Below are positions 1-64,000 of a stretch of DNA of 64,000 bases, piece after piece. Under the pieces are notes generated by a model. That model ran no database searches and was not told the origin of the DNA. It saw nothing but the letters and a program-made list of their open reading frames with translations. Source of the stretch: Methanocella arvoryzae MRE50 (GTDB lineage: Archaea > Halobacteriota > Methanocellia > Methanocellales > Methanocellaceae); the NCBI RefSeq assembly GCF_000063445.1, contig NC_009464.1:186001-250000 (forward strand). Reading direction: 5' to 3'. Made by a program: the position numbers and the translations under genes. Each line of letters begins with the position of its first letter. Positions within the stretch are counted from its first letter, which is position 1.

Positions 1-661
1 ATTGTCCTGGCTCGGTTCCATCGCTTCCTATTATTGTCCAGGTGTTTGTGGTTTTGTTCCATACCTGAATCCTGTAATTGTAGGTGTCGGCTACGTATAT
101 GTTGCCAGCGCCATCAACCGCAATACCCCGCGGAGAGCTGAATTGTCCCGGATCGTCGTCAGGGCTGCCTGTTGTTGTCCAGGTGTTTGTGGCTTTGTTC
201 CATACCTGAATCCTGTCATTAAAGGTGTCGGCTACGTATATGTTGCCAGCGCCATCAACCGCAATAGCGTGCGGCCTGTAGAATTCTCCCGGTCCGTCGC
301 CACGGCTGCCTATTGTTGTCCAGTAAGGTGTGGTGTTTAGCTTTATTGTGTATATGCCGTTCGGCACATTAGTGCCGTTCGTGTATTTACCGTTCCATGA
401 CGTCTGGAATGTTCCGTCAGTGGCTGTGCCCTGATCCAGTATGTTTATCAGACTGCCGCTGTTCTCGACATACACCATGTACTCCTGGCCATTCGTGTTC
501 ACCAGGCTATACGTAACCTCAGTAACTGAACCACTCTTGATAGTGGCAGGATCAGCCGTCACTGAACCGGTAACCATACCGGCAGCATGAGCCTGAGATA
601 TAATCATGGACAGTAACAATAATATAATGAACACCTTAGAAAGGACCCTGACTCCTGGCAC
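1..661 (-). CDS. Secreted NHL-repeat protein (partial, 3' end outside window)
   Basis: The frame is open from a GTG at 661-659 to the window edge, so the C-terminus is missing. The GTG follows a good SD (GGAGGT) and gives a signal peptide ending near the Ala-His-Ala-Ala motif. Next comes an Ig-like domain of about 90 residues ending in 'TPYWTT', then NHL beta-propeller repeats of about 42 residues with the recurring motif GIAVD-x2-GNIYVADT-x5-RIQVWNK. NHL propellers usually mediate protein or ligand binding on the cell surface. The gene is a close paralogue of the one at 1091-3112 and in the same orientation, so this is a tandem duplication. At the position where the neighbour has a stop codon, this copy has CGT (Arg). 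The exact function is unknown. Confidence 0.85.
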   Translation of the reverse strand, partial: MPGVRVLSKVFIILLLLSMIISQAHAAGMVTGSVTADPATIKSGSVTEVTYSLVNTNGQEYMVYVENSGSLINILDQGTATDGTFQTSWNGKYTNGTNVPNGIYTIKLNTTPYWTTIGSRGDGPGEFYRPHAIAVDGAGNIYVADTFNDRIQVWNKATNTWTTTGSPDDDPGQFSSPRGIAVDGAGNIYVADTYNYRIQVWNKTTNTWTIIGSDGTEPGQ

Positions 662-1090
662 TCTTCCTACCTCCAATTTTTAACACTAGCAATGCCTGTC
701 TAAACAGCATTCTAGATATATAATATATCAATCATTGCAGAATTATTTCGGTATGTGGTAGCCGGATTATAAATAATTTACCAGCAAGCTATTGCTCAAA
801 ATATGGATTGCCCGGAAAGTGATCAGGTTCGGGGCTCATAGAGCGCCTCGCTGTACATGCCTGCCGCTGTCAGAGACTTCGCTCTATCACTATGAGATTG
901 TTGATTGTGTAAACATTACCTGTCTGTCAGGCGCAAAGGCACGAAGACGCAAAGGTTTTCAGATTAGACTTTGCGTCGTTGCGCCCTTGTGCCTTTGCGA
1001 ATTAAGTAGAAGGCGGCCCGGCGCTGACGATATCATTTTTTTATAAGACTATAATGGAATATAGCGGGGAGGGTATTGCTCCCCGCCCGG
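662..1090. other. Intergenic region between the two NHL-repeat genes
   Basis: No convincing gene. The left part must hold the promoter of the gene at 1-661; an AT-rich stretch (TATATAATATATC) lies at 715-727. The right part holds the inverted repeat listed at 932-999. Confidence 0.5.
932..999. repeat. Long imperfect inverted repeat (CGCAAAGGCAC family)
   Basis: The outer arms CGCAAAGGCAC (932-942) and GTGCCTTTGCG (989-999) are perfect complements. Inner arms GACGCAAAG and CTTTGCGTC pair around a short AT-rich loop. No coding signal. It lies about 90 bases beyond the stop of the neighbouring NHL gene, so it may act as a transcript-end structure or be a dispersed palindromic repeat. Confidence 0.6.
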
Positions 1091-3112
1091 TTATTTCCTG
1101 AAGAACAGGAAATATGTGCCCGCTGCCACTACTATTACAGAGAGTGCGAGCAGAAGAATCCATACAGGAAATCCTGACTGATCCTGTTCTGGTGCCGTGG
1201 GGCTTGCACTTTGGGAAGGTGAAGTTGCGGGTGTCGGTGAGGACGATACAGTTGGAGTCGGCGTTACCGTCACCTCTATCGTTCCACCCGTAACCGGAGT
1301 AGCAACCGGTGTTGCTGTCGGTGTCGGTTGTCTGCCATACATCGTATCCATCGAGATCGTGCCGCCTCCAATAATTCTCTCTGGACTGATAAACCGGTTG
1401 AACGAGATAGTCTGCACTGACTCCATGTTCTCCGCATTATCTACAGAGCGATAACTCACATTACTGGAAATATTCAGGGTAAACGGCCCCGTATACCTGA
1501 TCCAGGACCCATTATTCACTCTATACTCCGTGTAGTTCACCCCTGAAACGGTGTCTGTAGCAGTCAATGTGACTGTTACATCTGAATAATATGTATCCTG
1601 TACTTTGGTTCCGGTGAGACTGGCTGTGGTTGTCGGGGCAACTTTGTCGAGGGGTAATTCTATGTTACCCAGTGCAGAATTCCCGGCGTTATCTGTAACG
1701 TTCCAGTACACAGTATTCATGCCTTCCATAGATACCGTGAAAGGTGCTGTGTAGGAGTTCCAGTTCACATTATCCAGGCTATACAGGATCGAGCCGATCC
1801 CTGAGCCCTCATCTACCGCAGACAAGGTGACCGGTATATCAGCAGTATACCATCCGTTGACCGGAATACCTCCAGGAGTACACATAACAATGGGCACTGT
1901 ATTATCAACGAACACATCCGAACCCGCAACAGCATCAACCACATTCCACACCTGAATTCTGTCAATCCTGGTGTCGGCTACGTATATGTTGCCCGCGTCA
2001 TCCACCGCAATACCATGAGGCATGCCGAATTGTCCTGGATCGATGCCATAGCTGCCCATTATTGTCCAGGTGTTTGTAGCTTTATTCCATACCTGAATCC
2101 TGTGATTAACTCTGTCGGTTACGTATATGTTGCCCGTGCCATCCACCGCAATACCATACGGCTCTTTGAATTGTCCTGGTTCATCACCAAGGCTGCCTAT
2201 TGGTGTCCAGGTGTTTGTGGCTTTATTCCATACCTGAATCCTGTGATTAATTGTATCGGTTACGTATATGTTGCCCGTATCATCAACTGCAATACCAGAC
2301 GTTTGATCGAATTGTCCGGGTTCGTCGCCATGGCTGCCCATTGTTGTCCAGGTGTTTGTGGCTTTGTTCCATACCTGAATCCTATGATTAAAGGTGTCGG
2401 TTACGTATATGTTGCCCGTATCATCAACTGCAATACCAGACGTTTGATCGAATTGTCCGGGTTCGTCGCCATGGCTGCCCATTGTTGTCCAGGTGTTTGT
2501 GGCTTTGTTCCATACCTGAATCCTCTGATTAAAGGTGTCGGCTACGTATATGTTGCCCGTATCATCAACTGCAATACCATACGGCTCTTTGAATTGTCCT
2601 GTTTCGGTGCCAGGGCTGCCCATTGGTGTCCAGGTATCACTGGCTTTGTCCCATACCTGAATCCTCTGATTAATTGTGTCGGCTACGTATATGTTGCCCG
2701 TGCTATCCACCGCAATGCCATACGGATTGAAGAATTCTCCTGATCCGCTGCCCTAGCTGCCCATTGTTGTCCAGTAAGGTGTGGTGTTTAGTTTTATTGT
2801 GTATGTGCCATCTGGCACGTTTGTGCCGTTCGTGTATTTGCCATTCCATGACGTGTAGTATGTTCCATCAGCGGCTATGCCCTGATTTAGTATGTTTATC
2901 ACTCTGCCGTCGTTCTCGACATACACCATGTACTCCTGGCCGCTCACGTTCGCCAGGCTATATGTAACCTCAGTGACGGCGCCACTCTTAGTAACGGCAG
3001 GAGCGACTGTCACTGAACCGGTTACCATACCGGCAGCATGAGCCTGAGATATAATCATGGAAAACAACAATAAGACAATGAACGCCTTCAATAAGACCCG
3101 AACCCTCAGCAC
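1091..3112 (-). pseudogene. NHL-repeat surface protein interrupted by an in-frame TAG
   Basis: Read from GTG at 3112-3110 (purine-rich SD GGGGGAAGGG just upstream), the frame encodes a signal peptide, an Ig-like domain, about six NHL repeats, two Ig/OmpL47-like domains ('VYWNVTDNAGN', 'YRSVDNAEN'), a Thr/Pro/Ser-rich stalk and a C-terminal membrane helix ending FFRK. One in-frame TAG at 2755-2753 splits it into about 119 and about 553 codons, exactly at the Ig/NHL junction. Frame is kept on both sides and the paralogue at 1-661 has a sense codon there. No other lesion was seen. It is either a recent nonsense mutation, a read-through site, or a sequence error. No pyrrolysine gene is present in the window. 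Confidence 0.75.
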
Positions 3113-3367
3113 TCTCCCTTCCCCCAATTGTAACACTTGCTATATCTGTCTAAACAGAATTCCGAATATGTGCTACAGCTAGCATTGGTAGCGATAATTC
3201 TGTATTTGATAGCCTAATTATAAATAATTAATCAATAAGCGATTACTCCAAATATGGTTACCAGAAAGCGATTAGCAGCCCGGGGCTCATGAGGAATACG
3301 TAAGCTTGTCTTTTAAGATAGTCACTGGCGTCGTCTATTACGGTTAAAAAATAGTAATTTTTCCTAC
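3113..3367. other. Intergenic region upstream of the interrupted NHL gene
   Basis: No gene seen. It resembles the corresponding region upstream of the first NHL copy (662-790): the stretch around 'TATAAATAATTAATCAATAAGCG' at 3220 parallels 768-790, in keeping with a duplication that included the promoter. Confidence 0.4.
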
Positions 3368-4789
3368 TTATTGTCGCTTGACTTTTACCCCTTCTTTGGT
3401 GTCTTCGAGGGTAATACCCAGATCTTTGAGCCGGCTGCGGATGAGGTCGGAGGTTTCGTAGTCTTTCTTTTTGCGGACGGCTGCCCGGATGTCTATAATA
3501 AGCTTCATAAGCTCGTCGGCGAGCATGTCTTCCTTCTGCTCTGTTTCCCAACGGATGCCGAGGATGTTCGAGAAGTGATCGTAGAGGCCTGCGATCTGCT
3601 TTGCCTCGTCGGCGGAAAAGCTGCCCCTGAGGAGCCGGTTTACTGTACGGGTGAACTCAAAGATCTCTGCAATGGCCTCTCTGGTGCTGAAATTGTTGTC
3701 CATGTGCTCGTCGAATCTGGCTTTGCTTTCTGCAATTAATGCGGATATGTCTTGATCACTGCCCTTTTGATCGGTCTTGCCTGCTCTGTCGGTTATATCC
3801 GATACAGTATTCTGGATGCGGGCGAGGCTCTTTTTGGCTTCTTCCAGGCCGGCGTCGCTGAAGTCGAGCGGGCCCTGGTAGTTGGTATTCAGGATGAAAA
3901 ACCTGACTGTCTCCGGGGAGTATTTCTGGAGGATGTCCCGGATGAGGAAGAAGTTTCCCAGCGACTTGGACATCTTTTCTTTATTCACCAGTAAGAAACC
4001 GTTGTGGATCCAGTATTTTGCGAACGGAACCTTTCCGGTGTAGGCTTCCGACTGCAGAATTTCAGATTCGTGATGGGGGAAGATGAGGTCCATGCCTCCG
4101 CCATGGATGTCGATCTGCTCGCCCAGCAGCTTTACTGACATGGCCGTGCATTCGATGTGCCAGCCGGGGCGGCCTTTCCCCCACGGGCTGTCCCATGACA
4201 GGCTTTCTCCGGGCTTTGCTGCCTTCCATAGCACGAAGTCCATGGGATTGCGCTTGCGCTCGTCTACTTCGATGCGTGCGCCGACCTTCAGGGAATCATA
4301 GGTCTGGTGAGACAGGACGCCCACTTCGCTCACCATCCGGTCGATGCTGAAGTACACGCTCCCCATAGACTCATACGCATAGCCCTTATCCACGAGAGCC
4401 TTAATAATCCCTATGATGGGGTCCATAAACTCCGTGACTCTTGGATAATGATCGGCCCGCATAACATTGAGGCGATCAATGTCCTCGAAGTAGGCGGCGA
4501 TGAATTTTCTCGACAGCTCAGTCGGGTCTACATTCAGCTCCTTTGCCCGCTTGAGGATCTTATCGTCCACGTCGGTGAAATTCTGGACGTAAGTCACATC
4601 GTAGCCCCTGTATAACAGGTGCCTTCTGATGACGTCGAAGACAATGTACGACCGGGCGTGTCCCATGTGGCAGTAGTCGTAGACGGTCGGGCCGCAGACG
4701 TACATTTTTACTTTCCTGTCATCCAGCGGCTGGAAATCCTCGACTGTCTGTGTCAGTGTATTATAAAACCTGAGGGACGTTAGGCTCAC
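3368..4789 (-). CDS. cysS: Cysteinyl-tRNA synthetase
   Basis: Class I aminoacyl-tRNA synthetase that charges tRNA-Cys in the cytoplasm. At 473 residues it has the normal family length. The Rossmann fold starts at the Zn ligand Cys32 (MYVCGPTVYDYCHMGH), with the HIGH-type motif HMGH at 41-44. Further Zn ligands are in 'HIECTAMS' and 'FPHHESEI', and the KMSKS loop is near residue 272. The anticodon-binding helical domain fills the C-terminus. The GTG start has a TATA-like AAATATGCG about 26 bases upstream, so the message may be leaderless. tRNA-Cys itself is at 10122-10194. Confidence 0.97.
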   Translation of the reverse strand: MSLTSLRFYNTLTQTVEDFQPLDDRKVKMYVCGPTVYDYCHMGHARSYIVFDVIRRHLLYRGYDVTYVQNFTDVDDKILKRAKELNVDPTELSRKFIAAYFEDIDRLNVMRADHYPRVTEFMDPIIGIIKALVDKGYAYESMGSVYFSIDRMVSEVGVLSHQTYDSLKVGARIEVDERKRNPMDFVLWKAAKPGESLSWDSPWGKGRPGWHIECTAMSVKLLGEQIDIHGGGMDLIFPHHESEILQSEAYTGKVPFAKYWIHNGFLLVNKEKMSKSLGNFFLIRDILQKYSPETVRFFILNTNYQGPLDFSDAGLEEAKKSLARIQNTVSDITDRAGKTDQKGSDQDISALIAESKARFDEHMDNNFSTREAIAEIFEFTRTVNRLLRGSFSADEAKQIAGLYDHFSNILGIRWETEQKEDMLADELMKLIIDIRAAVRKKKDYETSDLIRSRLKDLGITLEDTKEGVKVKRQ

Positions 4790-4896
4790 CTCTTAAGAAT
4801 ATGGTGAATCGCATATTTCTCGATCATCCTTTGAAATGGCGACTCAAAGTAAGTTGCATGTTAGATATATTAAATTCTTTGGAAGTGACAATGCGA

Positions 4897-5577
4897 TTAT
4901 GTGCTCTTGCGCATCAGCCGCCGGGCTATTTCAGGCAGCACGAGAAGGCTGAGGGCGAGGGCCAGGCTGATGTAGAACATAACTGAGCCCGGCTGGTCTA
5001 AAGAGGAGCCAAAGATCACCATGATGGTAGCTCCCGGAAGCTCGCCAGCTATCGTAGCGAACAGGTAATCCTTGACTTTTACCCGGGACGCACCGGCGAG
5101 ATAGCCGACTACATCGTAGTGTATTATGGGCAGCAGTCGCAGGAACAGGACGTACCGCCAGCCGTTCTCCTGGATACGTTCATCCACCGCAGGATACTTA
5201 ACCAAAATTTTTCTCTTTACATAATCCTGGAACAGGTACCGGGAAATGCCGAACACCAGTAGTGCACTCAGAGTCGACCCGATCATCGCCATCGTAAGCC
5301 CTCCCGCTATGCCGAACAAGAACCCGCATGCGATAGTGAACGGTGTCAGGGGCAGGAAAAAGAACGGGCGTAGCAGGCTGAGTGCAATATAGGCGATAAC
5401 TGCCAGCGCCCCGAAGGAGAGCACGAAGCTTTTGATTCCTTCAGGAGTGAGCTTCCCGTAGCTGTCTGCCAGGTTTTCCGGCCCGACGATCGCTATTGCT
5501 GCGATGATCAAGCCTGCCCACAGGATCACAGCGGCTACTCTAACGTTTATAAGATGCCGTACATCCACGAGTTCCAT
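4897..5577 (-). CDS. TVP38/TMEM64-family inner-membrane protein
   Basis: A 226-residue integral membrane protein with about six hydrophobic segments. The SNARE-associated/VTT domain lies at about 70-190, with the characteristic 'RPFFFLPLTPFTIACGFLFG' and, after a loop, 'FLRLLPIIHYDVVGYLAG', where the FLRL-P motif and re-entrant glycine-rich segments are conserved in the family. Members belong to the DedA superfamily and are thought to move lipids or ions; the substrate here is unknown. It is divergently transcribed from the gene at 5664, with an 86-base shared promoter region. Confidence 0.85.
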   Translation of the reverse strand: MELVDVRHLINVRVAAVILWAGLIIAAIAIVGPENLADSYGKLTPEGIKSFVLSFGALAVIAYIALSLLRPFFFLPLTPFTIACGFLFGIAGGLTMAMIGSTLSALLVFGISRYLFQDYVKRKILVKYPAVDERIQENGWRYVLFLRLLPIIHYDVVGYLAGASRVKVKDYLFATIAGELPGATIMVIFGSSLDQPGSVMFYISLALALSLLVLPEIARRLMRKST

Positions 5578-5663
5578 ATCGCCCCGATAACTTATAACGT
5601 TTGTTTTCGTCTGGTAAGTGGAAACTATTTAGTCCTTGGAGCATATTATCCTTGGAGGTTCAA

Positions 5664-6173
5664 GTGACACATCCGCTTCAGGAGTACTTTTGCGAGGCCA
5701 AGGACGGGCGTATCGGGGACGAGAAAGCCCGGGAAGACATTACTGGCCTGGTCAATAATATGGACCTGATAAAGGACGCCTGCGCTATATTTGGCGTAGA
5801 GAAAAACAATGACACTGCCTGCTATACCGTAGGTAAAGTGTACGACGTCCACGGAGAAAGCTATGGCTGTGTCACAGTCCTGTCGGACGATGTAGTGCAC
5901 GTGATAGGACAGGACGAGCAGCAGGAGATTCACGAAAAGCTGAACTTTATGCTTGTGACGACCTACCTCGAGTTCAGGCGCCTCTGCAAAGACAAAGAAG
6001 ACGCTATAGAGATATGGGACGGATATTTAGACCTCGTCATGTCCCGCAACTTTTTACCCCTGTACGAGAACGGCGTACGGGCAAGGCTCATCCACAATGG
6101 CAGCATCGAGCAGGCAAAGCTGCCTACCGTAGTCTACGTTCTCTACCAGTCTTATGATGCAGTTTATGGGTAG
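5664..6173 (+). CDS. Hypothetical cytoplasmic protein (169 aa)
   Basis: The chosen start is GTG at 5664, because a strong SD (GGAGG, 5654-5658) sits 5 bases upstream; an upstream ATG at 5601 lacks support. The protein is acidic, has no membrane segment or signal peptide, and is mixed alpha/beta with a strand-rich centre ('YGCVTVLSDDVVHVIGQ') followed by a helical C-terminal half. No known family was recognised. It is divergent from the TVP38-like gene and probably a single-gene unit. Confidence 0.75.
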   Translation: MTHPLQEYFCEAKDGRIGDEKAREDITGLVNNMDLIKDACAIFGVEKNNDTACYTVGKVYDVHGESYGCVTVLSDDVVHVIGQDEQQEIHEKLNFMLVTTYLEFRRLCKDKEDAIEIWDGYLDLVMSRNFLPLYENGVRARLIHNGSIEQAKLPTVVYVLYQSYDAVYG

Positions 6174-6395
6174 GGCAACATCTGCTAACAAGATGTGTTA
6201 GCAATTTGATCCGGGAATTGTAAATGAACACTACGTTGTGCCTGTTGCCACACTCCCTTGTGGCCGGATTGCCTGGAATACAATTATAGTCACTATATAC
6301 TCATCGTCCCGCACACTCTGTGATAAGGTAATAAGCCTGTGCGTCGCGTTGTTTTTCGGTATTTGCTTTATAATTGGCGCGATAATAGCCCAAGC

Positions 6396-7175
6396 ATGAG
6401 ATGGATGGCTCTGGTGTGCATTTTTCTTCTCCTGTCGGTGAGTATCGGAGAACGGACTGACCATTTTACCATCAGGTACACAGATATGGAGTACCTGACA
6501 CCTGGTACTGGTAAGATTCTGGAAAACGCATACAGGACGATCGACGGCTATCTTGGCAATCTGCCAGACTCGATTAAAGTTATAGTCGTGGACGACGGCC
6601 AGATGGATGAAGTGGGTAAACATGTAGAAGCTTTCTCTGCATGGAATCCCCAGTCCAGTACCATCGTCATCAGGGGTGATACTCTTAAAAATCCTTCTTC
6701 GCTGTCTGTCGTAGCAAAGCACGAGATATGCCACCTTGGTTTGAACGAACTGCTCGACGATAAGGATGAAGCTGAGTTCAGGTGGCTGGAAGAAGGAGTG
6801 TGTATGGTGCTTTCTGACGAACCGCTGGACGATGTGAAGGTTAGTAAATACATAGTCAGCCAGGGCTGCATGAATATAAAGCAGATCGGCGAAGCAGTGG
6901 ACAGCAAGAATTATTCGGTAACCAAGAATGGATACCTGCAGTCGTTCAGCCTCTGCAAGTTCATAGCCCGGACTTTTGGTACCGACGTGCTTATCGATAT
7001 AGTGAAAAGCCCCTATCCCCGGTTCGGGGACGCATTTTACAAAAGTACGGGAGTTCCCTTCGCCCAGTTCTACGATCAATGGGTAGATCACGTTCATAAG
7101 CAGTCTCAACGAACTCCGGAAGTCAGGGTTATACATATCAAGGGCTGTCTGGACACGGCAATGAGCGAAGCATGA
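6396..7175 (+). CDS. Secreted peptidase-MA-like (gluzincin) metalloprotease
   Basis: 260 residues from ATG 6396, chosen because it begins a signal peptide ('MALVCIFLLLSVSIG') and has a TATA-like TTTATAAT at 6367-6374, the right distance for a leaderless mRNA; an upstream in-frame start at 6339 would spoil the signal. The zinc-protease motif is HEICH (HExxH) in 'VAKHEICHLGLNELL', followed about 25 residues later by 'WLEEG', whose Glu would be the third ligand as in gluzincins. The C-terminal part ('YDQWVDHVHK') resembles the end of the peptidase MA domain. Likely extracellular; substrate unknown. Confidence 0.75.
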   Translation: MRWMALVCIFLLLSVSIGERTDHFTIRYTDMEYLTPGTGKILENAYRTIDGYLGNLPDSIKVIVVDDGQMDEVGKHVEAFSAWNPQSSTIVIRGDTLKNPSSLSVVAKHEICHLGLNELLDDKDEAEFRWLEEGVCMVLSDEPLDDVKVSKYIVSQGCMNIKQIGEAVDSKNYSVTKNGYLQSFSLCKFIARTFGTDVLIDIVKSPYPRFGDAFYKSTGVPFAQFYDQWVDHVHKQSQRTPEVRVIHIKGCLDTAMSEA

Positions 7176-7224
7176 TGGTAAAGCCTGAAAAAATATATAG
7201 CGGTACCAGTTAAAGTAGGTACAC

Positions 7225-7884
7225 ATGATAAAGGTCGCCATCCCGCATAAGATCTACTCAGAAAACAAAATAAAAATCAAGAACATCATCAAGAAGTACG
7301 GTATGTCCTGGGATAGCGGCAAGAATGGCTGGGTCAGCGCGGCAACCGGTGACGGCGTGTACATCGACCGGGCAATCATGGACATGATCCTGAGCGACTC
7401 TTTTTCCGGCGACATGCCCATGACTATGTTCATAGAGTCCGACAATGCCGACTTCCTGGCCGAGATGGAAGCGAAGTGCAAAGCCATCGGCGGTGAATTC
7501 ATAAAGGACGTGACACCGGAAGTTGCTGCACCTCAACAGCAGAAGGTACTGCCTCAGCCCGCTGCATCATCAGTTAATAGCAAGCCAGGCATCATCAAGG
7601 GCAGTGACGTCTTTGTACGCCTCAATCTCAGGGATGCTGACGGGTGTAATACGCCTGAATTCTGTGCCAGGGGCCTCGAGGACCTGCAGAACATCAGCCG
7701 CCGCTGGGAGAGACGAAAAGCACAGCTTATCCGGGATTACGGCAGTCTCGGCTTCGATGCAGAAACGCTGGCCAGGATGCTCCACCGGGAAGAGATCAAT
7801 TTCAGGAAAAACAACGCATGCTGGGTGACGGGAGAGTTTCCAGGCCAGGAAAAAGGGGCCCGGAGCGACTCTTCCGATGAGTAG
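7225..7884 (+). CDS. Hypothetical protein (219 aa)
   Basis: Starts at ATG 7225 with a TATA-like AAATATATAG about 30 bases upstream and a weak SD (AAGTAGGT). The N-terminal 90 residues are alpha/beta and open with a basic stretch (KIYSENKIKIKNIIKKYG). A Pro/Gln/Ala-rich linker (about 98-120) leads to a helical C-terminal domain rich in Arg/Glu ('ISRRWERRKAQLIRDYG'). No family was recognised. Two separately folded parts joined by a flexible linker are likely. No signal peptide or membrane segment. Confidence 0.75.
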   Translation: MIKVAIPHKIYSENKIKIKNIIKKYGMSWDSGKNGWVSAATGDGVYIDRAIMDMILSDSFSGDMPMTMFIESDNADFLAEMEAKCKAIGGEFIKDVTPEVAAPQQQKVLPQPAASSVNSKPGIIKGSDVFVRLNLRDADGCNTPEFCARGLEDLQNISRRWERRKAQLIRDYGSLGFDAETLARMLHREEINFRKNNACWVTGEFPGQEKGARSDSSDE

Positions 7885-8182
7885 CTGGAGTAGTTAGTAA
7901 TAATATTATGGCCATTACCTCCGGTCCCCCGTCCCAACTTATAGCGTGCGGCGTACCGAATTTTCCTGATGAGATACGATCGGCATATGCTGATAATTAT
8001 ATCACCAATTTATAATTCTTTTATACTTATACACGATATAACAATTTATTTCACACATCCAAAAATTCTCCGGCCAGAGAATCTGACCGCTGTTTGCCGC
8101 GTGATCATCAGATAAAGGGTGAGAAGGCGACAACAACTGTTAAATATTATTCCTGCTTTATAGATAAGCTTGAAGGAGGCCG
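7885..8182. other. Intergenic region upstream of the MC1 gene
   Basis: AT-rich with several TATA-like stretches (for example TTATACTTATACACGATATAA at 8020-8040 and GTTAAATATTATT near 8140). It ends in the SD AAGGAGG at 8173-8179. No gene or structured RNA was recognised. Confidence 0.4.
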
Positions 8183-8560
8183 ATCACTACGGCAAAGAAG
8201 GAAACACAGAGCACTTCGTCCAGAGAAAAGAAGAACTTTGGTCTGATAAACGAGAAAGGTGAAGAAGTGGGAACCTACAGTGGAGCACAGCCGAGGGATG
8301 CGGCCTTAAAGGCGGCAAACCGTGGCATTACTAACATCGTACTTCGGGAAAAGGGAACTAAGAAGCTCCATTACTTCAATGGCAGGCGTGAACTAGTTCC
8401 GGCACCGGCCAATGCTCCGGAGTGGATCAAGAAGGCTGCAGCCGAAAATAAAGGCAAGATCTACAAGGCTAACGTCGAAAAAGTCGGCACAGCCACCCTG
8501 GAGTACAGTGAGCTCGAAAGGAACCCCAAGTCACTGTTCAAAGTGCCTTCCAAGAAATAA
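8183..8560 (+). CDS. Chromosomal protein MC1 (nucleoid protein), non-standard start
   Basis: MC1 is a small basic monomer that bends DNA and compacts the chromosome of methanogens. The core matches the family: strand 'NFGLINEKGEEVGTYSG', then 'QPRDAALKAANRG', then 'LREKGTKKLHYFNG', with a basic tail. The first standard start codon (GTG 8267) lies inside the conserved first hairpin and would remove its first strand. The frame is open upstream only to a TGA at 8171-8173 and holds no ATG, GTG or TTG before 8267. An SD (GGAGG, 8175-8179) precedes ATC-ACT-ACG at 8183-8191, so I place the start at ATC 8183; ACG 8189 is the alternative. Length about 125 residues. Confidence 0.8.
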   Translation: MTTAKKETQSTSSREKKNFGLINEKGEEVGTYSGAQPRDAALKAANRGITNIVLREKGTKKLHYFNGRRELVPAPANAPEWIKKAAAENKGKIYKANVEKVGTATLEYSELERNPKSLFKVPSKK

Positions 8561-8659
8561 ACCGAAAAGCACCAATTTCTTTTGTACTTTTTACTTATTC
8601 TATAATTTTTTTGGCATATTATTATAAACACGCTGGTAGATTTGGTTCTAGTGATAGTT

Positions 8660-8827
8660 ATGGCTAGAAAAGAATCGAAAGGTGAAATCAGTGTAAGGGA
8701 AGCTGGAAGACGAGGCGGAAACACCACCAAGGAGAGGCACGGCCCCGATTTCTACCGCGAGATCGGCCACAAGGGAGGCCAGAAAGTCCGCGAGTTAATT
8801 GAAAGGGGCAAGTCTCAGGAACGCTAA
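8660..8827 (+). CDS. KGG-repeat stress protein
   Basis: A 55-residue, very hydrophilic protein with the repeat 'VREAGRRGGNTTKER' followed by 'FYREIGHKGGQKV'. It belongs to the KGG (stress-induced, LEA-like) repeat family found in con-10/GsiB-type proteins, which are thought to protect cells during desiccation or acid stress. I use ATG 8660 rather than the upstream GTG at 8642, because the homologues at 50705 and 51194 start equivalently, just before the charged N-terminus. A TATA-like TTATTATAAA lies near 8620. Followed by a hairpin terminator. Confidence 0.8.
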   Translation: MARKESKGEISVREAGRRGGNTTKERHGPDFYREIGHKGGQKVRELIERGKSQER

Positions 8828-8855
8828 AGCTTCCGTGTGTTAAGCCATATAAATG

Positions 8856-8878
8856 CGGGGGCATAGCCCCCGTTTAGT
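8856..8878 (+). terminator. Hairpin terminator after the KGG gene
   Basis: CGGGGGC (8856-8862), loop ATA, GCCCCCG (8866-8872), followed by TTT. A seven-base-pair perfect stem 29 bases past the stop codon. Confidence 0.6.
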
Positions 8879-8879
8879 A

Positions 8880-9236
8880 CTTATTTTGACATATAAATTT
8901 ATTAAACTAACTTCCAATTGTGTAATTTTCTTTTGAAAATTGCAAAAAAGATATTAAGGGGAAGATGCTTATATATTAAGCGTCCGGAGCTTGCTGCAAA
9001 TACCCCCATCGGTGAACATTAACCAAAATTGTGTTAACACCATATCCACAGCTCCGGATAACCCTCATCGATGAGCTGATAACTCAGGCCCCTGGTTATG
9101 TGAACGCTAAAAATGATACTTTTCTGCGTTTTTCGTCCGCATGCCGAAACTAATGGTGTCAACGTATAATTATTGCCCGATAGTACAAGGGAATACGGGT
9201 ATCATATCAAGATAAAAAAGACATCAAGGTGGGTTT
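8880..9236. other. Intergenic region with paired inverted repeats
   Basis: A TATA box (GCTTATATATTAAG, 8967-8980) marks a promoter for the gene at 9237 or for a short RNA. TCCGGAGCT (8983-8991) is perfectly complementary to AGCTCCGGA (9050-9058), enclosing a smaller imperfect hairpin (GGTGAACA / TGTTAACACC). No protein-coding signal. A structured leader is possible, but the 5' arm lies within 20 bases of the TATA box, so it may be upstream of the transcript start. Confidence 0.4.
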
Positions 9237-10109
9237 GTGAGGGTACATGGTATAAGGCCGGTGAGCCCGGCTGCCGCACTGCTAATCGTCCTGTGCATGG
9301 TATTAACCTCGGTATCCATGGACGCAAGCGCTTCAAACGAGCGCAAGTATGAGCTGCGGACAGGCAACATAGTCATGGGGCTCGACGAGATAAATAGCGG
9401 CATGTTTCAGGAGCTGTTTCACAGTCAGAGCCTGTCAACCGCGGATACCGAAACGCTCGGGATCTCCTTCCCGGAGAATAATGGCGTAGCCATCACCCAG
9501 ACGAGTGACGAGTCCATACTTGCTACCAGCACAGGCTATTTTGCAGCAAACATGCCGTTTTATCCCTGCCTGAACTACGGGGCTCCACCGGTAGGCATAG
9601 GAGTATCTGTAGCAGCATATCCTGTGACTACGGCTAAATTTTCCGGTAATACCCTGTTCTTCCCCGAGATGGTGAACCAGGGTAACCTGTTTAATAATAG
9701 CGAGTTGCGGGATATGAACCAGACAAGAATAACCTTGCCCCCATTTGCAGCCACATCTGCCACGAGCGAGTTACGGGGACTTTATTCGATGCAAGGCATC
9801 AATAACAGCGGCTTTAACGCCAGAGCTTCAGATATGCCGGTAGTCCTGTCAAGTCAGACGCTGGACTTTGACGCCACTCCCGCTCACATAAACAATACTA
9901 CGATTATAGAAAGGCTGTGGCGGAACTCTCACCTTGGCGCTATACTCGACAATGCATATGAGGGCGATACAGCATATCCGACCTGGATCATGCCTTACAG
10001 GAATCCGTATAGCCTGATGGAAATGCATAGCCCTAGTACAATCATGAAGTTCGCGTTCCAGGAGACGATGCCGGGGACGAGGTTGTTCAGGTCTTTTTGG
10101 ACTCTTTAA
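9237..10109 (+). CDS. Secreted hypothetical protein (290 aa)
   Basis: Starts at GTG 9237 with an SD-like AAGGTGGG just upstream. Residues 12-32 form a clear signal peptide core ('AALLIVLCMVLTSVSM') with likely cleavage after Ala-Ser-Ala. The mature part is rich in Asn/Thr/Ser, with many short beta-prone segments and Asn-x-Ser/Thr sequons, as in surface-exposed archaeal proteins. No C-terminal anchor is seen and no family was recognised. A stop at 10107-10109 is followed 12 bases later by the end of tRNA-Cys on the other strand. Confidence 0.75.
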   Translation: MRVHGIRPVSPAAALLIVLCMVLTSVSMDASASNERKYELRTGNIVMGLDEINSGMFQELFHSQSLSTADTETLGISFPENNGVAITQTSDESILATSTGYFAANMPFYPCLNYGAPPVGIGVSVAAYPVTTAKFSGNTLFFPEMVNQGNLFNNSELRDMNQTRITLPPFAATSATSELRGLYSMQGINNSGFNARASDMPVVLSSQTLDFDATPAHINNTTIIERLWRNSHLGAILDNAYEGDTAYPTWIMPYRNPYSLMEMHSPSTIMKFAFQETMPGTRLFRSFWTL

Positions 10110-10121
10110 AAAATCTGGTAA

Positions 10122-10194
10122 TGCAGGGAGGGTGAGTTGAACACCCACAAAACAGATCTGCAGTCTGCCGCATTAGCCGCTCTGCCATCCCTGC
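10122..10194 (-). tRNA. tRNA-Cys (GCA)
   Basis: Read on the minus strand: acceptor stem GCAGGGA / TCCCTGC with discriminator A at 10122; D-arm 'GCAGAGCGGCTAATGC'; anticodon stem GCAGA / TCTGT closing loop CTGCAGA, anticodon GCA; T-arm GGGTG-TTCAACT-CACCC. CCA is not encoded. A TATA-like AAGTATTAAAG lies about 20-30 bases upstream. Confidence 0.95.
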
Positions 10195-10366
10195 AGGTTG
10201 TAAACAAAGTACTTTAATACTTATTTCATTCTCCCGAAATAAGTATTTCTCTCATCTACATCGATATCATACTATAAGAATTTTTTGAAGACGGCAAACT
10301 GATATATCGCAGTGTGGCAGCAATAAATTTTTCTTATCTTAAGCCCATGTGTGTATGGGGATTGGG

Positions 10367-11185
10367 ATGGATTACGTAGCTGTGTTTATCGATGAAAAAA
10401 GGCTATCGTCCAGCCCTGGCACTATCCGGCAGTATGGCATGATCCTCAACCGGTTTTATAAGTATACGGGTAAACAGCCTGAAATGGTCGTCCGGCCGGA
10501 GATTGTGCGGTACCTGAACTACCTCATGTTCGAAAAACACCTGTCGAAAACGACGGTTGCTAACGTGTTGAGCGTCCTGAAATCCTTTTATTCATTCATG
10601 CTCGACAATGGCTATGTTTCCTCGAACCCCACGAGAGGCATCAACAATATCAAGCTGGATAAGAAGGCGCCGGTATACCTGACAGTCTCTGAGATGAACG
10701 ATCTGCTCGATACGGCGATCGACACTCGTGACAGAATTATCGTAAGACTGTTATACGCAACCGGCGTGCGGGTTTCAGAGCTGGTGAACATCCGGAAAAA
10801 AGACATCGATTTCGACCGGTGTACGATCAAAGTATTCGGCAAGGGAGCCAAAGAGCGGATCGTTCTTGTTCCGGAAACAGTAGTCAAAGAAATGTATGAC
10901 TACGCTGCCAGTCTCAGCAATGACGACCGGCTTTTCAACCTGACACCCCGTACGGTTCAGCGGGACATCAAACAGCTCGCCCGCCGGGCAAAGATCAATA
11001 AAAACGTGACACCCCATAAGTTGCGTCATAGTTTTGCCACACACATGCTCCAGAACGGAGGAAACGTCGTGGCTATCCAGAAGCTGCTCGGCCACTCATC
11101 GCTCAATACGACGCAAATATACACCCACTATAATGTCGATGAGCTGAAAGAAATGTACGGGCGGACGCACCCGCTTGGCAAGTAG
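10367..11185 (+). CDS. xerA: XerA-like tyrosine recombinase
   Basis: A site-specific recombinase of the phage-integrase family, 272 residues, the size of archaeal XerA, which resolves chromosome dimers at a dif site. An N-terminal SAM-like core-binding domain (about 1-90) precedes the catalytic domain. All catalytic residues are visible: Arg135 (GVRVSEL), the beta-hairpin Lys159 (GKGAKER), His217 and Arg220 (HKLRH), His243 (LLGHSS) and nucleophile Tyr252 (IYTHY). I chose ATG 10367; an in-frame ATG at 10349 adds only six residues. Neighbours show no sign of an integrated element, which favours a housekeeping role. Confidence 0.9.
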   Translation: MDYVAVFIDEKRLSSSPGTIRQYGMILNRFYKYTGKQPEMVVRPEIVRYLNYLMFEKHLSKTTVANVLSVLKSFYSFMLDNGYVSSNPTRGINNIKLDKKAPVYLTVSEMNDLLDTAIDTRDRIIVRLLYATGVRVSELVNIRKKDIDFDRCTIKVFGKGAKERIVLVPETVVKEMYDYAASLSNDDRLFNLTPRTVQRDIKQLARRAKINKNVTPHKLRHSFATHMLQNGGNVVAIQKLLGHSSLNTTQIYTHYNVDELKEMYGRTHPLGK

Positions 11186-11325
11186 CAAGTGCAAGTAGCA
11201 ATCGATTAAGGACCGAACCTGCATAATTGACGCATATATCCCGGTTTTCCCGCGTAATATAGTGCTACACGCTATAAGTGTTATCTTATTGTAATTATAT
11301 AAACAAAGCTATTTAAGGTAGCCTT

Positions 11326-11874
11326 ATGCAGGAGACTATTAAAGATCGCTTCGAATGCCGGCAATGCGGGAACTGCTGCCGGTCGAATAGCATGTTACCG
11401 CTGACTCTGGACGATATCTACCGGATAGCTGATTTCCTCGACATGGGGCCGGATGAGTTCTTCCAGGAGTATTGTAAGGAGATGGTCATAGGCGGCAGTG
11501 TCACCCCGATGGCGTACCTTACCCGGGAAGACGGGTGCCCGTTCCTCAAGGATAACCTCTGCTCAATCCACTTTGTCAAGCCGCTGCTATGCAAATACAT
11601 GCCTTCCACGATCTTCGGCAGCAGCCAGTACCTGCGCTCTAAAATGCCGTCGAGCTGCGACGTGCAGCGTGCCAGGAATGGGTGGAAGATCAACGATACA
11701 GATTCGGTTAAAGAGCGGTACATGGTCTCCATGATACTGACGTCAATATACTACAGTAATTACGGTAAGTTCGATTACGAGAGCGCGAAGCCGTACATCT
11801 ACAGGATACTGCTCATCAACCGAAATCGAAAAAACCTGTATGATCTCGTGGATAATCACCAGGTAACAAATTGA
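11326..11874 (+). CDS. YkgJ-like Zn/Fe-chelating cysteine cluster protein
   Basis: 182 residues. The N-terminal cluster C-x2-C-G-x-C-C (CRQCGNCC), then 'DGCPFLKDNLCSIHFVKPLLCKYMP', matches the YkgJ family, whose conserved cysteines are predicted to hold a metal. Biochemical role unknown. SD-like AAGGTAG is 8 bases before ATG. A second family member is at 49024. The stop codon abuts that of the convergent radical-SAM gene with no gap: the palindrome TGATCA (11872-11877) supplies both stops. Confidence 0.85.
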   Translation: MQETIKDRFECRQCGNCCRSNSMLPLTLDDIYRIADFLDMGPDEFFQEYCKEMVIGGSVTPMAYLTREDGCPFLKDNLCSIHFVKPLLCKYMPSTIFGSSQYLRSKMPSSCDVQRARNGWKINDTDSVKERYMVSMILTSIYYSNYGKFDYESAKPYIYRILLINRNRKNLYDLVDNHQVTN

Positions 11875-13710
11875 TCACGGCTTTCGTCGGCCTGGCTTCT
11901 TATAGATTGCAGGACGGACAGGCTTGATCAGACAGTTTTGTCCATAGCCAATTAAGTCTTTTCTATTTGCAGAGATAAGCGCCTTTTTCACCAGGTCATA
12001 GTTTTCCGGGTTCTTGTACTGGAGCAACGCCCGATACATCCTGCGCTCTTCCACACTTTTCGGCACGTAAACTTCCTGGCCAGTATACGGATTATATCCA
12101 GTGTAGTACATACATGTCGACAGTGTCGAAGGAGTCGGGGTAAAATCCTGCACCTGCTCCACATAATAGCCCATATCCCGGACGTATTCCGCAAGCTGAA
12201 TGGCGTCCTTTAGCGTACAGCCGGGGTGAGCGGAGATGAAGTACGGGATAATGTACTGTTCTTTGCCCAGCTCTTTGTTGATTTCCCGGTACTTGCTCAC
12301 GAACTTATCGTAAGCCTCGATAGAAGGCTTACACATGGCGTCGGTGACGTTTCTGGACACGTGCTCCGGGGCGACTTTCAGTTGACCGCTGACGTTCTGT
12401 CTGCATATATGGTAGAGATACTGCTCGTCCTGCATGGCCAGATCGTACCTGATACCAGAGCCTATGAACACATTTTTAACGCCCGGCACTTTCCGGACCT
12501 CGTTAAGCAGAGTGATCAGCCGGGAGTGATCCTTATTCAGGTTCGGGCAGGGCTCAGGGTACAGGCAGAGCTTATCCCTGCACATGCCCTGGGTCGACCG
12601 TTTAGAGCAGCCGAGCATGTACATGTCCGCCGTGGGCCCTCCTATATCGGAGATCGTACCTTTGAACTCCGGCAGCTTTGTCAGAGCTCTTATTTCCCTG
12701 AGGATGGACTCCTGGCTCCTGCTCTGGATCATCCTTCCCTGGTGAGCGGTAATGGCACAAAAGGCACAGCCCCCGAAGCAACCGCGATGGCTGGTTATTG
12801 AAAATCTCACAGTCCTGAGCGCAGGAATATCTTCTTTGTAAGACGGGTGAGGGTACCTTGTATAGGGCAGATCATAGATTGCATCCATCTCGGCAGTCGT
12901 CAGAGGAAGAGCAGGAGGATTCTGGACTATGATCGTCTTTGGGTGTCTCTGCACTAGCGTATGCCCGTAATACGGGTCCTGCTCATCGTAGAACGTTTTA
13001 AAGGCTTCTGCAAATGCCCGTTTGTCTGTGGATACAGCCTTAAAGTCGGGTAGTTCAATGAAATCCGAAAGATCGCCGATCTTCCGGGTCTTGTAGGTGG
13101 TCCCTCGTATATCAGTAATATCGGCTATGCGCTCTCCGTTTTTCAGCCTGCCGACTACGTCGACGATCGTTTTCTCCCCCATTCCGTAGACGATCATGTC
13201 GGCTGGCGCGTCGGCCAGTATGGACTGACGCACTTTATCATCCCAGTAATCGTAGTGTGCAAACCTCCGGAGGCTCGCTTCCAGGCCTCCGGTGATGATC
13301 GGTATGGTCTTGTAGGTCTCCCGTATTTTGTTGCAGTAGACCGTCACTGCCCGGTCCGGCCTCATGTGCGGCCTGTTGCCGGGGCTGTAATCGTCATCCG
13401 ATCTCAGCCGCTTGTTAGCCGTATAGTTGTTGACCATCGAGTCCACGTTACCCGACGTCACGCAGAAGCACAGGCGAGGCTCCCCGAGCCGGGAAAATGA
13501 CGTTTTATCCGTTACGTCCGGCTGGGCAATGATCCCGACTCTGAAGCCGGCTTTTTCCAGCACCCTGCCAATGATCGCCACCCCGAAGGACGGGTGATCG
13601 ACATAAGCATCCCCGCTGACGATGACTACGTCGCACCGGTCCCATCCGAGGGCTTTCAGCTCATCTTTTGTCATCGGCAAATAACGATTTCTGGCAGGTC
13701 TGGACATCAT
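11875..13710 (-). CDS. YgiQ-family radical SAM protein
   Basis: 611 residues, normal length for the YgiQ/UPF0313 family. The N-terminal half (about 1-290) is the family-specific domain. The radical-SAM cluster motif C-x3-C-x2-C is in 'RGCFGGCAFCAITAHQGR' (near residue 320) and would bind a [4Fe-4S] cluster and S-adenosylmethionine. Additional cysteines occur in 'CSKRSTQGMCRDKLCLYPEPCPNL'. The reaction is not known. Two adjacent ATGs (13710 and 13707) are possible starts. Convergent with, and directly abutting, the YkgJ-like gene. Confidence 0.9.
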   Translation of the reverse strand: MMSRPARNRYLPMTKDELKALGWDRCDVVIVSGDAYVDHPSFGVAIIGRVLEKAGFRVGIIAQPDVTDKTSFSRLGEPRLCFCVTSGNVDSMVNNYTANKRLRSDDDYSPGNRPHMRPDRAVTVYCNKIRETYKTIPIITGGLEASLRRFAHYDYWDDKVRQSILADAPADMIVYGMGEKTIVDVVGRLKNGERIADITDIRGTTYKTRKIGDLSDFIELPDFKAVSTDKRAFAEAFKTFYDEQDPYYGHTLVQRHPKTIIVQNPPALPLTTAEMDAIYDLPYTRYPHPSYKEDIPALRTVRFSITSHRGCFGGCAFCAITAHQGRMIQSRSQESILREIRALTKLPEFKGTISDIGGPTADMYMLGCSKRSTQGMCRDKLCLYPEPCPNLNKDHSRLITLLNEVRKVPGVKNVFIGSGIRYDLAMQDEQYLYHICRQNVSGQLKVAPEHVSRNVTDAMCKPSIEAYDKFVSKYREINKELGKEQYIIPYFISAHPGCTLKDAIQLAEYVRDMGYYVEQVQDFTPTPSTLSTCMYYTGYNPYTGQEVYVPKSVEERRMYRALLQYKNPENYDLVKKALISANRKDLIGYGQNCLIKPVRPAIYKKPGRRKP

Positions 13711-13885
13711 GTTCTATGGAGGTGCCATAATAGAAATATATTATGTGATCATTACTGTGTCGTACTTTCAGGTAGCCTTTTCAACTTTTAATGACTGAGC
13801 CTTGCCCTTGCTTATAAACCTATGAACAATAAAGAATGCTGTGGTGTGCCTTGCCTGATTGCACAAGCTCCCCGAGATAGCATGT

Positions 13886-14294
13886 CGAACGCTGCGCTGT
13901 GCCGGCTGTCAGTATTACAGGGATATTTCCAACCAGTTGTCTCTATGTGGGTGAACGTTGTCGAACGCTGCGCTGTGCTAATCCTCACAGATACCACAGA
14001 TTACGATTGATTACACAGATTTCTCTGCTGAATCCACAGATAACTACACGATATCACAGATGGAATACGCTGCTATTCGAACGCCGATAGCAACCATAAG
14101 ACAGTCGATCAGAATATTTTTTGTTTATCCGTGGAATCGGTCAGAATCATCAGATTCTGCGTTATCCGTGCTATCCATTAGTAATCTGTGGAATCTGTTT
14201 CAATCTGTGAAATCTGCGAGGCCTGGCACAGCGCAGCGTTCGTATTGCTGTCTCACCACACGTTAGCAATCAGGACTATCACAGCGCAGCGTTC
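13886..14294. repeat. Non-coding fold-back element related to the insertion element at 51.6 kb
   Basis: About 400 bp with no gene. The unit CGAACGCTGCGCTGTGC occurs at 13886-13902 and 13962-13978 and in reverse at 14226-14242 and (partly) 14280-14294. Between them the left half is rich in CACAGATT and the right half in its complement AATCTGTG, so the halves form a long imperfect hairpin. The right end (14226-14293) closely resembles the right end of the element at 53216-53283, including the sequence between the two terminal copies (TTGCTGT, TCACC, GCAA, CAG). This suggests a transposase-less relative. Confidence 0.7.
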
Positions 14295-14393
14295 ATCTGC
14301 AGACTTCTTATAAGCTTGTGCCATAAAGTATTTTCAAGACCATGTCGTACAGGGACTATTAGTCGTATTTTCTACGCTGACCCGGGGACATAT

Positions 14394-16925
14394 ATGCATT
14401 CAACAATCGAGATCCGTAATGCCCGACTGCATAACCTCAAGAATGTAAATCTGGACATACCGAAAAACAAGATCGTGGTGATTACCGGACTCTCAGGCTC
14501 TGGAAAATCCACCATCGCCATGGACATTCTTCTAAAGGAAGGCCAGCGCCAGTACATGGAATCACTGGGCATGATCACATTCGGGCGGACCAGGCCGCCT
14601 GTGGATTCCATCGTCGGCTTGTCTCCCACGATCAGCGTCGATCAGTATCTTCTGAACCACAGCCCCAGATCGACCGTAGGTACAGTGACGGATATATTTA
14701 CTTATCTACGGGTTCTGTACGCACGCATTGGCCACCGCAACTGTCCGCACTGTGGAATGGAGGTGCCACCGATGGGCTTCGAGTCTCAGGCGTATGACTG
14801 GCAAGACGAGTCTGATGAGAGTGCCGACGAAACATTCCCCTGTCCCGGCTGCGGAAGGGAACTACCAGAGCTGAGCATGGCACACTTTTCGTTCAACAAG
14901 CCTGAGGGGGCATGCACAACCTGCACAGGGCTGAGCGTAGTGCGGCAGGCCATCGTCAGCCGCCTTATCGATGAAAACAGGAGTATACCAGAAAATGCCG
15001 TGTATGGCTGGACAGATTTCCACAACAATCGCAACGGCCAGATTCTACAGGCTGCAGGCAGATATTATGGCTTTACTTTCGACATTACGAAACCGGTCAA
15101 AGATTATACGCCTGTGGAACGTGACCTTTTACTCTATGGCACTGACAGCCCGCAATTCAAGCGACACTTCCCGGGCATCAAACCACCTTCCACTAGCGCA
15201 AAGGGTCGATTTGAGGGCGTAATCACTACTTTAATGCGCCGATATGACGAGCATGCCAGCGATGCGGCATATCGTGAAAAACTGGATGACCTGTTCACCA
15301 CTCAGACCTGTACGGACTGCGAAGGCACCCGCCTGCGCCCGGAGAGTCGGGCAGTTACAGTCGCAGGCTTATCGATCGACGCAGTTTCCAGGCTGTCGCT
15401 TAAAGATCTGGATGCATGGCTACAGAGCTTACCGCAGCAATTAACCGATCAGGAAATGTTGTTTGCCCGCCCGATCCTCGACGACCTGCAGGAACGGATC
15501 CGACGACTTATAGAAGTAGGGGTGGGTTACCTGACTCTCGAGCGTTCGACCCCGACTATCTCTGCTGGCGAAGCCCGGCGCCTGAGGCTGGCTGCATTGC
15601 TGGGGTCAGGGCTGACAGGTATGCTGTACGTCCTCGACGAGCCGACGATAGGCCTCCACCAGCGGGATACAGGACGTCTCATCAGTGTTCTTCGAAGGCT
15701 GCGAGATCTGGGCAACACCGTCCTCGTTGTAGAACACGATCTCGAACTGATAAAAGCAGCCGACTACCTGATCGACATCGGCCCCGGCGCCGGCAAATAT
15801 GGCGGGCAGATCGTTGCTGCAGGCACGCCGGCAGAAGTGGCACAGACTGAAGGTTCACTGACAGGCGCTTTTATTGCTGGTACGATGACCGTGCCGGTAC
15901 CCGAAACCCGCCGCAAGCGGGGTCAGAGTGCCTTGATGATAAAGGGAGCACGCCACTTCAACCTTAATAACCTGACCATTGAGATCCCGTTAGGGCTGCT
16001 GGTAGCAGTCACAGGCGTGTCAGGCTCAGGCAAGTCCTCGCTGATCTTTAAGATCCTCGCCACGGCAGCACACCAGCGCCTGAACGGCACGAGCGAAAAA
16101 CCCGGAGACCACGACTCGATCACGGGCTGGGAATACATCGACAAGGTCATCACTATCGACCAGAGCCAGATCCTGCGCATACCCCGCTCGAATGCTGCCA
16201 CTTACTCCGACGCTTTCACGCCGATCAGGGAAGCGTTTGCTGCTACCCCGGATGGAAAAAAGAATAAGGCAACTGCACGGCAGTTCTCCTTTAATGTCCC
16301 CGGCGGGCGGTGCGAACGGTGCCAGGGTGCAGGCACGCTGGCCGTAAAAATGCACTTCCTGCCCGAAGTTGAAGTGCGGTGTCCTGCCTGTAGAGGGCGC
16401 CGCTTCAAGCGGGAGACACTGGCAATCAAGTATCGTGGCTACGACATTTCTCAGGTGCTGGAGATGACTGTTGAAGAGGCTCTCGAGCTGTTTTCAGATG
16501 TTCCGGCCATTGCATCGCGCCTGCAGTTCATGTCCGACGTGGGCCTTGGATACCTAAAGCTAGGCCAGCCAGCCACCACCCTTTCGGGCGGCGAAGCCCA
16601 GCGGTTAAAGCTGGCCAGAGAGCTTGGGCGCAGTTCCACCGGCCGCACCCTGTACCTGCTTGACGAGCCTACGACCGGCCTTCACCCTGCAGATACTGCC
16701 CGCCTGCTACAGGTTCTCCAGCGGCTGGTCGACGCGGGGAATAGCCTAATTGTCATAGAGCACAACCTCGATCTCGTGAAAGCAGCTGACTGGGTCATCG
16801 ACCTCGGCCCCGAAGGCGGAGCAGAAGGGGGCAGGCTGGTAGCAGAAGGCACTCCTGGAGAAGTGGCGGAGGTTGAAGAGTCCTATACCGGCCAGTATTT
16901 GAAGACCCGGCTACAGCAGAAGTAA
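14394..16925 (+). CDS. UvrA2-like excinuclease ATPase
   Basis: 843 residues from ATG 14394, which starts exactly at the conserved 'IEIRNARLHNLKNV'. Two ABC ATPase modules: Walker A GLSGSGKS (32-39) and GVSGSGKS (about 541), signatures 'SAGEARRLRL' and 'LSGGEAQRLKL', Walker B with 'LDEPTIGLH' and 'LDEPTTGLH'. Zinc modules are CPHCG...CPGCG (about 119-147) and CERCQG...CPACRG (about 640). Only about 30 residues separate the first zinc cysteine pairs, where canonical UvrA carries the UvrB-binding domain, so this is the shorter UvrA2 class. Such proteins are linked to damage tolerance or drug resistance rather than to core UvrABC repair. Confidence 0.88.
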   Translation: MHSTIEIRNARLHNLKNVNLDIPKNKIVVITGLSGSGKSTIAMDILLKEGQRQYMESLGMITFGRTRPPVDSIVGLSPTISVDQYLLNHSPRSTVGTVTDIFTYLRVLYARIGHRNCPHCGMEVPPMGFESQAYDWQDESDESADETFPCPGCGRELPELSMAHFSFNKPEGACTTCTGLSVVRQAIVSRLIDENRSIPENAVYGWTDFHNNRNGQILQAAGRYYGFTFDITKPVKDYTPVERDLLLYGTDSPQFKRHFPGIKPPSTSAKGRFEGVITTLMRRYDEHASDAAYREKLDDLFTTQTCTDCEGTRLRPESRAVTVAGLSIDAVSRLSLKDLDAWLQSLPQQLTDQEMLFARPILDDLQERIRRLIEVGVGYLTLERSTPTISAGEARRLRLAALLGSGLTGMLYVLDEPTIGLHQRDTGRLISVLRRLRDLGNTVLVVEHDLELIKAADYLIDIGPGAGKYGGQIVAAGTPAEVAQTEGSLTGAFIAGTMTVPVPETRRKRGQSALMIKGARHFNLNNLTIEIPLGLLVAVTGVSGSGKSSLIFKILATAAHQRLNGTSEKPGDHDSITGWEYIDKVITIDQSQILRIPRSNAATYSDAFTPIREAFAATPDGKKNKATARQFSFNVPGGRCERCQGAGTLAVKMHFLPEVEVRCPACRGRRFKRETLAIKYRGYDISQVLEMTVEEALELFSDVPAIASRLQFMSDVGLGYLKLGQPATTLSGGEAQRLKLARELGRSSTGRTLYLLDEPTTGLHPADTARLLQVLQRLVDAGNSLIVIEHNLDLVKAADWVIDLGPEGGAEGGRLVAEGTPGEVAEVEESYTGQYLKTRLQQK

Positions 16926-16955
16926 TTCATAGTAGATGGCTATTTAGTTAAAAAA

Positions 16956-17564
16956 TCATACTATCATCCGGGTACTGATAGCGTTCTTATTAATAAGGCC
17001 GTGATTTGTGTACAGGTGCTGGTAGACTACGTTGACCGTGCCTGTACCTTCCCGTATAGTTTCAGTCTGGTTGAACCTGTATTCTTCTCCCGGCCTGAGG
17101 GACACATACTGATCATTGACGTAAAGCCAGACAGTGCCATACGAGTCAATAGAATATATGGTCGCATGATCAGCTTTCGTGGGCAGGCTGTAGATACCGA
17201 AGAGCTTGTTACCTGTGCCTGCTCCAAAGTCGCCCCGGAGAGTTAATATATCCCCAAATATAGCGATCAGCGAATCGTTCAGGGCGAAGTCGATATTGCC
17301 ATTTAGTTGCCGGGTATTCTGGTTGAACCAGTAGCTGGGAAAGTTAACTGCCCTGAAAGGAACTTCTCCGCTGACCACCGTTCCGTTAGCAATCAGACTG
17401 TGCTCCAGAAACACGACTTTTCCTGGTGATAGAGTATTAATGTCCACGGCAGGAACATCTGCAGTAGTCACTGTACCTACAGAACCCAGACCGGCAAGAA
17501 TTATTAGTAATAGCAGTAATCCTTTTCCCCTGGTACCCACAACTGACATCAGATGACGATACAT
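16956..17564 (-). CDS. Secreted hypothetical protein
   Basis: The frame is open back to 17669, but the N-terminal stretch before 17564 is poorly coding-like. Starting at ATG 17564 (or 17549) gives a basic start and a signal peptide core 'LLLLLIILAGLGSVG'. The mature part (about 165 residues) is beta-rich, with 'GTVWLYVNDQYVSLRPGEEYRF' like a small beta-sandwich. No anchor at the C-terminus. No family recognised. It is convergent with the UvrA2-like gene. Confidence 0.65.
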   Translation of the reverse strand: MYRHLMSVVGTRGKGLLLLLIILAGLGSVGTVTTADVPAVDINTLSPGKVVFLEHSLIANGTVVSGEVPFRAVNFPSYWFNQNTRQLNGNIDFALNDSLIAIFGDILTLRGDFGAGTGNKLFGIYSLPTKADHATIYSIDSYGTVWLYVNDQYVSLRPGEEYRFNQTETIREGTGTVNVVYQHLYTNHGLINKNAISTRMIV

Positions 17565-17701
17565 GTCTGAAAGCGATATACTTATTCGCCGCAATCCGCA
17601 ACCAGAGCAATAATTATAGACATACCAGGTAAGCACTGCAGGCGGCAGCAGGGTAACATTTTTATGCAAATCAGAATATTATATATTGGTGCATTTATAT
17701 T

Positions 17702-18019
17702 ATAAGCCGCAAGACCATCGAACTGGCTAAATTCATAACAGGTGTTATGCTGGTGGTGTACGTAGCTACGATGATCTACGTGCAGAATATGGGCTTGAAG
17801 CTGATTATTGATAGCGATACGGCAAAAGCGATCATATATTCTTTAGATATGCCTACGATGCTGGTCCTCATCATCTTCGCTGGACTGTGCTTCCGGCAGG
17901 AGTTGACCAAGCCCAAGTATAACATTCCCAAGAAAAACCGGTGGATGATCGATGCAATATTATCATGTATTGGAGTAGCCGCGATGGGGATATTGCTCCT
18001 GATAAAATACGTGATGTAA
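17702..18019 (+). CDS. Small membrane protein, possible ATA start
   Basis: The first standard start is ATG 17747 (90 residues). Upstream codons from ATA 17702 read as a plausible N-terminus ('SRKTIELAKFITGV') that completes the first membrane helix, and no ATG/GTG/TTG occurs in that stretch. A TATA-like ATTATATATT (17678-17687) lies about 20 bases before 17702, as for a leaderless message. The protein has three hydrophobic segments separated by a basic loop ('KPKYNIPKKNRW'). No family was recognised. If the ATA start is wrong, the gene is 17747-18019. Confidence 0.55.
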   Translation: MSRKTIELAKFITGVMLVVYVATMIYVQNMGLKLIIDSDTAKAIIYSLDMPTMLVLIIFAGLCFRQELTKPKYNIPKKNRWMIDAILSCIGVAAMGILLLIKYVM

Positions 18020-18035
18020 TTGAAAGGTAGATCAC

Positions 18036-18063
18036 AAAAATAAAAAGCTGAGGTGCGCCTCAG
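18036..18063 (-). terminator. Terminator of the pyrF gene
   Basis: On the minus strand, CTGAGG (18063-18058), loop, CCTCAG (18053-18048), then CTTTTTATTTTTG. A six-base-pair GC-rich stem followed by a T-run, 38 bases beyond the pyrF stop. Confidence 0.65.
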
Positions 18064-18101
18064 GACTCATAGGGCTCATCACAGTTCAGCAGTTTTTGTC
18101 A

Positions 18102-18752
18102 TCATCGGCGCAGCTGCTCTATGAAATTTTTTGCAGCCTGATATGGATCAGGTGCATTATAAATGCTTCTTCCCACGATCACGAAGTCGGCGCCTGCCTT
18201 GATAGCCGATGCGGCGTCGCCACCCTGAGTTCCAACTCCGGGAGAGAGTATCTTCATGTCGCCTGCACGCTGCCGGATCATGGCGAGGCGTTCTGGCCTG
18301 GTGGCCGGTGCTATGATACCGTTAGCTCCTGCAGCTCTTGCGAGATCTACCAGCTCGAGGGCGTGGCCTTGCAGGAAGTCAAGGGCGCCCGGGTGGCTCA
18401 TTTCTGTGACCACGAACACCTCTTTGCCATACTGTTTAGCTGCGTCGACACAGGCCTGCACGCTGTCTTTGCCAGTGAAGCCCTGACAGATGATAGCGTC
18501 GGCACCTGCCTTGAAAGTCTCTTCACAGATGAGCTTGTTAGTGTTGGGAATGTCGGCGACTTTAAAGTCTGCTATAACATTAGTGTATTGCTTTAGCTCC
18601 CCGATGATACCGAGCCCGCAGGAGAGTACAATAGGATAGTTCACCTTGATCGCGTCGACGGCGCCGCCGAGCTTTTCGGCAATAGCCAGCGCCTCTTTTC
18701 TGTCGGTAACGTCCATGGCGATGATTAAGCGAGATTCAGCCTTGATTGTCAT
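18102..18752 (-). CDS. pyrF: Orotidine 5'-phosphate decarboxylase
   Basis: Last step of UMP synthesis: decarboxylates OMP. A TIM barrel of 216 residues from ATG 18752 (start of 'IKAESRLIIAMDV'). The catalytic Asp-x-Lys-x2-Asp motif is DFKVADIPNT (K and D residues in the order D-K-x2-D). The phosphate loop is 'PGVGTQGGDA', and 'GRSIYNAPDP' closes the barrel. The frame extends to 18782, but the extra residues are not conserved-looking. It follows the Clp1-like gene on the same strand with a gap of only 39 bases, so the two may be cotranscribed. Confidence 0.95.
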   Translation of the reverse strand: MTIKAESRLIIAMDVTDRKEALAIAEKLGGAVDAIKVNYPIVLSCGLGIIGELKQYTNVIADFKVADIPNTNKLICEETFKAGADAIICQGFTGKDSVQACVDAAKQYGKEVFVVTEMSHPGALDFLQGHALELVDLARAAGANGIIAPATRPERLAMIRQRAGDMKILSPGVGTQGGDAASAIKAGADFVIVGRSIYNAPDPYQAAKNFIEQLRR

Positions 18753-18791
18753 AACAAGTCCATGATAACTGTCTCTGAGCATACATAAGAG

Positions 18792-19811
18792 TTATGCACG
18801 GTAAAAGGAAGGCAGGAACTGGCCTGCACTGGCAAAGGTTTCGGGATCCAGTTTCATTGTGCCGAACTGGATGACGGAGAAGTCTTTCGCACATGTGAGT
18901 ATGTTGATGACTTTTCTATCGAAGTCGATCGATTTCACAATTCCCAGGCCTGATAAATGCCCGTCGCGATCAATGATGCCTACCAGCACGTTCTCAAAAT
19001 CCGAAGCCGCATATGCACTGATTACTTTAGTGCCGAATGCCAGGGCGATCGTTTCGCGTTCGGGCACCAGGTCTTCGAACACTGCAATGGCTTCGTCCCC
19101 GGATACTTCGACATGGACGGCGTCAAAGCCCAGCTCTGACCGAATAGTATCGGGGCTAACGACAGCTCCGTTATTGAGCAGCGATCGCTCTATGCCAGTA
19201 TCCTGAAGTGCTATACTCTGAACACTGGCACCTTCGAAATGCTCTCGAAAAGCCCTGCCTCGTAACAGATTTCTTTCCGCCCGGCTCTTTTCACGAACAT
19301 CCGGGCCGGGCATCATGTTCATGATCTCTATCCCGCATTTCCGAAACGCGTTCAGGTATGACAGCTCATTATCAGTCGAGATAGTGATGATTAAGTCCGG
19401 CGAGACCGCGTTGATCTTCTCCGTAAGCAGCGTCCTCCCGATTCCCCCGGTTGCAAGACCCGTGGTATTGACTATCAGTGGATAACGATTACACTGTAGT
19501 ACCATTCTCGATACGCCCGCCATCAGTTGCAAAAAATGTCTGGCTGGAGTAACAGAGCCTACGAAGTAGCCGTCAGTCATATGGAAGCGGCCTTCCCGGC
19601 GATAGCCGAGGGACACGACTGAGGGCGGTCCCATATCACTCTGGCCGATATCCGAATCTACGACCATGGCTGGTAATTCATCTGCCAGCCTGCGTACAAG
19701 CGTCGATTTGCCCGTATCGCTGATGCCGGCGACCAGAGTAATCCGGGACCTCGAAACCCTGTCCAGTATGTCTTCAAATGAAGACGTTACTTCGTGCATA
19801 TCCGCTCTCAC
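18792..19811 (-). CDS. Clp1/Nol9-like polynucleotide 5'-kinase
   Basis: 339 residues. The P-loop is GISDTGKST (about 29-37), followed by 'VDSDIGQSDMGPPSVVSLG', the signature of the Clp1/Grc3 family ('D-x-D-x-GQ-x5-P'), and a lid with 'RYPLIVNTTGL'. These enzymes phosphorylate the 5'-OH of RNA or DNA and act in RNA processing; archaeal homologues show kinase activity. The C-terminal half (about 200-339) is beta-rich, like the family's extra domain. Start at 19811, or five codons later at an internal ATG. Upstream of pyrF on the same strand. Confidence 0.85.
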   Translation of the reverse strand: MRADMHEVTSSFEDILDRVSRSRITLVAGISDTGKSTLVRRLADELPAMVVDSDIGQSDMGPPSVVSLGYRREGRFHMTDGYFVGSVTPARHFLQLMAGVSRMVLQCNRYPLIVNTTGLATGGIGRTLLTEKINAVSPDLIITISTDNELSYLNAFRKCGIEIMNMMPGPDVREKSRAERNLLRGRAFREHFEGASVQSIALQDTGIERSLLNNGAVVSPDTIRSELGFDAVHVEVSGDEAIAVFEDLVPERETIALAFGTKVISAYAASDFENVLVGIIDRDGHLSGLGIVKSIDFDRKVINILTCAKDFSVIQFGTMKLDPETFASAGQFLPSFYRA

Positions 19812-19842
19812 AGATTTGATCCCGGCCTTGATTAGGCCTGGA

Positions 19843-20742
19843 TTAGGTACCTTTCGAGCCCGGCTCGTTCATGTGTACGATCACTGGCTCGCCCTTAATG
19901 CCCCCCAGTTTTGCAGCATACTCGATCGCATCATACAGGCCTCCTATCTCATCAACAAGACCCATTGATTTAGCACTCGTGCCAGTCATAACGCGACCGT
20001 CTGCGATTGCCCTGATCTGATTCTCAGGCAAATTGCGGCCTGTAGCGACTGCGGTGACAAACCGTTCGTAGCTCTCGTTTATGATGCTCTGAATATACGA
20101 CTTTTCATTTTCCGACAGGCCCCGCCAGTCTGCTCCAACATCCTTGTAGTTCCCGGATTTGGCAATGTAGAAATTGATACCTTCCTCGTTATAATACCGG
20201 GTCTTGTTCTTGAAAACCCAGATGACGCCGATGCTACCCGTAAACGTGTCTGGGTTAGCAAAGATCTTATCTGCACTAGCCGATACGTAGTATGCGGCCG
20301 ATGTAGCTGAATCACCCATAGATACGATCACCGGTTTCTTAGCTTTCGTCCGGTTGATCTGAGCGATGATCTCTTCAGCAGCTACCGGCGTACCACCAGG
20401 GGAGTTAACCCTGAGCACGATAGCTTTTATACTATCGTCCGCTGTGGCTTTTCTTATTGCCCTGACGACTTCACTGGAAAAGGCTGCCCCATCGTCAGTT
20501 GGATCATTAGACTTGTCGGCGATCATTTTGCCCTCGATATACACGACCGCCACTTTATTATCATGATCCAGACCGAGCATTTCCTTTAGATCGCCCTTAA
20601 TGCCAGATCCAAAGACCAGGTATAATCCGACTCCGGCGATTAAGACAGTGACTATTGCCAGTATCCCCAGTATAAACATGGCTTTTAGTAAAACGACACC
20701 TTGATCATCACGGCTGTATAGTGATTTACACATATCCAGCAT
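19843..20742 (-). CDS. sppA: Signal peptide peptidase SppA (membrane serine protease)
   Basis: 299 residues, the size of the short single-domain SppA. One N-terminal membrane helix (about 21-45) anchors a ClpP/crotonase-fold protease. The Ser-Lys dyad is visible as Ser148 (GDSATSAAYY) and Lys200 (SGNYKDVG), with 'RVNSPGG' for the oxyanion region near 112. It cleaves leftover signal peptides in the membrane. A 633-base AT-rich intergenic region lies upstream. It precedes the Clp1-like gene by 31 bases on the same strand. Confidence 0.93.
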   Translation of the reverse strand: MLDMCKSLYSRDDQGVVLLKAMFILGILAIVTVLIAGVGLYLVFGSGIKGDLKEMLGLDHDNKVAVVYIEGKMIADKSNDPTDDGAAFSSEVVRAIRKATADDSIKAIVLRVNSPGGTPVAAEEIIAQINRTKAKKPVIVSMGDSATSAAYYVSASADKIFANPDTFTGSIGVIWVFKNKTRYYNEEGINFYIAKSGNYKDVGADWRGLSENEKSYIQSIINESYERFVTAVATGRNLPENQIRAIADGRVMTGTSAKSMGLVDEIGGLYDAIEYAAKLGGIKGEPVIVHMNEPGSKGT

Positions 20743-21375
20743 ACCACCCCAAAAGAGGAACGAGCGGCATAGAGATAAAAGTATTATGAGTTATTCAATG
20801 AAAAAGGTGCATAGGCCCGTGGACATCCCGGGGCCGGAGATAATAGCAAATGAATTGTATGCTAAAGTCATTCTCAAAATATATAATAATGTCACCCAGT
20901 ATCTGTACCACCAGTTATATGGTAATCCATAAATTGGGCTCCTTTATGTCGCAAAATAAGCATTTTGCGACACAACGCTAATCATACTCAAAATGGGCCG
21001 GGAGCATAATTTCAAGGCTTAAGAATTTTGCATTAAATTGTAAAATACTTGAAATTTTTTATTGCCTATTACACTATAACATATACAAAATAGTGTATAT
21101 GAAATATGTATAATGTCTTTAATTTAATGTAGGTTACCTGAGTCACAAACATTATAATAAAAATAAATAGTAAAAAAACTACTTTTTCATCTTTCAAATT
21201 ATAAATTTACATTTTCATATACAATATATTGTAGATATTACACTACAACATATTATATTATATGTATAACTTATTGTATACTGAAAATTAATTTACTTTT
21301 GTTTGCAAATAACTCAAGCCTTGAAACTTACAGCACACAGAACCTCAGGCCCAAAATATTTTCACCTGTGGTTCA
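20743..21375. other. AT-rich intergenic region with hairpin and flanking inverted repeats
   Basis: No gene in 633 bases. TGTCGCAAAAT (20947-20957) and ATTTTGCGACA (20962-20972) form an 11-base-pair perfect hairpin with loop AAGC. TTTCAAGGCTTAAG (21010-21023) is matched in reverse by CTCAAGCCTTGAAA (21313-21326), and GGGCC / GGCCC sequences lie just outside both. The 290 bases between are very AT-rich, with repeated TATACA/TGTATA words. It contains the promoters of sppA and of the pentapeptide-repeat gene. Confidence 0.55.
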
Positions 21376-22104
21376 ATGTTTAGATTTATATACCAGCAGG
21401 AAGGATATGATCTTGTTATTCGTGACCTGACTATGCCAGACAATGCGCTTATGAAAAAAACAAAATATCTGCTGGAACTAAGAGAATCCAATTTTTCCGG
21501 GGGGATCAGAGAAAAAGATCTGAGTCACGCGGACCTTAGCATGGCGGATTTTCATGGCATGCAGTTTGTCGACGTCAATTTTGAAGGTGCAACGCTAGAA
21601 AACCTGAACCTGTATGACTGCCAGCTTATCAACTGCAGCTTTAAAAATGCCAGGCTTAACAGGGTCATCGCGCGCAAGACTAAGATCTTTAAGTGTGTTT
21701 TCGAAAACGCCGACATGTCTCAGGGAGATTTCGGTGAGTCAGTCTTTTACAAATCCCGTTTCGAAGGCTCAGACATGCACCTTTGTAAGATGTCCAACTC
21801 GAAGTGGACCGGATGCTCTTTAAACAGAGTAAACGCTCTCGGCACGGATCTTTCTTCATCATTCATGTCAGGAGTTGAAATTTACTCGTCAGAGTTACGT
21901 AATACCAACTTTGACAAGGCGTCTATAATGAGCAGCAAGATCCTGGACTCGTCGCTTGAATATGCTTCATTTAACCAGTCAGTAATTTATGAGACAAAAA
22001 TCGAATCGTGCAAAACCGACGGGATGCTGCTGTTCGAGACTAAGACGGACCTCAATACAGATGATCTAAAGTATGCCAGAGTCCTCGACATAGTCAAGAT
22101 TTAG
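21376..22104 (+). CDS. Pentapeptide-repeat protein
   Basis: 242 residues. From about 45 to 225 the sequence follows the A(D/N)Lxx five-residue repeat ('LSHADLSMADFHGM', 'GATLENLNLYDC', 'SFKNARLNRV', 'NADMSQGDF'), which folds as a right-handed quadrilateral beta-helix. The first 40 residues (basic, with 'MKKTKYLLELRE') are a separate cap. No signal peptide. Related proteins can bind gyrase or act as scaffolds, but nothing here fixes a function. The very AT-rich upstream region differs from the coding DNA. Convergent with the MFS gene, 7 bases apart. Confidence 0.85.
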   Translation: MFRFIYQQEGYDLVIRDLTMPDNALMKKTKYLLELRESNFSGGIREKDLSHADLSMADFHGMQFVDVNFEGATLENLNLYDCQLINCSFKNARLNRVIARKTKIFKCVFENADMSQGDFGESVFYKSRFEGSDMHLCKMSNSKWTGCSLNRVNALGTDLSSSFMSGVEIYSSELRNTNFDKASIMSSKILDSSLEYASFNQSVIYETKIESCKTDGMLLFETKTDLNTDDLKYARVLDIVKI

Positions 22105-22111
22105 CTATATT

Positions 22112-23416
22112 TTAGTTATTAACATTAACTAAAATTTCCTGATCAAGTGCTTCAGAATTCTTTTTCTTCCAGAGTCCCATAAGCATATAGGCAAAAAGCC
22201 CCGCCGCTGAAAGTGCCATAACTATTGCAGATAGCGCATAGGGAAAGGCTATATTGATCACGTAAACATAGCCCCCGACTATTGGGCCCAGCACCCGCCC
22301 GAAGCTTCCGTATGAGCTCAGTATGCCCATGGCTACCCCCTGGTTTCGCTCGTCAGTGCGTCGGGAGACCACAGTATTCAAGCACGGGAATACGAGGCCG
22401 CTGCCCACGCTGATTATGCAAATATAGATCAGAGCGGTACCCAGGTCTGTGGAAGTCAGAAGGAGGATCATCCCCACTGAAGCGATTAAAAGACCAAATA
22501 TAATGACTTTCTCTTCCCCGAACATTTCAATAGCTTTCGCCACTATCAGGCCCTGACAAATGACACTTACCGCTCCCATCATTGCGAAGACAATCCCCAT
22601 TGCCTCAGGGCCAGTCAGGTGAATACCACTATCGAAGACTTTGACGAAGGAGGTCACACTGGACAGTCCGATCTTGTCCATGAGGAAGTAAGTGAAGGTC
22701 CCTTCGAATCCGGAAATTGCAAAGCTGATAACCAGCATGGCCATCAGAAAGACGCCCAGGCCTGTTTTCAACGCAGTAAACATGTGCCTGAACGTTTCTA
22801 TGATCATGTTGAGCATAGACAGTGGCTTGACTGCATCCCTTATCTTGACTATCTGAGTATAAGTGATGGATTCAGGTATCAGTACCATACAGCCAATCAT
22901 AGTGATGAACGAAATTAGCGCGGCCGCAAAAAACGGTGCAGATAGCCCATATACAGCGAGAAGGCTCGAAGCGAATGGCCCAAGTATTAAGCCCAGGCCA
23001 GAAACTGCACCCATCAGACCCATCAGCTTTGCCCGTTCGGATGGCTGAGTGATATCTGCGACGAAGGCCAGTACAGCCGGAAAAATGCCGGCAGAGAAGA
23101 AACCTCCTATTGAGACTGCAATAAAGATCATCCAGAGCTGGCTCGATAAGCCCACCATTGCGAATGCGAGGGTAAAGCCCAGCAGGCTGAAGATGATGAC
23201 AGGTTTCCGGCCGATGTGATCGGATATTTTACCCCAGATCGGCCCGCAGAAGAACTGGAGAAACGAGAATGTGGCGAGGAGCAGCCCCAGATCAAATGCG
23301 GTAGCGTTGACGCTTCTGGTATAATAGGGTATGATCGGAATAATAATCCCGAAGCCGAAGGTGAATATAAAAACGGCTGACGTGAGTACCAGAAGTTGCA
23401 ACGGCTTAAGTTCCAT
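22112..23416 (-). CDS. MFS transporter (drug:H+ antiporter type)
   Basis: 434 residues with 12 predicted helices. The MFS loop 2-3 signature is present as 'GKISDHIGRKPVIIFSLLG' and motif C-like 'GLGLILGPFASSLLA' lies in helix 5, typical of the 12-helix TetA/multidrug efflux group. It probably exports small hydrophobic compounds; the substrate cannot be told. The chosen ATG at 23416 starts directly before the first helix. Confidence 0.88.
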   Translation of the reverse strand: MELKPLQLLVLTSAVFIFTFGFGIIIPIIPYYTRSVNATAFDLGLLLATFSFLQFFCGPIWGKISDHIGRKPVIIFSLLGFTLAFAMVGLSSQLWMIFIAVSIGGFFSAGIFPAVLAFVADITQPSERAKLMGLMGAVSGLGLILGPFASSLLAVYGLSAPFFAAALISFITMIGCMVLIPESITYTQIVKIRDAVKPLSMLNMIIETFRHMFTALKTGLGVFLMAMLVISFAISGFEGTFTYFLMDKIGLSSVTSFVKVFDSGIHLTGPEAMGIVFAMMGAVSVICQGLIVAKAIEMFGEEKVIIFGLLIASVGMILLLTSTDLGTALIYICIISVGSGLVFPCLNTVVSRRTDERNQGVAMGILSSYGSFGRVLGPIVGGYVYVINIAFPYALSAIVMALSAAGLFAYMLMGLWKKKNSEALDQEILVNVNN

Positions 23417-23538
23417 GCTATTCGGAGATACGAATGTAGCTATGTGTTAAATAAGTTTTGATGTTATAAGAATCAATTGTTCTGATGGATATAAAAGGAA
23501 GATAAATAGGACTTAAAAGTATAAAGAAGATTCTGCAC

Positions 23539-23679
23539 TTAAACCATTATCTTCTCTTCAGATATGATCTCACCATTTTGCAACTCATACACATAGGTAT
23601 GCCCGGTATTTACGCAAAAGACCTTTGACGTTATCGTACTTTTTTTGTCAGTCATTCTGGCAGTTGTAGTTTCCTGCAA
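23539..23679 (-). CDS. Small protein of 46 aa, candidate
   Basis: Not recognised as a known family. A TTG at 23679-23677 follows GAGGT with 7-base spacing; an internal ATG at 23655 would give 38 residues. The product ends 'THVYELQNGEIISEEKIMV'-like: a hydrophilic N-terminus, one cysteine, then a strand-turn-strand pattern around 'TYVYELQNGEIISEE'. The frame ends at TAA 23541-23539, and beyond it lies no other gene for 120 bases. It fills an otherwise empty stretch between the LysE-like and MFS genes, on the same strand as both. Codon use looks like that of neighbours. Confidence 0.45.
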   Translation of the reverse strand: MQETTTARMTDKKSTITSKVFCVNTGHTYVYELQNGEIISEEKIMV

Positions 23680-23774
23680 AGTAGAGACCTCAACTTATGC
23701 CATAAGTTGCAATAGCATATTAATTTAATCTATACATTTTGAAACTAATGAAAAAGATACAGATTGATCTGTCG

Positions 23775-24410
23775 CTAAAAATACGATACGTACCCGCGGT
23801 AGAATAATATTGCTGCGAACAGGATCATCGTAACAGAACAGATCAATGAGAGTATCATCGTCATTCTGCCCTGCAGTACTTTTTTACCCAATGTGCCCGA
23901 AGCACCTATCAGGGCATACCAGCCGAAAACTGAAATCGCAATACCTGCGAACATCCAGAGCATAGAAGCCATTCCCGGGCTTGAGAGAACTACAGACCCT
24001 GCGAAGACTCCGGTCCACCAGATGATGGCAAACGGGCTTGTGATGCATATTAAAAAGCCCGTCAGGAAGGCGGAGCTCTCCCTTTTAGGTTCATCTTCAG
24101 CTGCGCTGCCATGGCTTGTGCTACCGGATTTAAGAGCCCTGATAATCCCCCTGATTCCCAGGAAAAGCAGTAGAATACACCCGCTTATCCATACTACAAT
24201 CCTCCATGCCGGATTATTCAAAATCTGCAACAGGCCGAGCATGATAAGGATGAAAAAGATGATGTCTGCCAGTACCGCACCTGCGTCCACTTTGATCGCC
24301 GATAAGAACCCTTCCGTTATGCCTCTTTTCAAAACTTCGAAAGTGATAGGCCCCGGGGGAACAGCGTGAGTGGCACCGATGAGCAGGCCGGTAAGCAGCA
24401 CGTCGAGCAT
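23775..24410 (-). CDS. LysE/RhtB-family amino-acid exporter
   Basis: 211 residues from ATG 24410, with six hydrophobic segments. The first helix region 'GLLIGATHAVPPGPITFEVL' carries the family's conserved PGP motif. The hydrophilic loop between helices 3 and 4 is long and charged ('STSHGSAAEDEPKRES'). LysE members export lysine, arginine, threonine or related compounds. A TATA-like TTATATAAC centred near 24437 lies 27 bases before ATG 24410, favouring this leaderless start over an upstream in-frame TTG at 24431. Confidence 0.85.
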   Translation of the reverse strand: MLDVLLTGLLIGATHAVPPGPITFEVLKRGITEGFLSAIKVDAGAVLADIIFFILIMLGLLQILNNPAWRIVVWISGCILLLFLGIRGIIRALKSGSTSHGSAAEDEPKRESSAFLTGFLICITSPFAIIWWTGVFAGSVVLSSPGMASMLWMFAGIAISVFGWYALIGASGTLGKKVLQGRMTMILSLICSVTMILFAAILFYRGYVSYF

Positions 24411-24556
24411 AGAATCCTTAGACAGGCCCAAGTTATATAAATTTTATTTTGCATGCTACATGAAAGCACGCTACACAAACGTTTATTAATAATACGATTA
24501 TTGATGTAAAATATCTTACGAATTTCGAGCATGGTCTCGAAGATGGGAGGATAACT

Positions 24557-25531
24557 ATGTATAACTATAAGAAAATAGTCTCTGTTTTAGTAGTACTGTC
24601 AGTACTGCTGCTCTCAGCGGTGTCCCTCGGGTGCACCACGCCAGTCAAGCAATACACCATCGCTACCGGCGGCGTTGCTGGTACGTATTACCCGATCGGC
24701 AGCGGGATCGCCCAGGCGGCGAACAACGCCAGCACCGGGTACAACATGGCTATTGAGGCCACCGGTGCTTCGGTCGTGAACTGCCGTCTGCTCAGCAACC
24801 AGAGTGTAGACTTCGCCACCATCCAGAACGATGTGGCATACGCCGCAGTTCGTGGCGAACGTGACTTCGAGGCTTCGGGCAGCCTTACTATGATTAAGGG
24901 TGTAGCCTGCCTCTACCCTGAGACCATCCAGATCATCACCCTTAACAGCTCCGGTATCAAGAGCGTTAGTGACCTGAAGGGCAAGCGTGTAGTCATGGGC
25001 GACCGCGGCAGCGGCTCCTGGTTCAATGCGCTGGAGATCCTGAATGCATACAACCTCACTGAGAACGATGTCCAGCCCTCGTCGGTCAAGCTCGCACAGG
25101 CAGCTGAAATGATGAAGAACGACCAGGTCGACGCAGCCTTCTGGACTGGCGGTGCACCCACTGCAGCCATCTCCGAACTGGCTACGACCAACGACATCTA
25201 CATCGTGCCTATTTCCGGCCCCGAGAGAGATGCCCTGATGGCAGCCTCGCCGTTCTACGCATCACAGACGCTGCCCGCTGGCACCTACAGAAGTGTCGAC
25301 CACGACACGGAGACTGTGACCATCATGGCCATGCTCGTCGCTCACCAGGACATTCCAGAAGACGATGTATACAACCTGCTGAAAGCGATGTACGACTCCA
25401 GCAACCCGATCAGCAGCTACCCCCACGCGGTCGCCAAGCAGATCACCAGGGAGAACGCGCTGAAGGGCATGTCCATTGAGCTCCACCCCGGTGCCAAGAA
25501 GTACTTCGATGAGCAGAATATTCTTCCGTAA
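24557..25531 (+). CDS. TAXI-type TRAP transporter solute-binding lipoprotein
   Basis: 324 residues. N-terminal signal ends in a lipobox, LGC at Cys26, so it is probably lipid-anchored outside the membrane. The mature part is a TAXI (TRAP-associated extracytoplasmic immunogenic) binding protein: 'IATGGVAGTYYPIGSGIAQ' at its start, 'DFATIQNDVAYAA' and 'SDLKGKRVVMGDRGSGS' in the centre. It delivers a substrate, likely a carboxylate or amino acid, to the permease. First gene of a three-gene transport operon (24557-28386). A good SD (GGGAGGAT) precedes ATG. Confidence 0.93.
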   Translation: MYNYKKIVSVLVVLSVLLLSAVSLGCTTPVKQYTIATGGVAGTYYPIGSGIAQAANNASTGYNMAIEATGASVVNCRLLSNQSVDFATIQNDVAYAAVRGERDFEASGSLTMIKGVACLYPETIQIITLNSSGIKSVSDLKGKRVVMGDRGSGSWFNALEILNAYNLTENDVQPSSVKLAQAAEMMKNDQVDAAFWTGGAPTAAISELATTNDIYIVPISGPERDALMAASPFYASQTLPAGTYRSVDHDTETVTIMAMLVAHQDIPEDDVYNLLKAMYDSSNPISSYPHAVAKQITRENALKGMSIELHPGAKKYFDEQNILP

Positions 25532-25546
25532 GAATTTTTGTGCCAT

Positions 25547-26053
25547 ATGAAGAGAAAACTAGGGATCGCCGCTATCCTCGGGATAGCGATGATCCTCCTA
25601 CTTTTTTTCCTGCCGGGCGGCATGTCTCTGGTAATCACTGACAAAGCCGGTCACGTGTACTACACAAAAGAAGTTACTCCGGGAGATACCGTGAGCCTCG
25701 GCTTCAGGCACTCCGTAGAAAAAGTGCTGGTGGTAGATACGTTTGTAGTCACGGAGGACTGCATGCTGTACCTGAAGAACACCACATATGGCTCTATGGG
25801 CGCTGGCCTTCCTTCTGATAAGTCATATAATATTACAACTGACAGACATGGTAATTTTACCATCGAGGACATTGGCATAACGTACGATCAGATCGGTTTT
25901 ATGACGCTCGATATTAACAAATATTACATCATTGTATCAGGAGAAACCTGTCAACTGGCAGGCGTTGTTCCTCATGAAAAGCCATTAATACTGAGCGTTG
26001 AGCGAGATACGCCAATTAAAATGCATATTAACAGAATTCGAACCTTAATTTAG
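25547..26053 (+). CDS. DUF1850 protein of the TRAP-TAXI operon
   Basis: 168 residues from ATG 25547; a TTG nine bases upstream is less likely. One N-terminal hydrophobic helix, then a beta-rich outside domain with 'VSLGFRHSVEKVLVVDTFVV' and 'LYLKNTTYGSMGAGLPSD', the conserved DUF1850 signature (H-S-V-E and T-x2-G-x-G-x-P). This family is nearly always coded between a TAXI binding protein and the fused TRAP permease, as here, and may help couple the two. Sixteen bases after the binding-protein gene. Confidence 0.88.
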   Translation: MKRKLGIAAILGIAMILLLFFLPGGMSLVITDKAGHVYYTKEVTPGDTVSLGFRHSVEKVLVVDTFVVTEDCMLYLKNTTYGSMGAGLPSDKSYNITTDRHGNFTIEDIGITYDQIGFMTLDINKYYIIVSGETCQLAGVVPHEKPLILSVERDTPIKMHINRIRTLI

Positions 26054-26187
26054 CCTTCGATTGAGATTCGTAAAGGTTATATATGCTATTGCTTACTTTA
26101 CTATTAGTTTTAGTCCCGATAACGGTCATTGCTTGATGTATTAATGCTATGCCAAGACATGACAAAGTCCAGTCAGGGGGTTGAAAG

Positions 26188-28386
26188 GTGCCTGAAGATA
26201 AAACAATAAAACTTAATCAATCAGAGTTGGACGACCTGGAGGTCAAATATTCCAATATACGCAGCCTGACGCGCTGGGGAATCCTGCTGGTATCCGCTAT
26301 AGCGATCATCAGCTCGTTATACCACCTCTACGCATCAGTCTACATGCCGAACTACCAGCTACACCTGTCCCTGCACCTCATGTTCATGATTGTGCTGGCG
26401 TTCTTCATGTATCCGGTATGGTCGAAGGCACTTTCAGGGAAGAAAGGCCTTGATAAAGTGCCAATTTATGATCTGATACTGGGAGGGCTTAGCTCGGCTG
26501 TGTGCCTGTACTGGGTCTTCTTCTACAACGATATCATCTACCGGTCGGGCATGGAATCCCAGCTGGACCTGCTCGTGGGCGCAATTGGCATTATGCTGGT
26601 GCTGGAAGCCACTCGCAGGACAGTCGGCCCGGCGCTGAGCATTCTGGCCGGCTTATTTATCATATATGCATATGTTGGTGCATACCTGCCGGGCATATTG
26701 AACCACAGGGGCTACACAGTTGAGCGCATTATCTCTCAGCTATGGTATACTGACCAGGGCATCTTCGGAGTCCCGCTTTACGTGTCGGCCATCTACGTTA
26801 TTGTCTTCATCCTCTTCGGATCGTTCCTCAAATATTCCGGGGCAGGCGACTTCTTCATTAACTTCGCCTACGCGCTCACAGGCTGGAGGAAAGGCGGCCC
26901 GGCCAAAACTTCGGTACTCGCATCCGGCTTCTTCGGCATGATCTCGGGCAGTTCGATCGCCAACGCTGTCACTGTAGGCTCGTTCACAATCCCGCTGATG
27001 AAGAAGGCTGGCTACAGAAAAGAGTTCGCCGGCGCAGTCGAAGCTGCATCGTCCACCGGTGGCCAGATCATGCCCCCCGTCATGGGCGCGGCTGCTTTTA
27101 TCATGGTCGAGTTCACGGGCATCCCGTATAGCGATATCATCATTTCGGCATTAATTCCTGCCATCGCCTTCTTCACGGGAGTGTGGATCATGGCTCACCT
27201 CGAAGCAAGCAGGGTCGGCCTTAAGTCGGTGCCGAAATCAGAACTGCCAGACTGGAAAAAGCTGCTGAAAGAAAAGGGATACGTGAGCATCTCAGTATTC
27301 CTGTTGCTCTACCTCATCCTGATCGCAAAAGTCTCGATTCCCTATGCAGGTGTCTTTAGTATAATTTCAATCATAGCGTTCAGTTACGTGCCTGATCTGG
27401 CAAAATTGTACAGGGAAAAGAAATACTGGGTCCTGGCAGGCATCGGTATAGCCTACGTCGCCATTGTGGCCATCGCTATGTACGTCCTCAACCTGTCGGC
27501 TATGATGTCGATCTTCTACAGTGTGCTGCCAATCGTCATCGTGCTGGTAGCATACTGCCACTTCACTGGCAAAAAGCTGGAGGGGATGGACGCCGGCAAG
27601 TTCAGGCTTGCCCTTGAGGAAGGTACCAAAGGCTCTTCGGGTGTAGCACTGGCCTGCGCTACTGCAGGTATCATCTCGGGTGTGGCTACCCTGACTGGCC
27701 TCGGCCTTAAGATCGCTATGCTGGTATCAGTGATCTCCGGAGGCTCGCTATTCATAGCTCTGATCGTGACCATGATAGCATGTATTGTGCTGGGCATGGG
27801 CCTGCCGACGACTGCTACGTACATCGTGCTGGTGACGATGGCAGCGCCTGCACTGGCCGCAATGCACCTGCCGTCAGGCGCATTGATTCCCGTACTGGCC
27901 ATTCACATGTTCGTGCTATACTACGGTGTGCTGGCCGACGTGACTCCGCCGGTGGCACTGGCAGCATACGCTGCATCGGGCATCGCAAAGTCTAACCAGT
28001 TCAAGACAGGCATAGAAGCGTTTAAGATTTCTATGAATAAGGCAATGGTGCCGTTTGCCTTTGTGTATTCGCCCGCCATCCTGCTCCTCGGCATCGACTG
28101 GGCCAGCCCGCTGTCAGTAGGAAGTGCTGCCTTTGACATCGCTACGATGTTCATGGGTATCCTCTGCCTGCAGATAGCGCTCACAGGGTTCTGGATGGCA
28201 AACCTGTCAAAGATCGAGCGGGCAGCGATGATAATAGCAGCCCTGGCGCTCATTTTCCCCAACGTGCCGGGAGCAATTTATGGCGTTGCGGCTCTGATAA
28301 CGTTGTATGTACTACAGAAGAGCAGAATACTTGCCGGCCCGGACGGCAAGTTCATGGACGGCTTCAGAAAGATGTTTCCGAACTGA
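26188..28386 (+). CDS. TRAP transporter permease, fused 4TM/12TM subunits (TAXI type)
   Basis: 732 residues. An N-terminal DctQ-like 4-helix portion (about 30-170) is fused to the large DctM-like portion; 'GLGLKIAMLVSVISGG' and 'GLPTTATYIVLVTMAAPAL' are the conserved pore motifs, and 'ASGFFGMISGSSIANAVTVGSFTIPLM' the first repeat. Transport is driven by a sodium or proton gradient. GTG start with SD-like AGGGGGTTGAAAGG upstream. A 134-base gap separates it from the DUF1850 gene. A hairpin-plus-T terminator overlaps the stop codon. Confidence 0.93.
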   Translation: MPEDKTIKLNQSELDDLEVKYSNIRSLTRWGILLVSAIAIISSLYHLYASVYMPNYQLHLSLHLMFMIVLAFFMYPVWSKALSGKKGLDKVPIYDLILGGLSSAVCLYWVFFYNDIIYRSGMESQLDLLVGAIGIMLVLEATRRTVGPALSILAGLFIIYAYVGAYLPGILNHRGYTVERIISQLWYTDQGIFGVPLYVSAIYVIVFILFGSFLKYSGAGDFFINFAYALTGWRKGGPAKTSVLASGFFGMISGSSIANAVTVGSFTIPLMKKAGYRKEFAGAVEAASSTGGQIMPPVMGAAAFIMVEFTGIPYSDIIISALIPAIAFFTGVWIMAHLEASRVGLKSVPKSELPDWKKLLKEKGYVSISVFLLLYLILIAKVSIPYAGVFSIISIIAFSYVPDLAKLYREKKYWVLAGIGIAYVAIVAIAMYVLNLSAMMSIFYSVLPIVIVLVAYCHFTGKKLEGMDAGKFRLALEEGTKGSSGVALACATAGIISGVATLTGLGLKIAMLVSVISGGSLFIALIVTMIACIVLGMGLPTTATYIVLVTMAAPALAAMHLPSGALIPVLAIHMFVLYYGVLADVTPPVALAAYAASGIAKSNQFKTGIEAFKISMNKAMVPFAFVYSPAILLLGIDWASPLSVGSAAFDIATMFMGILCLQIALTGFWMANLSKIERAAMIIAALALIFPNVPGAIYGVAALITLYVLQKSRILAGPDGKFMDGFRKMFPN

Positions 28387-28408
28387 AACATCTTTCTCTT
28401 CTTTTTTG
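28366..28408 (+). terminator. Terminator of the TRAP-TAXI operon, overlapping the stop codon
   Basis: AGAAAGATGTTTC (28366-28378) is perfectly complementary to GAAACATCTTTCT (28385-28397), loop CGAACT, followed by CTTCTTTTTT. The 5' arm is in the last codons of the permease and TGA lies at the base of the 3' arm. Confidence 0.75.
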
Positions 28409-28462
28409 TATATTTTAAGGTAATAGTAAAATAGAAAAGGCTACGGTAAGCTGTTTTATGGC

Positions 28463-28765
28463 TTACCGCAGGTTATCCAGATACCGGGTCTCGAATTCAG
28501 AGCCTTTCATACAGTACATCATATCTTTCATGCCCAGGCCTTGCTTCACCCCGCAAGCAGGACAGTTACACCCGTTGATCTGGCCGATGCACCTGAAACT
28601 ATTGCCCTGGAGACAAAATATGCCTTCATTATCATTCTTTGCGCATTCGGTATACGAAGGACAGACAGGACATTTACATTCATTCGCGAATGTCTGCAGC
28701 TTCGATTTCCGATCTTCCGGCCCGAGATCTTTCAGGCTCTGGACAGTCTCATCAAACTTATCCAT
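28463..28765 (-). CDS. DUF2769 cysteine-rich small protein
   Basis: 100 residues with ten cysteines arranged in clusters: 'CKCPVCPSYTEC', 'CLQGNSF-RC', 'CNCPACGVKQG' and 'MMYC'. This matches the DUF2769 family seen in methanogens, in which the C-P-x-C-P-S-Y motif is typical. Metal or Fe-S binding is likely but unproven. No signal peptide. The N-terminal 25 residues are a charged helix. Convergent with the TRAP operon. Confidence 0.8.
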   Translation of the reverse strand: MDKFDETVQSLKDLGPEDRKSKLQTFANECKCPVCPSYTECAKNDNEGIFCLQGNSFRCIGQINGCNCPACGVKQGLGMKDMMYCMKGSEFETRYLDNLR

Positions 28766-28910
28766 ATGACCACCTCAGGATGAGTTCATTTTGGATTATG
28801 ATAAGTTGTGGCTAAAGTAAAACAGGATCTGAACTGATCTGTCGGATTTTTATGTGAAACCCGGGTACTTTCGTTGAGTATAGTTATTCTTGAAACTTTT
28901 AGGATAGTCA

Positions 28911-29041
28911 GGTACCGTTTACACGAAGTACACAAGGTACACGAAGTACGCGAAGTTTTACGATAAGACCATATTACAGCATGCCATTATTATCGAACTT
29001 TGTGTACCTCGTGTACTTCGCGTACTTCGTGTAAATGGTAC
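28911..29041. repeat. Long inverted repeat of ACGAAGTAC units
   Basis: The left arm 28911-28967 (GGTACC, TTTACACGAAGTAC, ACACGAAGTACGCGAAGTT) is mirrored by the right arm 28990-29041 (AACTTTGTGTACCTCGTG, TACTTCGCGTACTTCGTGTA, GGTAC). Each arm itself consists of repeated ACGAAGTAC words. Together they would fold into a hairpin of about 50 base pairs with a 22-base loop. No gene. Same general style of fold-back repeat as at 932-999. Confidence 0.7.
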
Positions 29042-29149
29042 GGGCACTCATACAAAACCTTCCAGAAGGACAATACTATTCAAACTTTATTGATTGCAGA
29101 ATAGTATGACGACACCCGAAGGTACTCGATCTAAAATAATAAAAGAAGG

Positions 29150-29398
29150 TGGGGTTGAAGAGATTTGAACTCCTGATCGACGGGTCTCTCCGATTGATTG
29201 TCTGGGATTTCACCAGAGAGCGGCGCTCCTGCGCGATTGACGCGCGGGGAACGCTTTGAAATCAGCGCTCCAACGGTTCCTCACAAGCTACCCCGTCGGG
29301 CAGCTTCAGGTGACCCGTTGCTCATCATATTTCTGGAGGGCCTATCAGACCCTTCCACCGCTGGAGCCCGTCGCCATACCTGGCTTGGCCACAACCCC
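29150..29398 (-). tRNA. tRNA-Trp (CCA) with a 175-base intron
   Basis: Minus strand. Exon 1 (29398-29361): acceptor GGGGTTG, D-arm GCC...GGC, anticodon 5' stem ACGGG, loop C-U-CCA-G, so anticodon CCA. Exon 2 (29185-29150): A38, 3' stem CCCGT, T-arm AGGAG-TTCAAAT-CTCTT, acceptor CAACCCC, discriminator A. The exons join to a 74-base tRNA with all stems paired. The intron is at position 37/38, the usual archaeal site. CCA is not encoded. Confidence 0.93.
29186..29360 (-). ncRNA. Box C/D guide RNA inside the tRNA-Trp intron
   Basis: Within the intron: box C TGATGA (29327-29322), D' CTGA (29309-29306), C'-like TTGTGAGG (about 29286-29279) and D CTGA (29265-29262). The guide before D (TTGGAGCG) pairs with the anticodon loop so that the fifth base upstream of D faces C34; the guide before D' (ACGGGTCAC) pairs with exon 2 so that its fifth base faces position 39. 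This is the known self-guided 2'-O-methylation arrangement of euryarchaeal pre-tRNA-Trp. Confidence 0.82.
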
Positions 29399-29461
29399 TG
29401 CGTGCGAACTGTTATTAGCGTTTTTTGATATTAAACATTTCCTTTCGGGAAATGGTATGTA

Positions 29462-29487
29462 AAACGTTTCCGTGGAGGAAACGTTTA
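29462..29487 (-). terminator. Terminator of tRNA-Arg
   Basis: AAACGTTTCC and GGAAACGTTT are perfect ten-base arms around a 5-base loop, directly after the 3' end of tRNA-Arg on the minus strand and followed by TTTT. A second hairpin (CATTTCC / GGAAATG, 29438-29456) follows before the tRNA-Trp promoter. Confidence 0.65.
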
Positions 29488-29488
29488 G

Positions 29489-29563
29489 CGGGCCCGGTGG
29501 GATTCGAACCCACGACCCCCGGCTTAGAAGGCCGGTGCTATATCCTGACTAAGCCACGAGCCC
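29489..29563 (-). tRNA. tRNA-Arg (TCT)
   Basis: Minus strand: acceptor GGGCTCG / CGGGCCC with one G-T pair and discriminator G; anticodon stem CCGGC / GCCGG closing loop CTTCTAA, anticodon TCT; T-arm GTGGG-TTCGAAT-CCCAC. CCA is not encoded. Upstream of tRNA-Trp on the same strand. Confidence 0.95.
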
Positions 29564-29726
29564 AGCCCTGCGATTAAATGTCTGTACTCGTATATAAATG
29601 CTGCGAACGAGAGTATACGATGATTCTTTTTAACCAAAGCTTTATTACTATGCAACCTTTTAAAATAAATATAAATGATATATTAATAGTATTCCTACAA
29701 ACCCTTGAAAGAGAAGGCTGAAAGTT

Positions 29727-30539
29727 ATGCGTTTTAAATCAAAATTGACGGTAATCCTGCTCGTATCGCTGTTACTGACTGCCATACTCGTACCGGCCAT
29801 TGCTGCTGCCCAGTCAACTTCTACGATCACCGGCAGGGTAACCTACCAGGGCAACTACATGGATGGCGTAAAAGTAGAACTGGTCGGCGGAAGCTCGGAC
29901 ACGACGAAGGACGGCGGATACTACACGTTAAGCGTGGTTCCGAATATTGCAGTTACAGTTAGAGCATCTTATGGCACCGACAGCCAGACCAAAACGGTCA
30001 TGGCAGGAGAAGCCGGCAGCACCGTAACTCAGAACTTCGACCTCGCACCGCTTTCGACTGCCAGTCCGATATCCCAGGCACTCGGCCCGAATACTGTCAC
30101 GATTGTAGGCCAGGTAAAATATGACGGGAATCCCTTATCCGGCGTGGATGTTAATGTATCACCGGTGACGGTTGTTACAACCGATAACAGTGGACAATAT
30201 CAGGCGGGAGTCCCCGGAAACCTAAACGTGACCGTGTCAGTGGTGACTGCTGCGGGGTCCGACTCTAAATCGGTTGTCACTCCGGCCTCAGGCACCATGG
30301 TGGTCAACTTGAATGTCTCAGCAACAGGTGCTGCAACCCCAACAGCCGAGCCCACGCCCACACCAGAAGCCACAGCTACACCCGTACCCACTGCGACTGA
30401 AACGATTACGGCAACTCCAGCCCCCACAGCAACGGCTGTGCCGGCTACCCCAACAGCAGCGCCGGCAGGCAGCGAATTAACCATTGCCCTGGCTGCAATC
30501 GGCATCCTCGCTGCCATCGGGCTGTTCAGGCGTAAATAA
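29727..30539 (+). CDS. Surface protein with two carboxypeptidase-regulatory-like domains
   Basis: 270 residues: signal peptide ending near Ala-Ile-Ala-Ala-Ala; two Ig-like CarboxypepD_reg domains (about 33-110 'STITGRVTYQGNYMDGVKVEL' in two parts, and 118-200 'VGQVKYDGNPLSGVDV'); a Thr/Pro/Ala stalk (about 205-245); then a C-terminal helix ending FRRK. The tail 'TAAPAGSE-(hydrophobic)-FRRK' looks like a surface-sorting signal of the PGF-CTERM kind, although Pro-Gly-Phe itself is absent. Tandem paralogue at 30684. SD-like GAAGGCTGAAAG. Adhesion or surface-structure role inferred. Confidence 0.85.
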   Translation: MRFKSKLTVILLVSLLLTAILVPAIAAAQSTSTITGRVTYQGNYMDGVKVELVGGSSDTTKDGGYYTLSVVPNIAVTVRASYGTDSQTKTVMAGEAGSTVTQNFDLAPLSTASPISQALGPNTVTIVGQVKYDGNPLSGVDVNVSPVTVVTTDNSGQYQAGVPGNLNVTVSVVTAAGSDSKSVVTPASGTMVVNLNVSATGAATPTAEPTPTPEATATPVPTATETITATPAPTATAVPATPTAAPAGSELTIALAAIGILAAIGLFRRK

Positions 30540-30559
30540 AAATAGGTATATCGACCACT

Positions 30560-30592
30560 AGCCGGGAGGTTAAGCCTTCCGGCTTCTTTTTT
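30560..30592 (+). terminator. Terminator after the first surface-protein gene
   Basis: AGCCGGGAGG / CCTTCCGGCT with one wobble pair around loop TTAAG, then TTTTTT. Confidence 0.75.
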
Positions 30593-30683
30593 GTAATAAC
30601 ACCATAGTCTAAATGTTGACCTCATTCTATCGAAAAATTTAACTGTAGTAAGTTCCATTCTCACATTAATCGGTTGGATTATA

Positions 30684-31466
30684 ATGTGCTCTAAATACAA
30701 GTTGATAATTATTACACTCTTTATTTTTATTCTGACAATTCCCTGTGCCCAGGCATTTCAGATGGCGCAGGCCCCGATACCGAGTGACTGGGCATACGTG
30801 TCAGGCATAGTCACATATAATGGCAAACCTCAGGACGGCGTTTTAGTGACGGTACCGGGCGGAACCATGGAAGGTAGCTCATTTACCACTCGTGATGGAG
30901 GCTATTATAAAGTATCAGCTTATCCAGGCCTGGTCGTATCTATTAAAGTCAGCTATAAAGGCGCTTCCATGACGAGAAGTGTGGAAACAGGTGGGGAAGG
31001 CAGCAACACCACTTATAATTTTGACCTCACTGGAGTAGAACCTTCCGTATCTGCAACCCCAGTCACGGTGCCCGAAACCATCGTCCTGGTTGGATCTGTC
31101 AAGCATGACGGCAGCCCTGTTCAGGGTGTATTTGTCAACATATCCCCGGTTACCCGTGTGAAGACGGACATGTCCGGCCAGTTCATGGCTACAGTGCCTT
31201 CGGGCGTTAATCTTACAATCTCTGCAGAGACGCCTGCAGGCTTAGTATCGAAGAACGTGACCAGCCCGGTAGAGGGTACAAGCTTCGCGGTCGACCTGAT
31301 CTCAACCAGCCCGGAGCCGACAGTAACAGTAACACCGACGCCTATAGCCCCTACAAGCCTGCCGGCTACACCCACAGCAGCCCCTGCGGGTGGCGAAGTA
31401 CTCCTCATCCTGTCGGTGATCAGCCTGCTGGCGGCCGCATGCTTATTCAGGCACGGGAAGAATTGA
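30684..31466 (+). CDS. Surface protein, tandem paralogue of the gene at 29727
   Basis: 260 residues with the same plan: signal peptide ('IIITLFIFILTIPCAQA'), two CarboxypepD_reg-like domains ('GIVTYNGKPQDGVLVTV', 'GSVKHDGSPVQGVFVNISPV'), a Thr/Pro stalk, and a tail 'TAAPAGGE' before a helix ending FRHGKN. Domain order and stalk match the upstream copy, but the sequences have clearly diverged, so the duplication is not recent. Each copy has its own hairpin terminator and probably its own promoter (AT-rich 30640-30680). Confidence 0.85.
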   Translation: MCSKYKLIIITLFIFILTIPCAQAFQMAQAPIPSDWAYVSGIVTYNGKPQDGVLVTVPGGTMEGSSFTTRDGGYYKVSAYPGLVVSIKVSYKGASMTRSVETGGEGSNTTYNFDLTGVEPSVSATPVTVPETIVLVGSVKHDGSPVQGVFVNISPVTRVKTDMSGQFMATVPSGVNLTISAETPAGLVSKNVTSPVEGTSFAVDLISTSPEPTVTVTPTPIAPTSLPATPTAAPAGGEVLLILSVISLLAAACLFRHGKN

Positions 31467-31476
31467 GATAATCATC

Positions 31477-31513
31477 GGGCTGAAGGAGCCATCCGTCAGC
31501 CCTTAGTTTTTTT
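31477..31513. terminator. Terminator after the second surface-protein gene
   Basis: GGGCTGAAGG / CCGTCAGCCC (one mismatch) with loop AGCCAT, then TTAGTTTTTTT. It reaches the stop codon of the convergent gene at 31512. Confidence 0.7.
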
Positions 31514-31850
31514 AAAGATCTCCGCTGCTGCCTTTAACGTACATAAACGCTTCTACAGGCGTTTTTGAGCCCGCTGGCAGCACCTGTACGGTAATACGCT
31601 TGTACAGCCCTTTCCTGACGCCCTCGTAGTCGTCGAGCGTGCTAAGGTCCCGGCTGCCGATCCCCGTCATCAGAGCGCCCTCTATAACAGAGCCTTTCTC
31701 TTTTATGGCCATAGGATAGCCTGCGTCATGGTCAAAGTACTTGCGATAGCCTTCGACTCTGGCAGGCTTCATCGGGGGAACCCTTCTCAGCAATCTGCTG
31801 AGCACGTCAGGGTCCCTAAGTGTCCCGTAAACGAATATTGTATTAAACAT
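31512..31850 (-). CDS. Gamma-glutamylcyclotransferase-family (AIG2-like) protein
   Basis: 112 residues. The substrate-loop motif YGTLR is at residues 8-12 ('IFVYGTLRDP'), and 'LSTLDDYEGV' supplies the Asp/Glu region typical of the fold. Members cyclise gamma-glutamyl amines or peptides, but small archaeal members have no proven substrate. It is last in a minus-strand cluster with the DUF473 and PAC2 genes (6-base gap to the former). Confidence 0.85.
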   Translation of the reverse strand: MFNTIFVYGTLRDPDVLSRLLRRVPPMKPARVEGYRKYFDHDAGYPMAIKEKGSVIEGALMTGIGSRDLSTLDDYEGVRKGLYKRITVQVLPAGSKTPVEAFMYVKGSSGDL

Positions 31851-31856
31851 ACGTGA

Positions 31857-32246
31857 TCATCTGGCTTCGCACATTGCTACTTCAATAGCATCTACATATA
31901 TGGGCTTATATACTTCGACGGGATAGACATCCCTGACCTTGCCAGTAGAGTGCAATATCAGCTGAATACGGCCTGACAGTGTCTCACGCTCCTCTATGTT
32001 AGACTGGGTGGTATATGTCATCCTGTGCATGCGAATGTCGACTCCCTTGACCATAGCGATACAGCCGCAGAGCCCCGGTACGAGATCGGGCAGCGCCACA
32101 TCTGTCAGGAATACTTTATCTCCGGGGCCGATCTCAGAGAATGCCTGGAGATTATGAGCGCTGCGGATCTCGAAGGTTCTGATGCGCCTGCGCCTGAGAT
32201 CCTGAAGAGATTCCTGTGTAAGACCAGTAATTGCTGCGATCTTCAT
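31857..32246 (-). CDS. DUF473 archaeal protein
   Basis: 129 residues from ATG 32246. The SD GGTGA lies in the end of the preceding PAC2 gene and the start overlaps its stop region by a few bases, so the genes are translationally coupled. The N-terminus 'MKIAAITGL' and 'GDKVFLTDVALPDLVPG' match the DUF473 family, restricted to Euryarchaeota. The part around 40-100 resembles a small beta-barrel. Function unknown. The frame extends upstream to 32336, but that part is inside the PAC2 gene and is not needed. Confidence 0.82.
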   Translation of the reverse strand: MKIAAITGLTQESLQDLRRRRIRTFEIRSAHNLQAFSEIGPGDKVFLTDVALPDLVPGLCGCIAMVKGVDIRMHRMTYTTQSNIEERETLSGRIQLILHSTGKVRDVYPVEVYKPIYVDAIEVAMCEAR

Positions 32247-32250
32247 CTTC

Positions 32251-32994
32251 TCACCCGTACATTGGCAGGTCTTTGGGGGACTGCCTGGCTTCTGCTTCGC
32301 CGATCTGTTCAGATAGCTTGTGGAGCACCTTCTCAATCTCTTCAGCCTGCTCTTCCATAAGCTTGATATCGACGTTGAACCCGTAGAGCCGGTTCATGGC
32401 TTTGACCACTTCGATGCTCGCCCTCGGATCAGGGCTCGGCCCCCGGGTTTCGCCAAGTATGCATATGCCGTCGATGCCGTGGTTCATGCACTCATTCATG
32501 ATTACCCCGGGCACCCCGGTGATTGTGCCCATCTCAAAGATTTCGAGGGTGCCTTTGATCCTGTCAAGGCCTTCCTGGGTGGTTGCGGCGCCGAAAACCT
32601 TGTGCTCCTCCCCCGTAGTTGCCAGCCCTGCAAGAGAAATTATCTCCCTCGGCTGAAGTTCTTTTGCCCATCGGACGATTCCACCGCCGATTTCCCGGCT
32701 TATTATCGGATCGATCGGTATGTCGGAAAAGATGACGATGAGGTTCTTTTCAACGCTCTCGTAGATTCGGACAGGCCCTTTCACCAGGCCCCCGTAAAGG
32801 ATCGCGATGGGAGGGAACAGTTTCGAGTCCACCCGGCCGCAGGGTTTCATGTCAAGCTGCTCTATTAAATACTGGCCTACGATGTTCCCTACCAGGCCCA
32901 TGCCCGGGAAACCTCCGAGGATGATCGGGTTTTTACTCTCTATGTGGTCAGCGATGACCTGAACAAACGGTTCCTCCGCCCTTTCTGGCATCAT
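32251..32994 (-). CDS. PAC2-family proteasome assembly chaperone-like protein
   Basis: 247 residues from ATG 32994; a TATA-like TTATATTTTT centred near 33017 makes this a leaderless start, whereas the longer frame to 33054 would run through the promoter. The PAC2 fold starts 'NPIILGGFPGMGLVGNIVGQYL', with 'ISLAGLATTGEE' and 'GPSPDPRASIEVVKAMN' further on. A charged coiled-coil helix ends the protein. Homologues assist assembly of the archaeal 20S proteasome. First of a three-gene minus-strand operon. Confidence 0.88.
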   Translation of the reverse strand: MMPERAEEPFVQVIADHIESKNPIILGGFPGMGLVGNIVGQYLIEQLDMKPCGRVDSKLFPPIAILYGGLVKGPVRIYESVEKNLIVIFSDIPIDPIISREIGGGIVRWAKELQPREIISLAGLATTGEEHKVFGAATTQEGLDRIKGTLEIFEMGTITGVPGVIMNECMNHGIDGICILGETRGPSPDPRASIEVVKAMNRLYGFNVDIKLMEEQAEEIEKVLHKLSEQIGEAEARQSPKDLPMYG

Positions 32995-33067
32995 CCATAA
33001 TTTGTCATGAAAAAATATAAAACTTTTTAATCCATAGACCGTGGCGACGTCCATTTATATATTGTAG

Positions 33068-33445
33068 GTGAAGGTATCGAAAGCCTTTTACCCCACCAGT
33101 TGCAAACATATCCTCGGTGATAGTATCAGCGAATACAAGTTCAAGCGAGGCTTCAAGCCTGAGACAGAGCGGATTAAAAACGTGCTGGAGGAGGTCTTCC
33201 AGGTGGAGCCGCAGAACGACGGCGACAAGCTCGTCATCCAGTACGGTGCTATAAAAGAGCTGAAGGCCTGGGTTGAGAACAAGAAACTCTTCGTCGAGAC
33301 CAGGTCGGACCTGAGCGTTAAAGATCAGGACGTCATCCTCGATACCAACAAGAAGTTCAGGGACTTTCTGGAAGAAGCCACAGGCTACACAGCGAAAGAG
33401 CGCCTGAAAATGGCGAAGAAGGAAGTTTCGGGCGAAGAGAAGTAA
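33068..33445 (+). CDS. DUF5611 family protein
   Basis: 125 residues, GTG start. The sequence 'KAFYPTSCKHILGDSISEYKFKRGFKPETERIKNVL', quoted here only in part, fits an archaeal family of small alpha/beta proteins; I recall it as DUF5611 with moderate certainty. The core 'KLVIQYGAIKELKAWVENKKLFVETRSD' pattern is two strands, helix, strand. Divergent from the PAC2 gene and followed after 31 bases by the RIO2 kinase gene on the same strand, so probably cotranscribed with it. Confidence 0.72.
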   Translation: MKVSKAFYPTSCKHILGDSISEYKFKRGFKPETERIKNVLEEVFQVEPQNDGDKLVIQYGAIKELKAWVENKKLFVETRSDLSVKDQDVILDTNKKFRDFLEEATGYTAKERLKMAKKEVSGEEK

Positions 33446-33476
33446 CGCCTGCGCATAATTTCCTGGTGCGAAACCA

Positions 33477-34361
33477 ATGATAGATCACGCTGCGGTTTAT
33501 CTGGCCCTGGTGCCCAACGAGAAAAAAGTCCTCCGGGGAGTTGAGGAGGGCATGAAAAGGCACGAGTGGGTACCGGTAGAAGACATCGAGGCTTACGCTG
33601 GCCTTGGTCGTAAGGAGGTCGAATACCGGCTGAACCGGCTGGTCGACATGAAAATCGTCGAGAGGTATATCCAGTCTTATGCTGGCTACCAGCTCAAGTT
33701 CGACGGCTACGATATACTGGCTATCGACGCTTTTGTCAAAAAGGAGACCTTTGGCGCTCTGGGAGAAGTGATCGGGGTGGGCAAGGAGTCAGTCGTTCTG
33801 GCCGCCATGAGCCACAAGCCGGTAGCAGTCAAGTTTCACAGGGAAGGCAGGACCAGCTTTAAGCAGGTGAAAAGGTCCAGGCAGCACCTCGTGGATATAG
33901 AGATCGTGAACTTCTCCTGGCTATACGCCGCGATGCTTGCAGCAAAGCGGGAGTTCGAGGCTATGAAAATCCTCTATCCTGCGGTAAGCATTCCCGAGCC
34001 CATAGACCAGAATCGCCACGCTATTGTCATGAGCGTGGTCAAAGGCATCGAGATGGCAAAGGCTACGCTGGTAGATCCCGAATGGTACCTCGACAGCGTA
34101 ATAGAGCAGGTGAAGAAAGCCTACGAACTTGGCATTATCCACTCTGATCTGTCTGAGTTCAACATCATGGTCAGCGACGAAGGCCTGACGATCATCGATT
34201 GGCCTCAGTATGTGAAGGTTGGCTCGAAGACGGCAGAAGAGATGCTAGAGAGGGATGTCAGGAACGTGCTGACACACTTCGAGAAAAAGTACAGAATAAG
34301 ACGAGACCTGCAGTCGACGATCGGCTACATTAAGGGAAAAGAGAGCGGCAAGCAGTCATAG
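33477..34361 (+). CDS. rio2: RIO2 atypical serine/threonine kinase
   Basis: 294 residues. N-terminal winged helix (about 1-90), then the RIO kinase domain: glycine loop 'IGVGKESVVLAA', Lys in 'PVAVKFHREG', catalytic loop 'HSDLSEFNIM' and metal-binding 'IIDWPQYV' (D in place of DFG, as in RIO2). RIO2 acts in 30S ribosomal subunit maturation. The last residues overlap the end of the convergent hypothetical gene by 6 bases. Follows the DUF5611 gene closely. Confidence 0.94.
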   Translation: MIDHAAVYLALVPNEKKVLRGVEEGMKRHEWVPVEDIEAYAGLGRKEVEYRLNRLVDMKIVERYIQSYAGYQLKFDGYDILAIDAFVKKETFGALGEVIGVGKESVVLAAMSHKPVAVKFHREGRTSFKQVKRSRQHLVDIEIVNFSWLYAAMLAAKREFEAMKILYPAVSIPEPIDQNRHAIVMSVVKGIEMAKATLVDPEWYLDSVIEQVKKAYELGIIHSDLSEFNIMVSDEGLTIIDWPQYVKVGSKTAEEMLERDVRNVLTHFEKKYRIRRDLQSTIGYIKGKESGKQS

Positions 34362-34760
34362 CCGGGTATACCGGACGGAGCCAGTCATATCTGCGATCAG
34401 ATATGGACCTTCACGATCATCTTTTCGCAGCGACACGAACATGCAGTGCTCCTGCAAACAATTTTCAGCATTCTGCAGGACAAGGTAAAACCGGTGGTCA
34501 GGCCAGATATAGTAAAAGCCGGAAAAGTGCTCATGTGTCAGGCCGAGAATGCAGTCCATCGATACTTCACGCTCTTTGTCGTCAAACCTGAGTGTCCTGA
34601 TGAGAAGCTGGCCACAGGCTACGTTATCCTTGTTAACCCATGTGCCGGCAATTTCGGAGCTTTCGACTGGATAATCCATAACCGGAGCAGGGTTACAATC
34701 AAGTCTGCTATCACCGGTTTGTGATAGAGCCTGCCTCGAGTCAAACATCATTCCTGCCAC
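34356..34760 (-). CDS. Hypothetical protein (134 aa)
   Basis: GTG 34760 has a GGTGA SD nearby; internal ATGs at 34751 and 34748 are alternatives. The protein is beta-rich, with 'GTWVNKDNVACGQLLIRTLRF' and repeated aromatic residues ('FSGFYYIWPDHRFYLVL'), perhaps a small barrel. Four cysteines without a clear metal motif. No family recognised. Its end overlaps RIO2 by 6 bases, tail to tail. Confidence 0.65.
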   Translation of the reverse strand: MAGMMFDSRQALSQTGDSRLDCNPAPVMDYPVESSEIAGTWVNKDNVACGQLLIRTLRFDDKEREVSMDCILGLTHEHFSGFYYIWPDHRFYLVLQNAENCLQEHCMFVSLRKDDREGPYLIADMTGSVRYTRL

Positions 34761-34899
34761 AGGTTCACCCGCTTATAACAGGAATATTTTATAGAAGTTA
34801 CTATTTAAGCCTTTTATAACAAGTATATAATCGCTATTCGGTAATTAGAGATCGCTTAAAGCAGTAATTTTAAAAAGTAAGAGGAGGATAACCGTAGCC

Positions 34900-34926
34900 T
34901 TGATGACAGGTACCGGTATCCCCTGA
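34900..34926 (+). CDS. Candidate SD-led minigene of 8 codons
   Basis: A promoter-like AAGTATATAAT (34819-34829) is followed about 55 bases later by a strong SD AAGAGGAGG (34878-34887) and then GTA-GCC-TTG-ATG-ACA...CCC-TGA. Starting at TTG 34900 gives 8 codons; ATG 34903 gives 7; GTA 34894 would give 10. It ends 8 bases before the metK stop codon on the other strand. Either a very short peptide or the remnant of a lost gene. Confidence 0.3.
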   Translation: MMTGTGIP

Positions 34927-34933
34927 TCTCAGT

Positions 34934-36115
34934 TTACAGGCCTGCCTCTTTTCTCAGTAGCTCGGCCTTATCGGTGCGCTCCCAGGTGAAGTCCGGGTCG
35001 TTCCGGCCGAAGTGGCCGTATGCCGCAGTCTTCTTGTATATAGGCCTGCGCAGCTTGAGGCTCTTGATGATTCCGGCCGGAGTCAGGTCAAAGTGCTCTC
35101 TTACAAGTTCATGGATCTTCTTCTCGGAGATCGTATTGGTACCGTAGGTGTCGATCATGATCGACACTGGCTCTGCTACGCCGATTGCATATGCTACCTC
35201 GATCTCGCATCTCGTGGCGAGCCCTGCGGCGACAAGGTTCTTAGCCACGTATCTGGCCGCATAGCATGCGGAGCGGTCCACCTTGGACGGGTCCTTACCA
35301 GAGAAAGCCCCGCCTCCGTGCCTGCCCATGCCACCGTAAGTGTCCACGATGATCTTCCTGCCGGTCAGGCCGGTATCGGCATGCGGGCCTCCGAGGACGA
35401 ACCTGCCCGTCGGGTTGATGTGCACTTTGGTCTTCTTCGGATCGAAGAACCCTTCGGGCATCACGGGCTTGATCACATGCTCTATAATCTCTTTCCTGAG
35501 CTGTTCATTCGTGACGTCAGGGCTGTGCTGGGTCGATACGACGACGGTGTGTACTTTGGACGGCTTGCCGTTGACGTACTCTATGGTGACCTGAGTCTTA
35601 CCGTCCGGCCTGAGGTAATTTTCTGCCTTGCCATCGGGCCTTTTGCAGGTAAGCTCGCCGGACTTGCGGACCTCTGCAAGCCGCATGGACAGCTTGTGAG
35701 CAAGCGAAATTGGCATAGGCATCAGTTCGGGAGTCTCGTTGCAGGCAAAGCCGAACATCATGCCCTGGTCGCCGGCGCCGAGGTTGTCCACGCCAATGGA
35801 AATGTCGGGCGACTGCTCGTCGATGGAAGTGATGACTGCACAGTTATCGGCGTCGAAGCCATACTTGGCTCGTGTGTATCCGATGTCACGGATGGTGTCC
35901 CGGACCAGCCGGGGTATGTCGACATAAGTGCTGGTAGTGATTTCGCCTGCGACAATGGCCATACCAGTGGTGACGAGCGTTTCGCAAGCGACTCTGCCGA
36001 GGGGGTCTTTGGTAAGGATAGCATCTAGAACTGCATCGGATATCTGATCAGCGATCTTATCCGGGTGCCCTTCAGTGACCGACTCGGATGTGAAAAGGTG
36101 TTTCTCCACGCTCAT
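34934..36115 (-). CDS. metK: S-adenosylmethionine synthetase, bacterial type
   Basis: Makes S-adenosylmethionine from methionine and ATP. 393 residues from ATG 36115 ('[20 protein letters not shown]'), preceded by GGGGAA. Three-domain bacterial MetK: '[17 protein letters not shown]' (methionine/ATP), '[16 protein letters not shown]' (the GAGDQG signature) and '[20 protein letters not shown]' (the second signature, P-loop-like). Most archaea instead use an unrelated-looking archaeal MAT, so this gene is probably bacterial in origin. SAM is needed by the radical-SAM and methylation enzymes of the cell. Confidence 0.95.
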
Positions 36116-36209
36116 AAATTTCCCCATATCAATGGATAGACTTTTATTATCCAAGCAAGCATTAATATTTATCGGTCTCTCCATTACTACAGGTAATATA
36201 GGATTGTAT

Positions 36210-37079
36210 TTAGGTTATACTGATACGGGGATTGAGCTTCAAGACTTCGTGTCCGCCCTGGTAAACGGTGATCATGCCTCCGGACCCCGATACAGTAATG
36301 GCCACACTCTTCGTGTACCGGGTGATGGCGGCAGCGGCGAGATGCCTGCCACCTTTGCCGGGGAGCATTTCCACGCCCCGGACGCTGGCGTCAATGTACC
36401 TTGCCGCCGCCCGGATGTAGCCCTTTTCATCCACGATAAACATCCCGTCAAGCTGGGCAAACTCTTTTACTGTCTCCCAGTTATTCTCGTCCCGGATATC
36501 CCGGGCGTCTTTGGGATGTCCCTCGTAAGGGTTCAGAATTAGCTGGTGTGACCTCTTTAGCACGTTATCGGTGTCGCCGACGACGAAAGCGGTGCCTATC
36601 AATTTGCCTTCTCTGCCTTCCCGGGCGATCTCGATCGCTAGGTTCAGCGTGGCTTTAATAATCGTGTAGTCCAGAGTAGCTGTCAGATCCGCAATTTTCT
36701 TGATAAAGGGAATGTCCGTGATATCTACTACTATAACCGAATGGGTATCCCCGATACTTACGATACCCAGGACAATCCGGTCCTGAATCAGGCCCTGGAT
36801 GTAGGCAGCCTCTATGGCTTCACTCATCAGCTCGATACGGGAGACTTTCAGGAAAACAGACTCGCGATCGACGTCGGGGGTCATCCGGGTAAAGAGGTCT
36901 ACGCTGGCATCGCCCGGTCTGGCGGCCACACCATCCACCCGGGCGATGATCACGGGAAGCCTGGTCTTCAGGCTTTCCCGGATTTGCCGGGCTTGAGGAG
37001 AAATAATGATGATGGCGGTCGCCCCGATTTTTTCCGCCAGCTCTTCGCCTGCTTTTGTCACCTCATCGCGAAGCCTCAT
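36210..37079 (-). CDS. dacZ: Diadenylate cyclase (DisA-N/DacZ type)
   Basis: 289 residues. Makes cyclic di-AMP, used in archaea for osmotic and potassium control. An N-terminal PK-like alpha/beta domain (about 1-150) precedes the DAC domain at about 155-289. Its motifs are '[13 protein letters not shown]' (DGA-type motif with Met in place of Ala) and '[13 protein letters not shown]' (RHxxA). TATA-like ATATAAATATATAT is just upstream of the ATG. The minus-strand neighbours (metK, FKBP) each seem to have their own promoters. Confidence 0.9.
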
Positions 37080-37156
37080 AAGTCACCATATATAATATAA
37101 ATATATATGACTAATAATGCTGTCGAAGCGGAGACCGGTTTTTGGGGCAGAAAACA

Positions 37157-37738
37157 TCAGCCTATGTTACGCAGGGTGATGTTGAACAGCAGGGTTTTGC
37201 CCGCCATCTCCGAGTTGAAGTCTACGTATACGTGACCCGCCGCTTCGTCGATCCTGTCGACCCTGCCGGGGAGCATCTGGCCTGTCCTGCCGTCAGAAAA
37301 CCCATAGACCTCGTTGATCTGAGGCGTCCCGCCAAATGTGGCAATAGGTACAGGTACAACCAGTTCATCTTTTCTTTCGCCGTATGCCTGTTCCGGAGGC
37401 AGTGAAACGTCTTTGGTTTCCCCGACTTTCATGCCAATCGCTGCATTCTCGAACCCGGGTACTACCTGGTGGGCGCCAATGGTAAAGCATAACGGCTGGT
37501 AGCCCCGCTCAGGGTTGTAAGTTCCGCTATCCTTTGCCACCTGCTCTACTGAAGTGTCGAAGACCGTGCCGTCAGGGAATTTGCCGATGTAGTCCACGCA
37601 TACCCGGTCGCCGGGCTGCGCCGCCCTGTCAGCGCCGCCATCCCTGGCAGTCTCAGGTGCCAGAGAGCCCCGGCCGGCCATGAATACGAAGGCTGCGAAG
37701 AGCAGAACCGATATGTGTCTGTTAGAAAAATGTTTCAT
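37157..37738 (-). CDS. Secreted FKBP-type peptidyl-prolyl isomerase
   Basis: 193 residues from ATG 37738. An N-terminal signal ('ISVLLFAAFVFMAG') targets it outside. The FKBP domain starts 'GDRVCVDYIGKFPDGTVFDTS', with the loop 'PGFENAAIGMKVGETKDVSLPPEQAYGER' interrupted only by numbering here, and then an insert-in-flap domain as in SlyD-type long archaeal FKBPs ('VDRIDEAAGHVYVDFNSEMAG'). The last segment, 'FNSEMAGKTLLFNITL', is the conserved close of the FKBP core. Probably a folding helper for surface proteins. Confidence 0.92.
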   Translation of the reverse strand: MKHFSNRHISVLLFAAFVFMAGRGSLAPETARDGGADRAAQPGDRVCVDYIGKFPDGTVFDTSVEQVAKDSGTYNPERGYQPLCFTIGAHQVVPGFENAAIGMKVGETKDVSLPPEQAYGERKDELVVPVPIATFGGTPQINEVYGFSDGRTGQMLPGRVDRIDEAAGHVYVDFNSEMAGKTLLFNITLRNIG

Positions 37739-37881
37739 AATAACCATGCAAAGCTGTCGGTATGGCTATATATTATTTTTCAGTGCAATAGACAGTGCTA
37801 ACAAAAACTATTCAAATAACATCATAGATTATGCACAGAGCCGTACCATCATTATATATTATATCATCAATATAGATAGAT

Positions 37882-37911
37882 ATGCGAGTACCGGGGGAAT
37901 TCAGAGCATAA
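37882..37911 (+). CDS. Upstream ORF 1 of the phosphoesterase gene (9 codons)
   Basis: ATG 37882 lies 26 bases after the centre of TATA box ATTATATATT (37851-37860), so the mRNA probably begins at or next to it. It reads MRVPGEFRA and ends with TAA that overlaps the next ATG (TAATG at 37909-37913). May serve to bring ribosomes to the following frames. Confidence 0.4.
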   Translation: MRVPGEFRA

Positions 37912-37985
37912 TGGACAGTGTGCTTATCGAAGTGGCGCAAGATCGGCTCAGCATGGCTCGGCCAGCGGGCATTACGGAGGAATAA
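37911..37985 (+). CDS. Upstream ORF 2 of the phosphoesterase gene (24 codons)
   Basis: ATG 37911 to TAA 37983-37985, product beginning MDSVLIEVAQDRLSM. It overlaps the end of upstream ORF 1 by one base, and its stop lies 2 bases before the ATA that starts the phosphoesterase. The SD GGAGG for that gene (37976-37980) lies in its last codons. No family recognised. Confidence 0.45.
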   Translation: MDSVLIEVAQDRLSMARPAGITEE

Positions 37986-37987
37986 CC

Positions 37988-38707
37988 ATAAAGATCGGGG
38001 CAATGGGAGATCTACATTTTGGGACGGGCTCGCATATTTTCTACAGGGCGCTGTTTAAGTCGATCAACAAGGATGCGGAATTAGTAGTCATGTGCGGCGA
38101 CCTGACTACCCGCGGGCTGATAGAAGAGGCAAGGGGAATCGCAGATGCCGTGTCAGGCCTGGATAAGCCGGCAGTGGCTGTGCTGGGCAACCACGATCAC
38201 GAGGCGAACAACCAGGAGGAGATCATGGACATACTGGAAGACGCAGGCATCCATATGCTGGAAAGAGGCCCTTACGTGACCGAAGACGGGAAGGTGGGCT
38301 TCGCAGGCACCAAAGGCTTCTGCGGGGGCTTCCTGAACTGTCGTATTGCCCCGTTCGGAGAACGCATCCTCAAGATGTTTATCAATGAGACCTACCGGGA
38401 AACCAACCGGGTTAACCGCGACCTGAAGTCTATGAAGGCCGACTTCAAAGTGGTAGCGTATCACTACTCCCCTGTCCGTGATACATGCATTGGAGAGCAT
38501 TCGGAAGTAATACCATTTTTGGGCTGCTCCATATTATCCGACCCTATAGACACTTTTAAAGCGAACCTCGTCCTGCACGGCCACGCCCACAACGGGATCG
38601 AAAAAGGACAGACGCCTGGCGGAGTGCCTGTTCGCAATGTAGCTCTTCCGGTACACAATAAAAAATATGTCATTTATGACACGGAAGATTTTTCATCATC
38701 CGGCTGA
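37988..38707 (+). CDS. Calcineurin-like metallophosphoesterase, ATA start
   Basis: The family's first strand normally reads 'MKIGAxGDLH'. Here ATA-AAG-ATC-GGG-GCA-ATG-GGA-GAT-CTA at 37988 gives (M)KIGAMGDLHFG, while the first ordinary start (ATG 38003) would cut that strand off. A strong SD GGAGG (37976-37980) sits 7 bases before ATA. Metal-binding motifs: GDLH, 'VVMCGDLT', 'VLGNHDHE', 'VAYHYSP', 'LVLHGHAHNG'. 239 residues; cytoplasmic. It probably hydrolyses phosphate esters; substrate unknown. Two upstream frames (37882, 37911) are chained to it. The end overlaps the convergent gene at 38670 by 38 bases. Confidence 0.88.
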   Translation: MKIGAMGDLHFGTGSHIFYRALFKSINKDAELVVMCGDLTTRGLIEEARGIADAVSGLDKPAVAVLGNHDHEANNQEEIMDILEDAGIHMLERGPYVTEDGKVGFAGTKGFCGGFLNCRIAPFGERILKMFINETYRETNRVNRDLKSMKADFKVVAYHYSPVRDTCIGEHSEVIPFLGCSILSDPIDTFKANLVLHGHAHNGIEKGQTPGGVPVRNVALPVHNKKYVIYDTEDFSSSG

Positions 38708-39281
38708 TCACGTGATCAGGCACAGGCACGACGTGTTCCCGATCGCTCCTGACGTACAGCAGGAAAGATAAAGCGCGCTCGGGGTTCACCCGGTTTGCGA
38801 GCCGGATGTAGTAGTCCCAGTCGAATGATTGGTAGGAACTCGAGAGTACCGAGATACAGTCGAACCAGTCATTTCGCTCGCTGCGCATCGCCATGATTTT
38901 TCGTATGATCAGGTCTTCCGGCGACATGATCATGAATTCATATTTGCCAATCATACGGCGGACTCCCCGATCGAGCGTCTCCTGATCAGTCCTCAGGCCC
39001 CCCACATTTTCGAGAATAAAGTCTATGGTCAGGCCTTCCTTAAACGCTTTGGCCAGCCAGCCTACGTCACTCATGTGGTCGACCTCGTAGCCTGCCTCTG
39101 CAAGGTGATGCAAAGCCAGGTCCTGATGATCTTCCATAATGTAAAAGTCGATATCCTTGGTATCCCTGAGCCTGCCGAAACTCATGACGGCGATTCCGCC
39201 GCCGACGACGTACGGGATGCCGTTAGCTTCCAGCACGGAAGCGGCCTCCCGGTAAATCCTGAAATTGGTATCGGATATCAT
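38670..39281 (-). CDS. Nucleotidyltransferase-fold protein (AbiEii/MNT-like)
   Basis: 203 residues. 'YVVGGGIAVMSFGRLRDTKDIDFYI' carries the nucleotidyltransferase-beta signature GG-x-A...G-R-x-T-x-D-I-D. 'GLTIDFIL' gives the third Asp, and 'SPEDLIIRKIMAMRSERNDWFD' the helical C-terminal motif (E-D-L-x2-R-K). Such proteins adenylylate proteins or tRNA or act as toxins or antitoxins. No HEPN partner is next to it. Tail-to-tail overlap of 38 bases with the phosphoesterase gene. Confidence 0.78.
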   Translation of the reverse strand: MISDTNFRIYREAASVLEANGIPYVVGGGIAVMSFGRLRDTKDIDFYIMEDHQDLALHHLAEAGYEVDHMSDVGWLAKAFKEGLTIDFILENVGGLRTDQETLDRGVRRMIGKYEFMIMSPEDLIIRKIMAMRSERNDWFDCISVLSSSYQSFDWDYYIRLANRVNPERALSFLLYVRSDREHVVPVPDHVISRMMKNLPCHK

Positions 39282-39399
39282 GGCGAACCCTGAAAGACTG
39301 TCAACCGGCGTAAAACCAGCATCATATAAATATAGATAAATATATTTATACGTTTTCAGTGGCCACAGTCAAATCTGTACAGGAGCATTTCTGCCAGTA

Positions 39400-42084
39400 T
39401 TATACCTTAATCCGCCTCATCAAAGCCTTGATAACTTCAACTACCACCGCTATTCCCATCACGACGCCGAATATAATGCCTACATCTCTGAGGTTTAGAG
39501 TGACCGTGCTGAAGACTACCTGCAGGAAGGGCACGTAGAGCACGATTAGCAGTAAAGCAAGAGCGATGACGATGGCTCCGAGCAGGTACGGGTTATCGAG
39601 AGTTTTTCTGCTGAATAGCGAATCGCTCCCTATCTTACAGATAAGTACCACCCACATTTCCAGCACGATCAGGGTGGCAAAGGCCATCGTGCGGGCGTAG
39701 TCGACGCCGGACCCGAGGTAGAGGTAAAAGATGGCCAGAGTGGTTATCCCGAGTACAATGCCGATGAGGGCAATGTCGATAGCAAGCCCTTTAGTTAAGA
39801 TGCCTTCTGATCTCGGGCGGGGAGGCCGATCCATGACTCTGCGATCGGGCTTATCCATGCCCAGCGCCATAGCGGGAAGGCTGTCTGAGATCAGGTTTAC
39901 CCACAGGATCTGTATGGCCAGCAAAGGCAGCGGCAGCGCCAGCAATATTCCGAGCAGGATGGTCAGCACTTCGCCAAGGTTGCTGGAGAAGAGGAAAATG
40001 ACGGTCTTCCGCACGTTGTTGAAGATCGTCCGGCCTTCCTCCACTGCGTTAACGATCGTAGTGAAGTTATCGTCCGCCAGTACGACATCCGAAGCCTGTC
40101 TGGCAACCTCAGTGCCGGTGATCCCCATTGAAACTCCTATGTCGGCATTTTTCAGCGCGGGAGCGTCGTTGACGCCGTCCCCCGTCATCGACACCACCAG
40201 ATCATGCTGCTGGAGTGCCTTCACAATCCGCTGCTTCTGTTCAGGAGATGTCCGGGCGTATACAGTAATCTTCATGATCCGTTCGCTGAGCTCCTGGTCA
40301 GACATGGCGGCAAGCTCGGTACCGGTAATAGCTTCGTCGCCCTCAGAATAAATGCCTAGTTCTCTTGCTATGCTCACAGCGGTAAGCAACTGATCTCCCG
40401 TGATCATGACGACTTTTATGCCAGAATGCTGGCATAGCTCGATGGAGCGCCGGACTTCGGGGCGAGGCGGGTCGATCATGCCCGTCAGGCCGACGAAGGT
40501 CAGGCCAGTCTCGGCATCGGCGAGAGTTTCAGATTGCAGGTCGGCAAGCTGTTTATAGCCCAGTCCTAAAACTCTCATGCCATGAGAAGCCATATACTGA
40601 TTTTCGTCGATGAACCTTTTACGGGCTTCCGGAGTCAGGGGGACTACGCCCCCATTAGTCAGCAGATGCGTGCACCGGTCGAGTATGCGTTCGGGGGCTC
40701 CTTTGATATATGCGACATATCCGGATTTACACCGGTTAGCGGTCAGCATGAACATCGTGTCGGAGCTGAAAGGTACTTCCAGTTCCCGGGGGCAGTCCTC
40801 CTCGAGAGCCTTTTTGACCAGCCCGGCTTTAGCTCCGGCTATGAGTAGTGCTACCTCAGTAGAGTCGCCAAGCATCCGGTAATCCTCGCCAGTGCGCTCG
40901 TAGGTTGCGTTATTACAGAGGATGCCGACAGTCAGTAGCGTCCATAGCTCTCCAGATCTGGCGGGCTCAAGCTCCGTCCCTGCAGCCATGAACTGGCCTT
41001 TATCAGTGTACCCTTCGCCAGTGACTTCCACTATGCCTGAAGCAGTAGCAATACGGCGAACCGTGATGGCGTTCTGAGTCAGCGTCCCGGTCTTGTCCGT
41101 ACAGATGACGCTGGTACTGCCAAGAGTCTCCACGGAGGCAAGCGTCCGGACAATCGCTTTTCTGGAAGCCATACGCCTGACACCAAGCGCGAAAATGATC
41201 GTGACAGTCGCAGGCAGCCCTTCTGGTATGGCTGCAACGGCAAGGCTGACTGCCACCAGGAACATATCGAACATCTTCTGGCCTTCGAGAATGCCGGCGA
41301 TGAAGATGACGACGCAAACGATCAGCGCCGCGATGCCGAACAGCTTGCCGAGACGATCAATGCTGATCTGCACTGGTGTCTGCCGATCGACGCCAGTTTC
41401 CACCAGGCTGGCAATCCTGCCTATCTCAGTATTCATCCCCGTGCTGACCACGACTGCCCTGCATCTTCCGGCGGTTACAATCGTGCCCGCATAGATCATG
41501 CAGTCCCGGTCACCCACCGGAGTATCTTCAGGCACCGGAGCCACGTGCTTTAAGGCAGGCTCCGACTCCCCGGTGAGGGCAGACTCGTCCACGGTCAGGC
41601 CTGAAATCGTGATCAGCCTTGCATCGGCCGGGATATAATCGCCGGCATCGACTTCGATCACGTCGCCCGGAACCAGCGACGAGGCATGCACTTTCTTCTT
41701 CTCCCCGTCCCGGACGACAAAAGCTTCGTGGACCAGAAATTTTTTGAGAGCATCGATCGACCGCTCTGCCTGTACTTCCTGGTAGGTGCCCAGCAGAGCG
41801 TTCAAAACGATGATGGCGCCAATGATCTCCGCGTCCAGAACTTCGCCCAGGAGAAAAGAGATGGCCATTGCTACGATAAGGACGTAGATCAGAACATTCT
41901 TAAACTGCCTGAGAAAAATCACGAAGAGCGAAGTTTTCTTTTTCTGTTTCAATTCGTTGGGGCCGTACTGGATCAGCCTGGCGGCAGCCTCTTTCTCGGA
42001 CAGGCCGGCAGGAGACGAGCCGATAGCTTCGACTACCCTGTCGGCATCCATTGTATGCCATTGCTGATCAGGCTGCACGGCCAT
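39400..42084 (-). CDS. Ca2+-type P-type ATPase
   Basis: 894 residues, the length of PMR1/SERCA-like pumps. The cation ATPase N-domain is followed by phosphorylation site DKTGTLT ('ICTDKTGTLTQNA', near residue 333), 'GDGVNDAPAL' hinge, and actuator loop 'LTGES'. Membrane Ca2+ site residues are visible as helix-4 'AAIPEGLPA' and helix-6 'NLISDSLPAMALG' (N and D of the NxxD pair). Ten helices predicted. It exports or sequesters Ca2+ (or Mn2+). It follows uspA by 6 bases, in an argB-uspA-ATPase operon. Confidence 0.93.
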   Translation of the reverse strand: MAVQPDQQWHTMDADRVVEAIGSSPAGLSEKEAAARLIQYGPNELKQKKKTSLFVIFLRQFKNVLIYVLIVAMAISFLLGEVLDAEIIGAIIVLNALLGTYQEVQAERSIDALKKFLVHEAFVVRDGEKKKVHASSLVPGDVIEVDAGDYIPADARLITISGLTVDESALTGESEPALKHVAPVPEDTPVGDRDCMIYAGTIVTAGRCRAVVVSTGMNTEIGRIASLVETGVDRQTPVQISIDRLGKLFGIAALIVCVVIFIAGILEGQKMFDMFLVAVSLAVAAIPEGLPATVTIIFALGVRRMASRKAIVRTLASVETLGSTSVICTDKTGTLTQNAITVRRIATASGIVEVTGEGYTDKGQFMAAGTELEPARSGELWTLLTVGILCNNATYERTGEDYRMLGDSTEVALLIAGAKAGLVKKALEEDCPRELEVPFSSDTMFMLTANRCKSGYVAYIKGAPERILDRCTHLLTNGGVVPLTPEARKRFIDENQYMASHGMRVLGLGYKQLADLQSETLADAETGLTFVGLTGMIDPPRPEVRRSIELCQHSGIKVVMITGDQLLTAVSIARELGIYSEGDEAITGTELAAMSDQELSERIMKITVYARTSPEQKQRIVKALQQHDLVVSMTGDGVNDAPALKNADIGVSMGITGTEVARQASDVVLADDNFTTIVNAVEEGRTIFNNVRKTVIFLFSSNLGEVLTILLGILLALPLPLLAIQILWVNLISDSLPAMALGMDKPDRRVMDRPPRPRSEGILTKGLAIDIALIGIVLGITTLAIFYLYLGSGVDYARTMAFATLIVLEMWVVLICKIGSDSLFSRKTLDNPYLLGAIVIALALLLIVLYVPFLQVVFSTVTLNLRDVGIIFGVVMGIAVVVEVIKALMRRIKV

Positions 42085-42090
42085 GCAAAA

Positions 42091-42540
42091 TCAGCTCCTG
42101 ACCAGCAGCACCGGGCAACTGGCGTGGCGAGTCACGCTTTCCGACACGCTGCCGATCAGCACTCTTTCGATCGCCGACATGCCTATCGAGCCCATGACTA
42201 TACAGTCAACCTTTTCCTCGCATGCCAGCTTCAGGATCGCATCTTTAGGGTCGCCCCGGACCAGCAGGCTTCTGGTGGCTACTCCGCGCTCCCTGGCCAT
42301 CGCCTCGATGCTGGAGATCGCCTCCTGACCGGCCTGTTCCAGCGTTTTAACGCTCTCTGCATAGTGGATGCCCGCATGGAACGCCATATCCACGTCGATC
42401 ACGTTCAGTATGATAAGCTCCGCTCCAAGACTACTGGCGAGGTAGACCGCATGTGTGCCTGCATTGAAAGAATACTCGGACCCGTCGGTCGGGACCAGCA
42501 GCCTCCGGTAGATCACGTCAGTTGCAGAGCCGTCAGTCAT
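42091..42540 (-). CDS. Universal stress protein (UspA family)
   Basis: 149 residues. Single Usp domain with the ATP-binding motif G-x2-G-x9-G-S in 'GSIGMSAIERVLIGSVSE', and the N-terminal 'LLVPTDGSEYS'. ATG at 42540 overlaps the stop of argB by 4 bases (ATGA), so the two are translationally coupled. Its place directly before the Ca2+ pump gene suggests a regulatory or accessory role for the pump, but this is inference. Confidence 0.92.
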   Translation of the reverse strand: MTDGSATDVIYRRLLVPTDGSEYSFNAGTHAVYLASSLGAELIILNVIDVDMAFHAGIHYAESVKTLEQAGQEAISSIEAMARERGVATRSLLVRGDPKDAILKLACEEKVDCIVMGSIGMSAIERVLIGSVSESVTRHASCPVLLVRS

Positions 42541-43409
42541 TTTAGAGTCAGCCTCGTCCCGACACCCTTCTCGGTCAGCAGTTCCAGCAGCAGGGCATGC
42601 TCGATGTTGCCGTTGATGATGTGAACGCTATGAGCGCCTGCCTTCAGGACGCACAGGCTGGACCGGATCTTCGGTATCATTCCCCGGGAGATAATGCCTC
42701 TTTCGATAAGATCCTCGCACTCTTTCTCGGTCAGGTGAGACAGCAGCGTGCTCTTATCTGATGGATCCATCATGACGCCGTTGACATCTGTCAGCGACAC
42801 AAGACTGCCGGCTTTCAGCGCCGAGGCAATATCGCCTGCCACGGTGTCTGCATTCAGGTTCAGGCAGTGGCCGTCCCGATCGTAGCCGATCGGAGAGATC
42901 ACCGGGATGTACCCTTTGTCCAGCAGGTCCATCAGGATAGAGGTATTCACCTGTTCTGTATCTCCGACCCAGCCATAGTCAACCATTATCTCTTTGCCGT
43001 CAACTTTCACCTTCTCCATCGGCTTCTTCCGGGCAATGAGGAGGCTTCCGGAACTGCCAAGCAGGCCCACGCCTTTGCCACCGTGCCGCATGATCAGGCT
43101 GACGATGTCGGGGCTGACGTTTCCCACGAGCACCATGCGGACGATCTCCAGGGTTTCGTCATCAGTCACCCGGATGCCTGCGACGAAGCTGGGCGTCATG
43201 CCCATGCGCTTCACCATCGCATCGATCTCCGGACCGCCGCCGTGCACGATCACCGGCAGTGCGCCAAGTTCCCGCAACGTTACGATGTCCTTGATAATAC
43301 TGCTGCGGGCCGCCGGATCTACCATCGCGTGGCCGCCGACCTTGATCACGATGACGGCTCCCTCGACTTCTTTGCGCCGGGGAAGCCGGGCCAGTTCTGC
43401 AAGTTCCAT
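42537..43409 (-). CDS. argB: Acetylglutamate kinase
   Basis: Phosphorylates N-acetylglutamate in arginine biosynthesis. 290 residues from ATG 43409, where SD-like AAGGTG precedes 'MELAELARL'; the longer frame to 43493 runs into promoter-like DNA. Amino acid kinase fold: 'VIVIKVGGHAM' (phosphate loop, Lys), 'VIVHGGGPEID' (GGG loop), 'LNLNADTVAGDIASAL' (substrate Asn/Asp), and the C-terminal 'KIRSSLCVLKAGAHSVHIING'. First gene of a three-gene operon with uspA and the Ca2+ pump. Confidence 0.95.
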   Translation of the reverse strand: MELAELARLPRRKEVEGAVIVIKVGGHAMVDPAARSSIIKDIVTLRELGALPVIVHGGGPEIDAMVKRMGMTPSFVAGIRVTDDETLEIVRMVLVGNVSPDIVSLIMRHGGKGVGLLGSSGSLLIARKKPMEKVKVDGKEIMVDYGWVGDTEQVNTSILMDLLDKGYIPVISPIGYDRDGHCLNLNADTVAGDIASALKAGSLVSLTDVNGVMMDPSDKSTLLSHLTEKECEDLIERGIISRGMIPKIRSSLCVLKAGAHSVHIINGNIEHALLLELLTEKGVGTRLTLK

Positions 43410-43549
43410 TAGTTTATGCACCTTAGACGTATTATCCACGATCGGTAATAAATATTTATTATAGGCTGGTGCTGGTACTGCAATATGAAGCAAGGCTTAT
43501 CATGATGAAAAAAGGATAATATATTATTTAGCGGTTTGAAGTGATGATC

Positions 43550-44473
43550 ATGACTGATACCATCTACGATGTGGCCGTAATCGGCGCAGGACCCGCGGGC
43601 ATGACCGCAGCCCTGTACTGCGGCAGGGCGAACATGTCGACCATACTCTTCGGCAACATCTTCGACTCACAGCTGGCCAAAGCAGGCAGCGTGGAAAACT
43701 ACCCGGGCTTCGACTCTATCCAGGGCATAGAGCTGGTAGAAAAATTTCACAGCCAGTTGGGCAGATATAACGTCATGCAGGTGCCGGCCCTGATCAGCAG
43801 GGTCACTCATGAGGGGGACACATTCACCCTGGTCACCGAAAATGGCGAGTTCAAAACAAACAGCATCATACTGGCCACCGGATCACGCTACCGTCAGCTG
43901 AACATCCCCGGGGAGAAAGAGTTCAGCTACAAAGGTGTCTCTTACTGTGCAGTTTGCGACGGCTCGTTCTATAAAGGCAAGACCGTGGCACTATTAGGTC
44001 ACGGCGACCAGGCAGCCAAGTCTGCGATATACCTAGCAGGATTATGCAGGGAAGTTATCATACTCAGCCCCAAACCGGAGCGGGAATCCGTGACTTATGC
44101 AGAGCAACTGGACGCCATGCCCAACATCCAGATCGTCCTCAGCTCGAAGGTTCTCGCGATAGAAGGCGACCAGTACGTCGAGCGATTAAGGTATACAGTG
44201 AAAAACGGGCCCGAGCAGGTACTAAAGGTAGACGGAGTCTTCATCGAGGGAGGCACGCCCAACTCAGTGCTGGCGAAAGAGATCGGCCTCGATGTCGACG
44301 AAAAAGGCAACGTAGCCGTCGACCGCCCTGATATGCACACCAAAATAGACGGAGTCTTCGCCGCCGGAGATGTGACGGGCGGCATCCACCAGATCTCCAA
44401 GGCTGTAGGTGAAGGAGCCTGCGCTGCCGTGAGCGCTGCGTTATACATTAAGAAGAAAAAATCTAAAAAATAA
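43550..44473 (+). CDS. Thioredoxin reductase-like flavoprotein lacking the NADPH motif
   Basis: 307 residues. FAD site 'VAVIGAGPAGMTAALYCGR' at the N-terminus, redox pair Cys133/Cys136 (CAVC), and 'GVFAAGDVTGG' near the end: a low-molecular-weight thioredoxin reductase. The second dinucleotide fold has 'LLGHGDQAAKSAIYLAG', then 'VIILSPKPERES', and lacks the HRRxxxR motif that binds the NADPH phosphate. So the donor may be another carrier, possibly reduced F420 as in the methanogen deazaflavin-dependent enzyme. Start ATG 43550 (TATA ATATATTA centred 43523); 43541/43544 are alternatives. Confidence 0.88.
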   Translation: MTDTIYDVAVIGAGPAGMTAALYCGRANMSTILFGNIFDSQLAKAGSVENYPGFDSIQGIELVEKFHSQLGRYNVMQVPALISRVTHEGDTFTLVTENGEFKTNSIILATGSRYRQLNIPGEKEFSYKGVSYCAVCDGSFYKGKTVALLGHGDQAAKSAIYLAGLCREVIILSPKPERESVTYAEQLDAMPNIQIVLSSKVLAIEGDQYVERLRYTVKNGPEQVLKVDGVFIEGGTPNSVLAKEIGLDVDEKGNVAVDRPDMHTKIDGVFAAGDVTGGIHQISKAVGEGACAAVSAALYIKKKKSKK

Positions 44474-44477
44474 GCGG

Positions 44478-44500
44478 CCATGCGCTTAGCGCATGGTCTT
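44478..44500 (+). terminator. Terminator of the thioredoxin reductase gene
   Basis: CCATGCGC, loop TTA, GCGCATGG (44478-44496), then TCTT. The T-run is weak, but the eight-base-pair stem is perfect and lies 4 bases after the stop. Confidence 0.5.
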
Positions 44501-44519
44501 ATCCATTTTTCTCTCCGGC

Positions 44520-46091
44520 TCAGAAGAGCACGATCCACGCGGACAGCATTAACCCGACTACGATGGTCAGGAGGAAGATGACGGCCGCAGATTTTCTTAT
44601 GACCTCCCCTTCGATACCGATCTTGTCGATGACGGCCGCTGCGTTGACGATCTTGGCGACCGCAATGCCAGAGGCGATACCACCCGAGACTGCGTGGGCT
44701 GCGTAGACCTGCATGAAGTCAAGGCCCAGCATATTTGTAGCCTTGCTCAGGATGCCGTGGAACATCACGTTAGAGGATGCTTCGCTGCCGCTGACGAAGC
44801 CGCCGAACAGGCCTAGCATGGGGCTGACCAGCGGGAAAGCCATGACTCCGAGGTAGGCGGCCAGAGTAGCGCCGATGACGACGTTCATGTTCATGTCGGA
44901 CGCTGCAGTAAGGCCATTACCGGATACGCTGCGGGCGGACCAGTCCATGACGTAGGCGATGGCGAAGAAGACCATCGCAGCCAGAGTCGGGCTCCAGGCA
45001 CGCTTGATCCAGAGCTTTAATACGTTGACCGCCTCCGCCTTCGTTCTCAGGAGCAGGGGTGCAGTGATGATCGTGCTGACCAGCACCCAGGTGTAAGCCT
45101 GTGCCAGCCATTTCATGTCGCCGGGTTTCCCTGCGGCGATGTCGATGTAGTTAAACGAGTTGGTGGCGTCGTGCAGGATGGTAGTGACCACAGGTATGCT
45201 GATAAATACGCAGAAGACCACAAGGACAGCCCATGGAGCAACTGCTTTCCAGAGCGGCATCATGGAGCCGCCATCTGCAGCGATCTTTTTCCGCTCCTCT
45301 TTCTTCAGCAGGATGGGCTTACCCTGTACAATCCTGAGAAGCAGCAGCATGACAATGGCGCAGAGGCCGGCGCTGACTCCGACCAGCTTGACGTCTGGCA
45401 GGATCCTCACGAAAACGATAGTGGACAGCCCGAGAGTCAGGCCTGCCACAAGCGCCGGGATCATGCCTTTCTTTAGGCCCTGGATGCCGTCTGCCACCCA
45501 GAGCATGCCCAGCGCCAGGCCGGTGGATACGACCGGCAGGAACAGCGAAATGTTCATGGCCCAGGGCAGCACGTCGAAGCCGAAGACCTGAGCCGGAAGT
45601 GTGATAGGTACTGCGAGGAGCGAGAAAGAAGTGAGCGGATCATAGCCCAGACAGGGTAACGCGACGGCTGCTACCGGCGAAAAGCCCAGGGCGATCATGA
45701 TGGGTGGCAGCATAGTCACTGGTGTTGCTCCGATGGCTACGAGAAAGGTACCGAGGCCTACGTTCAGGATCATGATCTGTTCGTACCGCTCTGCTGCGAT
45801 CGACTTGATGAACTGAGTGATGCTTTTAATAGCGCCAGTTACGTCCATCATCGTTACCTGAAGGATCGTGAACAGCACCATGAGAGATATGCCGAACGAT
45901 GCCAGAGCACCTGCAATTGAAGCCTGGATCGCTATCTCCGGGGTAGTGTTGAAGAACAGCACCGCCAGTACGACAGTCAGCAGCCAGCCGACGATGCCCA
46001 TGAGTGTCCCCGATTTTTTAAGGAACACGAGCCCTACGAAGATTACCAGGATAGGTAAGATTGCCAGTATAAATGCCAGAATCTGGTCCAT
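44520..46091 (-). CDS. lldP: L-lactate permease
   Basis: 523 residues, 13-14 predicted membrane helices. Family features include 'LGTFLVAIGATPVTMLPPIMIALGF', 'GSEASSNVMFHGI' and 'AVSGGIASGIAVAKIVNAAAVI'. It would import lactate or glycolate with protons. ATG at 46091, about 40 bases below three phased operator-like palindromes (46132-46195), so expression is probably controlled by a repressor or activator that senses a substrate or metabolite. Convergent with the thioredoxin reductase gene. Not in an operon with lactate dehydrogenase here. Confidence 0.94.
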   Translation of the reverse strand: MDQILAFILAILPILVIFVGLVFLKKSGTLMGIVGWLLTVVLAVLFFNTTPEIAIQASIAGALASFGISLMVLFTILQVTMMDVTGAIKSITQFIKSIAAERYEQIMILNVGLGTFLVAIGATPVTMLPPIMIALGFSPVAAVALPCLGYDPLTSFSLLAVPITLPAQVFGFDVLPWAMNISLFLPVVSTGLALGMLWVADGIQGLKKGMIPALVAGLTLGLSTIVFVRILPDVKLVGVSAGLCAIVMLLLLRIVQGKPILLKKEERKKIAADGGSMMPLWKAVAPWAVLVVFCVFISIPVVTTILHDATNSFNYIDIAAGKPGDMKWLAQAYTWVLVSTIITAPLLLRTKAEAVNVLKLWIKRAWSPTLAAMVFFAIAYVMDWSARSVSGNGLTAASDMNMNVVIGATLAAYLGVMAFPLVSPMLGLFGGFVSGSEASSNVMFHGILSKATNMLGLDFMQVYAAHAVSGGIASGIAVAKIVNAAAVIDKIGIEGEVIRKSAAVIFLLTIVVGLMLSAWIVLF

Positions 46092-46131
46092 ATGGTTAAA
46101 CCACCAGGTTAGAATTTTTGAATATCATTAT

Positions 46132-46195
46132 TGACATGCTATGTCATGCCAATTGTCATGCTATGACATGTCAACTGTCATGCTATAGCATAGCA
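46132..46195. promoter_or_regulatory. Three phased palindromic operators upstream of lldP
   Basis: TGACATGCTATGTCA (46132), TGTCATGCTATGACA (46154) and TGTCATGCTATAGCA (46176) begin exactly 22 bases apart, so they face the same side of the DNA helix. Each has TGnCAT-GCT-ATGnCA-like arms (the third closes as ATGCTATAGCAT). They lie 41-104 bases upstream of the lldP ATG and 170 bases upstream of the divergent small ORF at 46369. Confidence 0.7.
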
Positions 46196-46368
46196 ATACT
46201 CATTGCCTGTATATAAAAATTATGTTACGATGTCCCGGTAGAAGAGCCGTAAAGTGCATGAATTACCTGTTGAAGACGACATAGTGCCACAGAAATGTAA
46301 AATAACGGCTTTTGCGGCGGGATAAATATATCATCAGAATATAATAAATGTAATTTGTAAAAGCCCAG

Positions 46369-46401
46369 ATGCCTGTAAACTGGATTAGGTACTGGAGGTG
46401 A
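46369..46401 (+). CDS. Upstream ORF of the ubiquitin-like operon (10 codons)
   Basis: ATG CCT GTA AAC TGG ATT AGG TAC TGG AGG TGA (product MPVNWIRYWR). Its last two codons plus stop are the SD GGAGGTGA of the next gene, whose ATT start follows after 4 bases. TATA-like ATAAATATAT lies at 46322-46331. It may couple translation. Confidence 0.4.
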   Translation: MPVNWIRYWR

Positions 46402-46405
46402 TCGC

Positions 46406-47044
46406 ATTTCGGAGGCACAGGATCTGGTGACGATTACGGTCGGCGGCAGGAAAGTAAAGGTACCTGAAACGACGAGCACAGGGGAAATACGTACTATCGT
46501 GGGACTGGAAAGAGGCCATATACTCGCCAGATCAACGGGCAGTGCGAACCAGATTGTGCACGGCGAGATCAAGGTACGTGAGGGAGACGCATTTGTCGTC
46601 GGCCGATCGTTTACCAAAGGCTCGATGGACGATTCCCGCCTTACAAAAGAGCTGGAACGTCTATCCTCCTTTTTTGACCTTGAAGTGGACAGGACGCTCA
46701 ACTGGGTTCTGATCCGGGGCTACGGGCTGCCGGAAGGCTACAACAGGAACAGTACGGACATACTGTTCAACGTGAGCGGCTTTCCGTACTTACCCCCGGC
46801 AAGCATTTTCGGGGTATACATGGAAACCGGCCTCGAATATAAGAATCAGCGGCTTCCGAACTACTACGAGGCGCTCACCCGCAACATGTTTGGGCGAACC
46901 TGGGCATGGTTTTGCACCGGCCACATGTCATGGAATTCGACAAAGGATGACCTGCTGACATTTCTGGTCACCCTGGACCTGATGCTGGCCGACCCGCTCA
47001 ACGAGTCCGCAGGAGAGACTCATATTGACATCAGAAACCCGTAA
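46406..47044 (+). CDS. Ubiquitin-like domain fused to an E2-like (Prok-E2_E type) domain
   Basis: 212 residues from ATT 46406, which follows a near-perfect SD (GGAGGTGATC, 46394-46403). The first ordinary start is GTG 46427; a second GGAGG (46411-46415) could serve it, so the start is uncertain. Residues about 8-70 are a Multi-ubiquitin-like beta-grasp ('VTITVGGRKVKVPETTSTGE', 'KVREGDAFVVGR'). Residues 95-205 are E2-like: 'GYGLPEGYNRNSTDILFNV', 'SGFPYLPPASIFGVYM', 'GRTWAWFCTGHMSWN', with Cys170 as a candidate active-site residue. The fused beta-grasp has no free Gly-Gly end. Coding overlaps the next gene by 20 bases. Confidence 0.82.
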   Translation: MSEAQDLVTITVGGRKVKVPETTSTGEIRTIVGLERGHILARSTGSANQIVHGEIKVREGDAFVVGRSFTKGSMDDSRLTKELERLSSFFDLEVDRTLNWVLIRGYGLPEGYNRNSTDILFNVSGFPYLPPASIFGVYMETGLEYKNQRLPNYYEALTRNMFGRTWAWFCTGHMSWNSTKDDLLTFLVTLDLMLADPLNESAGETHIDIRNP

Positions 47045-48500
47045 GTTCCGCGTGGCCACCTCCAAAAAGCAGCGTAAGAGTGGTAAAAGTTTCAAGATCA
47101 TCTTCCCGGCCAGCATCTATGACCAGATCACAGGACAGTTTAAAGCGATGGAGGCACAAAAACTCGAAGGCTATGCTCTGGCCATGTGCGGGCTAAAAAC
47201 GGACCTGTCAGATAATTCTCATACGTACCTGGTAAAAAAGGTCTTTATTCCGGAAAAGGGAAACCTGATCGAGCATTCCAGCGTGAGCGTAACGCCTTCA
47301 GGCGAGTACCTTGAGAAAGTGCTCGCCGAGGCAGGGGAGAGCAATAGCGCGATTATAGAAATCCACACCCACGTGGATGCACCGGCACCAAGCTTTTCAT
47401 CGGTCGATCTCGAAAACGGGATCGATAACGGGCGGTTCCTGAAATCGTGCAGGATACGGTTCGGCATGATTGTAATGGGGTCCGAAGGGCTGTCAGCGCT
47501 GGAATACGACGGGGATTCCGATTCCCTCAGAGTGCCGGAAAAAGCCTCGATAGCGGTCATGACCAGGCACGGCCTAAAAACTGTTTTGCCGGTACAAAAA
47601 CCCGGGGCAACCGAACCACTGGCAGAAGTATATGACAGACAGGTGAGGCTCTGGGGAAGTCAGAGCCAGCGCAGGATCGAAGCGACGACTGCAGGCATAG
47701 TCGGCCTCGGAGGTACTGGTTCCGTAGTCTTGCAGATTCTGTCAAGGATAGGCGTGAAAAAGTTCGTCCTCGTAGACCCTGACGATATTGAGGAATCGAA
47801 CCTCAGCAGGCTTCCTTACGCGATAAGTACAGACGTGGGGAAAAAGAAAGTAAAGGTAGCCGCAGCCCACCTGAAGAAGGTGAACAAGAACGCGGAAATT
47901 ACATCTCTGGCAGGCCCTGTTGCCGACTTTAAGGATAAGCTGAAAGCCTGTACAGTGATCTTCGGCTGTGTTGATAATGATCTGGCGCGCCTCACGCTGA
48001 ACGAGATCTCGTTGCGCTATTTCATACCTTTGATAGATACAGGCACAGAGATATTCGTAACTGAGGGTAGCCTGGACGAGATGGGCGGTCAGGTACGCGT
48101 AGTAATCCCATCAGTCACAGGCTGCCTGGAATGCGGAGGCTTAATCGACAAGGAACAGGCGGCAATGAGCATGCTCAGCCAGGAAGAAAGAAATATCCTG
48201 GCTGCCGCCGGTTATGTCAGGGGCACGGATTTGACGCCTGCTCCCGCCGTGATGACACTGAACGCCATAATAGCATCACTGGCAGTACAGGAATTTGTAG
48301 ACATGATGACAGAAAGGGGCCGGCCTGATTACAGCTACCTGATATACAGCGGGAGATCCCCGATCATCGACAGACTGAGCCTCGAAAGGTGCGATACCTG
48401 CCCCAACTGCGGAAGCAGGGGCATACTTGGCGCCGGGGAAGAAAAAAAGCAAAGCAGGGCATGTTTAAAGATGATAAGCGAAGAGCCCGGGACGCCATGA
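47025..48500 (+). CDS. JAMM protease fused to an E1-like ubiquitin-activating domain
   Basis: 491 residues from TTG 47025, SD AGGAG 9 bases upstream. JAB/JAMM isopeptidase (about 20-165): Glu in 'LEGYALAMCG' and 'EIHTHVDAPAPSFSSVD' (HxH...SxxD; one residue longer than usual before the Ser). E1/ThiF domain (about 200-440): 'GIVGLGGTGSVV', 'LVDPDDIEESNLSR', 'FGCVDNDLARL' (adenylation residues D, N, R, D), and two CxxC zinc pairs (CLEC, and CDTC/CPNC near the end). The likely job is to adenylate a ubiquitin-like tail and to cleave isopeptide bonds. Second gene of a two-gene module. Confidence 0.88.
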   Translation: MTSETRKFRVATSKKQRKSGKSFKIIFPASIYDQITGQFKAMEAQKLEGYALAMCGLKTDLSDNSHTYLVKKVFIPEKGNLIEHSSVSVTPSGEYLEKVLAEAGESNSAIIEIHTHVDAPAPSFSSVDLENGIDNGRFLKSCRIRFGMIVMGSEGLSALEYDGDSDSLRVPEKASIAVMTRHGLKTVLPVQKPGATEPLAEVYDRQVRLWGSQSQRRIEATTAGIVGLGGTGSVVLQILSRIGVKKFVLVDPDDIEESNLSRLPYAISTDVGKKKVKVAAAHLKKVNKNAEITSLAGPVADFKDKLKACTVIFGCVDNDLARLTLNEISLRYFIPLIDTGTEIFVTEGSLDEMGGQVRVVIPSVTGCLECGGLIDKEQAAMSMLSQEERNILAAAGYVRGTDLTPAPAVMTLNAIIASLAVQEFVDMMTERGRPDYSYLIYSGRSPIIDRLSLERCDTCPNCGSRGILGAGEEKKQSRACLKMISEEPGTP

Positions 48501-48556
48501 TCTCCGCTATCAGACCAAATATTTTTACCTGAGTAGCACATTACCCCGCACTGGTA

Positions 48557-49027
48557 ATGAAAGAAGACAGGCTGTTATCAAAAATCGAAAGAGACAACTA
48601 TATCATCAGACTGCAGAAGGAATTTGCATCCACGGGTGCGACAATACCTGATAGTGTAGCGATAGATGGAAAAACGATCAGGCTCAGAACATACGTTTTC
48701 GAAATACTCAAGAAAAAGGGCAACCTCACGCCCGAAGAGCAGGAAGAAGCAGACAGGACTGCAGCCCTGCTCCAGAAAAAACGCAGGGAACTGGTAAGCA
48801 CAATAGCTACCGCACAGGATATGACACAGCGGGAAGCTGAAGAGCTGTTTAATACTATACTGGGAATAGACAGGGCACTGGATACCCTTTATAGAATCCA
48901 CGAGCCCAGGTCATCGGCCCAGGAAGAAGCCAAAAAAGCCAAAGTTCAGGACGGCCGAAGGTGGCTCAACCTGGTGAAAAAAATCTATTCCAGGGGCGAC
49001 GAAAAGGCGCCGAGGGAAAGATCATGA
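48557..49027 (+). CDS. DUF5788-like protein
   Basis: 156 residues, charged and helical, with 'EEQEEADRTAALLQKKRRELV' and 'EAEELFNTILGIDRALDTL' as long helices (part shown). No membrane segment or catalytic motif. I take it as the archaeal DUF5788 family with moderate confidence. The ATG overlaps no gene, but the next gene starts inside its stop (ATGA), so those two are coupled. It begins 56 bases after the E1-JAMM gene, so it might belong to the same transcript, though it has an AT-rich possible promoter near 48515. Confidence 0.68.
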   Translation: MKEDRLLSKIERDNYIIRLQKEFASTGATIPDSVAIDGKTIRLRTYVFEILKKKGNLTPEEQEEADRTAALLQKKRRELVSTIATAQDMTQREAEELFNTILGIDRALDTLYRIHEPRSSAQEEAKKAKVQDGRRWLNLVKKIYSRGDEKAPRERS

Positions 49028-49365
49028 ATGGAAAAAAGAGAACTGGTAGCTGTAAGCAGTGCGGCAACTGCTGCAGGGACTTCATCATCGACGTACAGAT
49101 TGCCAGCGTGACGGACTTCGAATTTACAGACTACCTGCAGTGGATCAACTGCCACCAGAATGTGCAGGCCAGCATCAAAGACTTCAGAGCCCGCACCGTG
49201 GAACTCCAGATCAAAAACCAGTGCAAATACCTGGTGGATAACGGAGACGGCAAGTTTTCCTGCGCGATACAGGATCGAAAGCCCGAGATCTGCAAGAGGT
49301 ATCCTGACGACGACTATGCTGCTGAGACAGGCTGGGACTGCGGGTACAGTTTTGAAGATGCCTGA
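49024..49365 (+). CDS. YkgJ-like Zn/Fe-chelating cysteine cluster protein (second copy)
   Basis: 113 residues from ATG 49024, which overlaps the DUF5788-like stop by 4 bases. Cluster motif 'SCKQCGNCCRDF' at 10-21, followed by 'CKYLVDNGDGKFSCAIQDRKPEICKRYP' (part), and a last Cys in 'GWDCGYSF': the YkgJ pattern. Role unknown. Paralogous to 11326-11874 but shorter and diverged. Confidence 0.83.
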   Translation: MNGKKRTGSCKQCGNCCRDFIIDVQIASVTDFEFTDYLQWINCHQNVQASIKDFRARTVELQIKNQCKYLVDNGDGKFSCAIQDRKPEICKRYPDDDYAAETGWDCGYSFEDA

Positions 49366-49424
49366 GCACCGGACTACTAAAAATATTTATATGCTTATAA
49401 TTGATACATGGTAGCGAGTACAAT

Positions 49425-49730
49425 ATGGAAATATGCAACAAATGTGGATTACCGCAAGATATTTGCATCTGCGAAGACCTTGCCAAGGAAGGACAAAAGA
49501 TCTATATTTCGACGAACACCAGGCGTTTTAAGAAACTGACCACAGTGATCGACGGTATAGATAATAAAAACGTGAACATAAAAGAACTGGCTCAGAAGCT
49601 GAAGACCAAGTTCGCCTGCGGCGGCACCATCAAGGATGGCCGGATCGAGCTACAGGGCGATCACAGGGAAGGTGTCAGGAATCTTCTGATCAGCTACGGG
49701 TTCTCCAAAGACCTCATCGAGATCAAATAA
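49425..49730 (+). CDS. Translation initiation factor aIF1 (SUI1 family)
   Basis: 101 residues from ATG 49425. N-terminal Zn-binding cluster 'CNKCGLPQDICICED' (C-x2-C...C-x-C), then the SUI1 core 'KKLTTVIDGID', 'LAQKLKTKFACGGTIKDGRIELQGDHRE' (part) and 'LISYGFSKDLIEI'. aIF1 sits on the small subunit and helps reject wrong start codons. This gives a twist to the non-standard starts seen elsewhere in this window. TATA-like TATTTATATG (49382-49391) is upstream. Confidence 0.94.
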   Translation: MEICNKCGLPQDICICEDLAKEGQKIYISTNTRRFKKLTTVIDGIDNKNVNIKELAQKLKTKFACGGTIKDGRIELQGDHREGVRNLLISYGFSKDLIEIK

Positions 49731-49837
49731 CTGACTCCACATTTCTGCTTTTTAAAGCACCAGGGAGCCTCACCGATGGTAGACTATCGAAGCATGCCAT
49801 GCGGGCCCCGGGTGACAGGTAAACAGGAGCACACAAC

Positions 49838-50452
49838 ATGGCCTATGGAATGCCTGCAAGCGAATTTTTAGCCCTCTGCATGATCATGGCAGACTTCGAC
49901 CTCGAAATGACTGCCCTGGAAGTCATCGGCCGGGCCGAGGAGTACCAGAACACCACTGGCAGAGAAATCGGCGAAGGCCGGAGCGATTTCAGGAGTGCGT
50001 TCTACGAGATCATCTGGACATGGCGCCCCCAGGACATCGGCCATGGCCAGATGGGCGACCCCCAGAAACTCCTCGCCCGGACACCGCTGAAAGACTGGAT
50101 CGGGCTCATACTCCAGTACGACCACGTCTGGTTCAACGACGAAGGCGAATCCTGGTCCAGGGAGCCGGAGGATAAAGACTGGCCCGCGGAGATGCGAACC
50201 CGCTCAACATGGAAAGACTCGGCGGGAAAACGGCAAGAACGCATTGTGAGAGACTACCTCGGCGACGACCTCAAAATCAAGTTCAGCCTCAGGTTCGACC
50301 GCAACTTCAGGAAGATCTTCGAGACCGGCCAGTACAGCAGGGCAGATATCCATCGCCTCTTCAAAAGAAGCCGGTACGCCAGAGAAATACCGAAGCTCTG
50401 GACCGTGCAGAAATCTTACAGCAGAGTAAGGTCGATGCGTACCTCCCGTTAA
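49838..50452 (+). CDS. Hypothetical protein (204 aa)
   Basis: ATG 49838 with an AGGAG SD. The protein is charged, with alpha-helical blocks and many Trp/Arg/Asp residues ('WTWRPQDIGHGQ', 'HVWFNDEGESWSREPEDKDWP', part). Its basic C-terminus ('RSRYAREIPKLW', 'RVRSMRTSR') might bind nucleic acid. No family recognised. Not part of an evident operon. Confidence 0.65.
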   Translation: MAYGMPASEFLALCMIMADFDLEMTALEVIGRAEEYQNTTGREIGEGRSDFRSAFYEIIWTWRPQDIGHGQMGDPQKLLARTPLKDWIGLILQYDHVWFNDEGESWSREPEDKDWPAEMRTRSTWKDSAGKRQERIVRDYLGDDLKIKFSLRFDRNFRKIFETGQYSRADIHRLFKRSRYAREIPKLWTVQKSYSRVRSMRTSR

Positions 50453-50704
50453 TATCCTGTTAATGGTAAAACTACAATAAGGATCGCCACAATGGCCGGC
50501 AATCCTGGTTTATTGTTACAACTCTTAATCGACTATTGTAGTGGACCCCGCGCCCCCGTTTTATCCGCTAGCAACCTTAAAAATTCCACGTCTTCATAAC
50601 TTATTTTAGCACTGGTAAAGGACCAAAACGACGTTTAAGCCAAAGACGTAATTTTCGACTAATGCTGGCTTAATATGCCGGCAGGTACAGTTTGAGGTGA
50701 GTGT
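50453..50704. other. Intergenic region upstream of a KGG gene
   Basis: No gene seen. It ends in the SD GAGGTGA (50694-50700) just before ATG 50705; a promoter may lie in the AT-rich stretch around 50590-50610. Confidence 0.35.
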
Positions 50705-50941
50705 ATGGTGAACAAACAAAAAGGAGAGATGAGCGTCAGCGAAGCCGGCCGCAAGGGCGGAGAGACGACCAAGGAAAGATACGGAGAAGGCTTCTACGAG
50801 GAGATCGGCAGGAAAGGCGGCCGAAGAGGCGGAGAGACGACCAAGGAAAGATACGGAGAAGGCTTTTACGAAGACATCGGCCATAGGGGCGGACAGAAGG
50901 TCAAAGAGCTAATCGAGAGGGGAAAGAGCGCCCGAAAATAA
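50705..50941 (+). CDS. KGG-repeat stress protein with two repeats
   Basis: 78 residues. The unit 'KGGETTKERYGEGFYEEIGR' appears twice in a row with few changes, framed by 'MSVSEAGR' and the family end 'GGQKVKELIERGKSARK'. Same family as 8660 and 51194. ATG 50705 has a good SD. The two copies of the repeat are almost identical at DNA level, suggesting recent internal duplication. Expected role: stress tolerance, inferred from family. Confidence 0.82.
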   Translation: MVNKQKGEMSVSEAGRKGGETTKERYGEGFYEEIGRKGGRRGGETTKERYGEGFYEDIGHRGGQKVKELIERGKSARK

Positions 50942-51193
50942 TGGTGCTTGCTTAGCCGACCGGTAACAACCATTTTAATTTTATATGATATACTAAATCA
51001 TGAACTAGAAAAATATGTAGAAATAAATCATAATTAGCCAGAAAAGCATCAGATTAAGCCATATACAGCTGATTTTACCCAACAGATGTAATAAATCTCA
51101 CAACGGGCAATTTTATACGTTATAATATCGGACAAGATTAAAAATGTATGAAATTTTAGAGATAATATGGCATAGAGTGGGGTGTTTTTAGAT
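50942..51193. other. AT-rich intergenic region between two KGG genes
   Basis: No gene. Contains AT-rich stretches (for example TTTTATATGATATACT near 50980 and TTTTATACGTTATAATATCGG near 51115) that could be the promoter of the second KGG gene. Confidence 0.4.
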
Positions 51194-51457
51194 ATGGCTG
51201 AAAAGAAAACAGAGATGACAGTAAGAGAAGCCGGCCACAAGGGCGGGTCCACAACCAAGGAACGTTATGGGGAAGGCTTCTACGAAGAAATTGGCAAGAA
51301 AGGAGGCAAGATAGGCGGCAAGAAAGGTGGCACGACTACTAAAGAGCGCTATGGAGAAGGCTTCTACGAAGAGATTGGCAAAAAGGGCGGTCAGAAAGTC
51401 CGTGAGCTGATCCAGCGTGGCAAGGCCGCGATGTCCGAACGCAGCAGCCGCAAATGA
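51194..51457 (+). CDS. KGG-repeat stress protein
   Basis: 87 residues from ATG 51194; a TTG 12 bases upstream is less likely, and the N-terminus 'MAEKKTEMTVREAG' matches the neighbour. Repeat unit 'KGGSTTKERYGEGFYEEIG' occurs twice, joined by a spacer 'KKGGKIGGKKGGT'. Ends with 'GGQKVRELIQRGKAAMSE'. With 50705 it forms a tandem pair that adjoins the insertion element at 51617. Confidence 0.82.
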   Translation: MAEKKTEMTVREAGHKGGSTTKERYGEGFYEEIGKKGGKIGGKKGGTTTKERYGEGFYEEIGKKGGQKVRELIQRGKAAMSERSSRK

Positions 51458-51616
51458 AAAACTGGTAAAAACGGTGTTCCCAACCTATATTTTTTGAAAA
51501 ATGACGTGCCTTCGGCACCATCAGGTCACGCAGGCTATCTCATAATCCGTTTTCGTTATACAATAAGGAACTAATTATCCATATTGTAGGAACAGTACGA
51601 TCTTATACTGTAAATT

Positions 51617-51660
51617 CGCCCGCCGGGACGCCTGCAATTGCAGGCGTCCGATGCGGGCGA
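51617..51660. repeat. Left terminal hairpin of the insertion element
   Basis: Outer arms TCGCCCGC (51617-51624) and GCGGGCGA (51653-51660) pair, and between them lies a perfect 24-base palindrome centred on AATT (GGACGCCTGCAA / TTGCAGGCGTCC, 51626-51649 approximately). Confidence 0.8.
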
Positions 51661-51668
51661 TGTGATGA

Positions 51669-51811
51669 CGATCGCTGCGCTGTGCTCGGACACAGATTGT
51701 ACAGATTATACAGATTACCAGTATCCACGTGGTGTGTGGTGGTGGTTGGGTGGGTGTGGTTTGTGTGGGGTGGGATTGGTGTGCTTATCCGGGGGCGGGC
51801 TTATTTACGAG
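51669..51811. repeat. Left long inverted repeat of the insertion element
   Basis: Begins CGATCGCTGCGCTGTGC and has CACAGATT and ACAGATT tracts, then GT-rich runs. Imperfect complement of 53021-53232. Confidence 0.7.
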
Positions 51812-51874
51812 TCGGTGTTAAAAATTGGGGGTTTAATAGGTTTTTGTTGATAGCCTGAGCTATCCGGTTGGCTG

Positions 51875-52996
51875 TTACCAGGCAACTTTTAGGTGTTTTG
51901 AGATCATGTTGTCTGGTCTCTTAGGTAGTTGTAAAATTCTTTCCAAAAATTGTTTCAGCATGTTTTTCATCTGGTTAACAGTGATCTTTGCTTTTTGATG
52001 TGTCTTTTTCATGATGCCGTGCAGGTTCAGGATTAGGTGGCTTAAACCGAATACTAAGGTGCGGTAACCGTGATTCCGACTGTTTGTTTTTATCGTGTAC
52101 TCCTTAGTCTCTTTATACCCGTTCTCGATATTCCAACGGTTAGTGTACGCTTCAGCAAGAATTGTGAAACTCATCCTGGTTACCGGGAGGTTGGTAGCGA
52201 AGCCACAGTACGCTTCAATTCCAAGATCCTCGAGGTACACGTCATACGTGTACTCCAAAGACTCCCCACCACGCATCGTGTACTTCCAATGAGACACTCC
52301 GGTAAGCTCTAACAACCGGTACAGGAGGGACATGCTACCATACTGTTTCACCGGTATAATGTACTTGTAACCCTGCTTGTCCACTGTTTTCATAACACTG
52401 CTCAGGTAGAATCCTTTATCCATGAGCACTGCGAAAACACTGAGTTCCTCCGGGACCAACTTTAAAAGTCGTTCCACCACCCGGTCCAGGGGTTCATCCC
52501 TCTTTTTAGGCGTAACCCCCAAAGTGAATTTAAAGTTCTTCGCCACGATACTGATCGAGGCATACCGGAGAACACTAACCCGTTTCTTCTTCCGCCCCTC
52601 CATCTTCAAAGTACGATGCACATATTCATTATCGACTCCATAATACCGTTTATCCGTAGTATCAATAGCCAAGAGGACCGGTGAATCCACGATATCCGGA
52701 CAATACTGAACCGCTCTTTTCCATAACAACTTGAAAGAATGATACAGAAGCAGGTTCACCCCGCAAGTGATCTCTTCAATACTCATCCGCCCCAAGAATA
52801 CAAAGAGTTGATCGCTGCTGAAAAACAATTTTTCAGACAAATCCTCCATACTAGTCTTCTCCAACGCACACCAGATCAATAGGAGGAAATACCAACCAGC
52901 CCTACTGAACTGGAAGTATGCATTAAACACCCGAGATAAAGACTTTAAACCAACACACTTATGATTCACATCTGAGGGCGGAAGAGGCTGTCTCAT
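51875..52996 (-). CDS. DDE transposase (IS4/ISH3-like)
   Basis: 373 residues. DDE triad seen as Asp112 ('AIDTTDKRYYG'), Asp193 ('LMDKGFYLSSV') and Glu291 in the Y-x2-R-x3-E-x6-K signature 'YTNRWNIENGYKETKEY'. An N-terminal helical region (about 20-95) may bind DNA. It appears full-length and uninterrupted, so the element may still be active. ATG at 52996. Stop at 51875, about 65 bases inside the left inverted repeat. Confidence 0.88.
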   Translation of the reverse strand: MRQPLPPSDVNHKCVGLKSLSRVFNAYFQFSRAGWYFLLLIWCALEKTSMEDLSEKLFFSSDQLFVFLGRMSIEEITCGVNLLLYHSFKLLWKRAVQYCPDIVDSPVLLAIDTTDKRYYGVDNEYVHRTLKMEGRKKKRVSVLRYASISIVAKNFKFTLGVTPKKRDEPLDRVVERLLKLVPEELSVFAVLMDKGFYLSSVMKTVDKQGYKYIIPVKQYGSMSLLYRLLELTGVSHWKYTMRGGESLEYTYDVYLEDLGIEAYCGFATNLPVTRMSFTILAEAYTNRWNIENGYKETKEYTIKTNSRNHGYRTLVFGLSHLILNLHGIMKKTHQKAKITVNQMKNMLKQFLERILQLPKRPDNMISKHLKVAW

Positions 52997-53020
52997 ACGT
53001 TATTACCACAAACCATGAGA

Positions 53021-53232
53021 TAACCCCGCCCCCACACAAATACCTCACTTTACTCCACCCCCCAAACCACCAGCAACCCAACCACCAACACCACAAACAC
53101 GGGGATACTGGATTACACAGATGGTCGTCGAATCAAGCGGGTAAAGCCAGTCATTAATTGTTTATCTATTCTGTTCATCTGTGCAATCTGTACAATCTGT
53201 TAAATCTGTGTCCCAGCACAGCGCAGCGATCG
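53021..53232. repeat. Right long inverted repeat of the insertion element
   Basis: Inner end ATAACCCCGCCCCC (53021-53034), then CCACC/CCAACC-rich runs, AATCTGT tracts and GCACAGCGCAGCGATCG (53216-53232). A further ACAGCGCAGCGAT lies at 53271-53283. Complement of the left repeat. Confidence 0.7.
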
Positions 53233-53293
53233 TGTTGCTGTTTCACCGAACCCGGGCAACCAGAGAACGCACAGCGCAGCGATAGTGTGCATA

Positions 53294-53324
53294 TCGCCTT
53301 CTAGAACGCCTGCCATGACAGGCG
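53294..53324. repeat. Right terminal hairpin of the insertion element
   Basis: CGCCTT, then GAACGCCTG, loop CCATGA, CAGGCGTTC, then AAGGCG. Same core as the left hairpin at 51617-51660. Confidence 0.75.
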
Positions 53325-53453
53325 TTCAAAAGGCGTATATCATAGCACGATCGGATTACACATTTGGGTAGCGGATTATCTTATTAGGCAATCACTATGA
53401 ATTATGAGACAGCCTGCAAGATACAAGGTGCAAGCGATTAATAAAAATAGCAT

Positions 53454-54662
53454 TTACTTCCCGTATGCTGCCCTGAGCATGATAGGCACTATGATCGACG
53501 ATACCAGCACAATCAAGGCCAGTACCGAGTAAGTCGACTCACCCAGGATAGGCGCTCCGCCGATGTACGTAATTAAGCCAATCTGCCCGATGACGAGGGT
53601 GTATTCTCCCATAGGCATCATGGATATGGCCATTTTATGATGATCCGAATCTTTATAGCCGCCCATGAAGGTCGTCGCCAGGTAAGTGCCGACATATTTG
53701 CTGACCATGACTGCCATCAGCAGCCCGAGGAAGAGCACGACGTCGATCGGTATGCTCGCTATCATCAGGTCCACGCTCTCCGAGGACAGGATTTCGAAGA
53801 TGTTGATCCTGACGCCGGTGATGACGAAGAAGAGAGGCACGAAAAAGCCTTCGGTAATAGCCTCGATCTTCGGCGTGATCACTTTGAAGGACAGTGGTGA
53901 CCTGGCCAGAATGGTGCCAGCCAGGAAAGCTCCGGTTACTGAAGCAATCCCCACGCTCTGGCTCAGGAACGCCACGAGGAAGAGCAGTATGATCGAAAAC
54001 GCGATGATAGACTGGTCATCCTGAGTCCTCCGGGCATAGTTGATAAGCTTGCTCGTTATCGACTTGCCGAAGCCGAGCACCATGATGATGAAGCCGAGCA
54101 CGAGGAGGAAGAGCATAAAGGCTGATCTGATGTCCACACCGGTAGTCAGATACGAAGTGAAGAGCGCCAGCGCAACTATCGCGTAGATGTCGTCAGAGAT
54201 GCCCACGGCGATGACGGTTTTATAGACTTTGCTGCGAATGTCCCCGATTTCGTTCAGGACCATGAAGCCGATGGCCGTCGAGGTTGAGATGAAGGAGATC
54301 CCTACGAGTAATACGGTATTGAGGGAGAAACCTAATAATGCGGTCACTGTAGCTGTGACAAAAAAGGTGAGCGTGCCTCCAAATACTGACAGCACCACGA
54401 ACCCGTAGACGTTTTGGCCCATGACTTTCTCGATGTCGATCGAGAGGCCCATGTAAAACATCATGAAGAGAATGCCAAGGGTGGTCAGCAACTCAATCTC
54501 GTGATTGATTGGGACAAGGTTGAGCAGCATAGGACCGAGAATAATACCCGCCAGCATCTGGCCGATGAGCGGCGAGAAGCCTAGCCGCTTCACTAAGTCG
54601 CCCAGTATTTTGCCGACTAATAACATTGCCAGCACAGCTAATAAAAAGCCAGCATCTATCAA
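53454..54662 (-). CDS. Cation:proton antiporter (CPA2/Kef type)
   Basis: 402 residues, about 12-13 helices. Starts 'GKILGDLVKRLGFSPLIGQMLAGIILGP', with 'GISFISTSTAIGFMVLNEIG' for the conserved ST-S region and 'GISDDIYAIVALA' carrying the paired Asp-Asp of CPA2 exchangers. No regulatory KTN/TrkA domain is fused. It would exchange Na+ or K+ for protons. ATG at 54662. Separated by 124 bases from the insertion element and probably transcribed alone. Confidence 0.92.
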   Translation of the reverse strand: MIDAGFLLAVLAMLLVGKILGDLVKRLGFSPLIGQMLAGIILGPMLLNLVPINHEIELLTTLGILFMMFYMGLSIDIEKVMGQNVYGFVVLSVFGGTLTFFVTATVTALLGFSLNTVLLVGISFISTSTAIGFMVLNEIGDIRSKVYKTVIAVGISDDIYAIVALALFTSYLTTGVDIRSAFMLFLLVLGFIIMVLGFGKSITSKLINYARRTQDDQSIIAFSIILLFLVAFLSQSVGIASVTGAFLAGTILARSPLSFKVITPKIEAITEGFFVPLFFVITGVRINIFEILSSESVDLMIASIPIDVVLFLGLLMAVMVSKYVGTYLATTFMGGYKDSDHHKMAISMMPMGEYTLVIGQIGLITYIGGAPILGESTYSVLALIVLVSSIIVPIMLRAAYGK

Positions 54663-54733
54663 GGCATCCCAACCGATCCCAAGGGGAAGAGAGGCTTATT
54701 TCTATTTAAACTTATCAGTGTTCTGCGAAGCCG

Positions 54734-55531
54734 TCACGCCTCGAGCGACCCGATAATCTGCTTCATCTTCAGCGCGTCTTCCTCAAGCAGAGGCGACTCG
54801 CAAATGACAGTTGCATCAATTTTACACTCTACCAGTGCCTTCGCCAGCAGCGAGAAATCCGGCTTACCGTCGAGAGGCAAATGCCGTATTTCCCGGCAGT
54901 TCTTGTGCTCGATGCCGGAGAAATGGATGTGATAATGGTTGATACCAGACTTTGCCACCCTGTCCAGCACAGCAGAAAAGTCCTCGACCGACTTCAGACC
55001 GCCGTCGGTCCTTGCGTATATGTGCGCAAAATCGATCACGATACTGGTACCCGGAACCTTTCGTACGACTTCGAGGACATCGTCAACGCTGCCGAACTCC
55101 CCGAGATCGCCCATTGTCTCCAGCCCCAGAGGCACGGAGATATGCTCTTTTGCCAGTGCTGAAACGATCTCCCTGAAGCCGGCTATCACCAGGTCCGGAT
55201 TCTCTTCCCTCGCGGCGTGGACCGTCACCATCGAAGCGCCAGCAGCAGCCGCCACCCGGGCCGACTTTATAATCCAGTCCTTGCTTTTCTCGATCGTCTT
55301 CTCCGTCTTGCTGGACAGGTTCACGTAATACGGGGCATGGACAGATAGCTCGACTCGCTCTTCCATTGCCACAGGAGCTACAGACTTTGCCGATTCGGGG
55401 GTCATATAAACGTTCCTCCCGAACTGGATCTCCATGGCATCCAGGCCAAGCTCTCGCAGATACCTGATACCCGCTTCAGTCCCTTTTCCCTTCGCCCCGT
55501 GAGGGATGCCTGCAATGCCGATCCTGATCAT
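54734..55531 (-). CDS. Endonuclease IV-like TIM-barrel protein
   Basis: 265 residues. AP endonuclease 2 / xylose-isomerase-like barrel: 'IGIAGIPHGAKGKGTEAGIRYLRELGLDAMEIQF' (part), 'LSVHAPYYVNLSS', 'MVTVHAA', 'LGLETMGD', 'VIDFAHIYAR', 'HIHFSG' and 'VICESP' supply the His/Glu/Asp metal ligands of endonuclease IV. It could cut abasic DNA or isomerise a sugar phosphate; I favour the former because of 'HAPYYVNL' but am not sure. 71 bases from the antiporter gene, same strand. Confidence 0.85.
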   Translation of the reverse strand: MIRIGIAGIPHGAKGKGTEAGIRYLRELGLDAMEIQFGRNVYMTPESAKSVAPVAMEERVELSVHAPYYVNLSSKTEKTIEKSKDWIIKSARVAAAAGASMVTVHAAREENPDLVIAGFREIVSALAKEHISVPLGLETMGDLGEFGSVDDVLEVVRKVPGTSIVIDFAHIYARTDGGLKSVEDFSAVLDRVAKSGINHYHIHFSGIEHKNCREIRHLPLDGKPDFSLLAKALVECKIDATVICESPLLEEDALKMKQIIGSLEA

Positions 55532-55608
55532 AAGTTAAACACGCCTGCGGTTATAATGAGAGTTTTATGGCTTTAAGTGTGCTGCTGCATAAAAAACTTC
55601 GAAGCCTC

Positions 55609-56850
55609 TCAGATTTCTGCAAGTTTTCTTACTACCTCATCAGCGCTCGTGACCTCGACAGCCCCTTTATTCAATATGGCCTGTATCAGCTCACCTGCTT
55701 TGCCGCCAGTGAAGTCACGATTCTGCCAGCCGGCGATTAAGATGACCGGTTTGGCGCCCGACACTTCGAGGACGGCTTCGAGGTTCTTGATGTTGCCCCA
55801 GCCGAATGGGACGTCGCTCAGGACGACGTAATCGGCTGCTTTCAGCGCGTCCACGTTAGCCGCATACGACTCCGGAGTTATGGGCGAGAATGGTGCGTCG
55901 ACTATCGTATTTACGTTCAGGTGCAGGGCGGTCTCATGGTCTGTATCCAGGACATTGAGTACGCCTGCAGTGAGGTTGTAGCCCGCGGTCTTAAGCTGGT
56001 ACATCAGTTGTGTGCCAGTGCCTGCTCCGCATACAAGGTGGATGGTCTTGCCATCAGACTCTGGCTCCGTCGTTGTGATCGAATTGAGCAGGGTGATATA
56101 AATAGTCCCGGTCATAGGGTGCCGGCGTACCAGCACGTCTGCCCGGAAGGCTCTGCGGATGTGCTCCCGGGTGAGCACTTCAGAGGGAGTGCCTGCGGCC
56201 TGGATGGTGTTCTCGTTGAGCAGGATGAGGCGATCGCAGTACCGGGCTGCGAGGTTCAGGTCGTGGATCACGACGATGACCAGCAGGCCCCGGTCGTTTT
56301 TCAGGTGCTGGATCAGCTCCATGATCTCGATCTGGTGGTTGATGTCCAGGTGTGACACCGGCTCGTCCAGCAGCAAAACTGAGGGCTCCTGAGTCAGCGC
56401 CCTGGCGATGATGACCCGCTGCCGCTCGCCGCCGCTGAGCTCTGAAATGTTCCGGTCTTTGAGGTGCCAGGTATTCGTCAGCTCCATAGACTGTCGGGCA
56501 ATGTCGTAGTCTTTTTTGCCCTCTACGGCAAACCTGCCCAGGTGGGGATGCCTGCCCATGAGGACGATGTCGAGACAGCTGAAGTTGAAGTCGACATTCG
56601 TATCCTGCGGCACGACAGCCATGCTGCGGGCAAGCTCGTTCATGGAAATATCCTTCAGCTCTTTGCCGCAGACTACAATCGAGCCCGAGGCAGGCTTCAT
56701 GACTTTGCTCAGGGTTTTGAGCAGCGTGGACTTGCCGGAACCGTTGGGCCCTATGATGCCGATGCATTCCCCTTTGCGGGTGGTGAAGAAGATGTTTTCC
56801 AGGATTCTGGCATTGCCATATTTACATGACAGATCGGTGACATCGAGCAC
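55609..56850 (-). CDS. Iron/corrinoid-type ABC transporter ATPase with C-terminal extension
   Basis: 413 residues, against about 255 for a typical FecE/BtuD. ATPase part: Walker A 'GPNGSGKST', Q-loop 'VVPQDTNVDF', signature 'LSGGERQR', Walker B 'LLLDEP', H-loop 'VIHDLNLA'. From about 255 on is a second domain ('IHLVCGAGTGTQLMYQLKTAGY', part; 'DYVVLSDVPFGWGN') that is a Rossmann-like fold of unknown role. Follows the permease gene with a 6-base gap, so the two form an operon. No binding protein is in the window. Confidence 0.88.
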   Translation of the reverse strand: MLDVTDLSCKYGNARILENIFFTTRKGECIGIIGPNGSGKSTLLKTLSKVMKPASGSIVVCGKELKDISMNELARSMAVVPQDTNVDFNFSCLDIVLMGRHPHLGRFAVEGKKDYDIARQSMELTNTWHLKDRNISELSGGERQRVIIARALTQEPSVLLLDEPVSHLDINHQIEIMELIQHLKNDRGLLVIVVIHDLNLAARYCDRLILLNENTIQAAGTPSEVLTREHIRRAFRADVLVRRHPMTGTIYITLLNSITTTEPESDGKTIHLVCGAGTGTQLMYQLKTAGYNLTAGVLNVLDTDHETALHLNVNTIVDAPFSPITPESYAANVDALKAADYVVLSDVPFGWGNIKNLEAVLEVSGAKPVILIAGWQNRDFTGGKAGELIQAILNKGAVEVTSADEVVRKLAEI

Positions 56851-56856
56851 GGTAGA

Positions 56857-57903
56857 TCACACCCCCCTCAGTGTCTTCTTCTGCCTGATCAGGAGGTATA
56901 CGAAGAACGGGGCTCCGATCAGGGCTGTCACGATGCCTACGGGCATTTCCGTGGGCTGGATGACCATCCTCGCAAACGTGTCCGCGAGAACAAGGAAAAT
57001 CGCACCTACAAGTGCCGAGGCAGGTATAAGAACCCTGTGATCGGGCCCGACGATCAGCCTCATGATGTGGGGGATAATAAGGCCGACAAAGCCGATAATG
57101 CCCGTGACAGACACTGCTGCAGCGGCCATTAGCGAAGATACTCCCAGAAGGATATACTTGACCCGGGTCACGTCCGATCCCAGGTGCGCCGCGCTCTCGT
57201 CCCCAAGCAGCATCAGGTTCAGGTCGCGGGAATAAGCGTAGACGATCAGCGACCCGGCCACGAAAAACGGAGCCAGGATCAGGACGTCATCCCAGTTGCT
57301 GCTCCAGAGCGCCCCCATCACCCAGAACACGATCTGGTTCAGGCTGTTGCCGGAGATGTACATCAGGAAAGAGGTGATAGCCGAGAAGAACGCCGAAACG
57401 GCGATACCCGAGAGCAGCAAAGTCTCTACAGGTATCCGGTTGCGTGTCCGGGCGATGTTGAAGACGAGGAAAGAGACAATCAGCGCCCCGGCAAGCGCTC
57501 CAGCCGTGATGCTGATCGACTGCAGAAACACGCTAACCCCGAGGACGATGACCGCCGACGCCCCAAAAGCGGCACCAGAGGAGACGCCAAGAATGTATGG
57601 GTCAGCCATCGGGTTCTTGAAGATGCCCTGAGTAGTCACGCCGGCAACAGCCAGCGAAGCGCCTACCAGCAGTCCGAGTATGACTCTCGGAAGGCGGACG
57701 TTGATCACGATAGCCTCTTCCCCGACAGTCCAGACCTTCGTAAGGTAATCCTGCACTACGGGCACTTTAGACAGGATGATCATGACAACCTTATCAGGGC
57801 TGATATTCGCCGGACCCACAGCCGTCGCCACGACGGCGATAAGGATCATGACGATGAAGAGAACTAAAGAAATACCCGCCCACCGGGTAACACTGACTTC
57901 CAT
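56857..57903 (-). CDS. FecCD/BtuC-type ABC transporter permease
   Basis: 348 residues, about 10 helices. 'RLPRVILGLLVGASLAVAGVTTQGIFKNPMADPYILGVSSGAAFGA' (quoted in part elsewhere) is the family signature, and 'GIIGFVGLIIPHIMRLIVGPDHR' the coupling-helix region. It would import ferric siderophores, haem or corrinoids. First gene of the operon. ATG 57903 lies 15 bases after a 22-base palindromic operator (57919-57940), with a TATA-like TTTTATACG upstream at about 57963-57971, so a metal-responsive repressor may control it. Confidence 0.92.
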   Translation of the reverse strand: MEVSVTRWAGISLVLFIVMILIAVVATAVGPANISPDKVVMIILSKVPVVQDYLTKVWTVGEEAIVINVRLPRVILGLLVGASLAVAGVTTQGIFKNPMADPYILGVSSGAAFGASAVIVLGVSVFLQSISITAGALAGALIVSFLVFNIARTRNRIPVETLLLSGIAVSAFFSAITSFLMYISGNSLNQIVFWVMGALWSSNWDDVLILAPFFVAGSLIVYAYSRDLNLMLLGDESAAHLGSDVTRVKYILLGVSSLMAAAAVSVTGIIGFVGLIIPHIMRLIVGPDHRVLIPASALVGAIFLVLADTFARMVIQPTEMPVGIVTALIGAPFFVYLLIRQKKTLRGV

Positions 57904-57918
57904 TCAAACACCGCAACT

Positions 57919-57940
57919 AAACTTGATAGTTATCAAGTTT
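57919..57940. promoter_or_regulatory. 22-base palindromic operator upstream of the ABC permease
   Basis: AAACTTGATA (57919-57928), GT, TATCAAGTTT (57931-57940): perfect ten-base arms. It sits between a TATA-like box and the ATG at 57903. The AT-rich palindrome is typical of DtxR/MntR-type or related metal-repressor sites. Confidence 0.65.
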
Positions 57941-58040
57941 TGTTTATTACTTATGCGTTTACGTATAAAAGCGTTACCGGCATGGGCTTGCCAGAATTAC
58001 TATATATGTAGAACTGGTAACCACCTGGTCCGCATCGACT

Positions 58041-58156
58041 GTTCACCGCAGAGATACAGAGACTTACTATTCACCACAGAGGCACAGAGGTTCACAGAGA
58101 AACGGTTTACCACAGAGGCACAGAGATGCACAGAGGCGCACAGAGGCGCACAGAGA
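58041..58156. repeat. Tandem CACAGAGGC repeats
   Basis: Repeats of CACAGAGGC / GCACAGAG words ('TTCACCACAGAGGCACAGAGG', 'GCACAGAGGCGCACAGAGGC', part) run for about 115 bases in the intergenic region between the ABC operon and tRNA-Leu. No gene. Similar CACAGATT words occur in the fold-back element and insertion element. Confidence 0.7.
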
Positions 58157-58291
58157 TATTCAAAAAAAGGATCTCGATGAGAGGATATGTTCGGCAGATT
58201 ACCGGGCCCTGGAGTAGATAGCCATTAAGAGCACAGGTTATCTTTTTATACAAGATATCAGGAATACACATACGGTTTATTGTACCACAAC

Positions 58292-58376
58292 GCTGGGATA
58301 GCCAAGTCCGGTCAACGGCGGCAGACTCAAGATCTGCTCCTGCAGAGGTTCCTCGGTTCGAATCCGGGTCCCAGCA
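58292..58376 (+). tRNA. tRNA-Leu (CAA)
   Basis: Acceptor GCTGGGA / TCCCAGC, discriminator A; anticodon stem GCAGA / TCTGC closing loop CTCAAGA, anticodon CAA; long variable arm typical of leucine class II; T-arm CTCGG-TTCGAAT-CCGGG. TATA-like TTTTTATAC about 40 bases upstream. Confidence 0.95.
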
Positions 58377-58457
58377 CTATTCTCCGATTTTCCTTAGTCA
58401 GGTATTGTTTTAGTGGCTTATTTGATTCAGTATTCAGCATACTAAATTGACAATTAG

Positions 58458-58694
58458 CTATTGCTTTTGAATCGCCAGCAAATCCTCAAGCTGCTTTTCC
58501 ATAAAGTTATAGGAATCCTGAACACCCTGATTATAGAACTCAGGTGCCAGCTCTTCGATAATAAAATCTAACAGCAGCCCTGCGGCCAGATCGCCGATCT
58601 CTTCTTCCCGCTCCGCGGAGTAATAGCTCTTGATCGCAGAGATCATCTCAGCCCTCTTCTCTTTCGTCAGCTTAATCCCGGGTTTGTTTCTCAT
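58458..58694 (-). CDS. DUF2164 protein
   Basis: 78 residues. 'LTKEKRAEMISAIKSYYSAE', 'EEIGDLAAGLLLDFIIEEL' and 'PEFYNQGVQDSYNFMEK' match DUF2164, a small helical bacterial and archaeal family of unknown function. No membrane helix. Convergent with tRNA-Leu. ATG at 58694. Confidence 0.85.
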   Translation of the reverse strand: MRNKPGIKLTKEKRAEMISAIKSYYSAEREEEIGDLAAGLLLDFIIEELAPEFYNQGVQDSYNFMEKQLEDLLAIQKQ

Positions 58695-58768
58695 GCTGAA
58701 CCTTCTCTGATTAAACTACATCAGCACTATTTTATAAATGCAGCGCCTTGCATTAACTGTAACGTATC

Positions 58769-59239
58769 ATGACTGATGACGTGCCCATAACGATTACGCC
58801 GGAGCGGCCCGATACTCCGGATAGCCTTGCGCTTATCGCTGAGCTCAGCAGGTACATCGCACCCCTTTACCCCCATGACAGCGAGCACGGGCTGACGCCG
58901 GAGGAGATGGTCAGAGAAGGCGTGGCATTCTTTATTATTCGCTCTAACGGCATTCCTGCGGGCTGCGGAGGAGTCAGGTTCCAGGGTACAGAGTACGGGG
59001 AGATCATGCGAATGTACATCAGGCCTGAGTATCGGGGACAGGGGTTGGGCAAAATAGTGTTGAAGCACCTTGAGGAGTACTCGTGGGAACACGGTGTAAA
59101 ATCGCTTCGGCTCAAAACTGGCATTTACCAGCCCGAAGCTCTCGGCCTGTATGAACGGCTGGGGTACCGGCTGATACCGCCCTTCGGCTCTTACAGGGCG
59201 CATCCGCTTAACAGATATTACGAAAAAATCAGGCCCTGA
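58769..59239 (+). CDS. GNAT-family N-acetyltransferase
   Basis: 156 residues. GNAT fold with acetyl-CoA loop 'RPEYRGQGLGKIVLKHL' (R/Q-x2-G-x-G/A pattern) and 'ALGLYERLGYRLIPPFG' in the last strand-helix. Substrate unknown. ATG 58769 with a TATA-like TTTATAAATG about 40 bases upstream. Divergent from DUF2164. Confidence 0.92.
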   Translation: MTDDVPITITPERPDTPDSLALIAELSRYIAPLYPHDSEHGLTPEEMVREGVAFFIIRSNGIPAGCGGVRFQGTEYGEIMRMYIRPEYRGQGLGKIVLKHLEEYSWEHGVKSLRLKTGIYQPEALGLYERLGYRLIPPFGSYRAHPLNRYYEKIRP

Positions 59240-59299
59240 CGGGCGTATGTTAAAAAACTCTGGCCAAGAAATGTGGGCAGGTAGGCCGTTTGGCCCACC

Positions 59300-59632
59300 T
59301 TAAGCAGATATTGAGTTCCTGGCCTGTTCAAGGTTCAGAGTCATGGCCTTGATCAGTTTCAGGTTCTCCGGGGTCTCGTTAGCGTTAGAGACTTCGAGGA
59401 TCTTGAGAATGTATACGGAAACTTTGACTCCTTTCTCGGTGAGCTTGTAGCCCTCGTCATTCGGGCACTTCTCGAGAATTCCGTTGGTTATGAGGGTCTT
59501 GAGGACACGGTTCAGGATTCCCGGGTTCAGCTTGGTCTCGAACATGATATCGCTGAAGCGTTTCGGGCCCTTTACGACCGATGCCAGGACTTCCATTGTT
59601 CCGGCGTATGAGATTGTCTTCAATATTTCCAT
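59300..59632 (-). CDS. Winged-helix transcription regulator (HxlR/PadR-like)
   Basis: 110 residues from ATG 59632. Winged helix-turn-helix with 'MEVLASVVKGPKRFSDIMFE', recognition helix 'LNPGILNRVLKTLITNGILEKC' (part) and a wing 'GYKLTEKGVKVSVYILKIL'. The C-terminal helix may dimerise. It could control the nearby redox operon (59892-61201, same strand), but this is only inference. A TATA-like GCTATATACC lies about 65 bases upstream. Confidence 0.82.
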   Translation of the reverse strand: MEILKTISYAGTMEVLASVVKGPKRFSDIMFETKLNPGILNRVLKTLITNGILEKCPNDEGYKLTEKGVKVSVYILKILEVSNANETPENLKLIKAMTLNLEQARNSISA

Positions 59633-59891
59633 AGGCATACCAGCATAATTTTTTTAGCAGCTGGAAGCCGGCTAAGCAGCGTTAGTTTGGGGGGGTATAT
59701 AGCTTGCGACTTTTAGTGCCAGTTTCCTGCTGCCACAATAACTTACATAGCAACCGGGTGTATAAATATGAGTACAACGGCTATGTACTGACAAATTGTA
59801 CAAAAAGTAAATAGAAAAAACTAATTACGATAAATCCAAATAATTTATTGAAAAGGCAAATCTATTGGAATTGCTGCTAGCGGCCACTGTT

Positions 59892-60275
59892 TCAGATATC
59901 CACGAAAATTTTTCCGTCCTCAACTTTAACAGCAAAGGTCCGTAGATCATGGATCTTGACATGGGTCATCAGTTGTGCCAGCCATGCAAAGCTTCCAGCC
60001 ATCGACTTCGGAACTGGCTCTTCACTATAAGAGGGCACAATCCCGCTCAGGGCTTTGCCGGTGCTAGCGTCGAATTGTACGCTGTGCAAGGGACAGGTCA
60101 CGATGTACCCATTTGCAGTTCCCATGTCCAGCGGAGCATTCATGTGGCCACACCGCCGCTGGAAGGCGTAGAATTTACCGCCATCGTTGCACAGCACGAT
60201 TTCAAGGCCTTCGACTTCGCAGGCTTTCATGCCGCCGGGCAATATATCGTCGGTTCTCGCAATTTCTCTGTACAG
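59892..60275 (-). CDS. Rieske-type [2Fe-2S] protein, CTG start
   Basis: The first ordinary start (TTG 60242) cuts off the first strand of the Rieske fold. Extending to CTG 60275-60273 gives (M)YREIARTDDILPGGMKAC, which matches the family's start ('xVAxxDDLxxG'). The SD-like GGGAGAGG lies just upstream, inside the end of the previous gene, whose TAG (60279-60277) is one base from CTG. ATT at 60263 is an alternative start. Cluster ligands are C-x-H ('RRCGHMNAPL') and C-x2-H ('TCPLHSVQFD'). 127 residues. Last gene of the redox operon. Confidence 0.8.
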   Translation of the reverse strand: MYREIARTDDILPGGMKACEVEGLEIVLCNDGGKFYAFQRRCGHMNAPLDMGTANGYIVTCPLHSVQFDASTGKALSGIVPSYSEEPVPKSMAGSFAWLAQLMTHVKIHDLRTFAVKVEDGKIFVDI

Positions 60276-60276
60276 G

Positions 60277-60633
60277 CTATCCTCTCCCGGTCTTTTTCAG
60301 GAACTCGTCGTAGGGAATCTGTCTGAGCGGCTCAGGATCTGTGACTTCCTTCAGGACGTACAGGCCACACCAGCACATTTTCATGTAGTCGAAGTGCTCT
60401 TTGTGATAGGGAATGCATGGACAGACAATTCTCATGTTTTCCTTATGATCGTTAGTAAGCCCCTGGCAGGGACAGTAAGGTATGCCATACTTTTGCTCCA
60501 GCCGCACTTCCTGCTCGAGACAAAAGTCGACCGTCTCCTCGTCAGGGGTGAATTTGTACCCAAGCTGATCGACGATCGGCTGGAACTGAAAGCGAAGGGC
60601 TTTTTTTCTGGCCTCGACGTCCAAGCCCATCAC
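60277..60633 (-). CDS. Ferredoxin:thioredoxin reductase, catalytic subunit
   Basis: 118 residues. Three Cys-x-Cys pairs, CPCQ, CPCI and CWCG, spaced 14 and 13 residues apart, hold the [4Fe-4S] cluster and redox disulfide of FTR. It reduces thioredoxin or, given its neighbours, glutaredoxin with electrons from ferredoxin. The start is GTG 60633 or ATG 60630, both directly at the stop of the glutaredoxin gene (TAG 60636-60634). Third gene of a four-gene minus-strand redox operon. Confidence 0.92.
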   Translation of the reverse strand: MMGLDVEARKKALRFQFQPIVDQLGYKFTPDEETVDFCLEQEVRLEQKYGIPYCPCQGLTNDHKENMRIVCPCIPYHKEHFDYMKMCWCGLYVLKEVTDPEPLRQIPYDEFLKKTGRG

Positions 60634-60906
60634 CTATGAGGCTGTCGCCGGACTCTTTTCCGACTTAAGTAGCAGCTCGTACCGGTCAGGGTTGAACCCT
60701 ATGACGACCGTATCGCCTATGCGGACGAACGGGAACGCTATATGATCGGTATGTTTCATCATGTCAGCGGCTATCCGCTCCTGCTCTTTTTCGTCGGCAG
60801 TGTCGTAGTCGATATAATCGAACTGTATGCCCCTGTCCCGGAAATATTTCTTTGTCTTACGGCAGAAAGGGCAGGTGCTCAAGGTATACATAGAGATTTT
60901 GACCAT
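60634..60906 (-). CDS. Glutaredoxin
   Basis: 90 residues. Redox site CPFC ('MYTLSTCPFCRKTKKYF') near the N-terminus, cis-Pro in 'FPFVRIGDTVVIG' and 'GFNPDRYELL' at the end: the NrdH/glutaredoxin fold. It lies next to the FTR gene with no gap, which argues for direct electron transfer between the two. Likely keeps cell disulfides or Fe-S enzymes reduced. Confidence 0.93.
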   Translation of the reverse strand: MVKISMYTLSTCPFCRKTKKYFRDRGIQFDYIDYDTADEKEQERIAADMMKHTDHIAFPFVRIGDTVVIGFNPDRYELLLKSEKSPATAS

Positions 60907-60916
60907 ATGATGCCCC

Positions 60917-61201
60917 CTATATCTTCACGTAGATCTTGTTGTTCTCGACCTTTGTCTCGTAAACAGGTATCCTGATCTGGCCTGCGGTGATGAAGGTCCC
61001 TGTCCGTATGTCGAAAGACCACTCGTGACACGGGCATTGTATTGTATACCCCCACAGCGTGCCCCGGGACAGCGTACAGCCCATGTGAGCGCACTTATTG
61101 GATAATGCGTATACAGTGCCCTGTTTTTTCACCAGCAGCACAGGTATGCCGAAAGGAAAGGCTACCGTCATAGTATCTTCAGGCAGCTGTATTTCGTCCA
61201 T
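60917..61201 (-). CDS. Rieske-type [2Fe-2S] protein (second copy)
   Basis: 94 residues. ATG 61201. Cluster ligands 'KCAHMGCTLSRG' (C-x-H) and 'QCPCHEWSFD' (C-x-C-H). A small stand-alone Rieske ferredoxin, likely an electron carrier for the FTR and glutaredoxin coded just downstream (10-base gap). Paralogous to the last gene of the operon, though the two have diverged. Confidence 0.92.
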   Translation of the reverse strand: MDEIQLPEDTMTVAFPFGIPVLLVKKQGTVYALSNKCAHMGCTLSRGTLWGYTIQCPCHEWSFDIRTGTFITAGQIRIPVYETKVENNKIYVKI

Positions 61202-61322
61202 CAGATAGGTCCACGAAGGGTGAGAGGAGATAGCAAGGCCTCCGCTAACATTCTATGGTAGATTTTACGGACTATGTATTGATAAAATGAAGGATTTTTA
61301 TGCGCGGTTTTACTATCCAATC

Positions 61323-63563
61323 CTAATATTCTATCAATACGTTAAGGTCACCTTCTTTTCTCGTCACGTTGACCATGGTCTTATCTTCAATCCGCCTGAA
61401 ATCCAGGCTGGTCAGCGTATCCCCTACTCTGATGTTATTGAACTGTACCTTATCCAGCCACGGAGGCAGGTGAGGTTTGCTCAGCGTCAGCCGGTTATTC
61501 AGCGCGTCAGGAACCAGTCCCAGACATGCGGTCAACATGTGTGGTATGGCACCCGAAGACCATGCCTGAGGGCTGCATGCGACCGGGTACTTGACAGGCA
61601 GGCTGTATTTTGACCGGGGAAAGCCGCCGAAGCACTCCGGCAGCCGGTAGTTCGTGAATAGCCGGGCCGCTTCGTACATGCCTGTGAAGACTACGGAGAG
61701 CTCGTTGACGAAGCCGTATTTTCTCAGGCCCATAGCGATGATGGAGTTATCGTGAGGCCAGATGGTGCCGTTGTGATAGCCGAGAGGATTGTACCGCCGC
61801 TCTTTGGAGGATAGCGTTCTGATGCCCCATTCGGTGAACATGTCGCTCTCGAAAAGCCTGGCCACGAAGGACTTCACGTACCTGCTGTCCAGTATTCCCG
61901 TCCACAAGCATTGCGCCGGGTTAGAAGAGATCACGCCGCAGATGCCGTCTGCATCTATGGCCTGCGCGAAATAATTGCGGTCGCTCATCCAGAACCTGCG
62001 GTTGAATCTCTCTTTCAGATCATCCGCCTCACGATCCAGCCGGCGGGCGTCGGCTGCCCTGTCGATCAGCCTGAACAGAGGTGCCAGCCGCTTTTTAGCC
62101 ATGTACACATAGCCCTGTACTTCCGCCAGCGCTATCGGCTTTTTTGCCAGGGTGCCGTCGGATCGGCTGATCGAGTCGAAGGAATCTTTCCAGCCCTGGT
62201 TGTAAATGCCGAGATCGGATTTGACAGCGTAGGAGGTAAAACCTCTTCCGCCGATGTTCCCGCAGCCGTCTATCCAGCGGATGGCGGCATCGACATTTGA
62301 TTCCAGCTGCTTCAGCATCCCGATATCGCCGGTCCAGTCAATGTACTCCACCAGCAGTATCAAGAACAGCGGGGTTGCGTCGACAGTTCCATAGTACGGC
62401 TGCTGGGGAATCATGTTAAGGTTAGCCATCTCCCCGACCCGGAGCTCGTGAAGGATTTTTCCGGGCTCTTCTTCGGTCCAGTCATCGTATCCCCGGCCCT
62501 GGTACCTCGCGTTCAACAGCAGCGTGCTCCGGGCGGGTTCCACGTCATACGGTAGCAGCTGGAGCGCGGAAATGATGCTGTCCCGGCCGAACAGTGCATC
62601 GTACCAGGGTACCCCGGCTGAATGATAGGTATGGCCATACTGGCTCATGCGCATCATGGTGAGGTCTGCGAGAGAACGTTCCACGATGCTGTTAAAGATG
62701 TTATTACTGGTTGGTATGTTATTACAGCATTCTACGGCAGCAATGTAGGATCGCAGGATCTTATTCATCTGCCGGCCGATGTCTACGGGCTCTGCCACAT
62801 CCTCCTGACCGGGGCCTGCATCTCTGGCGAAAATCTGCACTTTGGCTACCCGGGTTTCGTGCGGTTTCAGGCTCAGCTGTATAGAACAAGTCTTACCGGC
62901 TACAACCATGGGAACGGGGTCGAAGAGGATGATCGTCTCCCGGAGGTGATTATCTTTACCGAGGCAGGCTAAACGCATCTCTCCGTTTTCGTACCTGGCT
63001 GGCAACAGCTTTCCCCCTGCCGGTTCTGTGATGCCCCGGATAGTGAAGATATCGTTATAGTCTGCGTCGAACTCCGCGAGTATGTTCAGCGTAACCTCCG
63101 AGGGATTGAAGTTCTCCACGGTGATGGTCTCGACAACACAGCCAGGAATGACAGTACTTCGGCTGATGAGGATAGTCTCTTTGTCGATCGTCCTTCCCCT
63201 GCAATCGAGGAACTCGGGGTTCGTCATGACAACAAGGGACTGATAGCCCCGTTCGTCGTTTGACAGAATAGGAGTAAGCGACACGCCCATGATCTTCAGC
63301 TGGTATCCGCTCAGGAACCGGCAGTCTTTATAATATAGCCCATAGCCGGAGTTATCGGCTACTGGTATTTCGCCGTTATCCCGCGTGACCAGGGTAAGGT
63401 TATCCTGCCGGATGACCAGTTCGTTAGTAATGTTATTGGACTGCGTATGCTTCTTATACGGATCTGTAGCTGGCCGGCCCCTTTCCTCTATATTGGTCAC
63501 TGCGATATAGATACCTCCTGATATCGCCTCGCTGTTCAAGACCTTTTCAGCCGTTTCGTCCAC
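61323..63563 (-). CDS. Glycogen-debranching-like enzyme (amylo-alpha-1,6-glucosidase)
   Basis: 746 residues. N-terminal glycogen-debranching domain (about 45-250, 'RDNGEIPVADNSGYGLYYKDCRFLSGYQL', part) and a GH-family (alpha/alpha)6 toroid from about 300, with 'AGVPWYDALFGRDSIISALQ', 'GTVDATPLF', 'EVQGYVYMA' and 'YHNGTIWPHDNSIIAMG', the usual GDE C-domain motifs (two catalytic acids). It would trim alpha-1,6 branches of glycogen or a related sugar chain. ATG at 63563; its start overlaps the end of the flavin reductase gene by 28 bases. Confidence 0.9.
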   Translation of the reverse strand: MDETAEKVLNSEAISGGIYIAVTNIEERGRPATDPYKKHTQSNNITNELVIRQDNLTLVTRDNGEIPVADNSGYGLYYKDCRFLSGYQLKIMGVSLTPILSNDERGYQSLVVMTNPEFLDCRGRTIDKETILISRSTVIPGCVVETITVENFNPSEVTLNILAEFDADYNDIFTIRGITEPAGGKLLPARYENGEMRLACLGKDNHLRETIILFDPVPMVVAGKTCSIQLSLKPHETRVAKVQIFARDAGPGQEDVAEPVDIGRQMNKILRSYIAAVECCNNIPTSNNIFNSIVERSLADLTMMRMSQYGHTYHSAGVPWYDALFGRDSIISALQLLPYDVEPARSTLLLNARYQGRGYDDWTEEEPGKILHELRVGEMANLNMIPQQPYYGTVDATPLFLILLVEYIDWTGDIGMLKQLESNVDAAIRWIDGCGNIGGRGFTSYAVKSDLGIYNQGWKDSFDSISRSDGTLAKKPIALAEVQGYVYMAKKRLAPLFRLIDRAADARRLDREADDLKERFNRRFWMSDRNYFAQAIDADGICGVISSNPAQCLWTGILDSRYVKSFVARLFESDMFTEWGIRTLSSKERRYNPLGYHNGTIWPHDNSIIAMGLRKYGFVNELSVVFTGMYEAARLFTNYRLPECFGGFPRSKYSLPVKYPVACSPQAWSSGAIPHMLTACLGLVPDALNNRLTLSKPHLPPWLDKVQFNNIRVGDTLTSLDFRRIEDKTMVNVTRKEGDLNVLIEY

Positions 63564-64000
63564 ACGATAAGGCTCTCGAGCAGCTCTTTTATCTTCCGCC
63601 GCGTCTTTTCATCGGTTACATGGCCGTTATGATCAATCTTATCTTCCACGAATGGCACCATGACTTCAGGCTGGTTCAAAGGGTGCATGTTGATATATAC
63701 ACAGGTCTGCCGCAGGTGATACTGGGCTCTCGCGCCCGCGATCATGCCTATAGAAGCGCTCATGATTGCGACCGGCTTATCGTCGAAAGAATTGTCTCCG
63801 ATAGGGCGGGAAGCCCAGTCGATGGCGTTTTTTAGAACGCCGGACATTGAATAGTTATATTCCGGAGTGGCGATCAAAATTGCGTCTGCAGCCCTGATCT
63901 TCGATTTGAACGTCCTGACTACGTCAGGCATCCGGTCGTCCAGATCCTGGTTATAGGGAGGTATCTCCCCGAGATCGAAGATTTCAAGCTCTGCCCCGGC
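63536..64000 (-). CDS. NADPH-dependent FMN reductase (partial; 5' end outside the window)
   Basis: The frame is open from the stop at 63536 to the window edge, so the N-terminus (with the FMN phosphate loop) is missing. 'AILIATPEYNYSMSGVLKNAIDWASRP' (part) is the flavodoxin-like FMN reductase motif PEYN-S, and 'KPVAIMSASIGMIAGARAQYHLRQ' (part) follows. It reduces FMN or other acceptors with NAD(P)H. The ATG at 63931 is internal, not the start. Confidence 0.9.
   Translation of the reverse strand, partial: AGAELEIFDLGEIPPYNQDLDDRMPDVVRTFKSKIRAADAILIATPEYNYSMSGVLKNAIDWASRPIGDNSFDDKPVAIMSASIGMIAGARAQYHLRQTCVYINMHPLNQPEVMVPFVEDKIDHNGHVTDEKTRRKIKELLESLIVWTKRLKRS

Follow-up and report, generated by a model that had tools for sequence, protein, structure and literature searches.

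A two-gene Ubl–E2 and JAMM–E1 cassette related to bacterial Bub operons on the chromosome of Methanocella arvoryzae

The locus and its neighbours

The DNA considered here (the window) is a stretch of 64,000 nucleotides corresponding to positions 186001–250000 of the single-contig, 3,179,916-base genome of Methanocella arvoryzae MRE50, termed G000 below; G001, G002 and G003 are related Methanocellaceae genomes. At 46406–48500 of the window, an earlier note made from the sequence alone had placed two overlapping genes, and both open reading frames are found there. The first encodes a ubiquitin-like (Ubl) domain joined to an E2 domain, and the second a JAMM domain joined to an E1 domain. The features of the locus are listed below by position in the window, where (+) denotes the forward strand and a slash within a sequence marks a domain junction.

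46427–47044 (+): gene 1, Ubl–E2, GTG start, 205 aa; alternative in-frame ATT at 46406
46427–46621 (+): beta-grasp Ubl domain of gene 1, with Gly65 (GTG numbering) as its last residue
46619–46621 (+): Gly65 codon (FTKG/SMDD), where JAMM is predicted to cut and the mature Ubl to end
46622–47044 (+): E2-fold domain of gene 1 (Prok-E2_E, PF14462)
46913–46915 (+): Cys163 (Cys170 in ATT numbering) in WAWFCTGHMSW, at the E2 nucleophile column
47025–48500 (+): gene 2, JAMM–E1 (JAB–E1), 491 aa
47025–47044 (+): overlap of genes 1 and 2, 20 nt
47025–47600 (+): JAMM (JAB1/MPN) protease domain of gene 2, with E48, H114, H116, S125 and D128
47622–48500 (+): E1/ThiF adenylation domain of gene 2, with DRQVR, GLGGTG, DPDDIEESNLSR, K and D, and the zinc pairs CLEC and CPNC
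48557–49027 (+): DUF5788 protein, downstream neighbour (PF19101, E 4.6e-37)
49401–49730 (+): aIF1 (SUI1), neighbour (PF01253, E 1.4e-21)

The ATT codon at 46406 has a good Shine–Dalgarno-like stretch, and the residues encoded ahead of the GTG (46406–46427) look like the N-termini of relatives (EAQ-LV), so that the ATT is possibly the true start of gene 1. A survey of related genomes for the same gene pair returned orthologous pairs in identical order in two (G001 and G002) and a fused remnant in a third (G003). Together with the conserved residues described below, and a dN far below a saturated dS, these orthologues indicate that the gene pair is not a product of chance.

The surroundings of the locus are conserved as well, the neighbouring genes of the relatives having been identified by sequence likeness. 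The order Ubl–E2, JAB–E1, DUF5788, CxxCxxCC protein, SUI1/aIF1 is shared by G000, G001 and G002, the last of which carries an inserted E2-like gene. DUF5788 stands in the corresponding place in G001, G002 and G003 (with the one additional gene intervening in G002), and aIF1 lies two genes past it in G001 and G002; thus DUF5788 and the zinc-cluster protein follow the locus in four Methanocellaceae, with aIF1 then seen in three. This stable chromosomal position near aIF1, outside any defence island, is new here and suggests a cellular or stress role more than mobile defence.

Two further observations concern the surrounding DNA. Three direct repeats with 22-nt spacing (TGTCATGCTATGACATGTCAA-like and partly palindromic) lie at 46132–46203, between a lactate permease gene and the Ubl–E2 gene, and form a possible operator array. 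Downstream, two small KGG-repeat, LEA_5-like proteins of stress type are encoded at 50705–50941 and 51182–51457, and a gene resembling the second of these is also present in G001.

Domains, catalytic residues and the Ubl–E2 junction

Gene 2 matches ThiF (PF00899) with an E-value of 1.5e-43 and Prok-JAB weakly (E 0.036); its best solved match is Citrobacter BubCD (E 1.7e-18), with which the JAB and E1 portions are both co-linear. The JAMM zinc site is complete (Glu, HxH, SxxD), as is the set of E1 residues (Arg, GxGGxG, D..D..NL.R, Lys and Asp, together with the zinc CxxC pairs), and all of these are invariant in an alignment of eight archaeal and bacterial proteins. The intact adenylation motifs and two CxxC pairs that the earlier note had read from gene 2 are therefore present and shared by its relatives. 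A search for an E1 catalytic Cys conserved across the family found none. The SAMP E1 model scores gene 2 at 56, against a cut-off of 450.

Gene 1 matches Prok-E2_E at E 5e-6 (26.7 bits, cut-off 25), or at 1.9e-6 when the E2 domain is taken alone. Each of the six archaeal proteins in alignment A3 matches the same family, and two of the six weakly match the UEV model too (E 0.0078). In profile–profile comparison, the gene 1 E2 matches seven E2s from multiubiquitin-type operons (six bacterial and one haloarchaeal) at 96.9% probability, E 1.8e-10. Citrobacter BubB is matched at 0.0034 with the single protein and at 5.4e-5 with profile A3. AlphaFold models of both proteins, built from two-sequence alignments, reached pLDDT values of 36 and 33, so that the fold assignments rest on sequence profiles. 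On this footing the beta-grasp/E2 reading of gene 1 holds, with the E2 above the Pfam cut-off, and the assignment of Ubl, E2, JAMM and E1 domains is upheld by Pfam or profile matches and by conserved active-site residues. The gene 1 E2 has no clear HPN motif, and no second E2 was found in the M. arvoryzae genome.

The Cys that had been proposed as the candidate active site, Cys163, is present and conserved among the Methanocella relatives. When 27 E2 domains are aligned by profile, its column contains Cys in nine archaeal E2s (three of Methanocella type, five from haloarchaea and the extra E2 of G002), Ser in every one of the 12 bacterial E2s and in four from haloarchaea, and an Asp or a Glu in the remaining two; the survey is small, and the profile was built from the same 27 sequences that were aligned. 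A separate alignment of A3 to BubB places the same Cys opposite the Ser of WSRH. The motif can be written [S/C]-x-H, with Methanocella having G for H. The occurrence of Cys at the nucleophile column in Methanocella and one haloarchaeal group, and of Ser in the sampled bacterial relatives, is new here. Bub involves serine oxyester intermediates. The extra E2 of G002 is a diverged E2-like gene of 138 aa (L007:10692-11108) between JAB–E1 and DUF5788; it has LCTW at the Cys position, aligns with the gene 1 protein at 30% identity and lacks a Pfam E2 match.

The N-terminal residues of gene 1, about 65 in number, have a beta-grasp-like look. Their description as Multi-ubiquitin type draws weak support overall: hhalign profile–profile comparison with eleven Ubls from multiubiquitin-type operons gives 92% probability, E 5.7e-7, over 40 columns in the N-terminal half, but there is no Pfam match to Multi_ubiq (PF14452) even at E<=10, the Ubl is single where polyUbls usually contain two to three copies, and the tail spacing is ThiS/MoaD-like. 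Single-Ubl operons annotated as multiubiquitin do occur. A Multi_ubiq match elsewhere in the M. arvoryzae genome (E 0.86) was rejected, as it contains two stops. The separate Ubls found in the same genome are ThiS/MoaD-family proteins only, one of which adjoins its own ThiF. The earlier note had seen no separate ubiquitin-like protein nearby, and the genome as a whole likewise yielded no separate partner Ubl, which would have counted against its reading.

The junction between Ubl and E2 reads VREGDAFVVGRSFTKG followed by SMDD, and the Ubl tail is therefore K-G and not G-G. Gly65 lies 12 residues past the Gly of a 'GD' turn; the same spacing, measured to the second Gly of the terminal GG, is found in three of three ThiS/MoaD-family proteins of the genome, one of which continues for four residues after GG. 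The KG at the end of the Ubl is invariant in four Methanocellaceae, and the fusion point in G003 also follows a Gly (FTKG/MQKFRV). Similar junctions occur in relatives, both split and fused. In C. koseri, several Ubls and the E2 are encoded in one ORF, and Gly230 is where the deposited BubA chain ends and the BubB chain starts; in Pseudanabaena galeata a separate Ubl ends in TTTEG, and the fused protein of Pseudanabaena PCC 7367 has TTTEG/QNAI; two haloarchaeal single-Ubl–E2 fusions have AYG/ST and GYG/GT.

The GD-to-Gly spacing, the invariant KG and the Gly junctions of split and fused relatives suggest that gene 1 most likely encodes a precursor, with Gly65 placed where the mature forms of related Ubls end. 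The earlier note had held that the Ubl has no free C-terminal Gly and, unless JAMM releases it, may act in cis, which is poorly supported given this placement of Gly65 at the junction. In one MAFFT alignment Gly53 appears as the counterpart of the bacterial terminal Gly; we set this pairing aside as a matter of judgement, since under it the last strand has no partner and the spacing from GD to Gly departs from that of the ThiS/MoaD proteins of the same genome.

Distribution of relatives and loss of the E2 in one lineage

Relatives of gene 1 are present in four of the 148 genomes searched, M. arvoryzae included, and E2s of the A3 type in nine of 292 haloarchaea; a scan of genome contigs returned a Methanocella MAG only. 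One further match, in genome G101, was dropped as chance, being a 54-aa frame among housekeeping genes. By tblastn, relatives of JAB–E1 are found on 112 plasmid records, with 26–32% identity among the matches listed, and viral contigs contain ThiF-like matches, of which the best is 32% identical over the E1 part. The JAB–E1 tree places Methanocella near the haloarchaeal Cys group, weakly (68/79).

In the loci examined the order is Ubl (multiubiquitin), E2 and JAB–E1, often followed by DUF6527 and sometimes by a phosphotransferase. The Ubls and E2 form one ORF in C. koseri, Pseudanabaena PCC 7367, Methylomagnum and Nitratireductor. The compact fused form is nothing out of the ordinary: multiUbl–E2 proteins stand beside JAB–E1 fusions in several bacteria, and single-Ubl–E2 proteins are found in two haloarchaea. 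The fused two-gene architecture is thus not new and is known from bacterial Bub/multiubiquitin operons. In two haloarchaeal loci (L015 and L026), two tandem Ubl–E2 pairs precede one JAB–E1, and one E2 has the Cys while the other, within the same context, lacks it, an arrangement reminiscent of Ubc13–Mms2-type partnerships between an active and an inactive E2.

The relative in G003 has taken a different course. Its locus is an intact ORF of 483 aa (L008:7498-8949), in which the E2 is gone and the Ubl is joined straight to JAMM and a degenerate E1; the E1 lacks GxGGxG, the NLxR segment and the crossover loop, while the JAMM residues are intact. For the E1 portion, identity is 0.395 between G003 and G002 versus 0.596 between G000 and G002; for the JAB portion the corresponding values are 0.511 and 0.522. 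In the tree, G003 is sister to G002 on a long branch. The loss of E2 and E1 motifs with fusion of the Ubl to an intact JAMM is new here. Conjugation may not be the sole role of the system, since in this relative Ubl and JAMM have outlasted the E2 and the E1 motifs.

Proposed pathway and comparison with known systems

From these sequence features we consider it probable that the cassette is a self-contained, reversible Ubl-conjugation system of the Bub family, with a precursor that is cut by JAMM after Gly65. We infer the steps of cleavage, activation, thioester formation and conjugation as follows. A cut by the JAMM domain of gene 2 just behind Gly65 would split the gene 1 product into an E2 and a free Ubl whose last residue is Gly. 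Adenylation of Gly65 by the E1 domain, at the expense of ATP, would follow, and the activated Ubl would pass to Cys163 of the E2 and on to target proteins, from which JAMM could take it off again. Cleavage of this kind has a precedent in an archaeal JAMM that cuts pro-ubiquitin and a linear ubiquitin–GFP fusion (PMC5654768).

Several features of the locus could be read otherwise. The retention of the fusion in G000, G001 and G002, the lack of a separate Bub-type Ubl in the M. arvoryzae genome and the joining of the Ubl to a JAMM–E1 remnant in G003 would fit a Ubl–E2 protein that stays uncleaved, its Ubl acting in cis or docking E1 and JAMM, with no conjugation. We think this improbable: Gly65 is kept at the mature C-terminal position, a Gly junction is common to split and fused relatives, and the intact E1 adenylation site would be purposeless. 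Rather less likely is a sulfur carrier, in which adenylation of the Ubl by the E1 would lead to a thiocarboxylate (on the pattern of the ThiS, MoaD or Urm1 pathways) and the E2-like domain would be a sulfur-transfer or sulfur-binding module. The spacing of the Ubl tail is that of ThiS/MoaD, and the E1 is ThiF/MoeB-like with zinc pairs; however, neither a rhodanese nor a cofactor-biosynthesis gene occurs among the scanned neighbours, ThiS/MoaD proteins and two further ThiF proteins are already encoded in the genome (one such pair side by side), and the combination of JAMM with an E2 fold whose Cys is conserved suits conjugation better.

The chemistry could also be that of the conjugation model but be directed against viruses, as with CBASS Cap2/Cap3 or Bil, a reading to which we give the same slim chance as the sulfur carrier. 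CBASS and Bil make use of related E1/E2/JAB sets, PADLOC E1–E2 models partly match the E1 domain of gene 2, and relatives are carried on many plasmids. The constant chromosomal place of the locus in four Methanocellaceae argues mildly against defence, no nucleotide cyclase or CD-NTase was found among the scanned neighbours, and phage protection by Bub has not been demonstrated (PMC13373217).

A bolder proposal, to which we give somewhat short of an even chance, is that one E2 family switched its nucleophile between Ser (bacterial Bub and some haloarchaea) and Cys (Methanocella and one haloarchaeal group), so that pathways of close kinship may use oxyester or thioester chemistry, and that the Ubl–JAMM protein of G003 with its dead E1 points to a conjugation-free role. 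The Ser/Cys split in a single aligned column offers a clean natural pair for the question of nucleophile switching, and the E2-deleted lineage is a test case for Ubl and JAMM acting alone. A cassette of two proteins is also small, so that reconstitution is practical.

The kinship with bacterial Ubl clusters that the earlier note had pointed to is borne out, the best solved relatives being Citrobacter BubB and BubCD. The Bub system of Citrobacter (PDB 9d59, 9ea4, 9ea8, 9eae and 9eav) shares with the Methanocella cassette the Ubl, an E2 of Prok-E2_E type, the JAMM–E1 fusion and the gene order, and in both the Ubl and E2 can share one polypeptide with Gly at the junction. They differ in that the cassette described here has one Ubl instead of several, Cys for Ser in the E2, a chromosomal location in an archaeal host and no DUF6527, which was not found in the M. 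arvoryzae genome and is not annotated in the haloarchaeal loci examined. The polyUbl operons of row 6e in Iyer, Burroughs and Aravind (2006, PMC1779556) likewise combine a polyUbl, sometimes fused to an E2-like domain, with a JAB–E1 fusion; these were bacterial only, and their E2 was judged inactive for want of a Cys, whereas the Methanocella E2 has one.

Half of the architecture had very probably been known already in this organism. Makarova and Koonin (2010, PMC2948915) listed a Jab–E1 fusion in 'methanogen RC1', and RC-I stands for M. arvoryzae MRE50 in the NCBI taxonomy, so that gene 2 is very probably the Jab–E1 of that survey. In the available part of the survey, E2 is stated to be undetected in archaea and the adjoining Ubl–E2 gene goes unmentioned. 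A full set of Ubl, E1, E2 and JAMM thus lies on the chromosome of a methanogen whose Jab–E1 was listed when archaea were supposed to be without E2.

Other systems are more distant in their make-up. CBASS joins E2 to E1 in Cap2/Cap3 loci with a CD-NTase, whereas here E1 is joined to JAMM and E2 to Ubl; the SAMP system uses a UbaA-type E1 and a SAMP of ThiS/MoaD fold without E2, whereas the Methanocella cassette has an E2. The ubiquitin system of Caldiarchaeum (PMC5654768) resembles it in having archaeal E1 and E2 and a Ubl precursor matured by a JAMM, but it has a eukaryote-like GG ubiquitin, separate genes, a RING E3 and E2 and E1 of other families. Haloarchaeal loci (Natrinema, Natribaculum, Salinigranum and others) share the Cys-containing E2 (C-I-H/E) and JAB–E1, and two other haloarchaea share the single Ubl–E2 fusion; the haloarchaeal Cys group, however, encodes its Ubl and E2 in separate genes and has three of its loci on plasmids, and some loci have a second Ubl–E2 pair without the Cys. 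Taken with these relatives, the cassette appears to be an archaeal branch of the bacterial Bub/multiubiquitin family, and a variant rather than a typical Bub, since its E2 nucleophile column holds Cys and not Ser.
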